Origin: Desulfuromonadales bacterium
GTDB taxonomy: Bacteria > Desulfobacterota > Desulfuromonadia > Desulfuromonadales > BM103
Assembly (NCBI GenBank): GCA_027065695.1
Contig: JAMONP010000085.1
Location: 1 to 64,000 of the forward strand
DNA length: 64,000 nt
Direction of reading: 5' to 3'
Shown here piece after piece: positions 1-64,000 of the stretch (within the stretch, counting starts at the first letter, position 1; every line of letters begins with the position of its first letter). Both the position numbers and the translations under genes were made by a program. The notes beneath the pieces were generated by a model, which was given only the letters and a program-made list of their open reading frames with translations, was not told the origin of the DNA and ran no database searches.

Positions 1-1
1 T

Positions 2-145
2 TCGATTGCTGTCTTCGGGATCGATTCTGCGGTTGCGTTTACTGCGGTGATTGGCCCGCTGGTCGAAGTGCCAGCTTTGATCGGGTTGGTGAATGTGTCC
101 TTCTGGTTGCGGAAAAAATACTACCCAAAAGTCGAATCTTGTTGA
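2..145 (+). CDS. ACR3-family arsenite efflux permease, C-terminal fragment
   Basis: This is an open frame entering from the left edge and ending at TGA 143-145. Its 47 residues include [19 protein letters not shown], which matches the last transmembrane helix and tail of ACR3-type arsenite exporters as I know the family. These inner-membrane carriers expel As(III) after arsenate reduction. A short charged tail ([11 protein letters not shown]) follows the helix. Only the C-terminus is visible, so completeness and the other ars genes cannot be judged. A bile-acid:sodium symporter family relative is the main alternative, but the GPLVEVP segment is characteristic of ACR3. Confidence 0.75.
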
Positions 146-281
146 TAAATGGAATAGGGAGTTCAGAACGCAAACAGAGCTTTTCACTTCTGTCCTGACA
201 ACCCGATAGCCTCTTGAAAAAAGTTTTAATTTTCATTTTGCGTTCTTGCTTTTTAAGCTTCTCTCAGTTATCCTCCGCGCC

Positions 282-401
282 ATGTTCCGTTGCGTAATTT
301 TATTAGTCAGCATCATCTGGGCGTCTCTGCTGCTCCTATCCTGGAGTGGGCCGACAGAGACATCAGCCCAACCGACATCCGTTATTAATAATGCCTCCTG
401 A
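282..401 (+). CDS. Possible small membrane or exported peptide, 39 aa
   Basis: An ATG frame encodes a peptide beginning MFRCVILLVSIIWASLLLLS, a single strongly hydrophobic stretch followed by a short polar tail. It could be an inner-membrane peptide or a signal peptide with almost no mature protein. No Shine-Dalgarno sequence is visible upstream, and its end overlaps the hairpin at 393-412, so it may be chance. I do not recognise a family. Confidence 0.2.
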   Translation: MFRCVILLVSIIWASLLLLSWSGPTETSAQPTSVINNAS

Positions 402-412
402 TTTCAGGGGGC
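393..412 (-). terminator. Hairpin terminator after the radical SAM gene
   Basis: GCCTCCTGA and TCAGGGGGC form a near-perfect stem only a few bases beyond the stop codon of the minus-strand radical SAM gene. The minus strand continues into an AT-rich ATTATTAATAA run. On the plus strand GTTTTC follows, so it may work in both directions. Confidence 0.6.
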
Positions 413-416
413 GTTT

Positions 417-1325
417 TCAATTATAGCGGTCGCCCTGGCGAGAGCCTCGCCTGGCAAACTCCGCATCAATTGCATTTAGTACTTCCCATTTCTTCAACGA
501 CCAGAGCGGTGCCAGCAATTGGTCCCGGGGTCCGTCGCCAGTCAACCGGTGGATCAAGGTTGCAGGATGCAGCCGTTCAACAACATCGACCGCCAATTCT
601 ACATACTCATCCATTCCTAACAACTGGATCTTATCCTCGACATACAAATCACCAAGCGGTGTATGCCGGAGAATGTGGAGCAGATGCAGCTTGACACCGT
701 CGACCTGCAATTCCGCGAGGATCTCCGCGGTTGCCAGCATATCAGCACGGCTCTCACCGGGGAGCCCAAGAATCACATGGACACATACGCGCAGACCACG
801 TGCCTGAGCCTCTTTACAAGCCCTGGAAAAGGTTGCAAAATCATGGCCGCGCCGTAACCATTCAAGGGTTCGATCGTGGCTGCTCTGCAGGCCCAGCTCA
901 AGCCAGAAGTAGGTCTTCTGGTGATATTCGCCGAGCAGGTCGAGGACATCTGCAGGAACACAGTCAGGCCGTGTGCCAACCGCCAGGCCAACGATGTCAT
1001 CTACAGCCAGGGCTTCATCATAAAGGGTCCGTAATTGACTCACCGGGGCGAGAGTATTGGAAAATGGCTGAAAGTAGGCCATGAATTGACCAGCTTTATA
1101 CTTGCGGCTCATAACTTCTTTGCCCTGTTCAATCTGTTCAGAAACACTCAACTGTCGTTCAATACCGACCGCCCCTGAGCCTCCTGGGTCGCAAAAAAGG
1201 CAGCCTGAGCCGGTCCTTCCACCATCGCGATTCGGACAGCCAAAGCCAGCATCAATGGAAATCTTGTGAACTCGATGACCAAAACGTTTTTTAAGATGCT
1301 CTGAATAAAGCTGATAGGGTTTCAT
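417..1325 (-). CDS. TIGR01212-type radical SAM protein (YhcC-like)
   Basis: About 302 residues from the chosen ATG. The N-terminus (MKPYQLYSEHLKKRFG) and the cysteine cluster CPNRDGG...GCLFCDPGG are hallmarks of the YhcC/TIGR01212 radical SAM subfamily, whose cysteines bind the 4Fe-4S cluster that cleaves S-adenosylmethionine. Later blocks (VGTRPDCV, WLELGLQS, VHVILGLPGE) fit the radical SAM barrel. The frame extends upstream to 1397, but family members begin near MKPYQ, and a second ATG lies two codons before it (1331). No strong ribosome site separates these starts. The biological substrate of this family is not known to me, so no reaction is assigned. It stands alone, divergent from the nucleotidyltransferase gene. 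Confidence 0.85.
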   Translation of the reverse strand: MKPYQLYSEHLKKRFGHRVHKISIDAGFGCPNRDGGRTGSGCLFCDPGGSGAVGIERQLSVSEQIEQGKEVMSRKYKAGQFMAYFQPFSNTLAPVSQLRTLYDEALAVDDIVGLAVGTRPDCVPADVLDLLGEYHQKTYFWLELGLQSSHDRTLEWLRRGHDFATFSRACKEAQARGLRVCVHVILGLPGESRADMLATAEILAELQVDGVKLHLLHILRHTPLGDLYVEDKIQLLGMDEYVELAVDVVERLHPATLIHRLTGDGPRDQLLAPLWSLKKWEVLNAIDAEFARRGSRQGDRYN

Positions 1326-1523
1326 TGTCATAACTATGCCATTGCTGTCTGACAAGGGCAAGAGGACAAACCCTTTTCTGCGATTGCAGTGAGTCATCTG
1401 ACTGGTATACTTAATAGGTTTCCAGCCCCGACATTATGAACAAGATTCGGCGCATTCTTGCACAATCTTGATTTCTACCTGTTCAGGTTCAACCTCATGG
1501 ACTCAAGTCCAAAGGAGACTCCC

Positions 1524-4034
1524 TTGAAAGCTGTCATTATGGCCGGTGGCTTCGGCACCCGCATTCACCCCTTGACCATCAACACTCCCAAGCCGATGAT
1601 CCCTCTGGTCAATCGGCCGATCATGGAACACATCGTCGTCTTACTGAAACAGCACGGCATTACCGACCTGGTCCTGCTGCTGTTTCATCAGCCTGAGATC
1701 ATCAAGAAGTATTTTGGCGATGGCAGCGAATTCGGTGTCCACATCACCTATGTGATACCACTGGAAGATTACGGCACCGCTGGCGCGGTCAAGGCTGCAG
1801 CGCGCCATCTTGACGAGCGCTTTATGATTATCAGTGGCGACTTGCTGACTGATTTTGATCTCTCGAAGGTGATGGCTTTTCATGAGAAGAAGCAGGCCAA
1901 GGCCACGATTACCCTGACTTCTGTCACCGACCCTTTGCAATTCGGTGTTGTCATTACTGACAAGCACGCCCGTATCACCAAGTTTCTGGAGAAACCGGGC
2001 TGGGGAGAAGTCTTTTCCGACACCATCAACACCGGCATCTATATCCTGGAACCAGAAGTCCTTGAGCTGATCCCCGACGAAAAAAACCATGACTGGTCGC
2101 AAGATGTTTTCCCAAAAATGCTTAAAAATGATGACGCTCTCTTCGGTTGCGTTATGCAGGGCTACTGGGCTGATATCGGCAATACTGAAGCATACCTCGA
2201 AGCGTGTCAGGATATCTGTCATGGTAAGGTTGCCATGCAAATTACAGAACCTCCACGCACAGCAGACGGCACTATCTTTATCAGCCCTGACGCCCAGGTG
2301 GATGAGCAAGCCACGCTCTCCGGCATGGTCGTCCTCGGTGACAATACCCGCATCCAGGGTAACGCCCGGCTCACCAACTGTATGGTCGGCCGCAACTGTC
2401 TGATTGAAAAGGACGCCATCCTCGAGGATGCTGTCCTCTGGAACAATGTCTATATCAAAGCCGGCACCAGGGTCACTGGTGCCAACCTCGGTCACCGGGT
2501 CAGGGTTGGGCAGCGGGCAGTCATTGAATCAGGCGTTGTGGTCGCGGATGAAACAACGGTCGGCGATGAGGTTAACATTCGTCCTAATGTCAAAATCTGG
2601 CCACGCAAAGTCATTGAGAGCGGCTCTACGGTGTCCACCAACCTGATCTGGGGAGAAAAGTGGCGCAAGTCTCTCTTTGAGGGTGCTCTGGTCCGCGGCC
2701 TCACCAATGTTGAGATGACCCCGGAATTCTCAGCTCGCCTCGGAGCCGCCTATGGATCGACTTTACCCAAGGACAGCTACGTCCTGGCAGGCCGTGACGC
2801 CATCCGTTCATCACGCATGCTCAAGCGTTCCTTTGTCGGTGGATTGCTTTCCGCTGGAATCAATGTTCGTGACGTCAAGATGATTTCGCTGCCGGTACTG
2901 CGTTACAAACTGACCACTTCAGGTGAGTCCGGCGGTATCCACTTCCGCCAATCACCGGAAGATCCTGCTGCCACAGAAATCATTTTCTTTGATGGTGACG
3001 GCAACGAAATTCCCTCCGGGACCGCCAAAGGCATTGAACGTATCTATTTCAAAGAGAGCTTTCGTCGCGCCCACCATTCAGAACCCGGTGGCATCGAAGA
3101 ACTACCCAGAATCTATGACTTCTACCGTGTGGGATTCCTACGCAACCTGGATGACAGCCTGCTACAGAAAACCTCACCCAGAGTCGTTCTGGACCTCAAC
3201 CATTCACCCGCAGCGGACCTGCTACCGGACCTGCTGAATAACCTTGGTTTTGAAGTCACAGAATTAAATTCCCATGTTCACGAAAAAGCTATGGAAATGT
3301 CTGCTGATGAGCTGGAAACAGCTCTGGATCGTTTGGGCCGTATTGTCAAAACGCTCGAAGCCGATGCTGGCTTCTGGATCGGACCATCGGGTGAGAAAAT
3401 CCGTCTGGTCAGTGGCAGCGGTCGCATCTTTTCCAGCCGTGAAGCACTCAGCACTTTGGCTGTTCTGGTCTGTGCGGCAGAGGAAGAAGGAGCTCTGGTT
3501 GTGCCAGTTTCTGCACCCCAGGCGGTGGATGCTTTGGCCCAAGCTGGAGGCATGACCGTACAACGCACGCGCTCCGATGGACACTCGCTGGTCGCAGCGG
3601 CTAGTAACGGCCAGACATGTTTTGTCGCCTCGATGGACGACCGCTTCGGCTTCCCGGGATTACAACCACACTTCGACGGGCTTTTCTCGGTTGCCAAGAT
3701 TATGGAACTCAGCACCCGGGCTGGGCTATCCCTGGACCAGGCCTTTGCCAAACTGCCTCGACATACCTATCATCACCTGCAACTGCCCTGCCCATGGGAG
3801 AGCAAAGGTGGATTGATGCGACGCATGAGTGAAGATGCCGCCGATCAACAGGCTTCCTTTATCGATGGTGTACGCATCGACACGGATCGAGGCTGGGTTC
3901 TGGTTCTGCCGGACCAGCACCGACCGATCGCTCACATTTATGTGGAAGCCATCGAACAAATCGACGCTGATTCTCTACGCGACATCTACCGGGAGAAAGT
4001 TTCCGGCTGGCTTCAAGAGCTGGCAGAGGCTTAG
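1524..4034 (+). CDS. Sugar nucleotidyltransferase / phosphomutase-like fusion (mannose-1-P guanylyltransferase type)
   Basis: An 836-residue fusion. Residues 1-230 are a nucleotidyltransferase with the signature KAVIMAGGFGTRIHPLT and the ISGDLLTD metal site. Residues about 250-380 are left-handed beta-helix hexapeptide repeats (VVLGDNTRIQGNARLTNC). From about 390 the rest resembles the alpha-D-phosphohexomutase fold. It probably makes a GDP- or ADP-type sugar nucleotide for polysaccharide. The TTG at 1524 is chosen because AAGGAG lies seven bases upstream and translation then starts exactly at the NTP-transferase fold; ATG 1497 is possible. The mutase half lacks the usual TASHNP phosphoserine loop and DGDxDR metal site, so that domain may be regulatory. 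It is followed after 14 bp by the GH13 gene and then glgA, which points to carbohydrate storage or cell-surface glycan work. Confidence 0.85.
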   Translation: MKAVIMAGGFGTRIHPLTINTPKPMIPLVNRPIMEHIVVLLKQHGITDLVLLLFHQPEIIKKYFGDGSEFGVHITYVIPLEDYGTAGAVKAAARHLDERFMIISGDLLTDFDLSKVMAFHEKKQAKATITLTSVTDPLQFGVVITDKHARITKFLEKPGWGEVFSDTINTGIYILEPEVLELIPDEKNHDWSQDVFPKMLKNDDALFGCVMQGYWADIGNTEAYLEACQDICHGKVAMQITEPPRTADGTIFISPDAQVDEQATLSGMVVLGDNTRIQGNARLTNCMVGRNCLIEKDAILEDAVLWNNVYIKAGTRVTGANLGHRVRVGQRAVIESGVVVADETTVGDEVNIRPNVKIWPRKVIESGSTVSTNLIWGEKWRKSLFEGALVRGLTNVEMTPEFSARLGAAYGSTLPKDSYVLAGRDAIRSSRMLKRSFVGGLLSAGINVRDVKMISLPVLRYKLTTSGESGGIHFRQSPEDPAATEIIFFDGDGNEIPSGTAKGIERIYFKESFRRAHHSEPGGIEELPRIYDFYRVGFLRNLDDSLLQKTSPRVVLDLNHSPAADLLPDLLNNLGFEVTELNSHVHEKAMEMSADELETALDRLGRIVKTLEADAGFWIGPSGEKIRLVSGSGRIFSSREALSTLAVLVCAAEEEGALVVPVSAPQAVDALAQAGGMTVQRTRSDGHSLVAAASNGQTCFVASMDDRFGFPGLQPHFDGLFSVAKIMELSTRAGLSLDQAFAKLPRHTYHHLQLPCPWESKGGLMRRMSEDAADQQASFIDGVRIDTDRGWVLVLPDQHRPIAHIYVEAIEQIDADSLRDIYREKVSGWLQELAEA

Positions 4035-4048
4035 GAAACTTATCCAGG

Positions 4049-7000
4049 ATGTCCCAGTCTCTTGACAAAAAACTGCTGCTGAATCGGCACACACGTCATC
4101 AACTCTACAAAGCGGGACGGAAAGAGTTGACTGAAGAGTTGCATGACGTCAATGCGGCTCGAAACTTGGCCCTCTGGCACCAGAGTTCAGGGGCTGAGAC
4201 CTACCTGTTCACCCTGTTGACAGCAGCGGCAAGACAAATGGCCCGACACTACTTTGTCCAGCTGGGGCTACAACCTGGCCTCGACACAGTCGACCTAGCT
4301 GGAACAACGTATGATTTGCCGGGACTGAGCACAGCGTACCGCGCCTTTCTTCACTGCTACCCCGGCAAGGAGCTGGAAAATGCAAGAGCTCCCGGAGCAA
4401 CAGCAGCAGAAGTCCTCTCTCGCCAATGTTTACTTGCCGAGCTTTTTGTCCTTGACGCTCTGCTTGACAACCCGGCCGTCCAATCCTTTCAGGATCTCTT
4501 TGATGACACCGAGCTGAGTTCGCGCTGCGATTACCATGATCTGATTGAACGGCTCATGACACTGCCGAAACCATCACCGCAGGATAAACTCTGGAGGCAG
4601 AGCCTTCCGGAACTGCTTCGTGCACCGATGCGTACGGCTCCACATAGTCTGGCTGAACAGGTCGCTTACATTGCCCGGCACTGGGCAGCGTGGTTGCCAG
4701 AGAGCATCGTCGCGGACATGCAGCTTGCTGGTGCGATTGCGGCAGAAGAGAACCGACCACATCTCCCCGGACCGGGGCCATCATCCTCCCCTCTGTTCGG
4801 TAAAGAAGACGGCAGCGATGCTCCGTCAGCATTTACTGCTGATATTGACTGGATGTCCAGCACCGTCTTGCTGGCCAAATCAATCTATGTCTGGCTCGAT
4901 CAACTGAGCAGTCGCTACCAACGTGCCATCACCACGTTGGATGATATTCCGGATGAGGAATTGGCTTGCCTGGCACATTGGGGCTTCAACGCGCTCTGGC
5001 TGATCGGTATCTGGGAGCGTTCCGAGGCCTCAAAACGCATTAAGCAACTTAGCGGCAATCCGGAAGCGGAGGCCTCGGCCTACGCCCTGCATGCGCACCG
5101 GATTGCTGCAGATTTGGGTGGCGAAAGCGCCCTGCAGGACTTTGAACAACGTTGTCACAATCACGGTATTCGTCTGGCTTGTGACGTCGTCCCCAATCAC
5201 ACTGGTATAGATTCCGAATGGGTCAGACAACACCCTGACTGGTTCCTGCAGACCGACCAACCACCATATCCGGCCTACCGCTTCAGTGGACCTGACCTTT
5301 GCGATGCTGCCGAGATCAGCATCCGTATCGAGGATGGCTACTGGGACCATAGCGACGCCGCAGTGGTTTGTGAATATCACAATCAGCACACCGGAGAGCG
5401 CCGTTACATCTACCACGGCAACGACGGCACCCATATGCCATGGAACGACACAGCCCAGCTCAACTTCCTCCTGCCGGAAGTGCGCCAAGCCATGAGTGAC
5501 CTGATCGTCAGCATCGCCCAGCGCTTCAGCCTGATCCGTTTCGATGCCGCCATGACTCTGGCTCGCAAACATTTCCGCCGGCTCTGGTTCCCGACGCCGG
5601 GTAGCAGCGCCGGAGTACCGTCACGTTCAACCTTCTGGCTGTCTGATGCCGACTTTGATGAGGCTTTCCCGGTCGAATTCTGGCGGGAGGTGGTTGATCG
5701 CGTCAATCGCGAAGCCCCGGATACCCTGCTGATTGCCGAGGCTTTCTGGTTGATGGAGAGCTACTTTGTGCGCAACCTCGGCATGCACCGGGTCTACAAC
5801 AGTGCTTTCATGAATATGCTCAAGCGCGAGGAGAACGCCAAATACCGTAAGATCCTTAAAGATACCCTGGCTTATAATCCGGAGATCATGAAGCGCTATG
5901 TCAATTTCATGAACAACCCGGATGAAGCCACTGCCGTTGAGCAGTTTGACAAAGGCGACAAATATTTTGGCGTCGCCACCTTACTCGCCACCCTCCCCGG
6001 TTTGCCGATGTTCGGCCATGGCCAAATCGAGGGTTATCGGGAAAAATACGGCATGGAGTATCGTCGTGCCTACTGGGATGAATCACCGGATACCGGTTTT
6101 GTCACACATCATGAACAGCAGATTTTTCCACTGTTGCGCATCAGGCAACTTTTCTCCGGCGTTGAACACTTTTCTCTTTATGATTTTACTAGCGCGCAGG
6201 GTGTCGATGAAAACGTCTACGCCTTCAGCAACGGTCCTGCCGGGGAAAAAGTCCTGGTCGTCTACAACAATGCTGCACATTACACGGAAGGACGACTGCA
6301 TCAGGCCGCACATCAGGCCGCACCGGAACAAGAAGGCAAAGCACAGCCAATGCCACCTCTCTGGCAGGAACTTGGCCTGGACCCTGCGCACGGCCAGTAT
6401 TGTCGTTTTCGCAACTTGCAAGGAGTTGAACAGCTACGACAAGTCAAACAGTTGACCAAAGGTCTTGATCTTCAATTGGCAGCTTATGAACACCAGGTTT
6501 TTCACGACTTTCAACTTCTTGACGATGCGGATGGCGACTGGAAGAATCTTCACCAGAAATTGCAGGGCCGAGCGGTGGATAACCTCGATCGCGAGTTACT
6601 GCAAATGCGCCATCAACCACTCTGGCAAGCATTTACTCGACTGCTAGACCCGGAGCGTCTACGTGTACTGGCTGGTGGATTGACAGCATCACTACCACCT
6701 GAGCCTATCAAGACGTTGATCACAGAGTTAAACGAAGAACTTTTTATTTTTGCTACCACCCTACGCTCCTCAGCAGAATTGCACGGTGAAGGATCTCCCG
6801 CATGTGACAATCTGGATGACGTTCTGGCAATTCTGCCTGGCTGGTTGACCGAGCTTTCCACGGAGGAACTGCCAGGAAGACTGTTGACAAATGCGTGGCA
6901 CGGCAGCCGCACACAGGTCGGTTTGGGCGTGCCGATCCTTGGCTGGCTACTGCTGAATTGCCTGGGTAAAACAGTGGGGTTCTCTGCTAACGTCAGCGTC

Positions 7001-7408
7001 ATGGAGACTCTTAGCCGCTTCGGACTTGACTTTGCCTGGCAGGAGAGCGCGACGACCACGGAGCACAGAAGAAATGTTTTCCTTGCCACGTTACTGTTGC
7101 AGACAGCCACACTTTCCCCTCACCCGGCGACTTGCGATACTGCGTTTGCCGAACTCTGCAATGATCCCGGAAACGCCAGATTTCTCAACATCAACAAACA
7201 TGCAGACGAAACCTGGTTTTCGCAGGAAGGCATAACTGCCCTTGCAGGGGTTGTCGCTCTGCAGGCTGAAATAATGCAATTTCCGAGGAGAAAAGATGGA
7301 AAGAGAACCGACGAACAGGCAGTCATCATTGCAGATATCCTGCGCCAACGTTTGGCGCGCGCTGCTGCCGTCGGCTACCGACTGGATAAATTTCTACTTT
7401 TAGGTTAG
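4049..7408 (+). CDS. Large GH13 alpha-amylase-family protein
   Basis: 1119 residues, far longer than simple alpha-amylases. The central part carries the GH13 motifs: ACDVVPNHTGID (region I), LIRFDAAMTL (region II, nucleophile Asp), LLIAEAFW (region III, acid/base Glu) and VNFMNNPDEATA (region IV, third catalytic Asp). Region IV has Pro where most GH13 enzymes have His. About 250 residues precede the barrel and a long helical C-terminal region of about 400 follows, both without a domain I can name. No signal peptide is seen, so it is likely cytoplasmic. Position between the sugar-nucleotide fusion and glgA suggests action on glycogen or another alpha-glucan, as a hydrolase or transglycosylase. 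The exact specificity cannot be read from the sequence. Confidence 0.85.
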   Translation: MSQSLDKKLLLNRHTRHQLYKAGRKELTEELHDVNAARNLALWHQSSGAETYLFTLLTAAARQMARHYFVQLGLQPGLDTVDLAGTTYDLPGLSTAYRAFLHCYPGKELENARAPGATAAEVLSRQCLLAELFVLDALLDNPAVQSFQDLFDDTELSSRCDYHDLIERLMTLPKPSPQDKLWRQSLPELLRAPMRTAPHSLAEQVAYIARHWAAWLPESIVADMQLAGAIAAEENRPHLPGPGPSSSPLFGKEDGSDAPSAFTADIDWMSSTVLLAKSIYVWLDQLSSRYQRAITTLDDIPDEELACLAHWGFNALWLIGIWERSEASKRIKQLSGNPEAEASAYALHAHRIAADLGGESALQDFEQRCHNHGIRLACDVVPNHTGIDSEWVRQHPDWFLQTDQPPYPAYRFSGPDLCDAAEISIRIEDGYWDHSDAAVVCEYHNQHTGERRYIYHGNDGTHMPWNDTAQLNFLLPEVRQAMSDLIVSIAQRFSLIRFDAAMTLARKHFRRLWFPTPGSSAGVPSRSTFWLSDADFDEAFPVEFWREVVDRVNREAPDTLLIAEAFWLMESYFVRNLGMHRVYNSAFMNMLKREENAKYRKILKDTLAYNPEIMKRYVNFMNNPDEATAVEQFDKGDKYFGVATLLATLPGLPMFGHGQIEGYREKYGMEYRRAYWDESPDTGFVTHHEQQIFPLLRIRQLFSGVEHFSLYDFTSAQGVDENVYAFSNGPAGEKVLVVYNNAAHYTEGRLHQAAHQAAPEQEGKAQPMPPLWQELGLDPAHGQYCRFRNLQGVEQLRQVKQLTKGLDLQLAAYEHQVFHDFQLLDDADGDWKNLHQKLQGRAVDNLDRELLQMRHQPLWQAFTRLLDPERLRVLAGGLTASLPPEPIKTLITELNEELFIFATTLRSSAELHGEGSPACDNLDDVLAILPGWLTELSTEELPGRLLTNAWHGSRTQVGLGVPILGWLLLNCLGKTVGFSANVSVMETLSRFGLDFAWQESATTTEHRRNVFLATLLLQTATLSPHPATCDTAFAELCNDPGNARFLNINKHADETWFSQEGITALAGVVALQAEIMQFPRRKDGKRTDEQAVIIADILRQRLARAAAVGYRLDKFLLLG

Positions 7409-7438
7409 AATGCGCCCCTGAAATGATCAACTTAAGCC

Positions 7439-8935
7439 ATGAAAATAATCATGTCTGATCCGGCGCTGAAACTACTCATGGTCGCCTCGGAAGCAGCGCC
7501 CTTTGCCAAGACCGGCGGACTGGCAGATGTCGTCGGCTCTTTGCCACCGGCCTTACGTGCTCTGGGTCACGATGTGCGCCTGGTTATGCCTTGGTATCGC
7601 GTCGTGCGCGGCATCACCGGTAGCCTCCGCCTGAGCAGGAGAAAGATACCTGTCCCCATGGGAGGGCGCATTTACCTGGTAGGTTACCGTACGGGTGAAA
7701 TCCAGGGCGTTCCAGTCTACTTTATTGACGTTCCGGAATTTTACGACCGACCGGAACTCTATGGTGAACAGGGTCAGGACTATCCGGACAATGCTGAACG
7801 CTTCGGGCTGCTCAGCCGGGCGGCTCTCGAACTCGTTCGTCACCTCGAATTTGCCCCGGACGTCATTCACGCCCACGACTGGCAAGCAGGTCTGGTTCCG
7901 GTTTATCTGCATCAGCAGCTCTGGCGCGATCCTTTTTTTGCCGGAACCGGCAGCCTTCTCAGCATTCACAACCTCGGCTACCAGGGGATCTTTCCGCCAG
8001 AAGCCAAGCGAGTCCTTGGCCTTGATGATACTTTGCTCGCCAATGACCGCCTTGAATACTATGGCAAAATTTCCCTGTTGAAAGGCGGAATCAGCTTTGC
8101 AGATCAGGTCAACACCGTCTCTCCGACCTATTGTCGGGAGATTCAAACACCAGAGCGCGGTATGGGCCTGGATGGTCTGCTGCGTTCACGGGCAGACCGA
8201 CTGCATGGCCTTTTGAACGGACTTGACGGCAACCTGTGGTCACCGGCCAACGACCAGGCCTTGCCGCATACCTATACGGCAAAGGACTTGTCCGGCAAAA
8301 GGGCCTGTAAAAAAGCCTTGCAGCAGGAGCTTGGCCTGCAGCTCACAGCGAATGTACCGATTGCCGCCATGATCACACGGCTTGATTCCCAAAAAGGTAT
8401 TGAGCTGGTCCTTGAGAGTTGGGATCGAATCCTGCGGCATAACTTGCAACTGATTATCCTCGGCACCGGCAATCCCGAGCTTGAGCGGCGCCTTGCCGAC
8501 GCTGCGGAGTATTATCCTGGGCAGGTGCGCGTTCTGTTGCGTTTTGACGATGCCTTATCGCGGCGCATCTATGCCGGCAGCGACCTGTTTCTGATGCCGA
8601 GCCGCTATGAACCCTGCGGTCTGGGTCAATTGATCGCCCTGCGCTACGGCTCGGTTCCTCTGGTTCATGCGACAGGCGGACTTGCCGATACGATTGTTGA
8701 CCCGCAGGCATCAGCAAAGCGGGGCAACGGGTTCGTGTTCCATGAATACCGTCACAGCAGCCTTTTAGAATGTCTGGAGAGGGCGCTGGCGACTTATGCC
8801 AAACCAAAGGATTGGCGAAAACTGATGTTGCAGGGCATGACTCAGAACATGACCTGGGCTCATGCGGCGAGACAATATGTAGACCTCTACCGATCATGCG
8901 TTGATGTGGGGTCAGGAATAAAGGAATTTCAATGA
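7439..8935 (+). CDS. glgA: Glycogen synthase (ADP-glucose type, GT5)
   Basis: 498 residues, about the usual length of bacterial GlgA. The N-terminal ADP-glucose-binding motif KTGGLADVVGSLP follows a short leader, DVIHAHDWQAG is present, and the C-terminal GT-B domain has PSRYEPCGLGQL and HATGGLADTIVD. The enzyme extends alpha-1,4-glucan chains from ADP-glucose in the cytoplasm. ATG 7439 is used; a second ATG four codons on (7451) would still include the whole fold. It starts 30 bp after the GH13 gene, and its last bases overlap the next start (ATGA), so the run is probably one transcript. Confidence 0.95.
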   Translation: MKIIMSDPALKLLMVASEAAPFAKTGGLADVVGSLPPALRALGHDVRLVMPWYRVVRGITGSLRLSRRKIPVPMGGRIYLVGYRTGEIQGVPVYFIDVPEFYDRPELYGEQGQDYPDNAERFGLLSRAALELVRHLEFAPDVIHAHDWQAGLVPVYLHQQLWRDPFFAGTGSLLSIHNLGYQGIFPPEAKRVLGLDDTLLANDRLEYYGKISLLKGGISFADQVNTVSPTYCREIQTPERGMGLDGLLRSRADRLHGLLNGLDGNLWSPANDQALPHTYTAKDLSGKRACKKALQQELGLQLTANVPIAAMITRLDSQKGIELVLESWDRILRHNLQLIILGTGNPELERRLADAAEYYPGQVRVLLRFDDALSRRIYAGSDLFLMPSRYEPCGLGQLIALRYGSVPLVHATGGLADTIVDPQASAKRGNGFVFHEYRHSSLLECLERALATYAKPKDWRKLMLQGMTQNMTWAHAARQYVDLYRSCVDVGSGIKEFQ

Positions 8936-9159
8936 CGGACCAGCAAGATAACGCGACTGAACCACTGCAACCGGAAATAGAGGCAAAGGAAGAACGTTTT
9001 CCAGAGCTTGCTGAACTTGAAGAAAAAATTCAGCGTCGTCTGCGCAGCAACCAGCGCTTCCTGGAGCGATTCATGGACGAAGACTACGATGATCTGGATG
9101 ACGATGAAGTCGACAGTGACGTCGGAGAGGACGATCCGGAACAGATGGAAGAGTTATAG
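8932..9159 (+). CDS. Small acidic hypothetical protein coupled to glgA
   Basis: 75 residues, extremely acidic at the C-terminus (DEDYDDLDDDEVDSDVGEDD), with a predicted helix or short coiled coil in the middle (ELAELEEKIQRRLRSNQRFL). The start overlaps the glgA stop by four bases and AAGGAA stands upstream, which supports translation and coupling. No signal peptide, cysteine pair or nucleotide motif is visible. I do not recognise the family. A partner or regulator of glycogen synthesis is only a guess from position. Confidence 0.7.
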   Translation: MTDQQDNATEPLQPEIEAKEERFPELAELEEKIQRRLRSNQRFLERFMDEDYDDLDDDEVDSDVGEDDPEQMEEL

Positions 9160-9173
9160 ACCCGGCGGAGAAA

Positions 9174-9461
9174 TTACAGGAGGGTGTCCAGGTACTCTTG
9201 CCATTCGACCGGCAGCAGATCGCGTTTGCGCGTATTGCACTCTTTGCAGGCCGGTACACAGTTGCCACGTGTGCTCCGACCGCCGCGCACCAGCGGCACG
9301 ACATGATCCAGTGTCAGCTCACCCGGAGCAAAATGGGCAGCGCAATAATGACAGAGACCGGTGGCAATCCGGTTACGCCACCACTGGGAACGACGTAACT
9401 CACGGGCTTTTTGCCGCTCACGGCGCAACTGTTCTTCGGGGATGTCAGCAAAGAGATTCAT
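9174..9461 (-). CDS. HNH endonuclease domain protein
   Basis: 95 residues with a compact HNH fold: CHYC, then LTLDHVVPLVRGG with the catalytic His, then RGNCVPACKECNTRKRD. The two CxxC pairs should bind a structural zinc and the DH/N residues a catalytic metal. A basic N-terminus (RRERQKARELRRSQWWRNR) suggests DNA binding. It is a single-domain enzyme, transcribed toward the glgA run, with no methylase or intron partner nearby. Its biological role (repair, phage defence or general nuclease) is not evident. Confidence 0.85.
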   Translation of the reverse strand: MNLFADIPEEQLRRERQKARELRRSQWWRNRIATGLCHYCAAHFAPGELTLDHVVPLVRGGRSTRGNCVPACKECNTRKRDLLPVEWQEYLDTLL

Positions 9462-9557
9462 GACATACAGGATACAGAATAGAGCAAAAAGCTACAATAG
9501 GGTTTTCTGCGACATGCTCTATTGCTGCTGTGCGCACACTCAATCAAGGGACCTTAG

Positions 9558-10910
9558 ATGAATATACTCGTTGTCGGCGCAGGTCAGGTCGGTTACTTCC
9601 TCTGCGAACGACTCTCTCTGGAAGGCCACGAAGTCACCCTGATTGATCGTGATCAGGAAAACCTCACCGCCGCTCAGGATCGTCTCAATGTGCTCGGCAT
9701 TCTCGGCAATGGCGCCAGCGCCGAGACCATGGAACAAGCCGGCATCAAGGAGACAGACATTGTCATGGCCGTTACTAACCTTGATGAGGTCAACATTCTG
9801 TCCTGTCTGTTGGCACGGGAATATGGCGTTGGTAAACGTATTGCCCGTGTCAAGAGCATCGATTATCTGAGCCGGGGTGCCGTGCTCTCCAAAGACAAGC
9901 TCGGTATCGACCTGATGATCAACCCTGACGATGCCGTGGCCGATGAGTTGGCTAACCTGGCCGCTCGAGCGGGGACTTTTGATGTCGCCGAATTTGTTGG
10001 TGGTGAGATCCAGTTTCTAGGCTATCGGATCACCAAAGACAGCCCGCTGTGCGACTTGACTCTAAAAGAACTTGGTGAGCTTCGCGGTATGTACCGCTTC
10101 GTTGTCGTTGCCATCACACGCCAGGGTCACACCATCATTCCTCGTGGCGACGACACCATCCAGGTGGGCGACAGCATCTTCATCTTTGCTCACAAAGAAG
10201 AGCTGCCTGCGATCCAATACCTGTTGCAGATCAAAGAGGAGAAGCGACGAGGATCCCAACGGGCCTTTATTCTCGGTGGCGGCCGCATAGGTCTGCGTGT
10301 CGCCCGCAATCTGGAGGAGCGCAATTTTATCGTTCGCCTGGTGGAACGCGATCAGGAACGCTGTGAGAAACTCTCGGCAAAACTGAAAAAAACCATGGTT
10401 ATTCATGCTGAGGGTACCGACATCCGGGTTCTGCTTGACGAAGGAGTTGCTGACGCCGATGTTTTTATAGCTGCAACTGAAAACGATGAGACCAATATCC
10501 TCTGCTCTCTCCTTTGCAAGCATCACGGCACCCAACGCACCCTCAGCCTGGTCAACCGGCCTGAATTTCTCGACCTGGCACCTTCTCTGGGTGTTGACGC
10601 CTGTGTCTCACCACGGCTTTCGGCCGCAGGCGCTATTCTTAAATTCGTCCGCCGTGGTAATGTCATCTCTCTGGCCACAATTGAAGGCAGTAACTCGGAA
10701 GTTCTGGAGATTGAAGTCAAAACCGGTAGCCAGATCATCGATACACCGCTCAAAGATCTCAGTTTCCCACGCGGTGCCATCATCGGTGCAATTGTTCACA
10801 AGAAGAGCTACGAAATTCCAGATGGCGAGAATTGTCTCAAGGTTGGTGACCGGGTTCTAGTCTTTGCCTTGCCGGAAGCTCTGGCCAAGGTCGAAAGGTT
10901 CTTCGAATAG
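9558..10910 (+). CDS. trkA: Trk potassium uptake regulatory subunit TrkA
   Basis: 450 residues in two repeated RCK modules. Each has a Rossmann NAD-binding motif (MNILVVGAGQVGYFL near 1; RAFILGGGRIGLRVARN near 230) followed by a TrkA_C-like domain (for example VEFVGGEIQFLGYRI and LEIEVKTGSQIIDTPL). It is the peripheral cytoplasmic subunit that gates TrkH K+ channels in response to NAD(H)/ATP. The stop codon is directly followed by the trkH ATG with no gap, so the two are co-translated. The start is set by the GAGAxxG fold lying at residue 7. Confidence 0.95.
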   Translation: MNILVVGAGQVGYFLCERLSLEGHEVTLIDRDQENLTAAQDRLNVLGILGNGASAETMEQAGIKETDIVMAVTNLDEVNILSCLLAREYGVGKRIARVKSIDYLSRGAVLSKDKLGIDLMINPDDAVADELANLAARAGTFDVAEFVGGEIQFLGYRITKDSPLCDLTLKELGELRGMYRFVVVAITRQGHTIIPRGDDTIQVGDSIFIFAHKEELPAIQYLLQIKEEKRRGSQRAFILGGGRIGLRVARNLEERNFIVRLVERDQERCEKLSAKLKKTMVIHAEGTDIRVLLDEGVADADVFIAATENDETNILCSLLCKHHGTQRTLSLVNRPEFLDLAPSLGVDACVSPRLSAAGAILKFVRRGNVISLATIEGSNSEVLEIEVKTGSQIIDTPLKDLSFPRGAIIGAIVHKKSYEIPDGENCLKVGDRVLVFALPEALAKVERFFE

Positions 10911-12353
10911 ATGAACATCACCCTGACCCTGCGCATACTGGGCGCCCTACTGCTCTTTCTGTCCATAGCCCTGCTTTTCCCGGTGCCTTTTTCCTGGTTT
11001 TATGGCGACGGCGCTGCGAATTCTTTTATCCTTTCCGCTGTTATTTCAGCAGGGTGCGGTGGGCTGCTGTTCAGTAGATTTCGTTCCGAAACCGACCTCT
11101 CTGTCCGCGAAGGCTTTGCCGTCGTTACTTTCGGCTGGACCTTTTTTGCTCTCTTCGGCGCACTCCCCTTTGTTTTCTCCGGCGCAATCCCCTCATATAT
11201 CAACGCCTTTTTCGAGACCATGAGCGGTTTCACCACCACCGGCTCAACGATTCTTATCGATATTGAGGCGTTACCGCCAAGCCTGCTGCTGTGGCGTTCA
11301 CTGACACAATGGCTTGGCGGCATGGGGATCATTGTCCTTTCCCTTGCCATTCTGCCAATGCTCGGCGTCGGCGGCATGCAGCTTTTCAAAGCCGAAGTTC
11401 CCGGGCCGACCGCCGACCGTTTGAAGCCGCGCATTCAGGACACCGCCAAGCTGCTCTGGGGGGTTTACCTTCTGCTTACTGTGGCTGAGATCCTCATGCT
11501 GATGTTCGGTGGCATGAGTTTCTTTGATGGCATAAACCACGCCTTCACTACCATGGCTACCGGCGGGTTTTCCACCAGAAATGCTTCTGTGGCCGCTTAC
11601 AACAGTGCCTACATAGACTGGGTCATCACCTTTTTCATGTTTATGGCTGGAGTCAACTTTTCCCTTCATTACCTGGCTTTACGTGGTCGGATCGGCGACT
11701 TTATTCGTAATGAGGAGTTTTTATTTTATAGTGGCCTGCTCATGGTTGGAACCATCCTGATTACCTTACTCAACATGGGCAACACCTATCCTGACTTACT
11801 CGACAATCTGCGTTTTAGTGCCTTTCAGGTTGTCTCAATTATGACCACCACCGGTTTCGGTACTGCGGACTACGAACTCTGGCCGGTCCTCAGTATATAC
11901 CTGTTGGTTTTTATGATGTTTATTGGCGGCTGTGCCGGTTCCACTGGTGGCGGCATGAAAGTCGCTCGTATTTTACTGATTTTTAAACACGCCCAGGTGC
12001 AGGTTTTCCGACTGATCCATCCACGTGCCGTACGCCTGGTAAAACTCGGCGATCGTCCAGTGGACAAGGAAGTAATGCAGTCGATCCTGGGCTTCTTTGC
12101 ACTTTATATGGGGGTCTTTGTTGCCGCATCCTTCATCATGGCCGGAACCGGCATGGACCTGCCATCGGCCGGTGCCTCAGTCATAGCCACCCTGAGTAAT
12201 ATCGGTCCGGGACTCGGTTCGGTCGGGCCCACCGACAACTTCGCGCATGTCCCGGCGTTTGGCAAGCTGGTGCTTGCCTTCTGCATGCTGTTGGGACGAC
12301 TGGAACTCTTCACCGTGCTGGTGCTGGTATTCCCGAGCTTCTGGCGAAAATGA
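10911..12353 (+). CDS. trkH: TrkH-family potassium channel subunit
   Basis: 480 residues, hydrophobic throughout, with the repeated pore motifs of the TrkH/KtrB superfamily: TMSGFTTTGSTIL, TMATGGFSTRN, SIMTTTGFGTADY and near the end ATLSNIGPGLGSVG. The glycine in each loop forms the K+ filter. A GGCAGSTGGGMKVAR segment marks the intramembrane loop region. It forms the inner-membrane K+ pathway with TrkA, whose gene abuts it upstream. Length is normal for TrkH. Confidence 0.95.
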   Translation: MNITLTLRILGALLLFLSIALLFPVPFSWFYGDGAANSFILSAVISAGCGGLLFSRFRSETDLSVREGFAVVTFGWTFFALFGALPFVFSGAIPSYINAFFETMSGFTTTGSTILIDIEALPPSLLLWRSLTQWLGGMGIIVLSLAILPMLGVGGMQLFKAEVPGPTADRLKPRIQDTAKLLWGVYLLLTVAEILMLMFGGMSFFDGINHAFTTMATGGFSTRNASVAAYNSAYIDWVITFFMFMAGVNFSLHYLALRGRIGDFIRNEEFLFYSGLLMVGTILITLLNMGNTYPDLLDNLRFSAFQVVSIMTTTGFGTADYELWPVLSIYLLVFMMFIGGCAGSTGGGMKVARILLIFKHAQVQVFRLIHPRAVRLVKLGDRPVDKEVMQSILGFFALYMGVFVAASFIMAGTGMDLPSAGASVIATLSNIGPGLGSVGPTDNFAHVPAFGKLVLAFCMLLGRLELFTVLVLVFPSFWRK

Positions 12354-12360
12354 TCGCACT

Positions 12361-13230
12361 ATGGCCTTCAAACCCAAAGCAGCTATCTTCAAAAAGCTGC
12401 GTTACCGACTCCTCATTTATCTGGTCACTGCGCTGATCCTTATCATGCCTATTCGCACCGCTCTCGAGCAGCATTTTCTCTATTTTCCGGAATCTCTCCA
12501 CGTGGCAACCCCGGCAACCGTGGGCCTGACTTACGAAGAGGTTGATTTCCAGGCCACTGACGGCAATCAACTCAACGGCTGGCTGATTCCGGGCCAGTCC
12601 GGAGCGCCGGTTGTGCTTTTCTGCATAGGCAATGCCGGCAATATTTCCCATCGACTGGAGACCATTCAACTGCTCCATGATCTGGGCGTTGCTGTGTTCA
12701 TCATCAATTACCGGGGCTACGGCCCGAGCGAGGGGAAGACCAGCGAAGCAGGAACCTATCATGATGTCGCCGGTGCTATGGAATTTCTGCATAGACGTGG
12801 CTGGCCAGCAGAGCGGACCATCATCTTCGGCCGCTCACTGGGTGCCGCGATCGGTCTCGAAGCCGCCTTGCGTACGCCCCCTGCCGGTCTGATCATGGAA
12901 TCGGCCTTCACTTCGATCAGCGCCATGGGCCGACACCACTACCCGCTGCTCAATCTTCTACTGGGCTGGCTGATCGACGCAAAGTACGATAACCTCGCAA
13001 AAATCGCCGCCTTGCAGAGTCCATTACTGCTCATCCATGGCAGGAATGACAGCGTCTGCCCACCACGAATGGCAGAGGAACTTTACGCACAGGCACCAGC
13101 AGAGAAACAGCTCCTCTGGATCCCCGGTGCCGACCATAACAACGGTTTTGTTGTGGGTGGAGAGCTCTACCGGCAAGCTCTGAGACAGGCGATTTTCCAG
13201 TGGACTGGTTTTACTGGAAATGCTGCGTAA
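12361..13230 (+). CDS. Alpha/beta hydrolase, membrane-anchored (Bem46/YfhR-like)
   Basis: 289 residues. A single N-terminal membrane segment (RLLIYLVTALILIMPIRTAL) precedes an alpha/beta hydrolase core with oxyanion region NAGNISHR, nucleophile elbow FGRSLGAAIG (GxSxG type), SPLLLIHGRNDSVCP carrying the acidic residue and PGADHNN carrying the catalytic His. This layout matches Bem46/ABHD13-like hydrolases facing the periplasm or membrane surface. The frame opens further upstream inside trkH, but ATG 12361, 7 bp after the trkH stop, gives a natural start. The substrate is unknown; it probably shares a transcript with trkAH. Confidence 0.85.
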   Translation: MAFKPKAAIFKKLRYRLLIYLVTALILIMPIRTALEQHFLYFPESLHVATPATVGLTYEEVDFQATDGNQLNGWLIPGQSGAPVVLFCIGNAGNISHRLETIQLLHDLGVAVFIINYRGYGPSEGKTSEAGTYHDVAGAMEFLHRRGWPAERTIIFGRSLGAAIGLEAALRTPPAGLIMESAFTSISAMGRHHYPLLNLLLGWLIDAKYDNLAKIAALQSPLLLIHGRNDSVCPPRMAEELYAQAPAEKQLLWIPGADHNNGFVVGGELYRQALRQAIFQWTGFTGNAA

Positions 13231-13317
13231 TGGTTTGCTCATAGTACTCAGGCTGGCAAAAGAACACATGCGTCAAGCAGGAGACCCTACCCATCAATCC
13301 CCCCTGTTTTACAGGAC

Positions 13318-13346
13318 AAAGGGACGGTGTCGATATATTGATATTT
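13318..13346. repeat. Left inverted repeat flanking the RAYT gene
   Basis: AAAGGGACGGTGTCGATATATTGATATT matches, inverted and with a few mismatches, the sequence at 14339-14366. It overlaps the end of the transposase gene. The pair brackets the gene exactly and suggests sites recognised by this transposase. Confidence 0.7.
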
Positions 13347-14310
13347 AACCAAACCTCTCCCGCAACACATCATCCTCCTCAAAAAGATGCTGCCCGCGTT
13401 GTGCCGCCCGACTCACCGCAGAACGGGTAATCCCTAAACGTTTGGCAACTGAAGTTCCTGTTAAACGATAACGGCGGGTTGCCAGATAGCAGATCACTGC
13501 TTTAGCCTTGGCAATGGTTCTTGCTTTGTTAGGAAAGAACAGTTCATCCGTATCGACATTGTAATGTTTGGCAACCGTCGCAGTGATGTCACCAAGAGTT
13601 TTAGTGCGTTCTGTCAATTGCATCTGCTCCAGGATGCGTTCTACAAAGTGTCCCCCACCGAGAATGCGGTCATCATAAAGATCCTGATCAGTTAAGCTAT
13701 CGTCAAACGTTTGGCTTGCTTTGCGTCCGCCTCTGGTGAGTTTGTCGCTCTTTTGCTGAAGACCATCGTTTAAAAACTGCAAATAGGCTTTTCTTGCCGT
13801 ATTTTTGTGACGAGCAAACAGGGCGAAAATATCGTCTTCAGTGATGAGTTGATCTTTCCCCCGACCCATCATTTGCCGGTGGCCGCACCAGCGATAGTCA
13901 GTCAGGTCTCGTATGTCTGGAACCAACCTGGCGCGTACCGGATTGAGATGGACATAGCGAACCAGTTCCATCAGGTAGGCGTCACCGTCGCAGACGATTG
14001 ATTTGTAGCGGTTTTGAAAAAGGTGGCCGGACCGTTTGTGACGATGGTTGAAAGAGACGGCATAGCCGGTCAGCAGTTTACGCATAAAGCGAGAAAGTGG
14101 CTGTAACGTTGGCATCAATAAGAGGTGGACATGATTATCGAGCATCGCCCAGGCGTAACAGATCGTTTGGGTTGCTTCCAAAACATGAGTCAGACGGTCA
14201 ATGAAATCTTGGCGATCTTCGTCATCGAGAAAGATCTTGCGACGTTCAATGCCTCTGACGATGACGTGCTGTAGGAGGCCGGGGATGTCTATACGGGCTT
14301 GGCGTGGCAT
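13345..14310 (-). CDS. REP-associated tyrosine (Y1) transposase with DnaA-like C-terminal domain
   Basis: 321 residues. The N-terminal 160 residues are a Y1/IS200-type fold: HVIVRGIERRKIF, the metal-binding DNHVHLLL (HUH), and the helix LVRYVHLNPVRA. The nucleophilic tyrosine is probably in AYLMELVRYVHLNP. The C-terminal part (ITATVAKHYNVDTDELFF ... GITRSAVSRAAQRG) resembles a DnaA domain IV or helix-turn-helix DNA-binding module, which some RAYT subgroups carry. It nicks single-stranded DNA at REP-like hairpins. It is bracketed by imperfect inverted repeats and there is no second transposon gene. The reading frame is intact, so it may be active. Confidence 0.85.
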   Translation of the reverse strand: MPRQARIDIPGLLQHVIVRGIERRKIFLDDEDRQDFIDRLTHVLEATQTICYAWAMLDNHVHLLLMPTLQPLSRFMRKLLTGYAVSFNHRHKRSGHLFQNRYKSIVCDGDAYLMELVRYVHLNPVRARLVPDIRDLTDYRWCGHRQMMGRGKDQLITEDDIFALFARHKNTARKAYLQFLNDGLQQKSDKLTRGGRKASQTFDDSLTDQDLYDDRILGGGHFVERILEQMQLTERTKTLGDITATVAKHYNVDTDELFFPNKARTIAKAKAVICYLATRRYRLTGTSVAKRLGITRSAVSRAAQRGQHLFEEDDVLRERFG

Positions 14311-14338
14311 GGTGGGATAATAACAGGGGATGGAAGGT

Positions 14339-14366
14339 ATGTCAATATATCAACAACGTCCCCTTT
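14339..14366. repeat. Right inverted repeat flanking the RAYT gene
   Basis: Its complement reads AAAGGGGACGTTGTTGATATATTGACAT and pairs with 13318-13346 at most positions, sharing the core GATATATTGA. It lies just upstream of the transposase start on the minus strand, so it may also hold or disturb its promoter. Confidence 0.7.
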
Positions 14367-14400
14367 CATTTCACCACCGACACAGAACGCGAACAGAGCT

Positions 14401-14440
14401 AAAAAGAACAACGCCCAGATCTGATGACCCGGGCGTTGTT
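14401..14440 (-). terminator. Strong intrinsic terminator with no gene upstream
   Basis: AACAACGCCC (14407-14416) and GGGCGTTGTT (14431-14440) form a perfect 10-bp stem. On the minus strand the stem is followed by CTTTTTAG, a typical U-run. No minus-strand protein gene lies between here and the terminator at 14993-15026, so it probably ends a short non-coding transcript. Confidence 0.75.
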
Positions 14441-14475
14441 CCTGTTTCGGAGGTAGGAAGTTTTTCCTGTTTAGG
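14401..14475 (-). ncRNA. Candidate small RNA of about 70-75 nt
   Basis: On the minus strand a TATAGA box preceded by TGG (extended -10) lies just downstream of the 30-bp repeat at 14484-14513. About seven bases later a possible transcript begins with AAACAGGAAAAACTTCC. It would contain a small hairpin (AGGAA/TTCCT), an unpaired CCTACCTCC stretch able to pair with Shine-Dalgarno sequences, and the strong terminator at 14401-14440. This is an inference from signal order. There is no family match and no expression evidence. Confidence 0.4.
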
Positions 14476-14483
14476 TCTATACC

Positions 14484-14513
14484 ACACAACTACTCAAAAA
14501 AATCTCACAGAGC
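14484..14513 (-). repeat. 30-bp direct repeat, copy 1
   Basis: This 30-base block (plus strand begins ACACAACTACTC, ends TCTCACAGAGC) is identical at 26 of 30 positions to 15110-15139, in the same orientation. On the minus strand both copies are followed by a -10-like TATA box and then a terminator, so they may be an upstream promoter element or operator. Confidence 0.6.
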
Positions 14514-14673
14514 GGATATCTGACAAGAACGTTCACGTCGGCTGAACATATACTTTAAAAGCCCAGTTCAGAAAATTTGCATGACATGTAAACCTTTTCG
14601 TACTTGCTACGTCCAATATCCCGATATCAACGAGACAGCAATTTTCTATAACTCAACAACAAAGGAGACTCTG

Positions 14674-14982
14674 ATGAAAAATCGTACAAGTTATGCCATT
14701 TGCACTTTCGCAGCACTCATGCTCGCCCTGGTGGTTCCTGAAGTCGTAATGGCAAGAGGCGGTGGTGGTGGCGGGAATCAAGGTGCCGGCAATGCTTACC
14801 AACATCAATACAAACACCAGTATAAGAGCCAAGACCAGAGCATGGACCAGAACAGGAGTCAGAACATGGGTCAAAACGTGGGCCAAGGGCAAGGCCAAGG
14901 GCAGAACCTGGACCAGAGCCAAACTCGGCAACGCATCCAACTGCGCGACCCGGCAACACATGACAGCGGGGTTGTAGAATAA
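14674..14982 (+). CDS. Small secreted Gly/Gln/Asn-rich protein
   Basis: 102 residues from an ATG preceded by AAAGGAG at ideal spacing. Residues 1-27 are a signal peptide (TFAALMLALVVPEVVMA, cleavage after VMA). The mature part starts with a Gly run (RGGGGGGNQGAG), then YQHQYKHQYK, then low-complexity DQSMDQNRSQNMGQN and QGQGQGQN repeats. No cysteine, haem site or lipobox is present. Low-complexity, Q/N-rich exported proteins can be matrix, pilus-associated or metal-binding material, but I cannot name a family. It sits alone between two minus-strand terminators and inside the pair of 30-bp repeats. Confidence 0.75.
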   Translation: MKNRTSYAICTFAALMLALVVPEVVMARGGGGGGNQGAGNAYQHQYKHQYKSQDQSMDQNRSQNMGQNVGQGQGQGQNLDQSQTRQRIQLRDPATHDSGVVE

Positions 14983-14992
14983 GACAGCTCTA

Positions 14993-15026
14993 AAAAATGG
15001 CCCCCATCCATCGGATGGGGGCCCCC
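14993..15026 (-). terminator. Terminator of the response regulator/pgeF operon
   Basis: GGCCCCCATCC-ATC-GGATGGGGGCC is a perfect 11-bp stem with a 3-base loop. On the minus strand it runs into ATTTTTTAG. It lies about 105 bp after the response regulator stop. It may also act weakly for the plus-strand gene ending at 14982. Confidence 0.85.
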
Positions 15027-15109
15027 CTGTCAATCAAACTGCAAACCCTCTCAATTTGTGCCAATCGGCAAAGCCTGCAAACACAAGCGGAATTTTGCGG
15101 GCATTATAC

Positions 15110-15139
15110 ACACCACTACTCACAAATCTCTCACAGAGC
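15110..15139 (-). repeat. 30-bp direct repeat, copy 2
   Basis: Matches 14484-14513 at 26 of 30 bases. It overlaps the last codons of the response regulator gene (stop at 15131-15133). On the minus strand it is followed at once by TATAAT, so a promoter may sit between the regulator gene and its terminator. Confidence 0.55.
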
Positions 15140-16336
15140 TTTCATCCAGCCTTCTGTCGGCGGTCCCTGCGGAAAATCCTTCAGAGCTTCGTTGATCTCC
15201 TGCTCGGAAAACTTTTCCTGGGTCAGCACCTCGGTATATTGTTTGAGGATCTGGCCGGCCTGCCTCGGATGTTCCTGGGCAAGACTGAGCTGGTAGAGAA
15301 GACGGACAATTTCATCGTTGGCCGGATCGTATCGAAGGGCATCACGCATTACCTTGACAGCTTGTTGAAGACGACCGGATTCTGCAAGCAGGCGGGCAAA
15401 CGTTTGGCTGGCATCCAGATAGATCCGTTCCAGTTCAGATTGAAAGTTTATGCTCAGATCACTGCCGCAATTACCCTGGATAAAAACCCCCTGCCAGAGG
15501 CTGAAAGCCGAAGAGAAAGTAATCTCTGCAGGCCATAACTTCTGAGCAGCAACCTGCTGGTTGGCCTTACGTACCAGTCGCTTGAATTCGTGGGCGTCAA
15601 TTCGACAATTTTCCAGACGGAGATAGCCACGTTTGACAACCAGATATCGCTTACTGTCGAAGGGCTTGAGACAGTCATCCATAGTGCGACGCACACGTGA
15701 CAAGAGGGAATCGAAGCTGGAACGGGCCCGCGAAGCACTACTGTCAGGCCAGAGAGCAACCTGAACCTCTTCCTGCGAAATATTGCCGGCGGAAGTTCCC
15801 ACCAGTATTGCCATCAATTGCCTTTGTGAAGGGCTAAAGTCTTCGGCCCATGATAGCTGACGACCCGCCAGAGTCAAAACACACTGGCCCAACGTCTTGA
15901 TAGAAAGACTCTCGGTTACGCTGTCTTCGACATTCGAACCCTCAGCAGCAAAACCAGGGTTGTTGCCACGGCGCAGCAGAGCCATGACACGGGCCGTAAG
16001 CAGTTTCGGAGAGAATGGCTTGGCCATGTAGTCGTCAGCACCGACTTCAAGCCCGGTGACAATGTCTTCCTCCTCGGCCTTACCGGTGAGCATGAGTACG
16101 GGCAGTTTGCTCATCCAGGGATCACGGCGCATGGCACGGCAGACATCCAAACCATTCATGCCGGGCAGATTGAGATCGAGGACTACCATCTTGGGCGGAT
16201 CTTCTTCGATCTGCTGCAAACCGGCTTCGCCGCTCTGCGCGATTGAAACCCGATACTCCACCTTGCTTAAGCAAGAGAAAAGCAACTCACAGACACTGTC
16301 GTCATCTTCAATCACCAGAACATGTGGCTTATCCAT
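15131..16336 (-). CDS. Response regulator with receiver, OmpR-like winged helix and BTAD domains
   Basis: 401 residues. Residues 1-120 are a receiver: acidic pocket EDDD, phospho-acceptor Asp in VVLDLNLPGMNG, Thr in LMLTGKAEEED, Lys in DYMAKPFSP. Residues about 150-240 look like a DNA-binding winged helix (FSPSQRQLMAIL ... VKRGYLRLE). The rest resembles a bacterial transcriptional activation (BTAD) helical repeat domain (DASQTFARLLAESGRLQQAV...RDALRYDPANDEIVRLLYQL), as in SARP-type regulators. It should act as a phosphorylation-controlled DNA-binding regulator. No histidine kinase is encoded nearby, so its partner is elsewhere. It follows pgeF by 13 bp on the same strand, with the operon terminator downstream. 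Confidence 0.85.
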   Translation of the reverse strand: MDKPHVLVIEDDDSVCELLFSCLSKVEYRVSIAQSGEAGLQQIEEDPPKMVVLDLNLPGMNGLDVCRAMRRDPWMSKLPVLMLTGKAEEEDIVTGLEVGADDYMAKPFSPKLLTARVMALLRRGNNPGFAAEGSNVEDSVTESLSIKTLGQCVLTLAGRQLSWAEDFSPSQRQLMAILVGTSAGNISQEEVQVALWPDSSASRARSSFDSLLSRVRRTMDDCLKPFDSKRYLVVKRGYLRLENCRIDAHEFKRLVRKANQQVAAQKLWPAEITFSSAFSLWQGVFIQGNCGSDLSINFQSELERIYLDASQTFARLLAESGRLQQAVKVMRDALRYDPANDEIVRLLYQLSLAQEHPRQAGQILKQYTEVLTQEKFSEQEINEALKDFPQGPPTEGWMKAL

Positions 16337-16349
16337 AGAGCATCCTCAA

Positions 16350-17144
16350 TTAACGCAAAAGGGCAAAACCCATTTGACGGCCCGTCATGCCATTGTCGCG
16401 TCTGTAGGAGAAAAAGGTCTCTTTGTGACAGCAGGTGCACTCCTTAACCATATCGACTGCCGTGCGTTCAATCCCGGCAGCATCACACTGCAATAGACAG
16501 CTCTTCTGCAAGTCAAGCTGCCAATGGCCGAGGCTTACCTCTGTAGCGATCCGTTGCCACTGGCCGGTTCCCTGCCGAAAAGCAGCGCGTACGGGGCGAT
16601 CAACTTCATAACTATGTGCGGCAATACCAGGGCCAATCGCTGCACGGAGGTCCGCTGGCTGGCAACCAAAGATCTCGCGCATCGCCTGGACGGTGTTCCC
16701 TAACAAACCAGCAGCAGTTCCACGCCAGCCTAGGTGAACAACCGCAGCAACATGCTTTTTCTGATCATAGAGAATAACCGGGAAACAATCTGCAACCAGG
16801 ATCCCGATCAGAATGTTTCTTTGATTGGTAATAATTGCATCACTATTGACAGACTGGAAATGAGAAACTTCCGGATTGGGTTGATCAATCACCAGAATCT
16901 CACTGCCGTGGACTTGATTAACCGTTAGCAGCAGGTGTGGCTCCAGGTCAAAAGCTCTGGAGACTGCTGCACGGTTGGCCTCCACCTGCGAGAGTTGATC
17001 CCCTGAGCCAAGACCGAGATTGAGCGAGTTGAAAGGAGACCGACTGCTGCCACCGTTGCGCGTGGTAAAACCGGAGACCAGATTACTCCGGTCTGCCCAG
17101 GCTGGTTGCATATAATGGATTTTGCCCTGTTTAACTGTTTTCAT
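16350..17144 (-). CDS. pgeF: Peptidoglycan editing factor PgeF (YfiH/DUF152 family)
   Basis: About 264 residues. Diagnostic motifs are FTTRNGGSS, NQVHGSEILVID, TNQRNILIGILVADCFPVIL, VHLGWRGTAAGLL and IGPGIAAHSYEV, with metal-binding His/Cys in NQVHG, ADC and HLGW. Homologues act in the cytoplasm on misincorporated muropeptide precursors and were once called laccases or polyphenol oxidases. The near-C-terminal CTCCHKETFFSYRRDNGMTGRQM is typical. ATG 17144 is chosen (a GTG at 17171 extends further into the upstream gene); it overlaps the RluA-family gene by 14 bp, so translation is likely coupled. Confidence 0.93.
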   Translation of the reverse strand: MKTVKQGKIHYMQPAWADRSNLVSGFTTRNGGSSRSPFNSLNLGLGSGDQLSQVEANRAAVSRAFDLEPHLLLTVNQVHGSEILVIDQPNPEVSHFQSVNSDAIITNQRNILIGILVADCFPVILYDQKKHVAAVVHLGWRGTAAGLLGNTVQAMREIFGCQPADLRAAIGPGIAAHSYEVDRPVRAAFRQGTGQWQRIATEVSLGHWQLDLQKSCLLQCDAAGIERTAVDMVKECTCCHKETFFSYRRDNGMTGRQMGFALLR

Positions 17145-18117
17145 TGGATGTCGTTTCAACCGACTCTGCACACGATAAGACGTCCAGGTCGGTAGCTTTG
17201 TAGTTATACTTCTCTTCTAAATAGCTGAGTATGTTCTGTAACTCTGACGGCAATCCGGCCTGAAAAAGCATGGTGGAACCATTTGGATGATCAAAACCGA
17301 GGCGCCAGGCATGCAGAAACTGCCGGTCCAGGCGACTAACCATCTGCCGCAAACCGACGTCGCCGATTGTTTTGATCCGACTGGCACCGCCATAGAGAGA
17401 ATCACCGACAACCGGGCAGTTCATCCCGGCAAAATGGACCCGGAGCTGGTGGGTTCGTCCCGTTTCCAGTCGTAGATCGACAAGGGTCAAGCGATCCTCT
17501 TCATAGCGTCGTAAAACCTGCCAGTGGGTAACCGCATGGCGGCTGATGCGAGCCACGGTAGACATCTTTTTACGATGTACGGGATGCCTGCCAATTGGCT
17601 GATCTATGGTTCCCTTCGCTCCGCTGAGAATACCATGAACCAGAGCACGATAACATCGTTGAATTGAATGCGCTTTGAATTGTCCGGCTAGATGCTGATG
17701 TGTAGAATCGTCTTTAGTAGCAACCATTACTCCGGAAGTATCTTTGTCGAGGCGATGCACGATACCGGGTCGCAGTTCCCCGCCCACTCCAGAGAGATCC
17801 TTGCAATGATACAATAAAGCGTTCACCAGAGTCCCGCTCCAATGACCTGGCGCGGGGTGTACAACAAAATGCGCGGGCTTATTGACGACAATCAGGGCAG
17901 AATCTTCATAAAGGACCGTCAGCGGTATCGGTTCCGCCTGGGCCGAAGCGGCAACCGGTTCCGGCAGAATCACGCAAATTCCTTCTCCACCACGCAGTTT
18001 TGTACCAGCTTTACTCTTGACACCGTCTAGAGTTACGGCACCTTCATCAATCAGACGTTTGATCTGCGAGCGGGTTAGTTCCGGCAAGCTGTCATCCAGA
18101 AAACGATCCAGGCGCAC
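17131..18117 (-). CDS. rluD: RluA-family 23S rRNA pseudouridine synthase (RluD-like)
   Basis: 328 residues. An N-terminal S4 RNA-binding domain (RLDRFLDDSLPELTRSQIKRLI) is followed by the catalytic domain with VNKPAHFVVHPAPGH, HRLDKDTSGVMV carrying the catalytic Asp, and GRTHQLRVHFAGMNCPVVGDSLYG. This is the classic S4 plus RluA layout of RluD, which modifies helix 69 of 23S rRNA. The specific site is inferred. The only standard start is GTG 18117, directly at the S4 fold; coding-like residues (VVRQAPEPSCFQVPAEYVA) continue upstream to a stop at 18187-18189 without ATG/GTG/TTG. RluA/RluC-type specificity is possible. Confidence 0.9.
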   Translation of the reverse strand: MRLDRFLDDSLPELTRSQIKRLIDEGAVTLDGVKSKAGTKLRGGEGICVILPEPVAASAQAEPIPLTVLYEDSALIVVNKPAHFVVHPAPGHWSGTLVNALLYHCKDLSGVGGELRPGIVHRLDKDTSGVMVATKDDSTHQHLAGQFKAHSIQRCYRALVHGILSGAKGTIDQPIGRHPVHRKKMSTVARISRHAVTHWQVLRRYEEDRLTLVDLRLETGRTHQLRVHFAGMNCPVVGDSLYGGASRIKTIGDVGLRQMVSRLDRQFLHAWRLGFDHPNGSTMLFQAGLPSELQNILSYLEEKYNYKATDLDVLSCAESVETTSNENS

Positions 18118-18170
18118 AGCAACATATTCGGCGGGGACCTGAAAACAACTAGGTTCAGGAGCCTGTCGGA

Positions 18171-18440
18171 CTACCAGATCGAGCTCTCAATCTTGCCAGC
18201 CTGCTTGATCATGACATCAACAATCGCCCGATCATAAAGGTGCGCGCGGTCTGAAATGTCAGGTGAAACTCGTCCATAAAAATGCTCGCGCCCCTCTTTC
18301 AGGTCTTCAGCCAGGACTTCAAAAACCGAGTCATTTTTGATCCCCTCCTTAACCTTCTCTGGATTGTAGAGAGCGATATCCGAAATAATGGCACGAGCTA
18401 AACGAAATGCCAACTTGGGGTTGTCTACCGTTCTGGCCAT
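18171..18440 (-). CDS. Conserved-looking small protein of 89 aa
   Basis: The ATG at 18440 has a near-perfect GGAGG five bases upstream, which decides the start over a longer frame to 18491. The product (MARTVDNPKLAFRLARAIIS...) is mixed helical and soluble, without cysteines or membrane segments, and ends AGKIESSIW. It lies just upstream of the RluA-family gene and probably leads that operon. I do not recognise a named family. Confidence 0.7.
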   Translation of the reverse strand: MARTVDNPKLAFRLARAIISDIALYNPEKVKEGIKNDSVFEVLAEDLKEGREHFYGRVSPDISDRAHLYDRAIVDVMIKQAGKIESSIW

Positions 18441-18517
18441 AAGACCTCCATATTTAGAACAAATGTTACTGAATCCATAAGCAGGGTTCAACTGTGTAGA
18501 TTAGCTAAAACAAGCCC

Positions 18518-19273
18518 TTATGTCAATCTGGACGAGTTGCCTGCAGATGCGTTGGTTGGTTTTTCTAGCAACGCAAGAAGCTCCTCATGGCGTCCTTGCC
18601 AATCTGCCTCGAAACACGCACCGGGCCGTTTGACGGCCCAGGGTGTCAACAGGCAGGTCTGCATACCAACCTGACTGGCGGCAAGATCATGCAAGGTATC
18701 ATTGCCAACCATGAGGCAAGCTGTTGCGGGAAGTTGCAGGCGGCCCATAATTTCTTCAAAAAAAAGTGGGCTCGGCTTGCAGAAATGCGCCGTTTCATAG
18801 GCAGTCACATGATGAAAAGCATCGCCATCCAGCTCTCCCCATCTCACGCGCGCATCAATGATCACGCGGGGGAAAATCGGATTGGTAGCCAGTACAACCT
18901 TCCAACCTCTGGCGAGAGAAGATTCAATCAGTTGAGACGACAACGGATGACCAGTAACCAAAGGACGTAGTGATTCGAGGTCGTCCTGGCAAAATTGTGC
19001 AAGGCACTCTACATACCATTCCGGAGAGATAGCTAATTCAGATTGCAACACCTCAAACAGAATACTTTCCAGGCTTCTACCGGCATCGGTATTGGCAAAC
19101 ATGGCAGCAACAGCATGGTGTAACGTCTGGGTTGCACGCATGGGACTGATCTGATCACTCATGTGTTCCGTCAAACGCCTTAGATAACCCGACACGAACA
19201 AATTCATATCAGTGTTTACCAGGGTGCCATCAAGATCGAAAAGAACCGCTTGAATGTTGCTCAAGTCGATCAT
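18518..19273 (-). CDS. HAD-family hydrolase (phosphatase type)
   Basis: 251 residues. Motif I is AVLFDLDGTLVNTD with the nucleophile and general-acid Asp pair. Motif II is VVLATNPIF. The motif III region is FCKPSPLFFEEI (Lys), and motif IV is CLMVGNDTLHDLAASQVGMQT (acidic Mg2+ ligands). A helical cap lies between residues 20 and 100. It is likely a small-molecule phosphatase in the cytoplasm; the substrate is not deducible. ATG 19273 is chosen because AGGA precedes it and the fold begins there; the frame reaches 19354. It is divergent from elbB. Confidence 0.88.
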   Translation of the reverse strand: MIDLSNIQAVLFDLDGTLVNTDMNLFVSGYLRRLTEHMSDQISPMRATQTLHHAVAAMFANTDAGRSLESILFEVLQSELAISPEWYVECLAQFCQDDLESLRPLVTGHPLSSQLIESSLARGWKVVLATNPIFPRVIIDARVRWGELDGDAFHHVTAYETAHFCKPSPLFFEEIMGRLQLPATACLMVGNDTLHDLAASQVGMQTCLLTPWAVKRPGACFEADWQGRHEELLALLEKPTNASAGNSSRLT

Positions 19274-19435
19274 GTTTTTCCTAGGTTTACGAAAAAAAGA
19301 CGGGAACATAGTGGATAAGATATCATGACTGGGCAGGCCACGGCCAGTATGCATTCCCTACAGCCTTGACATGTTGGATTTTTTCTTTAACCTTGACATA
19401 CCCTTACAAAACATACTGACATCAGGAGGAAACAC

Positions 19436-20104
19436 ATGGCAAAGCGAATTGGCGTTATCCTGTCTGGCTGCGGCGTCTATGACGGCAGCGAAATCCATGA
19501 GGCGGTTATCACCTTACTGGCTATTGACCGCGCCGGTGCGGAGGCTGTCTGCATGGCTCCCGACATCCCGCAGATGCATGTTATCAATCACTTGCTCGGC
19601 GAACCCGCTGCAGGCGAATCCCGCAATGTGTTGGTAGAATCCGCCCGCATTGCCCGCGGCAACATTAAGGATCTGGCGACGGTTCAGGTTGCGGACATTG
19701 ATGCCCTCATTCTACCTGGCGGCTTTGGTGCGGCAAAAAACCTCTGTGATTTTGCCGTTGCCGGTCCTGAATGTTCTGTAAATTCCGAGGTGGCCCGCCT
19801 GATCAAGGAGATGTATGCCGCGAAGAAACCAATTGCGGCTGTCTGTATCGCACCGGCCGTCCTCTCCAGGGTTCTTGGCAGCGAAAACGTCTCACACCAG
19901 TTGACCATAGGCAGCGACGAAGAAACCGCCGAAGCTTTAGGCAAAATGGGCACGGAGCATATCCAGTGCCAGGTCAGGGAATTTGTGGTCGACCAGGAGA
20001 ACAAACTGGTTTCGAGCCCGGCCTACATGCTTGCCAGCAACATTTCCGAAGCAGCCGAAGGCATTGAGAAAACCGTCCAGGAGCTGATTGGCCTGATTGA
20101 ATAA
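19436..20104 (+). CDS. elbB: ElbB-like DJ-1/PfpI-superfamily protein
   Basis: 222 residues starting after a strong AGGAGG. MAKRIGVILSGCGVYDGSEI, the central ALILPGGFGAAKNL and the nucleophile-elbow AAVCIAPAVLSRVL match the ElbB (SCRP-27A/YhbL) branch of the DJ-1/PfpI superfamily, with Cys in AVCIAP. E. coli ElbB has weak glyoxalase activity and was linked to isoprenoid synthesis, but its physiological role is unsettled. A single gene, with rubredoxin about 140 bp downstream. Confidence 0.92.
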   Translation: MAKRIGVILSGCGVYDGSEIHEAVITLLAIDRAGAEAVCMAPDIPQMHVINHLLGEPAAGESRNVLVESARIARGNIKDLATVQVADIDALILPGGFGAAKNLCDFAVAGPECSVNSEVARLIKEMYAAKKPIAAVCIAPAVLSRVLGSENVSHQLTIGSDEETAEALGKMGTEHIQCQVREFVVDQENKLVSSPAYMLASNISEAAEGIEKTVQELIGLIE

Positions 20105-20197
20105 ACAAGCTACTGATCACTAACTATTAAATCCAGACTATTTTTTAGTCTCGACTTGCCAGAACAGCTTCTTATTCTAGAATGGTCATAACATTAG

Positions 20198-20215
20198 TCC
20201 AGCCACCGGGCTGGA
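20198..20215 (+). promoter_or_regulatory. Hairpin in the rubredoxin leader
   Basis: TCCAGCC-ACCG-GGCTGGA forms a 7-bp stem about 30 bp before the rubredoxin start. There is no U-run, so it is not a classical terminator. It could be an operator or an mRNA-stabilising structure. Confidence 0.3.
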
Positions 20216-20243
20216 TGAATCCTATCAATCTAAGGAGTGAACC

Positions 20244-20402
20244 ATGACCAAGCATCGTTGCGTAATCTGTGACTACATCTACGACCCGGCTGAAGGCGAT
20301 CCCGGTAGCGGCATTGACCCAGGCACAGCATTTGAAGATCTTCCCGACGGCTGGTGCTGCCCCCTCTGCGGTGCAGATACAAGCAACTTTGAACCGGCAT
20401 GA
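20244..20402 (+). CDS. Rubredoxin
   Basis: 52 residues, preceded by AAGGAG. The two iron-binding knuckles are [10 protein letters not shown] and CCPLCGAD (CxxC pairs binding one Fe), with the conserved [11 protein letters not shown] before the second. This is a cytoplasmic one-electron carrier, commonly supplying rubrerythrin or superoxide reductase detoxification or other reductases in anaerobes. Length and motifs are canonical. It precedes lipB, whose start probably overlaps its 3' end. Confidence 0.95.
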
Positions 20403-21126
20403 ATCAGGAGTTAACCGAACCAGTTTCGACACGAATTCGCTGACAACACCTGAAGGGTTCAGGGTCTGGCGTCCTGGTTTGATAGCCTACCGGGACGCCC
20501 AGACCCACCAAGAGTCACTGGTAGCCCAGCGTCTGCATTGGCCCTTTGATTTATTGCTCCTTCTGGAGCACTTCCCGGTAATCACCCTTAGCCGCAAGAC
20601 CGACAAAAAGAACATCCTCTGGACCGATGAAGCTCTGCAGAGAGCAGGAATCGAGTGTGTTGCAAGCCGTCGCGGCGGCGACATCACCCTGCATAACCCG
20701 GGGCAACTGGTCGGATATCCCATCGTTGATCTGAATCACTATCAAAGAGATCTGCACCGATTTTTACGGTTACTGGAGGAGATCCTGATCCGCACTCTCG
20801 CAGATTTTGACCTGGCGGCTGGAGCTCTGCCAGGTAAGACCGGTGTCTGGATTGAGGGCCGTAAAATTGCCTCGATTGGCATAGCGGTGCGTCGCTGGAT
20901 CAGCTATCATGGCTTTGCTCTGAACATCGACAATGATCTCTCTGTTTTTAAAGCGATCATTCCCTGCGGGCTACCCGACGTCACCATGACTTCCATGAGT
21001 AACGAGCTGGGCAGACCGATTAACAAGGACGATGTTGCCGAAGCCTTGATTCACCACTTCGGTGATATCTTACAACGGCCTTTCCTCGGGAATTATGATG
21101 ACAACCCGTCCACCACGAAAACCTGA
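20389..21126 (+). CDS. lipB: Lipoyl(octanoyl) transferase LipB
   Basis: Core motifs are [54 protein letters not shown] (catalytic Lys) and [13 protein letters not shown] (catalytic Cys). The enzyme moves octanoate from acyl carrier protein to E2 and GcvH domains for LipA to sulfurate. The start is uncertain: the first beta strand ([11 protein letters not shown]) must be included, which excludes TTG 20479, and the only standard upstream starts in frame are TTG 20389 or codons further inside the rubredoxin gene. I use 20389 (245 aa); the family is usually nearer 210-230. The C-terminus overlaps lipA. Confidence 0.93.
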
Positions 21127-21970
21127 TTGGCTCAAGGTTCGCTTCCCGGCTGGCCCGAACTACGCCCGCATCGACCGCATGCATCGCGAGCAAGGCCTGC
21201 ACTCTGTCTGTCGCAGCGCCGCATGTCCCAATCAGGGTGAATGCTGGGAGCAGGGCACAGCCACCTTCATGATCCTGGGGACCCATTGCACTCGTGACTG
21301 TCGCTTCTGTAATGTCGGCAATGAGGCCCCCCTGGCAGTCGATCCGCAAGAACCAGCCAAGGTTGCCCAGGCCATCGCTGAACTTGGCTTGAGACATGCG
21401 GTTATTACTTCGGTCACGCGTGACGATCTCGTCGATGGTGGGGCCAAACAATTTGCTGCAGTTACTCATGCAATCCATAACAAAAGTCCTGACTGTCGTG
21501 TCGAACTGCTGATCCCCGATCTGCAAGGCAATCACGAGGCACTGAACATCATCCTCGCGGCCAAACCAGAGCTGCTGGGACATAATCTGGAGACCGTGCC
21601 CAGACTCTACCAGAAAGCCAGAGCAGGTGCAGACTACCAGCGGTCTTTGGATCTTCTCGCCGCCGCCAGGCGGATGGCTCCAGATATCTCCACCAAGTCA
21701 GGCCTGATGCTTGGTATGGGGGAAGAAATTACAGAGATTCTTGCCGCCATGAAAGATCTTCGTCAAGCAGGTTGCACCATGCTGACTCTGGGGCAATATC
21801 TGCAACCGACACGGAAGCATTTGCCGATCATTCGCTATGTTGATCCAGCTGAATTCAACGAGCTACGTAACGCAGGGCTGCAGATGGGTTTTGCACATCT
21901 CGAGGCCGGGCCGCTGGTACGTTCTTCTTACCATGCCGCAGAACAATTTGAAAGGAATGACGATGACTAA
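21095..21970 (+). CDS. lipA: Lipoyl synthase LipA
   Basis: 291 residues. The auxiliary cluster motif CRSAACPNQGEC (CX4CX5C) and the radical SAM motif CTRDCRFCNVG (CX3CX2C) are both present, with LGHNLETVPRLY and SGLMLGMGEE further on and the conserved SSYHAAE near the end. It inserts two sulfurs into protein-bound octanoate. The start ATGATG at 21095/21098 lies inside the lipB 3' end, indicating coupling. Octanoylated SucB, encoded downstream, is a likely substrate. Confidence 0.96.
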   Translation: MMTTRPPRKPDWLKVRFPAGPNYARIDRMHREQGLHSVCRSAACPNQGECWEQGTATFMILGTHCTRDCRFCNVGNEAPLAVDPQEPAKVAQAIAELGLRHAVITSVTRDDLVDGGAKQFAAVTHAIHNKSPDCRVELLIPDLQGNHEALNIILAAKPELLGHNLETVPRLYQKARAGADYQRSLDLLAAARRMAPDISTKSGLMLGMGEEITEILAAMKDLRQAGCTMLTLGQYLQPTRKHLPIIRYVDPAEFNELRNAGLQMGFAHLEAGPLVRSSYHAAEQFERNDDD

Positions 21971-22946
21971 TTCTGACTTGATTTACGAAACCATTATTCT
22001 CGGCTCGGGACCCGCTGGCCTGACAGCAGCAATCTATGCTGCCCGCAGCCGCTGCTGTCCTCTGTTGATTCACGGTATTCAGCCGGGAGGACAACTGACA
22101 ACGACAACGGCAGTCGATAATTTCCCGGGTTTCCCCAAAGGCATAGATGGACCTGATTTGATGGAAAATATGCGCCTGCAGGCGGAACGTTTCGGCACGC
22201 AGTTTGTCGAGGGAGTGGTCACCAAGGTTGACCTACAGGAGCGTCCCTTCCGCATCTGGATTGGCGATGATCTTTACCGCTGCCTCTCCCTGATTGTTGC
22301 AACGGGAGCTTCACCCAGACTGCTCGGGCTGGGTAATGAAGAATCGCTCTACGGTCGCGGCGTGTCGGTCTGTGCAACCTGTGACGGCTTTTTCTACCGC
22401 GACCGTGAAGTCGTCGTGGTCGGCGGTGGTGATACCGCCATAGAGGAAGCGGTGTTTCTCACCCGTTTTGCAAAAAAGGTTACGATTATTCACCGCCGCG
22501 ATTCCCTGCGGGCAACACCGCTCCTTGCTGACAAGGCCCTCGCCAACAAAGCCATCGATTTCATCTGGGATTCTGCCTTGACAGAAATAGTCGCCGACCA
22601 AAGCGGAGTTACCGGCATCCGCATCCAGAACCTTAAATCCGGGAAAGAATCGTCACTGACATGTGACGGAGTTTTTATTGCTATCGGACATTTACCGAAT
22701 ACCGCTCTTTTTACCGGACAACTGGAGAGGGACGATGAAGGACATCTTTTGACCAAAAATGGTACCGAGACCAACATTTCCGGCGTCTTTGCTGCCGGTG
22801 ATGTTCAGGATCTGCAATTTCGGCAGGCGATAACTGCCGCCGGAACCGGCTGCATGGCGGCAATTCAGGCTGAGCGCTTTCTCGATGACCTGCCTTACGA
22901 CTCGAATCTCTCCTGCCAGAAGGGGATTTGTAAATTGAAGAATTAG
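21963..22946 (+). CDS. trxB: Thioredoxin reductase-type FAD/NAD(P) oxidoreductase
   Basis: 327 residues. FAD-binding LGSGPAGLTAAIYAARS at the N-terminus, redox-active CATCDGFFYRDREV (CxxC), NADPH-binding VVVGGGDTAIEEA, and a C-terminal FAD motif VFAAGDVQD. Length fits low-molecular-weight TrxB. ATG 21963 has AAGGA about eight bases before it and overlaps the lipA stop by eight bases; another ATG lies at 21957. It would reduce thioredoxin or a related disulfide carrier. A ferredoxin-linked relative cannot be excluded. Confidence 0.9.
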   Translation: MTNSDLIYETIILGSGPAGLTAAIYAARSRCCPLLIHGIQPGGQLTTTTAVDNFPGFPKGIDGPDLMENMRLQAERFGTQFVEGVVTKVDLQERPFRIWIGDDLYRCLSLIVATGASPRLLGLGNEESLYGRGVSVCATCDGFFYRDREVVVVGGGDTAIEEAVFLTRFAKKVTIIHRRDSLRATPLLADKALANKAIDFIWDSALTEIVADQSGVTGIRIQNLKSGKESSLTCDGVFIAIGHLPNTALFTGQLERDDEGHLLTKNGTETNISGVFAAGDVQDLQFRQAITAAGTGCMAAIQAERFLDDLPYDSNLSCQKGICKLKN

Positions 22947-22959
22947 GCGGTCGCTCCAT

Positions 22960-22987
22960 TTGCCTGAACGACAAACCCTGATATAAT
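22960..22987 (+). promoter_or_regulatory. Sigma-70 type promoter for sucAB-lpd
   Basis: TTGCCT (22960-22965) and TATAAT (22982-22987) are separated by 16 bp, about 80 bp before the sucA ATG. The -10 box is perfect. Confidence 0.55.
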
Positions 22988-23066
22988 TTTGGGGCTTTTA
23001 TCTTAGTTACCAAACCTTACGACCAGATAAAATCGTTATTCTTCCTATCATCAACTAGAGGCATCA

Positions 23067-25754
23067 ATGGGTATAGCCAGCAATATCAGCCCGCAGTGGC
23101 TGGAAGCACAATATCAACTGTGGAAATCCGAACCGGAGCAGGTTTCACCAGACTGGCAAGCTTTTTTTGAGGGCTTCGACCTTGCCCGTCAAACACCTGT
23201 AACCGATTGCGACCTGGCGGCGAAAACTTCTGCTGTCGATTCCCTGATCTACCGGTATCGCGATCTCGGCCACTTGCAAGCCAACACCGATCCACTCACA
23301 CCCGACCAGGCTGACCACGCAGAACTTAACCTGGCGGCATTCGGTCTCGATGAAACCGACCTTGGGCGAACCTTCTACCCGCTACGCTTTCCACGGCAGA
23401 GCGCCACTCTTGGTGAAATCATTGACCTGCTTAAGGAAACTTATTGCGGCAAAATCGGCGTGGAGTTCATGCATATCCAGGACCCGAATAAACGCACCTG
23501 GTTAAAACAACGCATGGAAGAAAAACGCAACCAGCCGCAGATGTCTCGTGACGAACAGTTGCATATTCTTGAGAAGCTTCAGGAGGCGACCCTTTTTGAG
23601 GCATTCCTGCATCGCAAGTTTCTCGGTCAGAAACGCTTCTCTTTAGAAGGTGGTGAGGCCATCATTCCATTGCTGGACACGCTCTTGCTGCAAGCAGCAG
23701 AAAGAGGTGTCAGCGACCTGATTATGGGGATGGCCCACCGTGGCCGCCTCAATGTGCTAGCAAATATTTTCAACAAACCGCTGGAGAATATCTTCGCTGA
23801 ATTCCAGGACAACCTCGAACTGGCCTTTGTTGGTGATGGCGATGTCAAGTACCACAAAGGCTACTCCACTGACCGATCCTTCTCCTCCGGACATAACATT
23901 CATCTCAGCCTGGCCGCCAATCCCAGCCACCTCGAAGCTGTTGATCCCGTGGTGATCGGCAGGTGCCGCGCCCGCCATGTCAGTTACGGCCCCGGCGGCA
24001 AAAAAAGGGTCCTGCCTGTGCTGCTTCATGGTGATGCCGCTTTTGCCGGCCAAGGGCTTGTCCCGGAGGTTCTCAACCTCTCGCAACTTGACGGCTACCA
24101 GTCGGGCGGGACCTTTCATCTGGTGATCAACAACCAGATCGGCTTCACTACCGCACCGGCCCATGCACGCTCGACCCTCTATGCCACCGATATCGCTAAA
24201 ATGCTCATGGTCCCCATCTTCCATGTCAATGGTGAAGACCCTGAAGCAGCTGCCTACGCGACCAATCTGGCCCTTGAATATCGCCAGAAGTTCGGCGAAG
24301 ACGTGGTCGTTGAAGTCATCTGCTACCGACGCCATGGTCATAACGAGGGGGACGAACCTTTTTTCACCCAACCGCTCATGTACGAAAAAATTCGCCAGAG
24401 ACCGCCACTGCATGAAATCTATGCACAACAGTTGATTGAAGGTGGGCTTGAACCTCAGATCGTCACAAACCTCTCTGACAAGATAACCCAGCGACTTGAA
24501 GAGGCTCTGGAGGGAGCCCCTAAGCCACAAACCGACGTGGGTTTCCAGGCAAAATGGACTGGCATCAAGCGCGAGTACACACGGGATGAACCGGAAACTA
24601 AAGTTGACGCAGAAACACTTAAGAAACTAGGCAAGCGCCTGGCAAGCCTGCCGGAAAAGCTCAACGCACATCCCAAAGTTGTCCGCCTGCTCAAACGACG
24701 TGAAGAGAGCATCTTCAAGGGTGAAGGCATCGACTGGGCCAATGCTGAAGCACTCGCTTTTGCCACTTTATTGACAGAGCATGCCCCGGTACGTCTTTCG
24801 GGACAGGATTCGCGGCGTGGCACATTTAACCAACGTCACTCGACCCTGGTTGATCAGAAAACCGGGCAACTCTATGTACCCTTAGCCTTTCTGGAACAGA
24901 GCCAGGCTGCCATCCAGATTTATGACAGCATGCTTTCTGAAGCAGCGGTCTTGGGCCTTGAATACGGCTATTCACTGGAGACACCGCATGGCCTGACAAT
25001 CTGGGAAGCCCAATTCGGTGACTTTTCCAACGGCGCCCAGGTCATCATCGACCAGTTCATCGGCACCAGCGGGACCAAATGGGACCGCTCCAGCGGTCTG
25101 GTCATGTTCCTACCACACGGCTATGAGGGCCAGGGACCGGAGCATTCCAATGCTCGTATCGAACGCTACATCAATCTCTGTGCCGACAACAACATGCACG
25201 TCGTTTACCCGAGCACCCCGGCACAATTTTTTCATCTTCTGCGTCGCCAGTGCAAACTGCCCTATCGGCGACCATTGATCGTCTTCACCCCGAAAAGCCT
25301 CCTGCGTCTACCTGCCTGTACAAGCTCCCTGGACGATTTGAGCACAGGCTCTTTCCAGGCAATTCTGCCCTGCGCCATACCAGCGAAACAAGTGGAGACT
25401 CTGCTGCTCTGCAGCGGCAAGATTTTTTATGAGCTGCAGACCGCAATTGAAGCAGCAGGGCGAAAAGACATTGGCATACTGCGGATTGAGCAGCTCTACC
25501 CCCTGCATCAGGACAAGCTAAAAGAGGCGCTGGACAGCTACGGCAACGCCAAGCGCGTCGCCTGGGTTCAGGAAGAGCCGAAAAACATGGGGCCATGGCC
25601 GCACCTGCAATACTCGTTGGCCCGCGCCCTTGGCAGAGATCTGGAATATTGCGGTCGTCGGGCCGCAGCAGCGCCCGCTGTCGGCTCGCACCGTCGCCAC
25701 CGTGCAGAACAACAACAGATTATTGACTCAGCTCTAAACAGCAAGGACACATAA
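23067..25754 (+). CDS. sucA: 2-oxoglutarate dehydrogenase E1 (thiamine-dependent)
   Basis: 895 residues, near the normal E1o length. The N-terminal segment ([20 protein letters not shown]) is the E1o-specific E2-binding part. The thiamine pyrophosphate core has [27 protein letters not shown]-like [13 protein letters not shown], and [24 protein letters not shown] and [16 protein letters not shown] are conserved in the transketolase-like half. It decarboxylates 2-oxoglutarate and passes the succinyl group to SucB. The stop overlaps the sucB start by one base. Its presence implies an oxidative TCA cycle using a lipoate-type complex rather than only a ferredoxin oxidoreductase. Confidence 0.97.
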
Positions 25755-26962
25755 TGGAAATAAAAATCCCTGAAGTCGGCGAATCTATCCTCGAAGCCCT
25801 GGTTGCTAACTGGATGAAAGCAGACGGCGATGCCGTCAGCAAAGATGAAATTATCTGTGAACTGGAAACCGACAAGGTCAATGTCGAACTGCCTGCAGAA
25901 GCTTCCGGTATCTTGCACATTATTGTCCCGGTAGGGCAGACAGTACCGATCGGCACTGTCATAGCAACCCTTGAGGAAGGTGATGTTGAGGTCTCCTCTC
26001 GGCAACAAACAACGGTGAAAAAGGCTGAAGAGACTGCTCCCGTTGCGGCAACCGTGACGGAGAAGCTGAAATCTCCGGCGAACCCGGCTGCCCGCCGGCA
26101 AGCCGAGAATCGTGGCATTGACCTTGAAAAAGTTGCAGGTAGCGGTCGTGCCGGCAGGGTCATTCTGGATGATGTTCTGGGCCACGACAAGACCGTTGCG
26201 CCACAAGTTGAGCAGAAGGAACCGAAGAGTGCCACAGCAGTGGTAAAAACAGATAGCGACGATCGGCCAATTACCCGCCAGGCCATGACACCGATCCGCC
26301 AGCGCATTGCTGCTCGTCTGCTTCAGGCTCGCCAAGAGACTGCTATGCTGACGACCTTTAATGAAGCTGACATGTCGTGGGTCAAAAAGATTCGCAGTCG
26401 GCATCAGGAACAGTTCACCAAAAAGCACAGCATCAAGCTGGGCATGATGTCCTTCTTCGTCAAAGCCAGCATCGAGGCCCTCAAACAATTCCCAGCGGTC
26501 AACGCCAGCATCGACGGCAGCGACATCGTCTATCACCACTATTACGACATAGGCATTGCCGTCGGCACCGATCGCGGCCTGGTCGTACCAGTCCTGCGCG
26601 ACGCCGACCAACTGACCTTCGCCGAAATCGAACAGGAGATAGCCGACCTCGCCAGAAAAGCCAACGCCAGTAAGCTGACCCTTGCCGAAATCGAAGGCGG
26701 CACCTTCACCATTACCAACGGTGGTGTCTACGGTTCACTCTTGAGTACACCGATTATCAACCCGCCGCAATGCGGGGTGCTCGGCATGCATTCGATCCAG
26801 GATCGCCCGATCGTCATAGATGGTGAGATTGTCATCCGTTCTATCATGAACCTGGCCTTAAGCTATGATCATCGCATCATTGACGGCCGTGAAGCGGTAG
26901 GTTTCCTTAAACTGATTAAAGAGTATATTGAAGATCCGTCCGAACTGTTCCTGGAACTGTAG
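25754..26962 (+). CDS. sucB: Dihydrolipoyllysine succinyltransferase (E2)
   Basis: 402 residues in three parts. A lipoyl domain occupies residues 1-75, with the modified Lys in [14 protein letters not shown] peripheral subunit-binding domain lies near 110-145 ([32 protein letters not shown]). The catalytic acyltransferase domain ends with [16 protein letters not shown] (His and Asp of the active site). Linkers are Ala/Glu/Lys-rich as expected. It forms the core of the 2-oxoglutarate dehydrogenase complex. Confidence 0.97.
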
Positions 26963-27004
26963 GGTGCCTGGGGCATGCAAAATTTTCAATCACAGGAGTT
27001 ATCA

Positions 27005-28414
27005 ATGAATCAAATATATGATCTGATCGTTATTGGTGGTGGCCCAGGCGGCTATGTCGCCGCAATTCGTGCAGCCCAACTCGGCTCCACCGTTGCCGTC
27101 ATCGAAAAACGTAAAGCCCTAGGCGGCACCTGCCTCAACGAAGGCTGCATTCCAAGTAAGGCCCTGCTCGATTCAAGCGAACTTTTTGCTCAGGCTCGCG
27201 ATAAGTTCGCCGGTCACGGCATCCTGGTGGATCCTCCCACGCTTGACCTCGGCAAGATGATGAAGCGTAAACAGGACATCATCACGCGCTTGACTCGTGG
27301 CATTGCCAGCCTCTTCAAAAAGAACCAGATTACCCTGGTGACCGGCACTGGTCGGATCGGTTCTGCCATGGAGAATGGACCGCTGCAGGTGATTGCAACA
27401 ACCGATGATGGCGAACAGACGATCCAGGGAAAACGCATTCTTCTGGCAACCGGCAGTGTTGCGATCGATATCCCCGGTCTGCCACAAGATGGTAAACAGG
27501 TCGGACAGGCCCGCGATGCTCTGGAGTACGATGCTGTCCCCGAACATCTGGTCGTCATTGGTGGCGGTTACATCGGCCTGGAGCTTGGCTCTGTATGGCT
27601 GCGGCTCGGTTCCAAAGTGACTGTTGTCGAAATGCTCGAAGAGATGCTGCCAAGCACTGACAAAGAAGTGACCGCAACTTTATTGAAAAACCTGAAAAAG
27701 CAAGGTATGACCATTCATGCCGGAACCAAAGTCGCTGGTATGGAACAAACCGAACAGGGCGTCACCCTCAAACTTGAAGGCAAAATTGAGGAGTCATTGA
27801 ACTGTGACAAGGTTCTGGTAGCTGTCGGACGCAAACCATGTATTGACGGGCTTGGGCTTGATGACGCAGGGGTCAAACTGGACGACATGAAACGTATCGC
27901 CGTCGATGACAACTATCAGACCAGCGTGCCGAACATCTTCGCCATCGGTGACCTGATCCACGGCCCGATGTTGGCTCACAAGGCCATGGATGAAGGCGTT
28001 GTCTTCGCTGAACAAATGGCCGGCGAGAACCCTGTCGTCGATTACAACCTGATTCCGGGAGTTGTCTACACCCACCCGGAAGCGGCATCGATCGGTGCCA
28101 CGGAAGAGCAGCTTAAAGAACATGGGACAGTCTATAAAACTGGTCGTTTTCCCTTCATGGCCAGTGGCCGCGCCCGTGCTATGGATAATGTCGACGGCTT
28201 CGTCAAGGTTCTGGCCAACCCGAAAAGTGGCCGTATTCTCGGTGTACACATCATTGGCCCTTACGCCTCGGAACTGATCAGTGAAGCAGTCACCATCATG
28301 GCTTTTGATGGCAGTGTCGAAGATGTCGCCCTGACCATGCATGCCCACCCGACGCTGAGCGAGGCCTTCAAGGAAGCAGCGCTTGGGGCTTTTGGCAAGA
28401 CTGTACACGGTTGA
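27005..28414 (+). CDS. lpd: Dihydrolipoyl dehydrogenase (E3)
   Basis: 469 residues. Redox disulfide GGTCLNEGCIPSKALL, FAD motif VIGGGPGGYVAAIRAAQLG, NAD motif VIGGGYIGLELGSVWLRLG and the C-terminal active-site HAHPTLSEA (His-Glu) are all present. AGGAG precedes ATG 27005. It reoxidises dihydrolipoamide on SucB, giving NADH, and completes a contiguous E1-E2-E3 set. Confidence 0.97.
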   Translation: MNQIYDLIVIGGGPGGYVAAIRAAQLGSTVAVIEKRKALGGTCLNEGCIPSKALLDSSELFAQARDKFAGHGILVDPPTLDLGKMMKRKQDIITRLTRGIASLFKKNQITLVTGTGRIGSAMENGPLQVIATTDDGEQTIQGKRILLATGSVAIDIPGLPQDGKQVGQARDALEYDAVPEHLVVIGGGYIGLELGSVWLRLGSKVTVVEMLEEMLPSTDKEVTATLLKNLKKQGMTIHAGTKVAGMEQTEQGVTLKLEGKIEESLNCDKVLVAVGRKPCIDGLGLDDAGVKLDDMKRIAVDDNYQTSVPNIFAIGDLIHGPMLAHKAMDEGVVFAEQMAGENPVVDYNLIPGVVYTHPEAASIGATEEQLKEHGTVYKTGRFPFMASGRARAMDNVDGFVKVLANPKSGRILGVHIIGPYASELISEAVTIMAFDGSVEDVALTMHAHPTLSEAFKEAALGAFGKTVHG

Positions 28415-28502
28415 CCAGGATTACATGGAACATCGATAACCAATCGCTCTCTTTACTTCCAGACACTTCTGGTTAGAGACAAACATTTAAGAAACATGAC
28501 TG

Positions 28503-29120
28503 ATGAATAAATTTTTATGGTTATTATGCGCTGCTACTCTGATGCTTGTCGCATGCGCCAAAAACGACACGGAAGTTGTGAGTGTCTGGAAAGATCAGAC
28601 TAAAACTGGAAAGATAAACAAGGTTTTTGTTCTTGCCGTCGTCCAGGAACCATCCTATCGCCGTTTGGTTGAGTATGGCATTGCCGACAGCCTTAATGCG
28701 ACCCATCTTCGGGCCATACCGACCCTCGATACATTTCCAAACATCGACGATATTGACAAAACCGTTGCTGCCAAGATGATTAAAGAGTTTGGCATCGACA
28801 GCATTCTTCTGATCCGTCTTGTCGATCGGAAAGTCGAAACGACCTACGTCAGTGGAACATCTTACTACGATGGTTTATATGGGAACCGGTATGCTGGAGG
28901 GTGGTATAACTATTACGGGGGCGGTTATAATCGTTTTATGACTCCCGGATATACCATAGAAAATTATATTTCCACGGTAGAGACAGCAATATTTGATATT
29001 GCCACCGATAAAGTCCTCTGGACGACACTCACCACAACCAAGGGAAATGTCGTCCCCGAGGCCATAAAAGATTACCTTCTGACGATCAACAAATCTTTGG
29101 CTGAGAGTGGGCTCTTCTGA
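28503..29120 (+). CDS. Outer-membrane or periplasmic lipoprotein, DUF4136-like
   Basis: 205 residues with a lipoprotein signal peptide (FLWLLCAATLMLVACAK; lipobox LVAC, lipidated Cys 18). The mature part has an alpha/beta pattern (KVFVLAVVQEPSYRRLVEYGIADSL, MIKEFGIDSILLIRLVD) and a Tyr/Gly-rich loop (YYDGLYGNRYAGGWYNYYGG) before the C-terminal strands. This resembles small DUF4136-type lipoproteins, but I am not certain. Function unknown. It is about 90 bp after lpd and probably separately transcribed. Confidence 0.75.
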   Translation: MNKFLWLLCAATLMLVACAKNDTEVVSVWKDQTKTGKINKVFVLAVVQEPSYRRLVEYGIADSLNATHLRAIPTLDTFPNIDDIDKTVAAKMIKEFGIDSILLIRLVDRKVETTYVSGTSYYDGLYGNRYAGGWYNYYGGGYNRFMTPGYTIENYISTVETAIFDIATDKVLWTTLTTTKGNVVPEAIKDYLLTINKSLAESGLF

Positions 29121-29145
29121 TACGGGGGGTGTCAGCTAACCTCGT

Positions 29146-29183
29146 AAACCGGGCAAAGCAGATGAACCTTGCTTTGCCCCTAC
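29146..29183 (+). repeat. REP hairpin, copy 1
   Basis: GGGCAAAGCA-GATGAACCT-TGCTTTGCCC followed by CTAC. It is a 10-bp perfect stem and differs from copy 2 (29480-29517) by a paired A-T to G-C change within the stem. It lies just after the 3' end of the RAYT pseudogene. Confidence 0.85.
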
Positions 29184-29193
29184 AGGCTTTGCT

Positions 29194-29790
29194 CTACATA
29201 TTGTTGGGGTTGTTCTTGTCCATGTTCCATTTCATTGGGTTGTCCACAATATATTGCCGATATGTGGCCAATTCATTTGCGTTGCGGATCACCCGTTCAT
29301 AATAATTGCGCTGCCAAACCGGACAACCTGGACTACTCCTGATTTTGTTGATTTTTCACGTTGCAACCGACTTGAAATTTTGAATGACCGCACAAAGCGA
29401 CTCTGATGCCGTCCCCTGCATACCATGGACTTTGCCCTTCTTCGCTACTTTGCCCGTGTCATCACCACGATTACCACAAAAACCGGGCGAAGCAGATGAA
29501 CCTTGCTTCGCCCCTACGGATTTGGTGATATGCATTATTCCGTGAATGTGGTTCGGCATAATGGCATGTGTATCCAGGTTGATATTGGTAAAATGTTCCG
29601 GCAACCGACACCATAAGGATTCAGCGGTTATGCCCATTTCATTCAACCGCATTTCCTCATCTTCAATTGCTCCAAACAGACATTCTCTCTGCCAGGTGCA
29701 AATAGTCACAAAATATGCTCCTTCACAAGAATAATCATATCCTTTTAGACGTAATGATTGACGGTGATGAATGTCGGGGTTAAAGGCCAT
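29194..29790 (-). pseudogene. REP-associated tyrosine transposase (RAYT) with in-frame stop
   Basis: A frame of 198 codons from ATG 29790 to TAG 29194-29196, interrupted by TGA at 29356-29358 where family logic expects CGA (Arg). The N-terminal part has GAYFVTICTWQRECLFG and the HUH motif MPNHIHGIMHI. After the stop the same frame continues CPVWQRNYYERVIRNANELA and YRQYIVDNPMKW, which is the helix carrying the catalytic tyrosine. A product ending at 29359 would lack that tyrosine. A REP element lies inside the frame (29480-29517, read as VGAKQGSSASP). An IS element sits 10 bp upstream of the start. Certainly RAYT-derived; almost certainly inactive. Confidence 0.88.
29480..29517 (+). repeat. 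REP hairpin, copy 2, inside the RAYT pseudogene
   Basis: GGGCGAAGCA-GATGAACCT-TGCTTCGCCC followed by CTAC. It is a perfect 10-bp stem. Same orientation as copy 1 and identical except for the compensating pair. Confidence 0.88.
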
Positions 29791-29792
29791 AC

Positions 29793-29800
29793 TATCTATC
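29793..29800. repeat. 8-bp target-site duplication, left
   Basis: TATCTATC directly abuts the left inverted repeat of the IS element and is repeated exactly at 31237-31244. Confidence 0.88.
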
Positions 29801-31236
29801 CTGAAGTTTAGAGTTTCGTGATCTTAGAAAATTTGCCGAAGCAAAAATAGTGCTTGACAGCATGGCCGTTCTGCGCGGCCGCTATGGACGACAAGGGATA
29901 CCGCCATATCCCCAATGCCCTGTTTGACGCTATCACATTTCTGGCTCAAGCGCTGCCAAAACGTTCGGTTCCAACATGGCTGGAACTCCTTTTCGGTGCC
30001 ATGCTGACGCAAGCTGGTTTTGTCACTGAAGCCTATCTTGCGATCAACCCCAGGCGACACTGGACCAGTTACTACAAGTGGCTCCAGCAAGGTCGCTGGT
30101 CATGGGTAGCCCTAGGGCTGCAGACAGGCCAACTTGCTCTACGTCACGTCCAGAGCAAGCGTTGCTTTCTGGTAATCGATGACACGGTGGTTTTTCGTTA
30201 TTCGAAAAAAGCACCCGAATCACGCATTCATCACCAACACGGGCAAAAGACCAATCGTCCAACTTACGTCCGTGGACAAAACTGGGTCAGCTTGGCGCTG
30301 ACGGTTTCGCAAGGCTGGCGTTCACTGGCAATAGTGGCAAACTGGTTGCGGCTAAAACCCTGCTCAGGGTTGTTCAACCGTTGTTTCAGGACCACATTGC
30401 TACACTGCTTGTGGATTGCTGGTACATGCGCAAGACCTTACTCTTGCCAGCCCAACAGATGGGGTATCAGGTCATCGGTCAGGTACGTAAAGACACTGCG
30501 TTGTATTTACCACCACCGCCACACAACGGTAAACGGGGCAGACCCAGAAAGTATGGTGACAAGCTGACATCAGAGAAAGTAGCAGGCCTTCCCACGGTGA
30601 GTCAGAAACTCTTTCTTTATGGTCGTTGGCAAACACTCCATTATCGTAGTACCGAAGCCCTTGCTTACTTCCTCGGTGGACAACTCATACGGGTTGTCTG
30701 GGCACAAATGGAGCAATCTGACGGCAGCTTGTGTCAACCACGGCTATTTCTATGCACCGACTTGAGCCTTTCAGCAACCAGGATATTACTGGCTTATGGT
30801 CGCCGGTGGTCAATTGAAGATCTGTTCAACCAGCTCAAAAACCGCTGGGGATGGAAAGAGTCATGGCAGCAGACCCGACAGGTTCTGCACCGCTGGACAC
30901 AAATTCTCTCCACCAGTTATGCGCTGCCACAGTTACTAGCCATGCAAGGAGGTCGTCAAGTACAGGAACTGGCAGACTTATCTCCCTGGCGTGCCAAGCA
31001 ACCGATCACAGCCAGTCGGGTACGACAAGGCTTGGCAAGGATTTTTCGGTATGTCGACATTCGCAGCCACTGGAACCCAAAGTCGGGAAAATTCGAGCCA
31101 CAAAGAAGCCCAAAAAGGGCTGATCGACCTCTAGGTCAAGGCAAAGCCGCTTAGCTTCGGTAGTTTTCAACAATCAAAGATCGCTCTCCATGCCTGAATA
31201 GTCAGGTTAGGGGAGAGGTGTAACTCTAAACTTCAG
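29801..31236 (+). mobile_element. Insertion sequence, 1436 bp, DDE transposase type
   Basis: The ends are perfect 15-bp inverted repeats, CTGAAGTTTAGAGTT at 29801-29815 and its complement at 31222-31236, flanked by the 8-bp direct repeat TATCTATC on both sides. This proves a transposition event with borders exact to the base. It carries one broken transposase gene. Family is IS4/IS701-like by protein features; the 8-bp duplication would fit an IS4-related group better than IS701. It landed 10 bp upstream of the RAYT start codon. Confidence 0.92.
29854..31154 (+). pseudogene. Frameshifted DDE transposase of the insertion sequence
   Basis: Two overlapping frames encode one protein. The first (from 29854) gives the N-terminal region and first catalytic Asp (CFLVIDDTVVFRYSKKAPES) to about 30320. 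The second picks up near 30320 (GNSGKLVAAKTLLRVVQPLF) with the second Asp (LLVDCWYMRK) and the Glu-containing helix (RRWSIEDLFNQLKNRWGW), ending at 31154. At the switch around 30315-30325 the family-like sequence jumps, so a small deletion is more likely than programmed frameshifting; no good slippery heptamer is seen in register. Inactive as it stands. Confidence 0.85.
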
Positions 31237-31244
31237 TATCTATC
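31237..31244. repeat. 8-bp target-site duplication, right
   Basis: TATCTATC, an exact copy of 29793-29800, immediately after the right inverted repeat. Confidence 0.88.
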
Positions 31245-31315
31245 GTTACTCCGGTTGATCGATTCAAGGTTGTATAAAGCGACCTTTCTCGTTTATCCAG
31301 CTCCAGCGCATCCAT

Positions 31316-31450
31316 CTACTCCTGCTTCAGTGCCTCGCGTGTCTCAGCAACGCTGGTCAGGAGTGTTTTGTGCTCGACCAGCAATTCCTCTGGATCGCTA
31401 AGTTCATCAGCACCAGAAACTCCTGAACAGGCCATCAGCCAGAAGGGCAT
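31316..31450 (-). CDS. Possible 44-aa peptide or gene remnant
   Basis: Starts MPFWLMACSGVSGADELSD and continues as a charged helix (EELLVEHKTLLTSVAETREALKQE), which looks like natural protein rather than random sequence. TTGACA lies just upstream of the start, but no clear ribosome site. The Cys near position 8 after hydrophobic residues hints at a truncated lipoprotein. No family recognised; it could be the tail of a lost gene. Confidence 0.25.
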   Translation of the reverse strand: MPFWLMACSGVSGADELSDPEELLVEHKTLLTSVAETREALKQE

Positions 31451-31508
31451 TCAATTCTTGTCAACTATTTTGTTATTTCCCTCTTGCTATTTTTTGCTCC
31501 GCGTGGAT

Positions 31509-31527
31509 AATGTCGACATTCGACATT
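31509..31527. promoter_or_regulatory. Perfect palindrome upstream of the aminotransferase
   Basis: AATGTCGA-CAT-TCGACATT is an exact 8+3+8 inverted repeat, about 57 bp before the aminotransferase ATG. The size and symmetry fit an operator for a dimeric repressor. No adjacent regulator gene is present. Confidence 0.5.
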
Positions 31528-31583
31528 GCTGGAATATTTATCGATTCCAGTTCAAAATCAATATATTTATGCGGAGTACTCAC

Positions 31584-32879
31584 ATGAAACAGTCAGGCAC
31601 TTTTGAAAAGCACCTCAACCTTAACGTTCGAGGCTTGCCGGTATCGGCAACTCTTGGAATTAACGAGTTAAGTAATCAACTGCTGGCAGATGGTCGCCAG
31701 GTCTACAAGCTGGGATTAGGCCAGTCGCCTTTCCCGGTACCGACACCGGTGGTCGAAGAACTGCGCGCTAACGCCCATCAAAAAGCCTACCTGCCAGTAC
31801 GCGGGTTACCGGCTCTACAACAGGCGGTTGCCGAATATTATCAACGCACCCAGCATCTCAATTTCAATCCTGATCATATTCTGGTCGGTCCAGGATCCAA
31901 GGAGCTGATGTTCATCCTGCAGCTGGTCTATTACGGTGATTTGGTAATCCCGACACCGAGCTGGGTCTCCTATGCGCCTCAGGCATATATCATCGGTCGC
32001 CATGTCCACTGGCTGCCGACCCGTCGTGACAACCGCTGGCTACTGACGCCTGATGAACTTGAGAAACTATGTAAACAGGATCCGTCCAAGCCCCGTATCG
32101 TTATTCTCAACTATCCCAACAATCCGACCGGTTGCAGCTACAGCGATGTTGAGCTCAAAGCGTTGGCAGAGGTTGCCAGAGCTTATCAGGTCATTATTCT
32201 GTCCGATGAAATTTACGGTGAACTTGATTTTAAAGGCGCTCACGTATCGATCGCCCGCCACTACCCGGAAGGGACCATTATCAGCAGCGGCTTGAGTAAG
32301 TGGTGCGGTGCCGGTGGCTGGCGGCTTGGCACCTTTGCTTTTCCGGCAGCACTCGACTGGTTGATCGAGAGCATGGCAGTCGTCTCCAGCGAAACCTTTA
32401 CCGCAACCAGTGCACCAATCCAGTATGCTGCAGTCAGGGCCTTCCAGGGGGGAACCCTGATTGAAGAATATCTCAACCAGTCGAGGCGGATTCTGGAAGT
32501 GCTATGTACAACGGTCTGTGACCGTCTGACTGCGGCAGGAGCCATTGTTGCCCCACCCCAGGGAGCCTTCTACATTTTCCCGGATTTTTCCCCTCTGCAA
32601 GAGCAACTGGCAGCACGTGGCATCAACACCGCTTCGGAAATGTGTGAGCGTATTCTCGAAGAGACTGGAGTAGCGATCCTGCCTGGCAGTGCTTTCGGAC
32701 GACCTGATCACGAATTGACGACCCGAATAGCTCTTGTTGATTTTGATGGGGCTAAAGCCCTATCATGTACGGAGCGCTATCCACGCTACGAACCACTCCC
32801 TAATGAATTCGTAGATAGTTGCTGCGTCAAAGTCAGTGAAGCTGTGGATAAGCTTTGTGCCTGGATGCAGGGGCCATAA
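31584..32879 (+). CDS. Class I/II PLP-dependent aminotransferase
   Basis: 431 residues from ATG 31584, preceded by GGAG at seven bases. Fold-type I motifs are present: VGPGSKELMFIL, NYPNNPTGCSYSD, the PLP-facing LSDEIYGEL (Asp/Tyr), and SSGLSKWCGAGGWRLG with the Schiff-base Lys. It transfers amino groups between an amino acid and a 2-oxo acid in the cytoplasm; it looks closest to aspartate or aromatic aminotransferases, but the specificity is not determinable. No hisC is seen in the his cluster, yet nothing marks this enzyme as HisC. The palindrome upstream may regulate it. Confidence 0.88.
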   Translation: MKQSGTFEKHLNLNVRGLPVSATLGINELSNQLLADGRQVYKLGLGQSPFPVPTPVVEELRANAHQKAYLPVRGLPALQQAVAEYYQRTQHLNFNPDHILVGPGSKELMFILQLVYYGDLVIPTPSWVSYAPQAYIIGRHVHWLPTRRDNRWLLTPDELEKLCKQDPSKPRIVILNYPNNPTGCSYSDVELKALAEVARAYQVIILSDEIYGELDFKGAHVSIARHYPEGTIISSGLSKWCGAGGWRLGTFAFPAALDWLIESMAVVSSETFTATSAPIQYAAVRAFQGGTLIEEYLNQSRRILEVLCTTVCDRLTAAGAIVAPPQGAFYIFPDFSPLQEQLAARGINTASEMCERILEETGVAILPGSAFGRPDHELTTRIALVDFDGAKALSCTERYPRYEPLPNEFVDSCCVKVSEAVDKLCAWMQGP

Positions 32880-32974
32880 TATCGAAAGTTCTTCATACCC
32901 AAAAGCCACTTATGTTTCCCCGGCTTGGTTATGTGTTGTGCCAAAGGTAACACTGTGGGTTGAAACAAGCAGTA

Positions 32975-33043
32975 CGCCGGACCCGGAGTAATTGTGGCAA
33001 CGAGTGCAATCGAAGTAAAAAGCAACCAACTGTCATAGTTCAT
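32975..33043 (-). pseudogene. LysE-family exporter remnant (N-terminus only)
   Basis: MNYDSWLLFTSIALVATITP followed by GPA is the unmistakable first helix and TPGP motif of LysE/RhtB amino-acid exporters. After about 23 codons the sequence loses all similarity and runs on as non-membrane residues toward the aminotransferase 3' end. The rest of a roughly 200-residue transporter is missing. Confidence 0.65.
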
Positions 33044-33091
33044 AAAACAATGTACCTTTATACTCAAAGGTGAATCAGTGCGCTCAGACGA

Positions 33092-33128
33092 AAAACCCGC
33101 CCTCAGTATTAACTTAAGGGCGGGTTTT
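33092..33128 (-). terminator. Bidirectional terminator after the universal stress gene
   Basis: AAAACCCGCCCT and AGGGCGGGTTTT form a 12-bp perfect stem with A and T runs on either side. It lies 27 bp past the stop of the universal stress gene on the minus strand. Confidence 0.88.
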
Positions 33129-33154
33129 CTCACAATCATATCTTTCGCAACTTA

Positions 33155-33646
33155 TCAGCCATCTGAAGGAGGGACTATCACAACAGTCCGATGCGTTTTA
33201 CGCAAAATCTTTTCGGCTGCGCTACCTAAAAATGCGTAACGCAACTTGCCCTTGCTATGGCTGCCAAGAATGATCATATCGACATCCAGACGATCAGCAA
33301 CGCTGAGAATCATCGGTGCTGCGTCACCATGGTGAACCTCGACCTTCGGAGGGTGGAGGATTTCCTCCTCCATCAGTTCAGCTTCCTTCGCAATGATGTC
33401 ATGTAGCTGCTCGCGCGTTTTCTCAGCCAACTCTGCTTCGTTTTGCGCATTCAGTCTTGCCAGTTTATCCGCTCCCATGGTCAGAGCCACCATATTCAGC
33501 ACTGAGGCATCGACTGTCGGCATGACGTGCAGCACATGAACCTGTGCGTGAAATCTACGGCCCAACTCCAAAGCATAACGAACAACGTTAGAAGACTCTT
33601 TGCTCAAATCTTTCGCAACCAGAATCTTTTCAAGTTTAATACTCAC
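33155..33646 (-). CDS. Universal stress protein (UspA family)
   Basis: 163 residues. KILVAKDLSKESSNVVRYAL starts the Usp fold and DVDMIILGSHSKGKLRYAFLGSAAEKILRKT carries the ATP loop. The first half of that loop is GSHSKG rather than the common GSHGxG, so nucleotide binding may be altered. TRAP transporters are often encoded with a Usp partner (for example TeaD beside TeaABC), where the stress protein tunes transport. Here it follows the TRAP permease by about 100 bp and ends the operon. Confidence 0.92.
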   Translation of the reverse strand: MSIKLEKILVAKDLSKESSNVVRYALELGRRFHAQVHVLHVMPTVDASVLNMVALTMGADKLARLNAQNEAELAEKTREQLHDIIAKEAELMEEEILHPPKVEVHHGDAAPMILSVADRLDVDMIILGSHSKGKLRYAFLGSAAEKILRKTHRTVVIVPPSDG

Positions 33647-33743
33647 GGTATTCTCCTCTCTTCACCAACCCGCTAAGTAAATCACCGCACACCTTAACCA
33701 CATACCACTCAATAGGCAGGTGGGTTTTAACTGATCAAATCGA

Positions 33744-36329
33744 TCACGTGGCAACAACAGGTTGCTGTTGCTTTCTTCTGCGGTTCTGAATTATCCACAC
33801 CAGGATATAGAGTGCCAAGGCGGGGATATACATCAATTCCTTAGGCAGCCGATGGGCGGGCACCTGAAGATTCAGAATTTCCTGATCGAAATCAATCCCG
33901 GCCTTCTCGGCAGCGCTTGAGAACATAACGTTGTCGATGAAAATTCTGCCTTCTTCCTCACGAATTTCGAACCCGGCACCAGCCAATTTATCGGCACCTG
34001 TCGCTTCGTCCCCCATTGTCAACATGATAGTCTTGGTAAATGGTTTGCCACTCAATTTTTCACCCTTGAGTGTCATCCTGAGCGAGGAACCAGGTTCCAT
34101 ATCGCCAACCCAGGTCTCAAGTTGAGCAGGAGGCTCTTCAAGAAGAGGTGGAAAGAATTTGTCCCAGACAATGCCCGGTCGGAACAAAATCAGCGCAATC
34201 AGTAGCAAGGCAGCAGTCTCCCAAATCCGGCATTTGACCAGGAAATAACCCTGCGTACCCGCCGCAAAAGCAAGCATCGCAAGGACCGCTCCAACAACCA
34301 CAAAAACCAGGTGATACCAATGAGCGACCCCGATCATCAGCAACTGGGTATTGAAGATAAACATAAAGGGCAGAACCGCTGTGCGGATATCGTAGATGAA
34401 GCCCTGAATACCCGTCTTGATCGGATCACCACCTGATATCCCAGCGGCGGCAAAAGCCGCCAACCCAACCGGCGGCGTATCATCGGCGAGAATACCAAAA
34501 TAGAAAACAAACAGGTGAGCGGCAATCAGCGGAACAATCAGGCCATTCTGGGCCGCCAGACTGACAATAACCGGTGCCATCAGGGTTGACACGACAATGT
34601 AGTTTGCCGTGGTCGGTAAGCCCATACCGAGGATCAGACTGATGACTGCCGTGAAAAACAGGATCAGCATTAGATTACCACCGGAAATAAACTCGACGAA
34701 TTCAGTCATGACCAGACCGATACCGGTCAGAGTTACGGTGCCGACAATAATACCAGCAGCGGCCGTTGCGACACCAATACCGATCATGTTGCGAGCACCA
34801 GAGACACTGCCGTGAATCAGGTCATCAATCCCGGCTTTGAATGAAAACTCTTCGCCCTGCATTTTACGGAAGAAACCTTTCATAGGCCGCTGAGTCAACA
34901 ATATAACGATCATCAGCACTGTGGCCCAGAAAGCGGAAAGTGCCGGAGACAACCTTTCCACGGTCAGACACCACATCAGCACGACAACCGGTAGAAGGAA
35001 GTAATAACCTGCTTGTGCGGTTTTTCCGAGATGAGGAAGTTCCGTGATTTCGGTGGTTTGCTCCAATTCTGGCACCTTACAGGCAACCCAAAGCAGAAAT
35101 GCATAAGCAATAGCCAATAACACCGAAACGATGTAGATGGTTGCTTCACCACCAACCTCTTTGATCCAGCCTAAACCGTAGTAAGTTACACCGGTGAGAA
35201 TAATCAAGAAGAGAATGGTGAAAACAAAAGAGAGCAGCCGTTGCGTTACGGTCCTGGTGATAGTTTTTTTCATCCCCTCCAAACCCATTTTACAGGATTC
35301 AAGGTGGACAATATAAACCAGGGCTATATAGGAGATAACCGCAGGTAGGAAAGCATGCTTGATGACTTCAATGTAGGTAATGCCAACATATTCAACCATC
35401 AGGAAGGCTGCCGCACCCATTACCGGGGGCATCAACTGACCATTTGTCGAACAAGCGACCTCAATTGCGCCAGCTTTTTCCGAGCTGAAGCCAACTTTTT
35501 TCATCAAGGGGATAGTAAAGGTACCGGTGGTCACCACGTTGGCAATGGAAGATCCAGACACCAGACCTGTTAAACCGGAGGAAACAACAGCAGCCTTTGC
35601 CGGGCCACCTTTCAGATGCCCAAGAGCGGCAAAAGAAGTGCGGATAAAATAGTTACCAGCACCTGCGGCTTCGAGCATCGCACCGAACAGGACGAACATG
35701 AAGACCATGCCGGTTGAAACCCCCAGGGCCACACCGAAAACCCCTTCCGTGCCCAACCAGTAATGAGACATTCCTTTGACCATACTGGCACCTTTGTGGG
35801 CAATTACCTCCGGCATAAACTGACCACCAAAGGTGTAGGTGATAAAAACCACAGCCACGATCATCAGCGGGGGACCCAACGCACGGCGAGTCGCTTCAAG
35901 CAAGAGGATCATACCGACAGCCGAAACGATCAGGTCCAGCTGGGTTGGCAAGCCGGGACGATCAGCAAGTGATGCATAAAAGATATATAGATAAGCCGAA
36001 CAGAATGCGCCGATTAGACCAAGGATCCAGTCCTGTACCGGGATATACTTTGTCGGTGATTTTTTAAAGGTCGGGAAAGCTGTGAAAGAGAGGAAAATTG
36101 CAAAAGCCAGGTGGATTGCCCGTGCTTCTGTATCATTGATAACAAAGAGGTTAAAGATAAAGGGTAGCGGCGAGGCATACCAGAGCTGAAATAATGTCCA
36201 GATGAGCGGGACGAAAAACAGAACTTTCTTGGGAAACGCTCCAGTCGGGTTCCGAGCACCAGATTCGGTTTTGGCTATCATCTCCGCAAGTTCTTCTTCT
36301 GTCTTGATTTTCTCATTGGCTTCAGTCAT
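33744..36329 (-). CDS. Fused TRAP transporter permease (DctQM type, TAXI system)
   Basis: 861 residues, highly hydrophobic. The N-terminal helices correspond to the small DctQ-like subunit fused to the large DctM-like subunit, whose signature is seen in TGLVSGSSIANVVTTGTFTIPLMKKVG and GMGLPTTANYIVVSTLMAPV. After the last helices a soluble segment of about 90 residues (MEPGSSLRMTLKGEKLSG...) and a terminal helix resemble the DUF3394 extension of TAXI permeases. It uses Na+/H+ gradients to import an organic anion delivered by the TAXI binding protein upstream. The substrate is unknown. Confidence 0.93.
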   Translation of the reverse strand: MTEANEKIKTEEELAEMIAKTESGARNPTGAFPKKVLFFVPLIWTLFQLWYASPLPFIFNLFVINDTEARAIHLAFAIFLSFTAFPTFKKSPTKYIPVQDWILGLIGAFCSAYLYIFYASLADRPGLPTQLDLIVSAVGMILLLEATRRALGPPLMIVAVVFITYTFGGQFMPEVIAHKGASMVKGMSHYWLGTEGVFGVALGVSTGMVFMFVLFGAMLEAAGAGNYFIRTSFAALGHLKGGPAKAAVVSSGLTGLVSGSSIANVVTTGTFTIPLMKKVGFSSEKAGAIEVACSTNGQLMPPVMGAAAFLMVEYVGITYIEVIKHAFLPAVISYIALVYIVHLESCKMGLEGMKKTITRTVTQRLLSFVFTILFLIILTGVTYYGLGWIKEVGGEATIYIVSVLLAIAYAFLLWVACKVPELEQTTEITELPHLGKTAQAGYYFLLPVVVLMWCLTVERLSPALSAFWATVLMIVILLTQRPMKGFFRKMQGEEFSFKAGIDDLIHGSVSGARNMIGIGVATAAAGIIVGTVTLTGIGLVMTEFVEFISGGNLMLILFFTAVISLILGMGLPTTANYIVVSTLMAPVIVSLAAQNGLIVPLIAAHLFVFYFGILADDTPPVGLAAFAAAGISGGDPIKTGIQGFIYDIRTAVLPFMFIFNTQLLMIGVAHWYHLVFVVVGAVLAMLAFAAGTQGYFLVKCRIWETAALLLIALILFRPGIVWDKFFPPLLEEPPAQLETWVGDMEPGSSLRMTLKGEKLSGKPFTKTIMLTMGDEATGADKLAGAGFEIREEEGRIFIDNVMFSSAAEKAGIDFDQEILNLQVPAHRLPKELMYIPALALYILVWIIQNRRRKQQQPVVAT

Positions 36330-36362
36330 GTCAAGAACCTTTTTGTGTTACAAAAATAACAG

Positions 36363-36400
36363 AAAAAAACGCACCACCTCATAGCGGTGGTGCGTTTTTT
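36363..36400 (-). terminator. Hairpin with U-run between binding protein and permease genes
   Basis: ACGCACCACC and GGTGGTGCGT (36369-36378, 36386-36395) with A/T runs on both sides. It lies inside the TAXI-permease intergenic gap, so it may cut expression of the permease relative to the binding protein. Confidence 0.8.
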
Positions 36401-36419
36401 AAGTATAGCACCATTAAAA

Positions 36420-37382
36420 TTACATCCAACCTACTTCCTTGTAGTACTTGATAGCACCTCTGTGCAGAGGTGCAGAAAGACCGTCTTTAATCATTTCTTT
36501 CGGGTCCAGGTTAGCAAACGCAGGATGAAGCTTTTTGAAATCGTCAAAATTTTCGAAGACAGCCTTAACGACCTGATAGATAACTTCTTCAGAAACTTTA
36601 GACGAGGTAACAAATGTTGCGCCTACACCAAAGGTTTTGGTGTCTGTATCGGTACCACGATACATGCCGCCCGGGATTGTTGCGGTGCGATAGTAATCGT
36701 TGTCGGCAACCAACTTGTCGATGGCCGGACCAGTGACATTTACCAGAACAGAATCACAGGAGGTGGTGGCTTCTTTGATGGAACCACTCGGATGACCAAC
36801 GGTGAAGATCATGGCATCGATTTTATTGTCGCACAAAGCTTTGGATTGCTCGGATGATTTTAATTCAGAAGCGAGTTTGAAATCATCCTTGGTCCAACCC
36901 TCAGCGGCCATAACAACTTCCATGGTGCCACGTTGACCGGAACCCGGGTTGCCAATGTTAACCCGTTTACCTTTGAGGTCTTGGAAATTTTTGATGCCTG
37001 AATCTTTGCGGGCAACGACAGTAAAGGGCTCGGGATGAACGGAAAATACTGAGCGCAGATCCTTGTTGGGTCCCTGCTCTTTAAACTTACTGGTGCCATT
37101 GTAGGCATGATATTGCCAATCGGACTGGGCAACACCCATATCGAGTTCACCAGCACGAATGGTGTTCAAGTTGTAAACCGAACCACCCGTACTCTCAACG
37201 GAACAACGAATTCCATGCTCTTTTCTGGTTTTGTTCACCAGACGACAAATCGCACCACCCGTAGGGTAGTAAACACCGGTAACACCACCAGTACCGATCG
37301 TTACGTACTGGGTCGCGAAAGCATCCGCCACACCGATACAGACAAAAACTGCGGCCAACATCACAACTGTCAATTTTCTCAT
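36420..37382 (-). CDS. TAXI-family TRAP substrate-binding protein
   Basis: 320 residues. Signal peptide [20 protein letters not shown] to about residue 25, then the TAXI signature [25 protein letters not shown]. Further typical blocks are [29 protein letters not shown] and [17 protein letters not shown]. It is periplasmic and delivers ligand (often glutamate, dicarboxylates or unknown) to the fused permease. ATG 37382 is preferred (GGGAGAG upstream); a GTG lies two codons earlier. Confidence 0.94.
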
Positions 37383-37645
37383 GAACACTCTCCCTCAATT
37401 GCCGGACTATTGAAGCCGACGGGTTAATGGCCAGGCAAGGCCGGGTTCAAACCAAACACCTATCAACATACAAATATTAGACTTTGCGTCACTACAAAAA
37501 CATTAAAGTGCACAAACAGAACAGGATTATAGCAGTCAATAGTGATTATGCAAGTTGGTAAATATTGCGCTTTACGGTAACGGCCTGTCGAGTGCAAGTA
37601 GAGAGTAATGAACTAAATGCAACCAAACTTCCGTAGCAACTATAT

Positions 37646-38674
37646 TTAAAAAGAATTGAGACGTCGCAGAAAAGCCTTGAGTAGACCATAATCACGCCGA
37701 TTAAATTGAAACGCCAGCCTCGGCAAGTCAATGAGGTCCGGCTGATCCCGCTCTTCTGGCAGTGCACTGGTTAATTCAAGACGACTGCCCGGTTCGATAA
37801 TTTCCCTGAACTCATTTTCAAGAGTTACCAGATTCTCTGCACTCAAAGACTTATTAAGGCGGATGACAAAGGTCGAACCCACCCAACGACTGGAATGATA
37901 AATGCGGTAGAAATCGTGGATGATCTGCGCGGCCTCGAAAGGATCGCGGGTGATGGTGAAGAGGCTGAAGTCTTCACCGGAGATAAAACCTCGTTTGAGC
38001 AGGACATCCTTAATGAAGTCAAGCCAGGGCTCCCAGTAACCACCGTCATCATCGTCAATCAGAACCAGTGGTACTGGTGGGTTCTTACCAGTCTGCACCA
38101 GAGTCAGGGTTTCCATTGCCTCGTCCATGGTACCGAAGCCGCCAGGGAAAAGTGCAATCGCATCGGCTTCCTTCAGAAAAGCGACTTTACGATTGAAAAA
38201 ATACTGGTAGGTAATGGAATGGCCACTGTTTTCCATCACCGGGTTAGTCCCCTGTTCAAAGGGGAGACGGATATTAACCGCAAAAGAGTTTTCCGGTCCA
38301 GCACCCTCATTACCAGCCTGCATGATCCCCGGGCCGCCACCGGTAATCACCATATAACCAAGCCGCACCAACTGCCTGGAGAAGGTCACACATTTCTCAT
38401 AGGCTGCCTCATTCGGAGCGGTGCGGGCGGAACCAAAGATAGTAACCTTTTTGCGTTCGCGATAATTACCAAACATTCTGCTGGTATAGCGCATCTCCTT
38501 CATGGTCGTACGCAACATCTTCAGGTCAGCAAGATAATCGTTTTCCTGGCCGGTTTTCAAAGCACTGATAACCATCTCGCGAATAATATCCGGGTGATGC
38601 ACATCGGCCATCGATAGAATTTCATCGATCAGGTCGTCAAGGGGACCATTATTTTTCTTGAAGTTGATGTCCAT
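37646..38674 (-). CDS. LOG-family protein (lysine-decarboxylase-like fold)
   Basis: 342 residues. The motifs GGGPGIMQAGNEGA and FPGGFGTMDEAMETLTL (PGGxGTxxE) define the LOG/YvdD-like family, some of which release free cytokinin-type bases by cleaving nucleoside 5'-monophosphates. An N-terminal helical region of about 75 residues and a longer C-terminus set it apart from short LOGs. Actual substrate is not known. AAAGGA supports the start. It lies immediately downstream of rnpB on the minus strand. Confidence 0.9.
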   Translation of the reverse strand: MDINFKKNNGPLDDLIDEILSMADVHHPDIIREMVISALKTGQENDYLADLKMLRTTMKEMRYTSRMFGNYRERKKVTIFGSARTAPNEAAYEKCVTFSRQLVRLGYMVITGGGPGIMQAGNEGAGPENSFAVNIRLPFEQGTNPVMENSGHSITYQYFFNRKVAFLKEADAIALFPGGFGTMDEAMETLTLVQTGKNPPVPLVLIDDDDGGYWEPWLDFIKDVLLKRGFISGEDFSLFTITRDPFEAAQIIHDFYRIYHSSRWVGSTFVIRLNKSLSAENLVTLENEFREIIEPGSRLELTSALPEERDQPDLIDLPRLAFQFNRRDYGLLKAFLRRLNSF

Positions 38675-38695
38675 AACAGAATCCTTTGCGGGAGT

Positions 38696-38732
38696 AAAAA
38701 AACGGCACCAGGCAATCAGCTCAGGTGCCGCA
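38696..38732 (-). terminator. Terminator of RNase P RNA
   Basis: On the minus strand GCGGCACC...GGTGCCG is followed by TTTTTTT, just after the 3' end of the RNase P RNA. Confidence 0.88.
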
Positions 38733-38737
38733 ATCTA

Positions 38738-39135
38738 ATGTGGTCGGAGAGAACCGTAAGCCGGGTTCTGTTCCCTGTAGCAGTTACCCGCTACGGGGCG
38801 ACGATCATTCCTCTAGGACCGTCGTTGCCGACGGCCTCAAGCAGCCTGACCCGGGAGCTTCGGACGAGCCGTCCTCAAACACTCCCCTATTTGGCCTTGC
38901 TCCGGATGGGGTTTACCGAGCTGCCGACGTCACCGACGGCACTGGTGAGCTCTTACCTCACCCTTTCACCCTTATCCACTTGTGGTGGACGGTTTGCTTT
39001 CTGTGGCACTTTCCCTGGGGTCACCCCCGGTCCCCGTTAAGGACCATCCTGCTCTGCGGAGCCCGGACTTTCCTCCCCCCGCCTTCGGCACAAGGCTTCG
39101 GCGGGCGGCGATCGTCTGGTTGTCTCCAACCACTT
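38738..39135 (-). ncRNA. rnpB: RNase P RNA, bacterial type A
   Basis: On the minus strand the P1 arms GTGGTTGGAGA (5') and TCTCCGACCAC (3') pair. The universally conserved GAGGAAAGTCCGGGCTCC, AGGGTGAAAGGGTGAGGTAAGAG-type core and ACAGAACCCGGCTTAC are present in order, covering about 398 nt. It is the catalytic subunit that trims tRNA 5' ends. It begins about 18 bp after the zinc-ribbon gene, so part may come from read-through of that gene. No open frame crossing it is real. Confidence 0.96.
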
Positions 39136-39153
39136 TACAGCGTTAATTGCAAA

Positions 39154-39864
39154 TCAATCTGGTGCTGTCACAAAGAGCAAACGGTTGCAGTGTGGACAGG
39201 ATTGGACCTCATTGATTATGAAGAGACTATTGAACATCTGCGGCGGCAGATGCATATGACAACCGAGGCAGGCACCACCACGGGCCTCAACAACTGCTAC
39301 ACCGGCACGTCTGGCCATCAGGAGTTCATAACGCTTACGCAGGCTCTTCGGTAACTCTTCCAGAAAAACTCCGCGCTGACGGTCCATCTCTGCAAGTTTT
39401 TTATTTACGGCAACCAGAGAAGCATCTATCTCGGCACAGCGGGCATCAGCTTGCTCAGTACTTGCCGCCAATTCGTCATCCTTCTCCGCCTTGTCAGCAA
39501 CGAGAGACTCCAGTATCTCATTTTTGGCATCAATGCTCGACTGCGACTCTTTGGCAAGTTTATTAGCCGTATCTACTTCCTTGAGCACTGCAACATATTC
39601 TTTTTGCGTTTTGATCTGCGGCAGTCGACTCTCCGAGCGCTCAACATTCTCTTGTTCCAAGGCCATGATGTTGACCAGCTCGGCCTTTTCACCACCCAGA
39701 ATACTGATTTCTCCAGCCAGGCTATCAACCATCCCTTGAAGCCGATCAAGTTCTGCCTTAAGAGCCATCTGTTCATTGAGTCCTGTCTGTTGCTCGTTCT
39801 CAACAGCCTTCTTTTCCGTGTCCAACTCCTGCAAATCTCGCAGTAACTGCAACTGCTTCTGCAC
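39154..39864 (-). CDS. Coiled-coil protein with C4 zinc ribbon (DUF164/CdsZ-like)
   Basis: 236 residues. The first ~165 residues are long heptad-rich coiled coil (LQELDTEKKAVENEQ, ALKAELDRLQGMVDSL). The C-terminus has a zinc ribbon, CLGCHMHLPPQMFN...CPHCNRLLF. This is the conserved DUF164 family found beside Nif3/rnpB in Geobacter-type genomes as I recall; function uncertain, possibly RNA- or secretion-related. It sits about 120 bp after the Nif3-like gene. Confidence 0.85.
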   Translation of the reverse strand: MQKQLQLLRDLQELDTEKKAVENEQQTGLNEQMALKAELDRLQGMVDSLAGEISILGGEKAELVNIMALEQENVERSESRLPQIKTQKEYVAVLKEVDTANKLAKESQSSIDAKNEILESLVADKAEKDDELAASTEQADARCAEIDASLVAVNKKLAEMDRQRGVFLEELPKSLRKRYELLMARRAGVAVVEARGGACLGCHMHLPPQMFNSLFIINEVQSCPHCNRLLFVTAPD

Positions 39865-39984
39865 GATAAACGCCTCCCTTATCTGTAATCACTTTGTATC
39901 GACCGCCTGGGCAATCGAGTTTGCTTTAATCTGAATGTACCAGTTAATCACGAATTACATCCCACTAAGCATAACCGCGAATAA

Positions 39985-41109
39985 TCAGTATAACCGGAAA
40001 GGGTCCTGCTCTCCAGTATAGGCTTCGAAAATAATTTCCCAATGACGTCGCCTGGCAGCCATTTGCAACGCCTCTGTAACCTGCTCAATCATCAACTTTT
40101 CTGTTGCAAAATGCCCGGCATCTATCATGGCAATGCCAAGCTCTTCTGCATGACGGGCATCATGGTACTTGACATCACCTGTAACCAGCACATCAGCACC
40201 CTGGCGATGGGCTGTTTGCAGCAGACCAGCGCCACTGCCACCACAGAGAGCAACCTTGCGAACCTTCCGATCACCAGCCCCAATCAAACGAAGGTGATCA
40301 CACTCAAGGGCTTTCTTGACCCTGCTAGCAAAGGCATCCAGGGTTGTCTCCTGCTCCAACCTGCCAATTCGCCCCAGTCCGGCACCCGGCACCTGATTCT
40401 GCAATGGCACAAGATCATAAGCGATCTCCTCGTAGGGGTGGACCTTCTGCATCTTTTCCAGAACTCGCGCCAACTTGTGCTTGGGGACGATCGTTTCAAG
40501 ACGTATCTCATCAACATGTTCCGTCTGACCAACCTCACCGACAAAAGGGTTAGTTCCCCGACCGGGCCGGAAAGTTCCTTCGCCATTGCTACGAAAAGAG
40601 CATTGATCGTAAGCACCTATCTGGCCAGCACCTGATGCAAAGAGTGCTTCGGCAACGCCTTGCTCATGACCGTCGGGAACAAACACTACCAGCTTGAGGT
40701 AATTACCGTCGACTGGCTGCAATGGGGTGTTCTGCTGCACACCCAAGCGCGCAGCTAACCAACTATTGAGACCATCAACAGCACAATCAAGGTTGGTATG
40801 GGCACTTATAATTGCCACATCAGCACGCATTGCGGTCCATATGACCTGACCAACAGCATCCTCGGGGGTTATACGCTTGATTGGACGAAACAGCAGAGGA
40901 TGATGGGTTACCAGGGCCTGGGCACCTGCATCACGTGCGGCCTGAACAGCAGAGAGGCCGGGGTCTAGTGAGACCATAACCCGTTCCAGCTGGGCACCTG
41001 GCTCACCGACTTGCAGTCCTACATTGTCCCAGTCTTCAGCCAAATCCAGAGCGTAAAGCTGATGAACCAGACCGATCAGATCCTGTATGCGTTGCCCCTG
41101 CTTTGCCAT
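39985..41109 (-). CDS. Nif3-like dinuclear metal protein (GTP cyclohydrolase I type 2)
   Basis: 374 residues. Metal-binding blocks are VTHHPLLFRPIKRI, HTNLDCAVDGLNSWLA and DAGHFATEKLMIEQV. A central inserted domain (KLVVFVPDGHEQGV ... HPYEEIAYDLV) is the PII-like insert seen in longer family members. The family forms hexamers with two metals per subunit; the reaction is not settled despite the GTP cyclohydrolase label. Found after the CAU tRNA and before the zinc-ribbon gene. Confidence 0.93.
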   Translation of the reverse strand: MAKQGQRIQDLIGLVHQLYALDLAEDWDNVGLQVGEPGAQLERVMVSLDPGLSAVQAARDAGAQALVTHHPLLFRPIKRITPEDAVGQVIWTAMRADVAIISAHTNLDCAVDGLNSWLAARLGVQQNTPLQPVDGNYLKLVVFVPDGHEQGVAEALFASGAGQIGAYDQCSFRSNGEGTFRPGRGTNPFVGEVGQTEHVDEIRLETIVPKHKLARVLEKMQKVHPYEEIAYDLVPLQNQVPGAGLGRIGRLEQETTLDAFASRVKKALECDHLRLIGAGDRKVRKVALCGGSGAGLLQTAHRQGADVLVTGDVKYHDARHAEELGIAMIDAGHFATEKLMIEQVTEALQMAARRRHWEIIFEAYTGEQDPFRLY

Positions 41110-41155
41110 TGTTTCTTTTCTGAACCCTTTCAGTTTTTGCTGACGATCCCAATGT

Positions 41156-41192
41156 AAAAAGAGTGCAACCTATTTTCGGCTGCACTCTTTTT
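41156..41192 (-). terminator. Terminator after the CAU tRNA
   Basis: AAAAAGAGTGCA and TGCACTCTTTTT form a perfect 12-bp stem on either side of a 13-base loop. It is placed after the tRNA on the minus strand and before the Nif3 gene. Confidence 0.88.
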
Positions 41193-41245
41193 AGCTCTGG
41201 AGATCTATGTGAACCAATACATTTTAGTCATGGCCTTCAGGCGGG

Positions 41246-41321
41246 TGGTGGGCCCACCAGGGTTCGAACCTGGGACCGACCGGTTATGAGCCGGTGGCTC
41301 TTCCAACTGAGCTATGGGCCC
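41246..41321 (-). tRNA. tRNA with CAU anticodon (Met or Ile2)
   Basis: The minus strand folds into a complete cloverleaf: acceptor GGGCCCA/TGGGCCC, D stem GCTC/GAGC with a short loop AGTTGGAA, anticodon stem ACCGG/CCGGT with loop CTCATAA, and T arm CCAGG-TTCGAAC-CCTGG. CCA is encoded. The CAU anticodon is shared by elongator Met and lysidine-modified Ile tRNAs; the sequence alone does not let me decide, though the GGGCCC acceptor leans to Ile2. It is 85 bp downstream of rpoD. Confidence 0.95.
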
Positions 41322-41405
41322 GCAAAAGTTCATTGTAAAAAGTGTAAGCTGCACGATCTTCTCTGTCAATCCCGTTCCTGAGATCGATTCAGGCTGGCAA
41401 TCGAC

Positions 41406-43166
41406 TCAGTTATTACTGTTATTGGTCTCCATAAAGCTTTTCAGCCGCTTGGCCCGACTCGGGTGACGCAACTTGCGCAGCGCCTTGGCTTCGATCTGAC
41501 GGATACGCTCGCGAGTAACGGCAAAATCCTGGCCGACCTCTTCAAGGGTGTGATCCGATTTCTCGCCGATACCGAAACGCATACGCAGTACTCGCTCTTC
41601 GCGTGGCGTCAAGGTGGCCAGAACCTTGGCGGTCTGATCTGAGAGGTTTCCTTTAATCACTGCCTCCAACGGAGAGACAACCCCTTTGTCTTCGATGAAA
41701 TCCCCCAATGAGGAGTCTTCTTCTTCGCCGATCGGGGTCTCCAAACTGATTGGTTCCTTGGCGATCTTCAACACCCGTCGGACCTTCTCGAGTGGCAGCT
41801 CCATACGCTCGGCAATTTCTTCAGGAGTCGGTTCCCGACCGATTTCCTGAACCAGTTGCCGGCTGGTGCGGATCAGCTTGTTGATCGTTTCTATCATATG
41901 GACCGGGATACGGATAGTGCGCGCCTGGTCAGCAATCGCCCTGGTAATAGCCTGACGAATCCACCAGGTTGCGTAAGTAGAAAACTTGTAGCCACGCTGG
42001 TACTCAAACTTATCAACAGCCTTCATGAGGCCGATATTGCCTTCCTGAATCAGATCGAGGAACTGCAGACCGCGGTTGGTGTATTTCTTGGCAATCGAAA
42101 CCACCAAACGCAGGTTGGCTTCAACCAGTTCGGTCTTGGCCTGTTTGGCACGCCATTCGCCCTTATTGACTTCCTTGAGCGACTCCAGCAGCTCCTCAGG
42201 AGCAAAGCCCGACTCTTCCTCAACCTTGGTGAATTTACGTTCTGTGCCTTTCAAACGTCTCTCTACGACCAGTAGTGTATCCATCGGTCGATCAAGTTCC
42301 GCGGCTACAGCACGAGCATCATTTTCGCTCTTGCGCATCCGACGTAAAAGTTTACTGGCCTCGGCATAAGGCCGTCCCAGCGATTCCTCGCAGGCCTTAA
42401 TCTCTTCCTTGGCCTTTTTTACCTGTCTGGCAAGCTCCTTGAGCCGATCGAGGATCTTGGCTATCTGGTAATCCTTGAGATGGATCTGATTCATCAGATC
42501 GCCCATCTCCACCGTGAGCGATGCCATTTCTTTACCCAGAGGCTTGCATGCGGCCTTAGTCGCACCATTCGCCTCATCACGCAAAACCATGAAACGCTCG
42601 TAACGAAGTTTAATCTCTTCAATCAGCGCAACCACCCGCTCACGATGACGTTCTTCTGCTTCACTGCCCTCTTCTTCATCGTAATCTTTGGTGATCTCAG
42701 CGATGCTGATCTGGCCTTTCTGGTGCCGGTCACCAAGAGTAACAACCTCCTTGAAAGCAATCGGAGTCTTGACAATCACCCGCGCAACCAAGGCTTCTCC
42801 CTCTTCGATCCGCTTGGCAATTTCAACTTCGCCCTCACGGGTCAACAGGGAAACCTGGCCCATCTCACGCAGATACATACGCACAGGATCGCTGGTCCGA
42901 CCCATAACATCGGCATCAAAGGTCGGCCCGTCTCCGCTACTGCTGCTGGCTTCCCGCTGCTGTTCCTTGGCCGGAGCTGTTTTCTGTTCTGAATCAACCA
43001 CTTCTATATCCATCTCTCCAAACATGGTCATGACATCGTCAATCTGTTCAGAAGAAACCATATCGGCAGGCAGGATATCATTCACCTCATCATAGGTGAG
43101 AAAACCTTTTTCCTTGCCGAGGTCGATCAGTTGCTGGACTTCTTCAATACTGGTTTTCTTAGCCAT
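41406..43166 (-). CDS. rpoD: RNA polymerase primary sigma factor RpoD
   Basis: 586 residues. Region 1.1 ([25 protein letters not shown]), region 1.2 ([21 protein letters not shown]), a long non-conserved stretch, region 2 ([52 protein letters not shown]), region 3 and region 4 ([15 protein letters not shown]-type [20 protein letters not shown]) are all present. It is the housekeeping sigma. ATG 43166 is chosen with GAAGGGA upstream; the frame opens a little earlier. It follows dnaG, the usual dnaG-rpoD pairing. Confidence 0.97.
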
Positions 43167-43274
43167 CAATATTCCCTTCAAGGATACCGTCAAGCCCGGC
43201 AGGACACCCTACATGATGTTGGACACAGGTATTTTTTGGACAATCTTTGGATTGTACAGGTAAAACGTTTTCTT

Positions 43275-45062
43275 TCAAAGCTTTTTTTTAATCTTTTGGT
43301 TGATCTCTGTACGTTCTCGCAAATATTGCATCAAAGCAACCTCATCGTTATTGCTCCGTGCCTCTTCCTCGAGTTGGCGGATCTCCCCCAGACGCTGTTT
43401 CAGCACAAAGTTACAGACAGCCCGACGGCAATCTGTGAAGATCTTTTCAGGATTGTCAGCCCAACCAGGATCTTCCTGGAAAACCAGGCTTGCCAAAAGC
43501 GACTGCTGGGCCTCATCAAGCGAGGCATCAACCAGATCCTCAGGCAACCGACCATCCTCATCTTCACGACCCAGCAGATACTCCGCCAGACCACGAAAAA
43601 GTTCATCGAGGAAAAGCCCCTCAGTACCTTCTTCACGGACGCGACAACGTTGTTGATCATCCACCAGCATTAAGCGTAACAGATATTTCTGGGTCTGCCC
43701 TGCGACCGCCGAGGGCTGACGTGCCTGGAGAGATTGAGTCGCTGGACGACGAACCACCGACGGGGCAACACGACCACTACGCATTTTAGACTGCAGCAGT
43801 TCGATATCAAGATTGGTCAGGGTTGCCAGACGCTTCAAATACAGATTGCGCTCCAGATCCCCTGGCAAACGACGAATGCGTTCAAGAACTTGCTCGGCCG
43901 CGCGCGCGAGACCCTCAATACTCTGCCCATTGATACGCAACTGATCCTCGATAAAAACCTCCAGAACCGGGCGCGCTGCATCCAGACAGCTACGAAAGCC
44001 CTCTTCACCCCTGGACTTGAGCAGTGAGTCCGGGTCCTCCCCGGCAGGTAAGGCAACCACATTAACGGCCAGACCGACGGGCAGCAGAGCATCCATGGCA
44101 CGGAAGGTCGCCTGTCGTCCGGCGGCGTCTTCGTCAAAAACCAGCAATATTTTATCGGCATAACGTTTGAGCAAGCGGGCATGATCAGCTGTCAAAGCCG
44201 TGCCGCAAGTAGCCACTGCGGCAGCAAAACCGGCCCTATGCAGAGCCAGGACATCAAAGTAACCCTCGACAACCAAGGCTTCGCCATGGTGCCGCATGGC
44301 ATCGCGCGCCTGGTAGAGACCATAGAGGGTCTGGCCCTTATGATAGACATCGCTTTCCGGAGAGTTGATATATTTAGGCAGACTATCATCCAGGACCCTA
44401 CCACCAAAGGCCACCATTCGACCCTGCAGGTCATGAATCGGAAAAAGCAGACGCTGACGAAACAGATCATAATCGCCTCGCCCCTGCTTGCCGGGACGAA
44501 CCAATCCTGCCTGTTGAATCTCCTCTCTGGAGAATTTTTTCTCAGTCAGGTGTTTCGCCAGAGCCTCCCAACCCTCAGGGGCAAAGCCAAGCTGAAAAGC
44601 TCGCACAGTTTCACTTTCGTAGCCTCGTTGGCGCAAATAACGCCGGCCGAGTGCGCCGACTTCACCTTCCAGAAGAATCTGCTGATAAAAAGTCCCTGCA
44701 GCTTCGTTAATCTGCAGCAGACGTTCCCGCACCTCGCGACGTCGCATATCTGCAGGCGAAATCGCCTCTTCTTCAACCTCGATACCGACTTTTTCTCCAA
44801 GCCGTCTGACCGCATCCGGAAAACTCAAACCATCCATACGCATCAGGAAAGAGAAGACGTTGCCACCCACCCCGCAGCCAAAACAGTGGAATATTTGTCG
44901 AGCCGAATTAACATTGAACGAAGGGGTCTTCTCCTGATGAAAAGGACAGAGGCCCTGATGGTTGGCACCGGAACGCTTGAGAGGCAGATAGCCGGAGACC
45001 ACCTCAACGATATCGCTACGGTCGCGGATCTCCTGAATTTTATCTTCTGGTATGCGTCCCAT
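43275..45062 (-). CDS. dnaG: DNA primase
   Basis: 595 residues. The zinc finger GLCPFHQEKTPSFNV...FHCFGCGVGGN begins the protein. The TOPRIM domain carries LVVEGYFDVLALHRAG (Glu) and LLVFDEDAAGRQA (Asp pair). The C-terminal third is the helicase-interaction region. It makes RNA primers for replication. Its ATG overlaps the mutS2 stop, so both are translated together. Confidence 0.97.
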   Translation of the reverse strand: MGRIPEDKIQEIRDRSDIVEVVSGYLPLKRSGANHQGLCPFHQEKTPSFNVNSARQIFHCFGCGVGGNVFSFLMRMDGLSFPDAVRRLGEKVGIEVEEEAISPADMRRREVRERLLQINEAAGTFYQQILLEGEVGALGRRYLRQRGYESETVRAFQLGFAPEGWEALAKHLTEKKFSREEIQQAGLVRPGKQGRGDYDLFRQRLLFPIHDLQGRMVAFGGRVLDDSLPKYINSPESDVYHKGQTLYGLYQARDAMRHHGEALVVEGYFDVLALHRAGFAAAVATCGTALTADHARLLKRYADKILLVFDEDAAGRQATFRAMDALLPVGLAVNVVALPAGEDPDSLLKSRGEEGFRSCLDAARPVLEVFIEDQLRINGQSIEGLARAAEQVLERIRRLPGDLERNLYLKRLATLTNLDIELLQSKMRSGRVAPSVVRRPATQSLQARQPSAVAGQTQKYLLRLMLVDDQQRCRVREEGTEGLFLDELFRGLAEYLLGREDEDGRLPEDLVDASLDEAQQSLLASLVFQEDPGWADNPEKIFTDCRRAVCNFVLKQRLGEIRQLEEEARSNNDEVALMQYLRERTEINQKIKKKL

Positions 45063-47470
45063 CAGTGTCGCAACTCCACCAGTGTCACGTTATCGCCACC
45101 CTGCTCTGCTGCTGCCGCCTGAAAGATGGCAACCTCGCTAGACTCAGCAAGAAATTCCCTGACCGCTTTCCGCAGGACACCCTGACCAGCGCCGTGCACA
45201 ATCTCCAGCTTCTGCTCGTTATGGAGCAAGGCTTCATCAAGAAATCGACTGAGCAATCCCTGGGCGTCCTCAACCCGCTTGCCAACCAGAACCAGGCGCG
45301 GCAAAAAAGCGTTGCGTTTGACACGGTCGCGAATTCGTGGCGCTGACTTCTGGTGATCAGCATAGCGACGCGGCTGGAACTGGCGCAGTGCCGAACGCGG
45401 CTGACGCAACTTCTTGCCACCGGCCATGAGTTCAATCCGGTCGCCATCGACACGGGTCACTTCAGCTTCTACCCCCAGAACCGGCACATAAAGCCTTTCC
45501 CTGACGGCAACCTCTGCAGGGATATGTTCTGGCCCCTGCGGCAGTGGTTTCGGCAAGGTTTCATGCAGCTCTCTGAGCGCACTTGTCAATTTCGCACGCT
45601 GCTTTGGCTTTACCGTCCCTTCCGGAACCTGCCTGAATAATGCCTGAAGTTTTTCTTCAGCCGCAGTCAGCACCTGCAGCCCTTGCTGACGCACCTCATC
45701 GAGAATCGTCTGGCGCCGAGCCTCCAGATCTTTGCGTTCACTATGAATACGTTGTTTATCTTTTGCGGCTGCAGAGCGTAAGCTTTGTGCTGTACGCAAT
45801 TCATCGTCCAGAGTTGCCCGCAAGCTCTGTAGTCGCTCAATAATCGCCACACCTTCGCGCTCGCCTTGACCGAGATAATTTTCAGCAGCAATCAAAACCT
45901 TTTCCGGCAAACCGATCCGCCGAGCGATCGTAAACGCATGACTGGCACCGGGAATACCGTAATGCAACCGAAAAGTCGGTTGCAGGGTGTCTGTATCGAA
46001 TTCCACTGCGGCATTTTCTACTTGTGATTCGAGCTGCGCATAGCCCTTGACAACATGCAGATGCGTGGTTGCCAGGATACGTGCACCGACATCGCGCAGG
46101 CTGTCAACTGCGGCCAGAGCCAGAGCCGAACCTTCAGCGGGATCTGTGCCGGTACCCAACTCGTCCATCAACACCAGAGTTTCGCCATCGGCCCGCTGTA
46201 AAATATTACGCAAACGCAGCAGGTGACCGGAAAAAGTGGAAAGATTCTGCTCAATACTCTGTTCATCGCCGATATCCGCCATGACCGGCGCAAAAGGGAA
46301 AAGCCGGCTTCCCGGTTCACACGGGATCGGCAGACCAGCCCGAACCATAAGAACGAGCAAACCAGCGGTTTTGAGTGCGACCGTTTTGCCACCAGTGTTA
46401 GGCCCACTGATGATCAGGGTATGACACTCTTCCGGCAGCCGTAGATCAATCGGCACCACCTCAGGGGCACCCTTTGCACCTTTTTTTGCGGCAACCAGTA
46501 AGGGATGACGAGCATTGTGCAGGGCAAGAGACGGTTCATTGGCCAGTTTGGGAACTACAGCATCCAGGGTAACTGCCAGGCGAGCAATGGCCTGACGCAG
46601 GTCAAGCCGGGCAAGAACGGCCTGGTTGTCAGCCAGGGTCTGTCTTGCTTTACGAACGCCAGCAGTCAAACGCGCAAGGACACGCTCCTCTTCACGTATA
46701 ATCTGGTGCACCAGAGTCTGGACACGGTTATTACTTTCCAGGGTAACCGCCGGTTCTACATAAAGGGTCTGACCACTGGCAGAAACATCATGGACAAAAC
46801 CTTTCAGACGACCACTGTGATCCGTACGCACTGGCAGGACATAACGACCGTTGCGATCCGTAATCAACGATTCCTGGAAAATCCCCTGGAGGCGCTCGTC
46901 CTGCAACAACTGGTCAAGCTGCCGCTTGACCCGGTTGCGCTCGCCCTTGAGGCTGCTCCGTAGGTCAGAGAGTTCAAAAGAGGCCGAATCAAGAATTTCC
47001 GCGCGCGGGCCAACACTGCTGCGAATCTCGGCAGCCAACTCAGGCAGCAGGGTCAACTGCCGGGCGAACGGCTGCAGGCAAGGGCAAACTTCACTGTTCA
47101 GTAACTGCTGCCGACAGGCCGATGCGGCTTCGAGAGCCGCCTGCACATCACGCAAAACTTCTGGTTCCAGGCGGAGCCCTTCAGCCCGCAACTGTTCCAG
47201 GTGTGGCAACAAATCGATACCAGAACCAAGCGCAAGAGGACCATCTTCCTGAAGCAACTCTCCGGCCTCTTGCGCCTCCTGAAGAGCCTCTACAATCTTT
47301 TGCCGTTCGCAAAGGGGAGCAAGAGCAGCCGCCAGGAGCCGCCCAAAGGGCGTCTGGGTTTTAGCGACCACCAAGTCAACAACCTTGGCGAACTCAAGCT
47401 GAACCAGGCTGTCTGCCGTAATTTTGTCTGGCATTGTTTTGTCTGCGAGGTCCGATTTTTCTAATGTCAT
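45062..47470 (-). CDS. mutS2: Endonuclease MutS2
   Basis: 802 residues. The ATPase core has Walker A LIISGPNTGGKTVALKTAGLL, NLSTFSGHLLRL and Walker B LVLMDELGTGTDPAEG, then ATTHLHVVKGYA. A coiled-coil stretch follows and the C-terminus is an Smr nuclease domain with HGAGQGVLRKAVREFL. In that domain the common LDLRG is LVLVG, which could weaken nuclease function. MutS2 acts on recombination intermediates and stalled ribosomes rather than mismatches. It overlaps cvpA by 4 bp. Confidence 0.95.
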   Translation of the reverse strand: MTLEKSDLADKTMPDKITADSLVQLEFAKVVDLVVAKTQTPFGRLLAAALAPLCERQKIVEALQEAQEAGELLQEDGPLALGSGIDLLPHLEQLRAEGLRLEPEVLRDVQAALEAASACRQQLLNSEVCPCLQPFARQLTLLPELAAEIRSSVGPRAEILDSASFELSDLRSSLKGERNRVKRQLDQLLQDERLQGIFQESLITDRNGRYVLPVRTDHSGRLKGFVHDVSASGQTLYVEPAVTLESNNRVQTLVHQIIREEERVLARLTAGVRKARQTLADNQAVLARLDLRQAIARLAVTLDAVVPKLANEPSLALHNARHPLLVAAKKGAKGAPEVVPIDLRLPEECHTLIISGPNTGGKTVALKTAGLLVLMVRAGLPIPCEPGSRLFPFAPVMADIGDEQSIEQNLSTFSGHLLRLRNILQRADGETLVLMDELGTGTDPAEGSALALAAVDSLRDVGARILATTHLHVVKGYAQLESQVENAAVEFDTDTLQPTFRLHYGIPGASHAFTIARRIGLPEKVLIAAENYLGQGEREGVAIIERLQSLRATLDDELRTAQSLRSAAAKDKQRIHSERKDLEARRQTILDEVRQQGLQVLTAAEEKLQALFRQVPEGTVKPKQRAKLTSALRELHETLPKPLPQGPEHIPAEVAVRERLYVPVLGVEAEVTRVDGDRIELMAGGKKLRQPRSALRQFQPRRYADHQKSAPRIRDRVKRNAFLPRLVLVGKRVEDAQGLLSRFLDEALLHNEQKLEIVHGAGQGVLRKAVREFLAESSEVAIFQAAAAEQGGDNVTLVELRH

Positions 47471-47949
47471 TTCAGAACACGCTGGCTGCCTTCCAAAGCC
47501 GCACCACCTAGATCAACAAATGGCGGGGCCAGATAAGCCTCCTTCATAACTTTGTCCATTCCCCATGGTAGCTGTTGTAAAGAGAGAGCAAAGAGCACCA
47601 CCGCCAGCAGAAGCCCCCCCTGTATCAGACCAAACACCCCACCGATCAGGCGATTAAAGCCGCCGAGAAAAAGCAGCTTCACAAAGCGTGACAAAAGGAA
47701 TCCGAGCACCAGGAAAAAGGTCATGGTTGCGAGGAAAAGTACCGTGAAGGTAATCGCCACGGCAATCTGGGTGGGCAGGTCAACTTGTTTCAGAAGGGCG
47801 TCTGCAAGGGGGCCATGATAACGAAAGGCCAGGAACGCACCGACAAAAAAACCTGCCAAAGAACAGACTTCCTTGAGCAGGCCGCGCAGTAACCCCTTGA
47901 CCAAAAAACCACAGAGGATGACAAGAATGGCAATATCAATACCGTTCAT
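47467..47949 (-). CDS. CvpA-family membrane protein
   Basis: 160 residues with four predicted transmembrane helices (IAILVILCGFLVKGLLRGLL at the start; VAITFTVLFLATMTFFLVLGFLL; LIGGVFGLIQGGLLLAVVLFAL). The G-x-x-RG motif after the first helix is typical of CvpA. It was named for colicin V production in E. coli; general function is unclear. Co-translated with mutS2. Confidence 0.9.
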   Translation of the reverse strand: MNGIDIAILVILCGFLVKGLLRGLLKEVCSLAGFFVGAFLAFRYHGPLADALLKQVDLPTQIAVAITFTVLFLATMTFFLVLGFLLSRFVKLLFLGGFNRLIGGVFGLIQGGLLLAVVLFALSLQQLPWGMDKVMKEAYLAPPFVDLGGAALEGSQRVLK

Positions 47950-47972
47950 CTTTGAATCAGTTCTCCCCGCAT

Positions 47973-48422
47973 TTAGCCCGCCAGTTTCTTTTTAACCAAC
48001 TCACTGACCAGTTTGCCATCGGCACATCCAGTGGTCTGCGCTGTGACCAACTTCATAACCGCGCCCATATCCCGCATGGAACTGGCGCCACTTTCGGCAA
48101 TCGCCTTGACGACCAGTTCTTCCACTTCAGACTCGCTCAACTGAGACGGCAGGAACTCCTGCAATATCACCACCTCAAGCTCTTCTTTCTCAGCCAACTC
48201 TGGGCGGGTATCCCGATAAGCTTCGGCCGCTTCACGCCGCTGCTTGACCAGAGTGGAAAGAATCTTGATCGCCGCAGCGGCATCAAGCTCCTGACGTGCT
48301 GCAATTTCGGCATTCTTCAGAGCGGTACGGGCCAGGCGAATCGTACTCAGCCGCAAACTGTCCTTGGCTTTCATCGCCACTTTCATCGCTTCAAGTAACT
48401 GATCCTGGATATTCATAATCAT
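47973..48422 (-). CDS. YqeY/GatB-domain protein
   Basis: 149 residues, all helical: IQDQLLEAMKVAMKAKDSLRLSTIRLARTAL, EKEELEVVILQEFLPSQLSESEV and GASSMRDMGAVMKLVTAQTTGCADGKLVSELVKKKL. This matches YqeY, related to the tail domain of GatB that binds tRNA. The role of free-standing YqeY is not settled. AGGAG and an ATGA overlap with hisE support the 48422 start. Confidence 0.92.
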   Translation of the reverse strand: MIMNIQDQLLEAMKVAMKAKDSLRLSTIRLARTALKNAEIAARQELDAAAAIKILSTLVKQRREAAEAYRDTRPELAEKEELEVVILQEFLPSQLSESEVEELVVKAIAESGASSMRDMGAVMKLVTAQTTGCADGKLVSELVKKKLAG

Positions 48423-48760
48423 GAAGTCTCCTGACGGCCTGTCCGACTGGCTTTTTCTTCCAGGCCGGAGGTGCCGAAACGTCGCTGCAATTCTGCGTAA
48501 ATCCGCTCGGGAGGTAAATCGTAATAGCTGAGCAGCACCAGGGTATGGAACCAGAGGTCTGCTACCTCACAAACGACTTCGTCGGTCTGGCCGCCCTTAC
48601 CGGCAATGGCAACTTCAGTAGCTTCTTCACCAACCTTGCCGAGGATTTTATCGAGACCCTTGGCGTATAGTGATGCGACGTAAGACTTTTCCGAGGGGTT
48701 CTGCTTACGCTCCTGGATGACCTTGTAGACCGCGTCAATAATGTCATTGTGTTCTTTCAT
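48419..48760 (-). CDS. hisE: Phosphoribosyl-ATP pyrophosphohydrolase HisE
   Basis: 113 residues, MazG-like all-alpha fold. Motifs SYVASLYAKGLDKILGKVGEEATEVAIAGK and EVVCEVADLWFHTLVLL hold the metal-binding Glu/Asp residues. It performs the second step of histidine synthesis. HisI, often fused to HisE, is not in this window, so cyclohydrolase is encoded elsewhere. It is separated from hisF by about 127 bp containing CACGAAG-type repeats. Confidence 0.95.
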   Translation of the reverse strand: MKEHNDIIDAVYKVIQERKQNPSEKSYVASLYAKGLDKILGKVGEEATEVAIAGKGGQTDEVVCEVADLWFHTLVLLSYYDLPPERIYAELQRRFGTSGLEEKASRTGRQETS

Positions 48761-48777
48761 GATTTAAAACCTTTGCA

Positions 48778-48884
48778 TTCACCACGAAGGGCACGAAGAG
48801 CACGGAGGAACAAAAGCTTTGGGTTTCTGTAAGTACCTGTTTATAGCCACTGACAGACCCTTCTCATCTTCGTGGTTTAATGAG
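48778..48884. repeat. CACGAAG-type repeat element upstream of hisE
   Basis: ACCACGAAGGGCACGAAGAG near 48781 and, inverted, CATCTTCGTGGTTTAA near 48865. It resembles the element at 51928-52014, though its arms pair less well. No gene lies in the gap. Confidence 0.55.
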
Positions 48885-48887
48885 AAC

Positions 48888-49655
48888 CTAAAACCTTACC
48901 GGCACACCGTGTTCACGCAAATATTCCTTGCATTCGCCAATGGTGTATTCACGAAAGTGAAAGATACTCGCCGCCAGAGCCGCACCCGCACCACCTTCGA
49001 CCAGACCTTCACGGATATGCTCAAGATTGCCGACGCCACCGGAAGCGATCACCGGAATCGTGACCCGGTCGCTGACCGCGCGGGTCAGAGGAATATCATA
49101 GCCATCTTTGGTGCCGTCACAATCCATCGAGGTCAAAAGGATTTCACCCGCGCCGTAATCTGCCATTCTTTTGGACCATTTGAGGACATCTATACCGGTC
49201 GGGTTACGACCACCGTGGGTATAGACTTCCCATGTTTGCGGATCGCTGCTGGGTACTCTGCGCGCATCAATAGCAACGACGATGCACTGGGAGCCAAAAC
49301 GTTCAGCCGCCTCGCGAACAAACTCGGGACGGTGTACGGCTGCGGTGTTGATCGAGACCTTATCGGCACCAGCATTGAGCAGGTTGCGGATATCGGCAAT
49401 CTCACGCACACCACCACCAACCGTAAGCGGCATAAAAACCCGCTCCGCCGTGCGTGCCACCACATCGAGGATGATACCACGCTTATCACTCGACGCCGTG
49501 ATGTCGAGAAAAGTCAATTCGTCGGCACCCTGAGCATCATAAGCCTCGGCAGCCTCAACCGGATCACCGGCATCACGGAGTTCGAGAAACTGCACGCCCT
49601 TGACCACGCGACCGTCTTTGACGTCTAAACATGGGATGATTCTTTTTGTCAGCAT
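48888..49655 (-). CDS. hisF: Imidazole glycerol phosphate synthase cyclase subunit HisF
   Basis: 255 residues, a (beta/alpha)8 barrel. Catalytic Asp residues lie in [16 protein letters not shown] and [15 protein letters not shown]. Phosphate-binding loops [13 protein letters not shown] and [13 protein letters not shown] are present. It uses ammonia from HisH to form imidazole glycerol phosphate and AICAR. Confidence 0.97.
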
Positions 49656-49704
49656 TGGCTTCTATAACCTTGGGGACTTAAAAAATATCAATATCTCGTT
49701 TTTT

Positions 49705-49795
49705 GTAGGGGCTAAGCAAACGTCACACCTGCTTAGCCCTTGTCGGAACGAAAACCAAAGGCGGGCGAAGCAGATGAAGCTTGCTTAGCCCCTAC
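49705..49795. repeat. Inverted REP pair (BIME) between hisF and hisA
   Basis: GTAGGGGCTAAGCA...TGCTTAGCCC (49705-49740) and, in the opposite orientation, GGGCGAAGCA...TGCTTAGCCCCTAC (49763-49795). Each arm can fold on its own, and the two can pair with each other. They belong to the same family as the REPs at 29146 and 29480. Confidence 0.85.
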
Positions 49796-49821
49796 ATCTT
49801 CTGAAGATGGTTTTTCGGGAA

Positions 49822-50565
49822 TTACCGAGTCCCTTGTTGGTTGCGTCTCGTTAATTCGACGGCTTCACGAAGATTCAACGCGCCGTTGTAAATCGCCTTA
49901 CCAGTGATGACCCCCTCAATCCCGGAAGCCTCGATCTGCAACAGGTTGCGGATATCATCCAGGCTCGACACACCCCCGGAAGCAATTACCGGAATCGAGA
50001 TGGCCTCAGCCAAAGCAGCAGTTGCCTCAAGGTTCGGGCCTTGCATCATGCCGTCACGGGCAATATCGGTATAGATGATGGCCGTGACGCCAAAAACTTC
50101 CATCTCACGGGCCAGGTCAATCGCCTTTTTCTCGGTCACCTCAGCCCAGCCACGTACAGCCACCAGGCCATTTTTGGCATCGATACCAACCACGATCTGA
50201 TCTGGAAATCTGCGGCAGGCTTCAGCGACTAGTTCCGGGTTTTCCTTGGCCACTGTACCGAGGATGACACGACTGACGCCCAGTTTAAGGTAAGCCTCGA
50301 TGGTCTCCAGATCACGGATACCGCCACCGAGTTCAGTTGGAATATCGACCGCAGCGACGATCGCCTCAATCGCCTCGCGGTTCTTCGGCACCCCGGCAAA
50401 AGCTCCATCCAGATCGACCAGATGCAGGAATTCGCCGCCCTCATTCTGCCAATGGCGAGCCATCGCCGCCGGGTCATCAGAGTAGACAGTATCCTTCTCC
50501 ATCAGCCCCTGTTCCAGGCGCACACATTGGCCAGCTTTCAGATCAATTGCGGGTAGAACGATCAT
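49822..50565 (-). CDS. hisA: ProFAR isomerase HisA
   Basis: 247 residues, (beta/alpha)8 barrel. [18 protein letters not shown] holds the first catalytic Asp, [17 protein letters not shown] the second. Phosphate loops are [16 protein letters not shown] and [13 protein letters not shown]. It catalyses the fourth step of histidine synthesis. It lies between hisH and hisF in the usual order. Confidence 0.97.
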
Positions 50566-50593
50566 GCAAACCTTCCTGTGTGGTTATAAAGTC

Positions 50594-51217
50594 TTAGAGT
50601 TTACCGAACTTGTCAAAAATATTCAGGCCAACGGTCTGACTCTTTTCCGGATGAAACTGCGTGGCCATAAGATTGTTACGCCAGACAGAAGCACAAAATT
50701 CGACCTCACCGTAACGGCAGGTCGCCGCAACATCAGCAGAGTTATCGGCAGAACAATAATAGGAATGGACAAAATAAACGAAACTGCCGTCTTTTGTATC
50801 CTCAAAGATTGGCGAGGGCTTCTGCAGTTGAATATTATTCCAACCCATGTGCGGAACTTTGAGCCGCTCGCCACCTTCAGTCATGTCGGTGGGGAAATGA
50901 ATGACCTTCCCCGGCACCAACCCCAAACCCTGGTGACGACCAAACTCTTCACTTTCATCAAAGAGCATCTGCATACCGACACAGATGCCGAGCAACGGCT
51001 TACCAGACTTAACATGCTGCAGCAACGGCTCGACAAAACCACCGGCACGCAGGTTGTTGATGCAATCACGGAAAGCGCCAACACCGGGAAGTACCAGTTT
51101 GGCCGTGGTCAGGATATCTTCGGGGTTGCTGCTGACCCTGGCTGCGTAGCCAAGCTTTTCAAAAGCTTTCTCGACGCTGCGCAGGTTACCCATTTCATAA
51201 TCGATGATCGTGATCAT
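50594..51217 (-). CDS. hisH: Imidazole glycerol phosphate synthase glutaminase HisH
   Basis: 207 residues, class I glutaminase. The nucleophile Cys is in LLGICVGMQMLFDES and the His-Glu pair in ATQFHPEKSQ. MITIIDYEMGNLRSVEKAF is the canonical N-terminus. Its start codon is part of the 24-bp repeat at 51209-51280; only the last copy retains ATG. It supplies ammonia to HisF. Confidence 0.96.
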   Translation of the reverse strand: MITIIDYEMGNLRSVEKAFEKLGYAARVSSNPEDILTTAKLVLPGVGAFRDCINNLRAGGFVEPLLQHVKSGKPLLGICVGMQMLFDESEEFGRHQGLGLVPGKVIHFPTDMTEGGERLKVPHMGWNNIQLQKPSPIFEDTKDGSFVYFVHSYYCSADNSADVAATCRYGEVEFCASVWRNNLMATQFHPEKSQTVGLNIFDKFGKL

Positions 51218-51280
51218 TTATCGTGCCTACTCCGTGATTATTTATCGTGCCTACTCCGTGATTATTTATCGTGCCTACTC
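51209..51280. repeat. 24-bp tandem repeat of the hisB-hisH junction, three copies
   Basis: On the minus strand three adjacent 24-bp units read GAGTAGGCACGATAAATNATCACG. The first contains the hisB stop (TAG), the last the hisH ATG. In the first two units the base N is A, giving ATA instead of ATG. This looks like slippage or unequal duplication of the gene junction. Confidence 0.92.
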
Positions 51281-51865
51281 AAGGGTTCCCTTTGAAGAAA
51301 GAACACCTTCGACTCTGGGATCGAGCTGGGTTGCTTCATCCAATGCACGCGCAAACGCCTTGAAAACAGCTTCGACAATGTGATGTAGATTGTCACCATA
51401 GGCCAGATTAACATGCACGTTGGCACCGGCATGATTACAGAAGGCCGTAAAGAATTCCTCGACCAGCTCCACCTCGAAATTCCCCACCTGGGCCTTCGGC
51501 AGAGGTACGTTGAAAACCAGAAACGGCCGTCCGGAAAAATCGAGAATCACGGCGGCCAGGGATTCATGCATCGGCATAGTGCCACGACCGTAACGGCGCA
51601 CACCGACCTTGTCACCGAGTGCCTGCTTGAAAGCTTCGCCAAGGCAAATAGCCAGGTCTTCAACCGTGTGATGAGCATCTATTTCCAAATCACCCTTGGC
51701 ACTGATCTGCAGATCAAAAAAGCCATGACGGGCGATTTGAGTCAGCATATGGTCGAGAAAAGGGACTCCGGATTCAATCTGATGCTCACCGCGCCCATCC
51801 AGATCAAGAGTCAAATTGATGCTGGTCTCTTTGGTGGAGCGGTTAATCGTGGCTGTCCGTGCCAT
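51275..51865 (-). CDS. hisB: Imidazoleglycerol-phosphate dehydratase HisB
   Basis: 196 residues. Two metal-binding motifs [11 protein letters not shown] and, later, [19 protein letters not shown] are present, with [16 protein letters not shown]. It is monofunctional (no HisN phosphatase domain). GGAGG precedes ATG 51865. It removes water from imidazole glycerol phosphate in the sixth step. Confidence 0.96.
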
Positions 51866-51927
51866 ACTTTCCTCCATCAGAAATTTTAAGGGGTCTACCT
51901 TGATGCCCTTACAAACCAAGCTTCTTA

Positions 51928-52014
51928 TCACGAAGGACACGAAGATCACAAAGAAAGCCGTTAGTGTTTTAAGTCCTTAACTCTGTGCCTTTCGTGATCT
52001 TCGTGGTGCCTTTT
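51928..52014. repeat. CACGAAG inverted-repeat element between hisD and hisB
   Basis: CACGAAGATCAC (51938-51949) and GTGATCTTCGTG (51994-52005) are perfect 12-bp inverted arms, each embedded in further CACGAAGG/CCTTTCGTG imperfect copies. The whole can fold into a long hairpin in the mRNA. Confidence 0.75.
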
Positions 52015-52038
52015 TATGTTATTCCAACAAACAAAAGC

Positions 52039-53334
52039 TCAGTTTTTACCCAACCGAATCGACACCGATCTGGCGTGAGCCTCCAAGCCTTCGAGTTCAG
52101 CAATCTTGACAATACTTTCGCCTAACCGGTTCAGACCTTCTGCGCTGAAAGAAATCAGGCTCGACTTCTTGACAAAATCCCCGGTGCCCAGCGGCGAGAA
52201 GAAGCGAGCTGTACCACCCGTCGGCAAAGTATGATTAGGCCCCGCCAGGTAGTCACCAGCAGCCTCAGGAGTATTATGCCCGAGGAAAACCGCGCCGGCA
52301 TGCCTGATCTGCGGTAACAATGCAAAGGGTTCGGCAACCGCCAACTCCAGGTGCTCCGGTGCAATCTGATTGCTGAAGGTAGCCGCTTCTGTCAGGTCAC
52401 GGGCGAGAATAATCGCACCGAAGTTTTCGATCGATTGACGGGCTATGACAGCCCGCGACAACTGCTCAAGCTGGCCTTCCAGCTCCTCGGCCACCTGGTG
52501 CCCGAAGGCTTCATCAGTGGTAATCAAGATCGAAGCGGCCAGTTCATCGTGCTCCGCCTGGGACAACAGATCGGCTGCTATATGCGCCGGGTTGCCGCTA
52601 CCGTCGTTGATCACCAGAATTTCACTCGGTCCGGCGATCATATCGATATCAACCGTGCCGAAAACCAGGCGCTTGGCCGTAGCGACATAAATATTGCCAG
52701 GGCCGGTAATTTTATCGACCCGAGGGACAGTTGCCGTACCATAGGCCAGGGCGGCTACGGCCTGGGCTCCACCGAGTTTGAAAATCCGGTCTACTCCGGC
52801 AATATGGGCTGCCGCCAGAACGTAAGGGTTGACCACACCATCCGGCATAGGCACCACCATGATAATCTCACCAACTCCGGCAACCTTGGCCGGTACCGCA
52901 TTCATCAGCACTGATGACGGATATGCCGCCTTGCCGCCCGGCACGTAGATGCCGACCCGGTCGAGAGGTGTAACCATCTGACCAAGCTGGATATCGGACT
53001 CATCGTTGCAGAGCCAGGTCTCTTCCTTCTGCTTCTGATGAAAAGCGGCAATCCGGTCCGCAGCAAGCTGCAGCGTTGCGAAAGTGTCTTTATCAACCGC
53101 AGCAAGGGCCTGCTCTTTCTCAGCGGCAGAAACTTCAAGGGTTGCGGCCTCCAGCTTGAGACGATCAAAACGCTCGGTATATTCACAAAGTGCCGCATCG
53201 CCGCGTTCGCGCACATCCGCGAGGATATCCTCAACCGTCTGCACAACTCCGGCAGGTATGGTCTCGCCGCGCGCGCTGATTTTGCGAAAAATTTCAGCAA
53301 AACCAGCATCAGAAAAGCGTAGAAATCGAATCAT
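52039..53334 (-). CDS. hisD: Histidinol dehydrogenase HisD
   Basis: 431 residues. Zinc and substrate residues lie in [55 protein letters not shown] and the C-terminal [17 protein letters not shown] are conserved. It oxidises histidinol to histidine with two NAD+. ATG 53334 has GGAGG upstream; the frame opens earlier, to 53424, but that part is not conserved-looking. Confidence 0.96.
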
Positions 53335-53374
53335 TAATTCTCTCCTCCCAGGTTCTCTCTCCCGGGCTCTCACC

Positions 53375-54037
53375 TCACCCGGAAATCCTCGGGCCGTCCT
53401 CGATGACTTTTTCCAGCTCCTCAATCAACATGGTTATGCGACGATGCTTGGTCTTGAGGCTGGCGCGATTGACAATCAGGCGACTAGTCACCTCGGCAAT
53501 CGTTTCCACCTCAACCAGGCCGTTCTCACGCATGGTGCCACCGGTCGAAACCAGATCGACAATCCTCTCCGCCAGGCCAACCAGAGGTGCAAGTTCGATC
53601 GACCCATAGAGCTTGATGACTTCGACCTGAACCCCTTTGGCCGCAAAAAACTTTTCTGTAAGATTGGGGTATTTGCTTGCGACACGAATATTCGACCAAC
53701 CGGCGGGGTCATCATCCTGGCTCAGCTCTTTTGGCTCGGCCACCACCAGACGACAGTAACCAAACTGCAGATCGAGTGGTTCGTATAGATCCTTGTCCTG
53801 TTCCAGCAGAGTATCCTTGCCAACCACGCCAATGTCAGCGCAGCCATGTTCGACATAAGTTGGCACATCTTGGGAACGCACGGCCATGAAGCGCAGCTTG
53901 TCTTCGTTATTCACAAAGACCAGTTTGCGACCGGGGTTGTCCATCTCCGGGCAGGTAATACCGATCTTGGCAAACAACTCCATGGAGTCTTGCATAATAC
54001 GCCCTTTGGGCAGGGCAAAAGTCAGATAGTCATTCAT
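53375..54037 (-). CDS. hisG: ATP phosphoribosyltransferase HisG, short form
   Basis: 220 residues, so the short (HisG-S) form without the C-terminal ACT-like regulatory domain. [44 protein letters not shown] and [14 protein letters not shown] (phosphate loop) are diagnostic. Short HisG needs HisZ as regulatory partner; no hisZ is in the window. It starts the his genes after murA. Confidence 0.95.
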
Positions 54038-54133
54038 GATTCAACCTGGTAATCAGTTATCAGTTATCAGTAGCTGGCAAAAGATTCTACAATCTGGCAG
54101 TGTAACCAGTCCCTGGTTTCCAGTCACTTGTTT

Positions 54134-55387
54134 TTATGCCGAAACGCGTTCAATATCAGCGCCCAAGCTGCGAAACTTCTCTTCCAGTTTTTCGTAGCCA
54201 CGATCAAGATGGTAGATACGGCTGATCTCAGTGGTATTGTCTGCGGCCAATCCGGCAAGAACCAGGCTGGCACTGGCGCGTAGGTCGGTTGCCATCACTG
54301 GCGCGCCGAGCAACCTGGAGACACCTTTGACTGCTGCCGTATGACCTTCAATAGAAATATCAGCGCCCATCCGCTGCAATTCACTCACATGCATGAAACG
54401 ATTCTCGAAGACCGCTTCAGTGATCATACTGGTACCATTGCCAAGAGCCATCATCGCCATGAACTGAGCTTGCATATCGGTCGGGAAACCCGGGTGTGGC
54501 TGGGTTTTTATATTCACCGAGTTGATTTCTTCAGGACCCTCAACCCAGAGAGTCTCCGGAGTCGCGGCAACCGTTGCGCCGGCCTCCTCAAGCTTGCTGA
54601 GCAACGCTTCCATATGTTCAGCACAAGCACCTTTGACGCCGACCCGACCACCGGTCATGGCCGCAGCCACCAGAAAGGTGCCAGCCTCAATACGATCAGG
54701 CATCACCTGGTAATCCATCGGGGTCAGTTCGTCAACGCCTTCAATCGTTATGATATCAGTACCAGCTCCCTCAATGTACGCACCCATACCCTGCAACGCT
54801 TTGGCAAGATCAATGATTTCCGGTTCGCGGGCAGCGTTTTCGAGGATGGTTGTCCCTTTGGCCAAGGTCGCTGCCATAAGCAGGTTTTCTGTACCCCCCA
54901 CCGTCGGAATATCCAGGTGAATTCGAGCCCCAATCAGTTGCGCAGCGCTGGCCTCTACATAACCATGCTCGAGGTGGATTTCTGCACCCATGGCTTCAAG
55001 ACCTTTAAGATGCAGGTTGATCGGCCTGGCACCAATAGCACAACCACCGGGCAGACTGACCCGAGCTCTGCCATAACGGGCCAGCAGCGGGCCAAGTACC
55101 AGCACCGACGCTCTCATGGTGCGTACCAGATCATAAGGTGCTTCCATACTGTTGATCTGTTCGGTCGATATTCTCAAGGTACCGTTGCTGCTATCAACAT
55201 CAGCACCTAATTCTGCCAGCAGACGCTCTGCTGTGGTGATGTCGCGCAAACGCGGCAAGTTGCCAATCCGGTGCGGCCCTGGTGCCAGTAAGGTCGCAAA
55301 GAGCAACGGCAAAGCGGCATTCTTAGCCCCACTGATCGTAACTTCACCTGCCAGCGGCCGACCACCATGTATAATTAATTTATCCAA
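54134..55387 (-). CDS. murA: UDP-GlcNAc 1-carboxyvinyltransferase MurA
   Basis: 417 residues, typical MurA length. The active-site Cys lies in [34 protein letters not shown] at the start and [13 protein letters not shown] later are conserved. It transfers enolpyruvate to UDP-GlcNAc, the first committed step of peptidoglycan. The Cys form is fosfomycin-sensitive by family knowledge. It follows prmC by about 30 bp. Confidence 0.97.
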
Positions 55388-55416
55388 TTCACTTTACCTC
55401 TTTATAACTTACAGCC

Positions 55417-56268
55417 TTACAGCTTTGCCATTCCCACAACCACCCTGGGGATTCCGGCATAATCATCACGCTGTCCGATTTCTATCAAACCGGCAGACTT
55501 GAACAAAGCACTGACCGCCGCCGCCTGGCCAATACCAACCTCAACCAGCAGCCAGCCACCCGGAACCAGAACTCGGCTGGACTGAACAGCAAGTTGACGA
55601 TAGGCTTCCAGGCCATCGTCACCACCATCAAGGGCCAGACGCGGTTCATAATCACGCACCTCGGGCATCAGCTTCAGCCAATCCCCGGACGGTATGTAAG
55701 GCGGATTGCTGACGATCATCTCAAAAGGTCCCGTCGGCAAGCTCGCCAGATCACCGATCAAACAGGTGACGCGATCCGCTACCCCGTGGCGCTGGATATT
55801 ACCGCGAGCGATTGCCAATGCCGGTTCACTGCAATCAAGTGCTGTCACCAGAATTTCTGGTTTTTCATGAGCCAGTGCAATCGCAATGGCACCACTGCCA
55901 GTACCGACATCAAACACTCGGGAGGAATCTTCGATCCGCAGCAGAGCTTCTTCGACCAAAACCTCCGTATCAGCTCTTGGCACCAGAACGTCTGGACCCA
56001 CATTAAAGGTCAACGACCAGAATTCCGTCTCGCCCAGAATGTACTGGACAGGTTCCCGCTGGGCACGCCGTTGCACCCGCTCGCGAAAAGCAGCCAGTTC
56101 GGCAGCATTGAGTGGTTGCTCGAAGTTAACATAAAGACCGACCCTGTCCAGATCAAGGGTCGCTGCCAACAGCAACTCGGCATCAAGACGCGCCGAGTCA
56201 ATCTCTTTGCTGGCAAAGTAATCGGCGGTCCACTGCAGAATTTTCAGGACCGTCCAGCACTCAGTCAC
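55417..56268 (-). CDS. prmC: Release factor N5-glutamine methyltransferase PrmC
   Basis: 283 residues. SAM-binding VFDVGTGSGAIAIALAHEKP and the catalytic NPPY motif (IVSNPPYIPSGDW) are present, plus the N-terminal helical domain. It methylates the GGQ glutamine of release factors 1 and 2. Its start directly follows the prfA stop, so substrate and modifier are co-expressed. Confidence 0.95.
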   Translation of the reverse strand: MTECWTVLKILQWTADYFASKEIDSARLDAELLLAATLDLDRVGLYVNFEQPLNAAELAAFRERVQRRAQREPVQYILGETEFWSLTFNVGPDVLVPRADTEVLVEEALLRIEDSSRVFDVGTGSGAIAIALAHEKPEILVTALDCSEPALAIARGNIQRHGVADRVTCLIGDLASLPTGPFEMIVSNPPYIPSGDWLKLMPEVRDYEPRLALDGGDDGLEAYRQLAVQSSRVLVPGGWLLVEVGIGQAAAVSALFKSAGLIEIGQRDDYAGIPRVVVGMAKL

Positions 56269-57336
56269 TTAATTGCCCTGTCCAGCCATCTGCTCAGCCT
56301 GATAGTGAGTCGTCAGGGTGTCAATGATTTCGTCCAGGTCACCCTGCATAATGGCGTCAAGCTTATAAAGCGTCAGCCCGACCCGGTGGTCGGTACAGCG
56401 CCCCTGGGGGAAATTATAAGTGCGGATACGCCCGGAGCGGTCGCCGCTGCCAACCTGGCTTTTACGATCAGCCGCCATCTCCGCCTGCTGCTCGGCCTGC
56501 ATGGCGTCAAGAATGCGTGACTGCAAAACTTTCATCGCCCTGGCCTTGTTCTTGTGCTGTGACTTTTCATCCTGGCAGGCAACCACAACTCCGGTCGGAA
56601 TGTGGGTAATCCGCACAGCTGACTCAGTCTTGTTGACATGCTGGCCACCGGCCCCGGACGCCCGGTAAAGATCGATACGCAGATCGGACGGATCAATATT
56701 GATCTCAACATCCTTAGCCTCTGGCAACACTGCAACAGTGCAGGCGGAAGTATGAATACGTCCCTGAGCCTCGGTTTCCGGTACCCGCTGGACCCGATGG
56801 GTACCACTCTCATACTTGAACCTGGCAAACACACCTTTGCCGCTGATCAGGGCGATAACTTCCTTATAGCCACCTATCCCGGCTTCAGCCGTACTGAGCA
56901 GTTCTACCTTCCAGCCCTTACGGTCAGCATAGCGACAGTACATCCGAAAGAGATCACCGGCAAACAACGCCGCCTCATCACCGCCGGTCCCGGCACGTAC
57001 CTCGATGATAACGTTGCGCAGAGCGTTCGGATCCTTGGGCAGGAGCAGCACCTTGAGCTGGGCCTCCAGTGCAGCCAGTTCAGCTTCCAGATCAACGACT
57101 TCGGCTTTTGCCATCTCGCGAACATCCGGATCAGAATCTTTGAGAAGTTCCTGGCTACCGGCGATTTCTGCAGTGATCTGACACAACCTCTCATAGCCAC
57201 GGACCACATCGATCAATTCGGCATGCTCTTTGGTTAAGGCACGGTAACGAGGCTGATCATTAATCACCGAAGGGTCGGAAAGCAAACCTTCGACCTCGCG
57301 AAACCGGTCAGCAATATTCTCAAGTTTATTCAGCAT
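56269..57336 (-). CDS. prfA: Peptide chain release factor 1
   Basis: 355 residues. GGQ motif in [21 protein letters not shown], with the stop-codon-reading domain between ([18 protein letters not shown] and the preceding part). [22 protein letters not shown] is strictly typical. Reads UAA and UAG. Followed by prmC with no gap. Confidence 0.97.
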
Positions 57337-57377
57337 GGGTCTCTATTAACATTTAAGGTTGCATTAGCCTGGCAAGT

Positions 57378-58067
57378 TTAAATTAGTCGGGCATACTCTT
57401 CACGGACTTCCTGGAGCGCTCCGCAGGTCATGGCACCCTCCGGACACGGTCCATTTAGACAACCAGGTCCAGACTCGGAAAAAAGCAGGGGCGATGCCTT
57501 TCTGGCAAGCCGCAGCATCTCCCTGGCCATAGCCCGGATTTCCCATTGGGCTCGACGACAACAACGCAACACAAAAAAGTGCTGCAGTTCCCTGGCATTC
57601 ATGGTCATAACCAGCTTGGTGGCAGCAGCGTTGGGCAATACAAAACGGGCGTCTTCCGCAGGGATTCCAGCGACCAGCAAGTCGTGATACAACTCGTGAG
57701 TACTTTGCATGTGTGCTTCACAACGATCCGACAATGCCTGCCGTTCGCTTATACTTTCTGGAATGACCATCTCAAACAGCTGATCATGTGAGACATAGCG
57801 CTGACTCTGCTGAGAAAAAGAGGCAATGCGATGACGGACCAACTGATGAGAACAGGCGCGACTGATTCCCTCGATGCCGAAAGTGAAGGAGGCATGCTCC
57901 AGAACTGAAAAGTGGCCAAGTTCAAGAATCTTCTGCAGCAGTTTGGCCACTTTATCCGGCGCCTGTCCGAGTAACTTTTCGATAGAAGAATCAGAATAGC
58001 AGAGCCGCGCAGCGGCCGCCACAACCTGTTCAGGATTAGGAGTGTGGGTCAGAAGTTGGACGAGCAT
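57378..58067 (-). CDS. thyX: Flavin-dependent thymidylate synthase ThyX
   Basis: 229 residues. The family signature RHRxxSxxxxSxRY appears as RHRIASFSQQSQRY, with FSVLEHASFTFGIEG and a C-terminal block ELQHFFVLRCCRRAQWEIR. It makes dTMP from dUMP using methylene-tetrahydrofolate and FAD. The start ATG 58067 has TAAGG just upstream. The frame extends to 58217 through a GC-rich leader, which I consider non-coding. Confidence 0.95.
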   Translation of the reverse strand: MLVQLLTHTPNPEQVVAAAARLCYSDSSIEKLLGQAPDKVAKLLQKILELGHFSVLEHASFTFGIEGISRACSHQLVRHRIASFSQQSQRYVSHDQLFEMVIPESISERQALSDRCEAHMQSTHELYHDLLVAGIPAEDARFVLPNAAATKLVMTMNARELQHFFVLRCCRRAQWEIRAMAREMLRLARKASPLLFSESGPGCLNGPCPEGAMTCGALQEVREEYARLI

Positions 58068-58184
58068 GGCCTTATGTTTCCAAATTGGACCGCGCCGTCC
58101 GGAGAACCGGGCCGTGTCCCGGAACGGGACGCGGGAGATATCTAGGAGCCTGGTAATAGTACTGTTACCGGGGGATCCGGCATC
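58068..58184 (-). promoter_or_regulatory. GC-rich structured leader of thyX
   Basis: Between the rpmE terminator and thyX the minus strand holds GTCCCG-TTC-CGGGAC (perfect) and CCGGTAA...TTACCAGG (bulged) hairpins. No known riboswitch core is recognisable to me. It could be an mRNA structure or a second terminator/attenuator. Confidence 0.35.
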
Positions 58185-58215
58185 AAAAAAGGGACGGCCC
58201 AGCAGGGCCGTCCGC
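58185..58215 (-). terminator. Terminator after rpmE
   Basis: On the minus strand GGACGGCCCT-GCT-GGGCCGTCCC is followed by TTTTTT. It is located 8 bp past the rpmE stop. Confidence 0.9.
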
Positions 58216-58222
58216 AAAGATT

Positions 58223-58432
58223 TTACTCTTCTTTTTTTGCGTATTTCTTACGGAAACGTTCGATCCGACCGGCAGTATCCATCAACTTCTGCTTACCGGT
58301 GTAGAAAGGATGACATGAAGAACAGATTTCTGTTGTGATGTCACCTTTTTTGGTCGACTTGGTCTCAAAAGTGGCCCCACAGTGACAGGTAACTGTGGTT
58401 GCCTCATATTTGGGGTGGATACCTTCTTTCAT
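58223..58432 (-). CDS. rpmE: 50S ribosomal protein L31 (zinc form)
   Basis: 69 residues starting [20 protein letters not shown]. Zn ligands are CHC and CSSC ([15 protein letters not shown]). The C+ form binds zinc and is the non-starvation paralogue. AGGAG precedes ATG 58432. Followed by a strong terminator. Confidence 0.97.
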
Positions 58433-58585
58433 CGTTAAGCTCCTATTTGACCTGGCTTTGTACAGGTCACGGATTTGGTGGGCCAAGGCTTTCTATTCCA
58501 AGGGTGAACCCAAGGCCATAAAAGAGAGATTAGATACCACTATTGAAAAGCAATTGCAACCCTTTTAGTGACCTGATGACGTTAA

Positions 58586-59830
58586 TCAGCGATTCATACT
58601 ATCGATAAATTCCTGATTGGTCTTGACATCACCAAGCTTATCAAGCAAAAACTCCATACCATCAACTACATTCATCGAGGAAAGCACCTTGCGCAACAGC
58701 CAGATACGTTGCAGGCTAACTTCCTCGACCAGCAGTTCTTCACGGCGAGTACCTGACTTATTGATATCAATTGCCGGATAAGTTCTTTTGTCAACCAGTC
58801 GGCGGTCGAGGTGCAGCTCCATGTTGCCGGTCCCTTTGAACTCCTCAAAGATCACCTCATCCATTTTACTGCCAGTATCAACCAGGGCCGTAGCGATAAT
58901 CGTCAGGCTACCGCCTTCTTCTATGTTGCGAGCCGCACCAAAGAAGCGCTTTGGTTTGTGAAGAGCGTTGGAATCGACCCCGCCGGAAAGGATCTTACCG
59001 GAAGGAGGCACCACAGTATTGTAAGCACGCGCCAGGCGGGTAATGGAGTCGAGCAGGATAACAACATCACGTTTATGCTCCACCAGTCGCCGGGCTTTCT
59101 CAATAACCATTTCAGCAACCTGGACGTGGCGTGTAGCCGGTTCGTCGAAGGTTGAGGAAATGACCTCGCCGTCAACCGTGCGCTGCATGTCAGTAACTTC
59201 CTCGGGGCGTTCATCGATCAGCAACACGATCAGGTAGACTTCCGGATGATTTTCAGTAATCGAATTGGCAATATTCTGCAACAGGACCGTTTTACCCGTT
59301 CTCGGCGGGGCAACAATCAGTCCGCGCTGCCCCTTGCCTATCGGTGATACCAGGTCGATGACGCGCGTCGGCATGTTGTCCGGAGTTTCCAGAATCAGAC
59401 GTTGATCGGGATAGAGAGGTGTCAGGTTGTCAAACAAGGTCTTATCGCGGGCAACTGACGGATTTTCGAAGTTGACTTCGGCAACCTTGAGCAGGGCGAA
59501 GTAGCGTTCACCCTCTTTCGGCGGCCGGATCTGACCTGAGACCGTATCACCAGTACGCAGACTGAAGCGACGAATTTGCGAAGGAGAGATGTAAATATCA
59601 TCTGGACCCGGCAGATAGTTAGCATCAGGAGCACGCAGAAAACCAAAACCATCGGGGAGGACTTCAAGAACCCCCTCACCAAAAATGGCTCCGTTCTTGG
59701 CAGATGTCGTATTGAGGATGGCAAAGACCAGGTCTTGCTTACGCAGACCCGAGGCCCCCTCAACGCCAAGCTCCTTGGCAATAGTCAAAAGGTCGGTAAT
59801 CTTTTTTGCTTTCAGTTCCTTCAGGTTCAT
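58586..59830 (-). CDS. rho: Transcription termination factor Rho
   Basis: 414 residues, a compact Rho without large insertions. N-terminal helical domain ([20 protein letters not shown]), RNA-binding cold-shock fold ([27 protein letters not shown]), Walker [20 protein letters not shown], Walker [18 protein letters not shown], and Q/R loops ([12 protein letters not shown]). A hexameric RNA helicase. Stop is at 58586-58588; about 150 bp separates it from rpmE. Confidence 0.97.
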
Positions 59831-60237
59831 CGGTTCTCCTTGAAACCTGCATACTCAGGATAACGTACAGACGCAACGGCAAAATTCTGCCGCAATTGCT
59901 GCATACTGCTCATCAAGAATATTGAGGTTTTTTTCTCCGAGTTTTCGCGGTCCGAAACGGTTTTGACGCTTTGGGAGGTTTGCTTTGCAGGGCAACAAGT
60001 AGCGCGGCCCTACGCGATTATTTCAAGATATGTATAATGATCGAGGTCGGTCAGTTCTCTGATTAGAAACTATCTGAAAGGGAAATATTGTTTTTCAGGT
60101 GACATCCTAAGTAACACACGACACTACGTTAGTGTTTGTTCTTACTGTAGACCTATTTACCGGCTTTTTAGTCACCTGTCAATGGGCTTTTTGATTTTTT
60201 CTCTATTATTCGGGGGATTATTTACCAGCAAACCTCA
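59831..60237. other. Non-coding stretch between rho and the gluQRS-end element
   Basis: About 400 bp without a credible gene. It includes the rho leader with a small hairpin (CGGCA-AAATTC-TGCCG, 59877-59892), a TATAAT box on the plus strand near 60030, and a nested inverted-repeat structure at 60096-60178 followed by T-runs (CTTTTTGATTTTTTCTC). A plus-strand non-coding RNA is possible. Confidence 0.4.
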
Positions 60238-60402
60238 TATGAGCCTGTCCGACAATTCATTATCGGCTACAAACCCAGCTGTTTGGCCCATATTTCAGCT
60301 CCTTTTCAACCAATAGCTATGGCTATTACTCTCAAACGAGCCAAAATCTGTTCTCAAACTTCTGGGCTTTCGCTTCGACCCTTATTGTCGGACAGGCTCA
60401 TA
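60238..60402. mobile_element. 165-bp miniature inverted-repeat element at the end of gluQRS
   Basis: The ends are perfect 19-bp inverted repeats: TATGAGCCTGTCCGACAAT (60238-60256) and its complement (60384-60402). The interior has no gene. The right arm forms the last codons of gluQRS. Length and structure fit a MITE or an IS remnant; a target duplication is not clear. Confidence 0.78.
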
Positions 60403-61331
60403 GACACTGTTGGAATCTTCTTCAGATCAAAATTGCGGATAGCCCAAAACAGTTGCTCCCGGGGAGGCACGCCAACAAGCTCTGCCGGCAGTTCCTGTCC
60501 CAGCACACTGAGTGCCGCACTGATCAGGCCACCAGCATTTCCCAGATAATCAATACCGTCCGCACCCTGCTGTTTGCTCAATTTCTGGCCGTTCTCATCG
60601 ACCACCAACGGCAGATGGATATACTCCTGCACGGTAGCGCCAAGACTGGCATTCAGGAATATTTGCCGGGGTGTCGATGACAACAGGTCAGCACCACGGA
60701 CAACCTGATTAACGCCACTTTCCGCATCGTCGACAACCACAGCCAACTGGTAGGCAAACAGACCATCAGCCCGACGCAGCACAAAATCACCGACATCTCG
60801 TGATAACAGCTGACTCATGGGCCCAAAAACGCCGTCGGTAAAACAGACCTGCTCCTCCGGCACCCGAATACGCAAGGTACGCGGTTTGCGTCCTGCAGGC
60901 AAACCGGACCGGCAAGTTCCTGGATAGACCGGCCCTTCTTCAGCAAAACCGGACTCTTCTCCACCGGAAAGAGACCTTTTTTCACTGACAGAAGACCTGC
61001 GCGACTGAATCTCCCGGCGCGTACAGGCACAGTCGAAAACCAGACCACGCTCCCGTAGTGAGTCCATCGCTGCAGCATAAACATCTATTCTCCGACTTTG
61101 CCAGATGATTTCGCCATCCCAATGCAACCCAAGACAATCCAGTGCAGACAGAATCTCATCCGCAGCACCGGCGACCACACGAGGGGGATCCAGATCTTCC
61201 ATGCGCAACAACCACCGGCCACCTTCATGCCGCGCCAGACAATAACTACCCACTGCAGCAATCAGTGAGCCGAAATGCAAAGGACCTGTAGGACTCGGTG
61301 CGAAACGTCCGACAACTTGTTCGTCAGGCAT
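60354..61331 (-). CDS. gluQRS: Glutamyl-Q tRNA(Asp) synthetase
   Basis: 325 residues. HIGH-like motif in GRFAPSPTGPLHFGSLIAAVGSY and KMSKS-like KLSKQQGADG. The zinc site CAC...Y..C (CACTRREI, YPGTCRSG) is typical of GluQRS rather than GltX, and the anticodon-binding domain is absent. It glutamylates queuosine of tRNA-Asp. The last 15 residues (MSLSDNKGRSESPEV) come from the inverted-repeat element at 60238-60402, replacing the natural end; the fold up to FDLKKIP is complete. ATG 61331 is used. Confidence 0.93.
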   Translation of the reverse strand: MPDEQVVGRFAPSPTGPLHFGSLIAAVGSYCLARHEGGRWLLRMEDLDPPRVVAGAADEILSALDCLGLHWDGEIIWQSRRIDVYAAAMDSLRERGLVFDCACTRREIQSRRSSVSEKRSLSGGEESGFAEEGPVYPGTCRSGLPAGRKPRTLRIRVPEEQVCFTDGVFGPMSQLLSRDVGDFVLRRADGLFAYQLAVVVDDAESGVNQVVRGADLLSSTPRQIFLNASLGATVQEYIHLPLVVDENGQKLSKQQGADGIDYLGNAGGLISAALSVLGQELPAELVGVPPREQLFWAIRNFDLKKIPTVSMSLSDNKGRSESPEV

Positions 61332-61497
61332 CAAATAAAAACCTTTCTTCTATCCAAACCCACAAGCAACTGACCCAAATAAACAAGAAACAGATACGAG
61401 GGCTTAAACGATATCCAGATAAATGATTGACATAATCGTTCAAGACAATTACTTTTATAACGAAACTTGTCAAGAATGTCAGCAGAAGGAACTCCTT

Positions 61498-61938
61498 TTG
61501 ATTATTACTCGAGCAACAGAATACGCGATCCGTGCCATCCTTTACATGTCCTGCCAGCCACCCGGGGGGATCATTTTTAAAAAGGATATCTGCAAAGCAC
61601 AGGATATCACCCCGGCCTTTCTTACCAAAATACTCCAACCCCTGATCAAAGATGGCATCGTTGGCTCCCAAAGAGGGGTTGGAGGTGGCTTCTATCTGGC
61701 CAGAACTCCGGCAGAGATAACCTTGCTGGACATCATAAAGTCTCAGGAAGGACCGGTTTATCTCAACCAGTGCCAAATCGAAGACAGTACTTGCGAACGT
61801 GAATTCTTTTGCCCGACACATGGCGTCTGGACGCAGATCCGTGAGGAGTTCATGGCAACACTCTCCAGCTACGACTTCGCCAGCCTGGCAAGCAAACAGG
61901 ACAAGCTCCTCCCCGTTTCATCAAAAGCTTCTGCCTGA
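61498..61938 (+). CDS. Rrf2-family transcriptional regulator
   Basis: 146 residues from TTG 61498, preceded by AAGGA at seven bases; the winged helix starts at once (MIITRATEYAIRAILYMS), which settles the start. The HTH region is AQDITPAFLTKILQPLIKDGIVGSQRGVGGGFYLA. Three cysteines (CQIEDSTCEREFFC) suggest an iron-sulfur or redox sensor as in IscR/NsrR. No isc genes lie nearby; the next gene downstream is the decaheme cytochrome, a possible target. Confidence 0.9.
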   Translation: MIITRATEYAIRAILYMSCQPPGGIIFKKDICKAQDITPAFLTKILQPLIKDGIVGSQRGVGGGFYLARTPAEITLLDIIKSQEGPVYLNQCQIEDSTCEREFFCPTHGVWTQIREEFMATLSSYDFASLASKQDKLLPVSSKASA

Positions 61939-62279
61939 AACAGGAAAATCTGCCAGGAAAGTTACATCCAGCTCGCTGCGGGATTTTATGGAACCCTGCT
62001 GCTAGCATAAGACCCAACAACACCGACCACACCAAACACTATTCCAATACTTTCTGTTATTCCAGCCACTTAGCCATACTCATCGCAGTAACGATATAAT
62101 TAAAACAATTTGAAAATGCTTCAATATCTATAGAAATCAATTGCAAAATACTTGATTTAATTAATGAAATCATCATAATGGACGTGTTTGTATCGTTATT
62201 TAGTTGAAGACTTTCATCTTCAATCGGTTCTGTATATCAGGTTTCATGGTAGCCCGACAGGCTGCCAGGAGGTATGGCT
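61939..62279. other. AT-rich upstream region of the cytochrome-porin genes
   Basis: About 340 bp without a gene. It becomes very AT-rich from about 62080 and holds a TATAAT (near 62093) and a perfect hairpin TTGAAGA-CTTTCA-TCTTCAA (62204-62223) close to the cytochrome start. Likely the promoter and leader of the operon. Confidence 0.5.
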
Positions 62280-63260
62280 TTGCGATATCGAATTCCCCTC
62301 TTCCTTGTCCTGGCAAGCCTTCTTGTTGTTTCCTGCACCGACCTTGCCTCCTTGCGTTCCTCCCAGCCAATTGCGCCGGTCAGAGACTATGAAATTCTAT
62401 TGGTAGGCAATCTGGAAGCCAACTATATAGGTGACGAAAACTGCCTGGCGAAATGCCATACCCACGACAAAATTAATACGGATTTCAAACACTCGGTCCA
62501 CGGTGATCAGATCTCGGAAGACACCGGCTTGCCGCTGGTCAATTGTGAATCATGTCACGGCCCGGGAAGTCAGGCAGTGGAACACATTACCGAAAAAAAT
62601 GTTTGTGATTTTAACACGCTTCTGCCTCTTTCAGAATTTCCGGCCCAAGCGCAGTCAATGCTCTGCCTTAAATGCCACTCTGCAGCATCGACACCAAACT
62701 TGAGCAACTGGAATTCCAGTACTCACGCACTTAATGATGTCAGCTGCTTTGATTGCCACCAGCTGCATAAGGGTCCAAAGCAGAAAGTCAGCCGTCACGA
62801 ACAGGAAGAACTCTGCACCGGCTGCCACATGCAGGTTGAGATGGAATTCTCCCAGTTTTCCCACCATCCGGTTCCAGAACATAAAATGGCCTGTACTGAC
62901 TGCCACGACCCACACAACTCGACCAACAGAAAAAACCTTAAAGGTGTTACCACCAAAGCACTTTGCACCCGTTGCCACATGGAGTACCAGGGACCCTTTG
63001 TCTATGAACACGCAGACGTCACCGAAGAGTGCACCAACTGCCACCAGCCACACGGTTCACCCAACGAACCATTACTGGAGGTTTCGCAGCCATTCCTGTG
63101 CATGCAGTGTCATGCCAGCCACCAGGGTAGCCGCCAGGCTTCGTTGACCTCTCCAACCATGAAGCAGGCTTTCTACAGCAGATGTACGGACTGCCATTCG
63201 GCGATCCATGGAACAGATATTCCTTCTGCTCACGCTAGAGGAACATTTATTTCCAGATAG
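62280..63260 (+). CDS. Decaheme c-type cytochrome lipoprotein (DmsE/MtrA-like)
   Basis: 326 residues from TTG 62280, preceded by AGGAGG at seven bases; ATG 62274 is too close to that ribosome site. A lipoprotein signal (LFLVLASLLVVSC) ends at Cys 19. Nine CxxCH haem sites (CESCH, CLKCH, CFDCH, CTGCH, CTDCH, CTRCH, CTNCH, CMQCH, CTDCH) plus one CX3CH (CLAKCH) make ten. Distal His residues are spread as in MtrA/DmsE. It probably sits in a porin and carries electrons across the outer membrane to an extracellular acceptor. The porin gene follows after 80 bp. Confidence 0.92.
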   Translation: MRYRIPLFLVLASLLVVSCTDLASLRSSQPIAPVRDYEILLVGNLEANYIGDENCLAKCHTHDKINTDFKHSVHGDQISEDTGLPLVNCESCHGPGSQAVEHITEKNVCDFNTLLPLSEFPAQAQSMLCLKCHSAASTPNLSNWNSSTHALNDVSCFDCHQLHKGPKQKVSRHEQEELCTGCHMQVEMEFSQFSHHPVPEHKMACTDCHDPHNSTNRKNLKGVTTKALCTRCHMEYQGPFVYEHADVTEECTNCHQPHGSPNEPLLEVSQPFLCMQCHASHQGSRQASLTSPTMKQAFYSRCTDCHSAIHGTDIPSAHARGTFISR

Positions 63261-63340
63261 TTTTGTTGTCGCCCCAGAAAAGAGGGAGAGAGAGAGGTAT
63301 CTATTTTGTCTACGGAACGGGGTTACAGGAGATGTTCGTA

Positions 63341-64000
63341 ATGGTTCAAAAAAGCTTGCATTACGGGATTCTGATGCTTACCTTGTTATTGGCTTTGATC
63401 TTGTTGATATTGTCTTCGGCCTACGGACTGGCAGACTCTATCGAGATATCTCCCGTGGTGGAAGACAGAAAAGTCCTGAAAGTCTCGACCGGTTATCGTT
63501 GGGCAAGCACAGACGACAATCCAGGTCGGGCCGCCGAATACAATTTCTTCGAAGACAGCCCAACGTTTAACCTGATCTACAAACATGACTTCGGTGATAA
63601 GGAAGTCTCTCTGGTTGGAGACTTCGTCAACTACAATGACTTTTATGTCGAAGGCCACTTCGACTATAAAGCCCTCTTCCGGTTGAATGCCAGATCGGAG
63701 CGGATGTATCACAATCTGGACCATATTCCCTACCAGAATGACTCTGAAGCACGGGATCCTGCTGCAACCACCCTGGTGAATGTCTTTGACATATCCGAAC
63801 CGGACAACCCCGTGCCTGCGCCTGACCTTGACGTTACCGATGCTTTCTATTCCGATCGCAACCCCGACGTCAGTTATGGCCGCAGAATCACTTTTGACGA
63901 AATCAAGTTACGCGGCAAGCTGCCCACCTATCCGGCGCATGTCAACTTTTCTTACTGGCGCATGGAGAAAAAAGGCAAACAACAGCTCCGCTTTGTCGAT
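63341..64000 (+). CDS. MtrB/PioB-type outer-membrane porin, N-terminal part
   Basis: 220 codons, open at the right edge of the window. Signal peptide MVQKSLHYGILMLTLLLALI... to SSAYGLA, then beta-strand-like alternation (VLKVSTGYRWASTDDNPG, VSLVGDFVNYNDFYVEGHFDYKALFRLNA). ATG 63341 is preferred because AGGAG lies nine bases before it. By its length so far, beta pattern and its cytochrome neighbour it is likely the barrel that sheathes the decaheme protein. No CxxC motif at its N-terminus as in Shewanella MtrB. The family call is inferred from context and pattern. Confidence 0.72.
   Translation, partial: MVQKSLHYGILMLTLLLALILLILSSAYGLADSIEISPVVEDRKVLKVSTGYRWASTDDNPGRAAEYNFFEDSPTFNLIYKHDFGDKEVSLVGDFVNYNDFYVEGHFDYKALFRLNARSERMYHNLDHIPYQNDSEARDPAATTLVNVFDISEPDNPVPAPDLDVTDAFYSDRNPDVSYGRRITFDEIKLRGKLPTYPAHVNFSYWRMEKKGKQQLRFVD

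Follow-up and report, generated by a model that had tools for sequence, protein, structure and literature searches.

RAYT genes of the kind analysed here carry a REP hairpin within their own reading frame, and a few residues of the encoded protein follow the stem sequence of that hairpin from genome to genome. Sequence comparison establishes the in-frame position of the internal REP, its match to the REPs around the gene, and the residue-REP covariation together with its held-out prediction. Judged by this covariation and prediction, the kind as a whole probably has a recognition code linking a helix of the protein to the REP stem. The window, a 64,000-nt stretch of DNA from a Desulfuromonadales bacterium, likely contains a decayed REPtron: a RAYT of the subclass 2.4 type with a cognate GTAG REP inside it and another just after it, accompanied by dispersed REP dimers.

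A broken RAYT gene with a REP inside it

The RAYT reading frame runs on the minus strand from position 29790 to a TAG stop at 29194-29196. The features of the locus, in the order in which the gene is read, and those of a distant REP dimer are as follows.

29194..29790, minus strand: RAYT (TnpA_REP) pseudogene with one in-frame TGA
29539..29556, minus strand: codons of the HUH motif PNHIHG, from the translation; P79, N80, H81 and H83 are invariant in the alignment of relatives
29485..29517, minus strand: in-frame REP within the linker, GTAG foot at 29514-29517, read as VGAKQGSSASP
29365..29391, minus strand: post-linker helix-face codons A, Q, N, S, V (alignment positions 93, 96, 97, 100, 101), from the translation
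29356..29358, minus strand: premature in-frame TGA, read ahead of the WQ motif and of the putative catalytic tyrosine
29284..29316, minus strand: WQRNYYERVIR, which corresponds to WQPRFWEHAIR, the GTAG-contact region of the E. coli protein (role as described for subclass 2.4 in PMC6006769)
29251..29253, minus strand: putative catalytic tyrosine of the Y---NP motif, from the translation (motif as described in PMC6006769)
29151..29183, minus strand: REP 3' of the RAYT, beginning 11 nt past its stop codon
49705..49739, plus strand: left REP (35-nt type) of an inverted dimer (REPIN)
49763..49795, minus strand: right REP (33-nt type) of the 49705-49795 dimer

Full-length relatives are 39-63% identical to the window gene, and most of them have no stops. 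The foot-contact residues W94, Q95 and R104 are kept in the window RAYT (WQRNYYERVIR against WQPRFWEHAIR in E. coli), as is the class 2 Y---NP motif, present as QYIVDNP beyond the premature stop. The internal copy at 29485-29517 lies in frame between the HUH and Y motifs, a feature of subclass 2.4, and the neighbouring copy at 29151-29183 has the GT[AG]G foot and a GGG:CCC stem base. By its internal REP, rather than by tree placement, the window RAYT is assigned to the TnpAREP subclass 2.4 type. Read through its stop, it scores 53.5 bits against NCBIfam NF047646, under the curated cut-off of 80 (the intact relative L047 scores 62.6 bits), and it is not assigned as an equivalog of that family. 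The window RAYT was absent from the results of a PF01797 search of the genome (E <= 0.001); Pfam Y1_Tnp matches 8 of 12 RAYT relatives at E <= 0.001. Pfam gave no family for the neighbouring ORF at 28503-29120. A DDE transposase in two overlapping ORFs (29854-31154; Pfam PF13546, PF01609) lies 63 nt from the RAYT start, and the window holds another Y1_Tnp domain protein at 13948-14271 (334-aa open frame), unmatched by the window-RAYT search.

The preliminary description of this DNA had recognised a RAYT and REP hairpins, and both identifications are correct. It had set the copies at 29146-29183 and 29480-29517 side by side: they differ only at two positions, which lie opposite one another in the stem and form A-T in one copy and G-C in the other, and the second copy is indeed read in the RAYT frame, the first lying just past the stop. 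The related pair at 49705-49795, also pointed out there, proved to be an inverted REP dimer. The REP family, which had not been recognised, belongs to the known GTAG superfamily.

Genome-wide REP census

Further copies, which the preliminary description had expected, abound. The draft genome (3.39 Mb, 108 contigs) contains 32 strict copies of GGGCNAAGC..GCTTNGCCC versus none of the reversed control pattern, and a covariance model built on 28 copies finds at least 42 distinct REPs (55 rows at E <= 0.1, less 13 that echo a copy on the opposite strand), a lower bound since 150 of 2979 first-look candidates were scored. Seventeen inverted dimers with GTAG feet outward, the REPIN arrangement, take up 34 of the 42 copies. 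A second RAYT on another contig (C50:3653-4291) has one TGA, an internal in-frame REP dimer and REPs on both sides. By a mechanical test 14 of the 42 copies fall in an open frame of at least 90 aa; only the copies within the two RAYTs count as convincingly coding.

Nine of the ten stem pairs are invariant among 26 distinct copies, and the tenth pairs in 11 of them but not in the other 15. Across all 42 copies this variable pair is paired in 22 (A-T 11, G-C 10, T-A 1) and unpaired in 20, of which 14 read T..C. Stem compensation, as the preliminary description proposed it, thus holds for the 22 and not for the 20, and copies that vary without pairing, which it had named beforehand as evidence against itself, are common. 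Its view that selection on the fold explains the paired change best is partly borne out: paired cells make up 94.2% versus 92.4% after shuffling, and none of 500 shuffles reaches either this share or the covariation score, but 476, 69 and 436 of 500 shuffles reach the tallies of changes on both sides of the stem and of pair types. Across the genome, fold selection is not upheld as the only cause of the paired change. Among the dimers, 5 of 17 join a G-C REP to an A-T REP across spacers of 34-46 nt, 3 of 17 (four counting C87) join two T..C REPs, and the remaining dimers are mixed. A long hairpin between the two REPs of a dimer suits the T..C + T..C dimers, not the G-C + A-T ones; neither the single-REP structure nor the dimer hairpin accounts for all copies.

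Relatives in Desulfuromonadales

A RAYT match was found in 12 of 40 Desulfuromonadales genomes, the window genome counted. REPs of the window type (model R1, E<1e-9) occur in five of the 40, namely four with a VGAKQ-linker RAYT and G010, that is, in 4/4 genomes with such a RAYT versus 1/36 others (Fisher 5e-5). G010, a genus relative that is 82% complete and gave no RAYT match, has one strong window-type REP locus (C131:5413-5449). Three genus RAYTs of the window subfamily, namely the window gene, the second gene of the same genome (C50:3653-4291) and one in G009, each contain one in-frame stop (TGA, TGA and TAA, respectively); relatives in other genera are mostly open. Recoding of TGA was rejected because the three stops sit at three different alignment positions, and these genus RAYTs represent parallel decay that leaves REPs behind. 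Both RAYTs of the window subfamily in this genome are prematurely stopped, and the REP population is therefore probably stranded and no longer moving. Elsewhere in the sample, two nearby RAYT genes of one genome (G034:C1:3604138-3606232) have several in-frame REP units in their linkers, where REPs seem to multiply inside RAYT genes.

REPs inside RAYT genes across phyla

In-frame REPs between the HUH and Y motifs of RAYT genes are already known for TnpAREP subclass 2.4 (Quentin 2018, PMC6006769); added here are counts and a cognate test. In a first set, drawn from named genomes, 80 RAYT loci were retained of at least 578 confirmed stretches and 77 were parsed. Of these 77 RAYTs, 65 carry a GT[AG]G hairpin in the linker, which separates the HUH motif from WQ, 3 carry one in the N-terminal part and 0 in the C-terminal part, and synonymous recoding of the linkers (60 recodings each) gives an expectation of 4.65 linker hairpins versus the 65 observed. 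The 65 hosts span 17 named phyla plus 5 unassigned hosts, and the linker REPs take the form of one double-foot palindrome (35), one inverted dimer (13) or other arrangements (17). A second set was taken from 395 genomes of the host phylum, 94 of them with a match, and comprised full-length-looking genes, with partial rows and the rows of G000 and G034 left out; of 100 genes, 85 were parsed and 78 were non-redundant (7 redundant). Here the linker hairpin occurs in 72 of 78, with 4 in the N-terminal part and 1 in the C-terminal part, figures to be read as a fresh draw rather than as independent evolution, as the same REP types recur across both sets. Genes of the Desulfuromonadales relatives stand outside the counts of 77 and 78 unless the same gene recurred in either draw.

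The sense foot occupies codon phases 0, 1 and 2 in 38, 19 and 0 cases in the first set and in 49, 23 and 0 in the second; it is never found in phase 2, the only phase that puts TAG in frame. The end of the antisense foot CTAC falls in codon phase 0 in a single linker out of 65, though no phase of it gives a stop, a bias that is partly a consequence of fixed double-foot lengths.

The internal REP also matches its surroundings. Within 6 kb, flanking hairpins match the arm of their own linker 99 times versus 7.4 times with swapped linkers (0 of 1000 permutations reach this). Such matches occur in 36 of 65 loci, the other 29 having no matching flanking hairpin, and of the 265 flanking hairpins 166 belong to other types (double-foot copies counted on both strands).

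Residues that track the REP stem

Congruence of RAYT and REP trees is known at the tree level (PMC2817692). In our protein tree, built with the greater part of the linker removed, RAYTs from different phyla tend to fall together when their REP type is the same, with 8 of 74 inner branches starred; one starred group with GGTTCGCGAA comprises gammaproteobacterial, cyanobacterial, Nitrospirae and deltaproteobacterial genes. We then scored alignment columns by how far they track REP-arm distance beyond overall protein distance, numbering them by one family member (L133) minus most of its linker. RAYTs with no linker hairpin (12/77 and 6/78) and, among the remaining 72 of the second set, 3 with no GT[AG]GGG foot were excluded.

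Among the 65 RAYTs of the first set the highest values fall on S97 (0.38), A93 (0.33), H89 (0.28), G96 (0.25), F67 (0.21), A101 (0.19) and I94 (0.15), against a 95% line of the permuted maximum of 0.135; columns 97, 93, 89, 96, 67 and 101 rank 1-6 of 130. Among 69 further RAYTs, columns 93, 96 and 97 rank 1, 2 and 4 of 123, with 67 and 101 at ranks 8 and 10, and only 93 (0.300) and 96 (0.247) exceed the max-permutation line of 0.233, 97 standing at 0.219. Two columns outside the helix face, 111 (0.221) and 110 (0.17), come third and seventh in this set; column 89, third in the first set, was not covered by the second-set columns. With all 134 RAYTs pooled (line 0.114), columns 93, 97, 96, 67, 100, 101, 102 and 63 pass, and 111 and 110 fall below the line (0.05, 0.04). 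Columns 82 and 84-87, which precede the linker, give no signal in either set (-0.11 to 0.01), and columns 95, 98 and 103-105, in or just past the helix, give little (-0.04 to 0.07). The window codons at 29365..29391 are the counterparts of these helix-face positions, which in relatives covary with REP stem type.

Five predictor columns (67, 93, 96, 97, 101) were fixed on the first set, and each RAYT of the second set was given the REP arm of the first-set RAYT agreeing best at these columns. With donors more than 40% different, the held-out arm identity is 0.757 versus 0.591 by 89 other variable columns (69 queries), and 300 random choices of five columns reach at most 0.650. The gain declines with donor distance (0.652 vs 0.572 at >45%, 0.591 vs 0.571 at >50%, 0.561 vs 0.544 at >55%), with no gain at >60% (11 queries). 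Adding position 100, a choice made after the second set was seen, gives 0.782 at >40%. Disjoint nearest pairs of the second set were compared at equal protein distance (0.36 in both groups): of the five columns, 1.3 differ in the 17 same-REP pairs and 3.5 in the 17 different-REP pairs (p 6e-5); distance-limited disjoint pairs (9 and 13) give p 0.002. In pooled distance-matched pairs column 93 alone passes Bonferroni.

Particular residues at 93, 96 and 97 go with particular stems: RGA with GGTTCG, TRS with ACGGC, AGS with GACGCA, AAG with GACCGG and KGR or KGY with AATTCA; the triplet ERA accompanies two REP types. Residues 93, 96 and 97 probably decide which hairpin a RAYT reads, as their covariation suggests, more weakly in the second set. 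In the AlphaFold model of L120, positions 93-101 form the first part of a helix (residues 145-164), and the linker is predicted to be disordered (mean pLDDT 41-57 in 10-residue blocks 91-140).

The Q96 N97 type in other genomes

The window RAYT reads A, Q and N at 93, 96 and 97. Q96 N97 occurs in 7 of 155 RAYTs, with hosts in Cyanobacteria, Chloroflexota and Geobacteraceae, and only L120 of the seven belonged to the derivation set. GTAGGGGCNAAGC repeats are present in 5 of the 7 Q96 N97 loci (4 of 6 without L120), including loci in other phyla, versus 0 of 70 other loci, and GTAGGGGCNAAGC stands in the linker in 4 of 7 versus 0 of 148 others, in a comparison that was not blind, the linker peptides of those genes having been seen beforehand. 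The seven QN genomes hold 2-17 GTAGGGGCNAAGC matches each (reversed control 0-1), with 1, 6, 7, 15, 5, 2 and 3 of them outside the RAYT locus; 17 non-QN genomes hold 0-6, no more than their control (0-5). Outside the locus the median is 5 in the seven QN genomes versus 1 in the 17 others (p 0.0015).

A search for extra RAYTs covered 10 of these 24 genomes (nine non-QN genomes with a GAAGC match plus G447), with 20 of 23 rows read and 19 parsed. In G445 (5 matches) it found a second RAYT, of type AQN and with a REP dimer in its linker, and the matches lie in or beside that gene, an observation made post hoc; among the RAYTs found in G438, which has 6 GAAGC matches, none was of the QN type. For the RGA type, GTAGGGGCGGTTCG strand matches in the four genomes with an RGA RAYT number 4, 2, 2 and 13 (control at most 1). 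In G448 and G449 they are a single palindrome in the RAYT gene itself, and dispersed copies occur only in G438 and G450. An RGA RAYT was found in G453 (7 GTAGGGGCGGTTCG matches), a post hoc regrouping, and none was found in G447, which has 2 GGTTCG matches. Two Pseudanabaena QN RAYTs (L148, L173) have short linkers and no REP in gene or locus, and their genomes hold 5 and 2 GTAGGGGCNAAGC matches.

Alternative explanations

The embedding itself might have no role. The internal REP could be a neutral passenger of a RAYT whose REP specificity is real, seen in the linker because only in-frame insertions there survive, a reading already proposed in PMC6006769 to which we give slightly less than an even chance. 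It fits the predicted disorder of the linker and the absence from both sets of the phase that would put TAG in frame. That the REP sits at one place in 137 of 155 RAYTs speaks against it weakly, as the rest of the gene may not tolerate insertions; synonymous sites that keep the palindrome do so too, but recent insertion explains these equally well. Much further down the scale, we consider it improbable that the hairpins are ordinary RNA elements, such as 3' stabilisers or terminators, under selection on folded mRNA. One copy does lie directly after a stop codon, and the share of paired cells beats every shuffle; yet the variable pair does not form in 20 of 42 copies, GTAG feet and dimers with their feet outward recur, the presence of REPs follows the RAYT, and Rfam matched no family in 28000-31500.

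The covariation, in turn, could be a by-product of shared ancestry, or of the exchange of a DNA block spanning linker and helix, rather than a trace of protein-DNA contact. This we regard as unlikely, although several observations lean its way: most tracking columns follow the linker closely on its 3' side, the RAYT tree and the REP tree agree in any case (PMC2817692), the tree on which RAYTs sort by REP type has few well supported branches, and columns 109-111 and 115 also show some signal in the second set. Against it stand the silent columns 82 and 84-87 on the 5' side, and the faint ones at 95, 98 and 103-105, from which the covariation signal has helix spacing; moreover, the pooled set brings in columns 63 and 67, located before the HUH motif, and both the distance-equal pairs and the recurrence of QN RAYTs in distant host groups support contact. 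We favour, as the probable reading, a recognition code in which residues 93, 96, 97 and 100/101 on one helix face, with residue 67, would set the upper-stem sequence of the REP.

Proposed mechanism and significance

Under the recognition code, the HUH nuclease of an intact relative would bind the REP as a single-stranded hairpin, with the conserved WQ..R region recognising the GTAG foot. Residues 93, 96, 97 and 100/101 of the helix that directly follows the linker would read the upper stem, residue 67 probably assisting. REPs, single or as dimers, would next be cut and moved by the protein. Held in frame in a disordered linker, the internal REP would travel with the gene, so that gene and REP could cross phyla as a unit; in this genome, with both RAYTs of the window subfamily stopped early, REPs have probably ceased to move. 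Contact, cleavage, mobilisation and loss of activity are what we infer from the sequence results.

On how a RAYT chooses its REP among many palindromes, Corneloup 2021 (PMC8266576) gives an account of group 3 contacts that is speculative. Each gene carries its REP, and protein-REP pairs are therefore readable from single genes; REP choice becomes computable, with concrete residues and swaps. If the code is true, the embedded REP would be a natural specificity label, genomes would yield many enzyme-substrate pairs, and it could become possible to predict the REP preference of a RAYT or to switch it. With its REP held in the gene, an enzyme could also take a REP family along from one phylum to another.

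Comparison with known systems

In the literature covered we found no description of the window REP family, and in the open-access literature searched we found no paper tying single RAYT residues of subclass 2.4 to REP stem sequence. At the fold level, VIA-align of the model places E. coli TnpAREP with its REP (4er8) first, with Z 13.2 over 129 residues, the longest alignment among the top rows, IS608 transposases being tied with it in Z (13.0 and below); Foldseek places ISDra2 first and 4er8 second. A residue-level mapping to E. coli alpha3 was rejected, as the placement of the linker gap by MAFFT and hhalign leaves the helices not convincingly aligned; K82 of alpha3 has no single counterpart position, and the fold-level match alone stands.

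The closest known system is subclass 2.4 (Quentin et al. 2018, PMC6006769), with the same GT[AG]G REP, flanking and in frame inside the gene in the interval from HUH to Y. The present system differs from it in its GGGCNAAGCA stem, its host and the breakage of both RAYTs of this subfamily in the genome, and in the account of subclass 2.4 in that paper we found nothing at the level of residues that ties the protein to its internal REP. The GTAG superfamily and its REPtrons (Di Nocera et al. 2013, PMC3733652) share the GTAG foot, inverted dimers and in-frame intragenic REPs; unlike the window RAYT, the intragenic REPs stressed in the summary of that paper lie in replication and repair genes. The E. 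coli TnpAREP-REP complex (4er8; Corneloup et al. 2021, PMC8266576) has the same fold and the same WQ....E...R foot-contact region, whereas its REP has a bulged stem, and REPs inside the gene are there called unique to subclass 2.4. In that complex K82 of the DNA-binding helix alpha3 contacts a bulge base, and alpha3 as stem reader in group 3 enzymes is offered in the same paper as a suggestion, called speculation by its authors.
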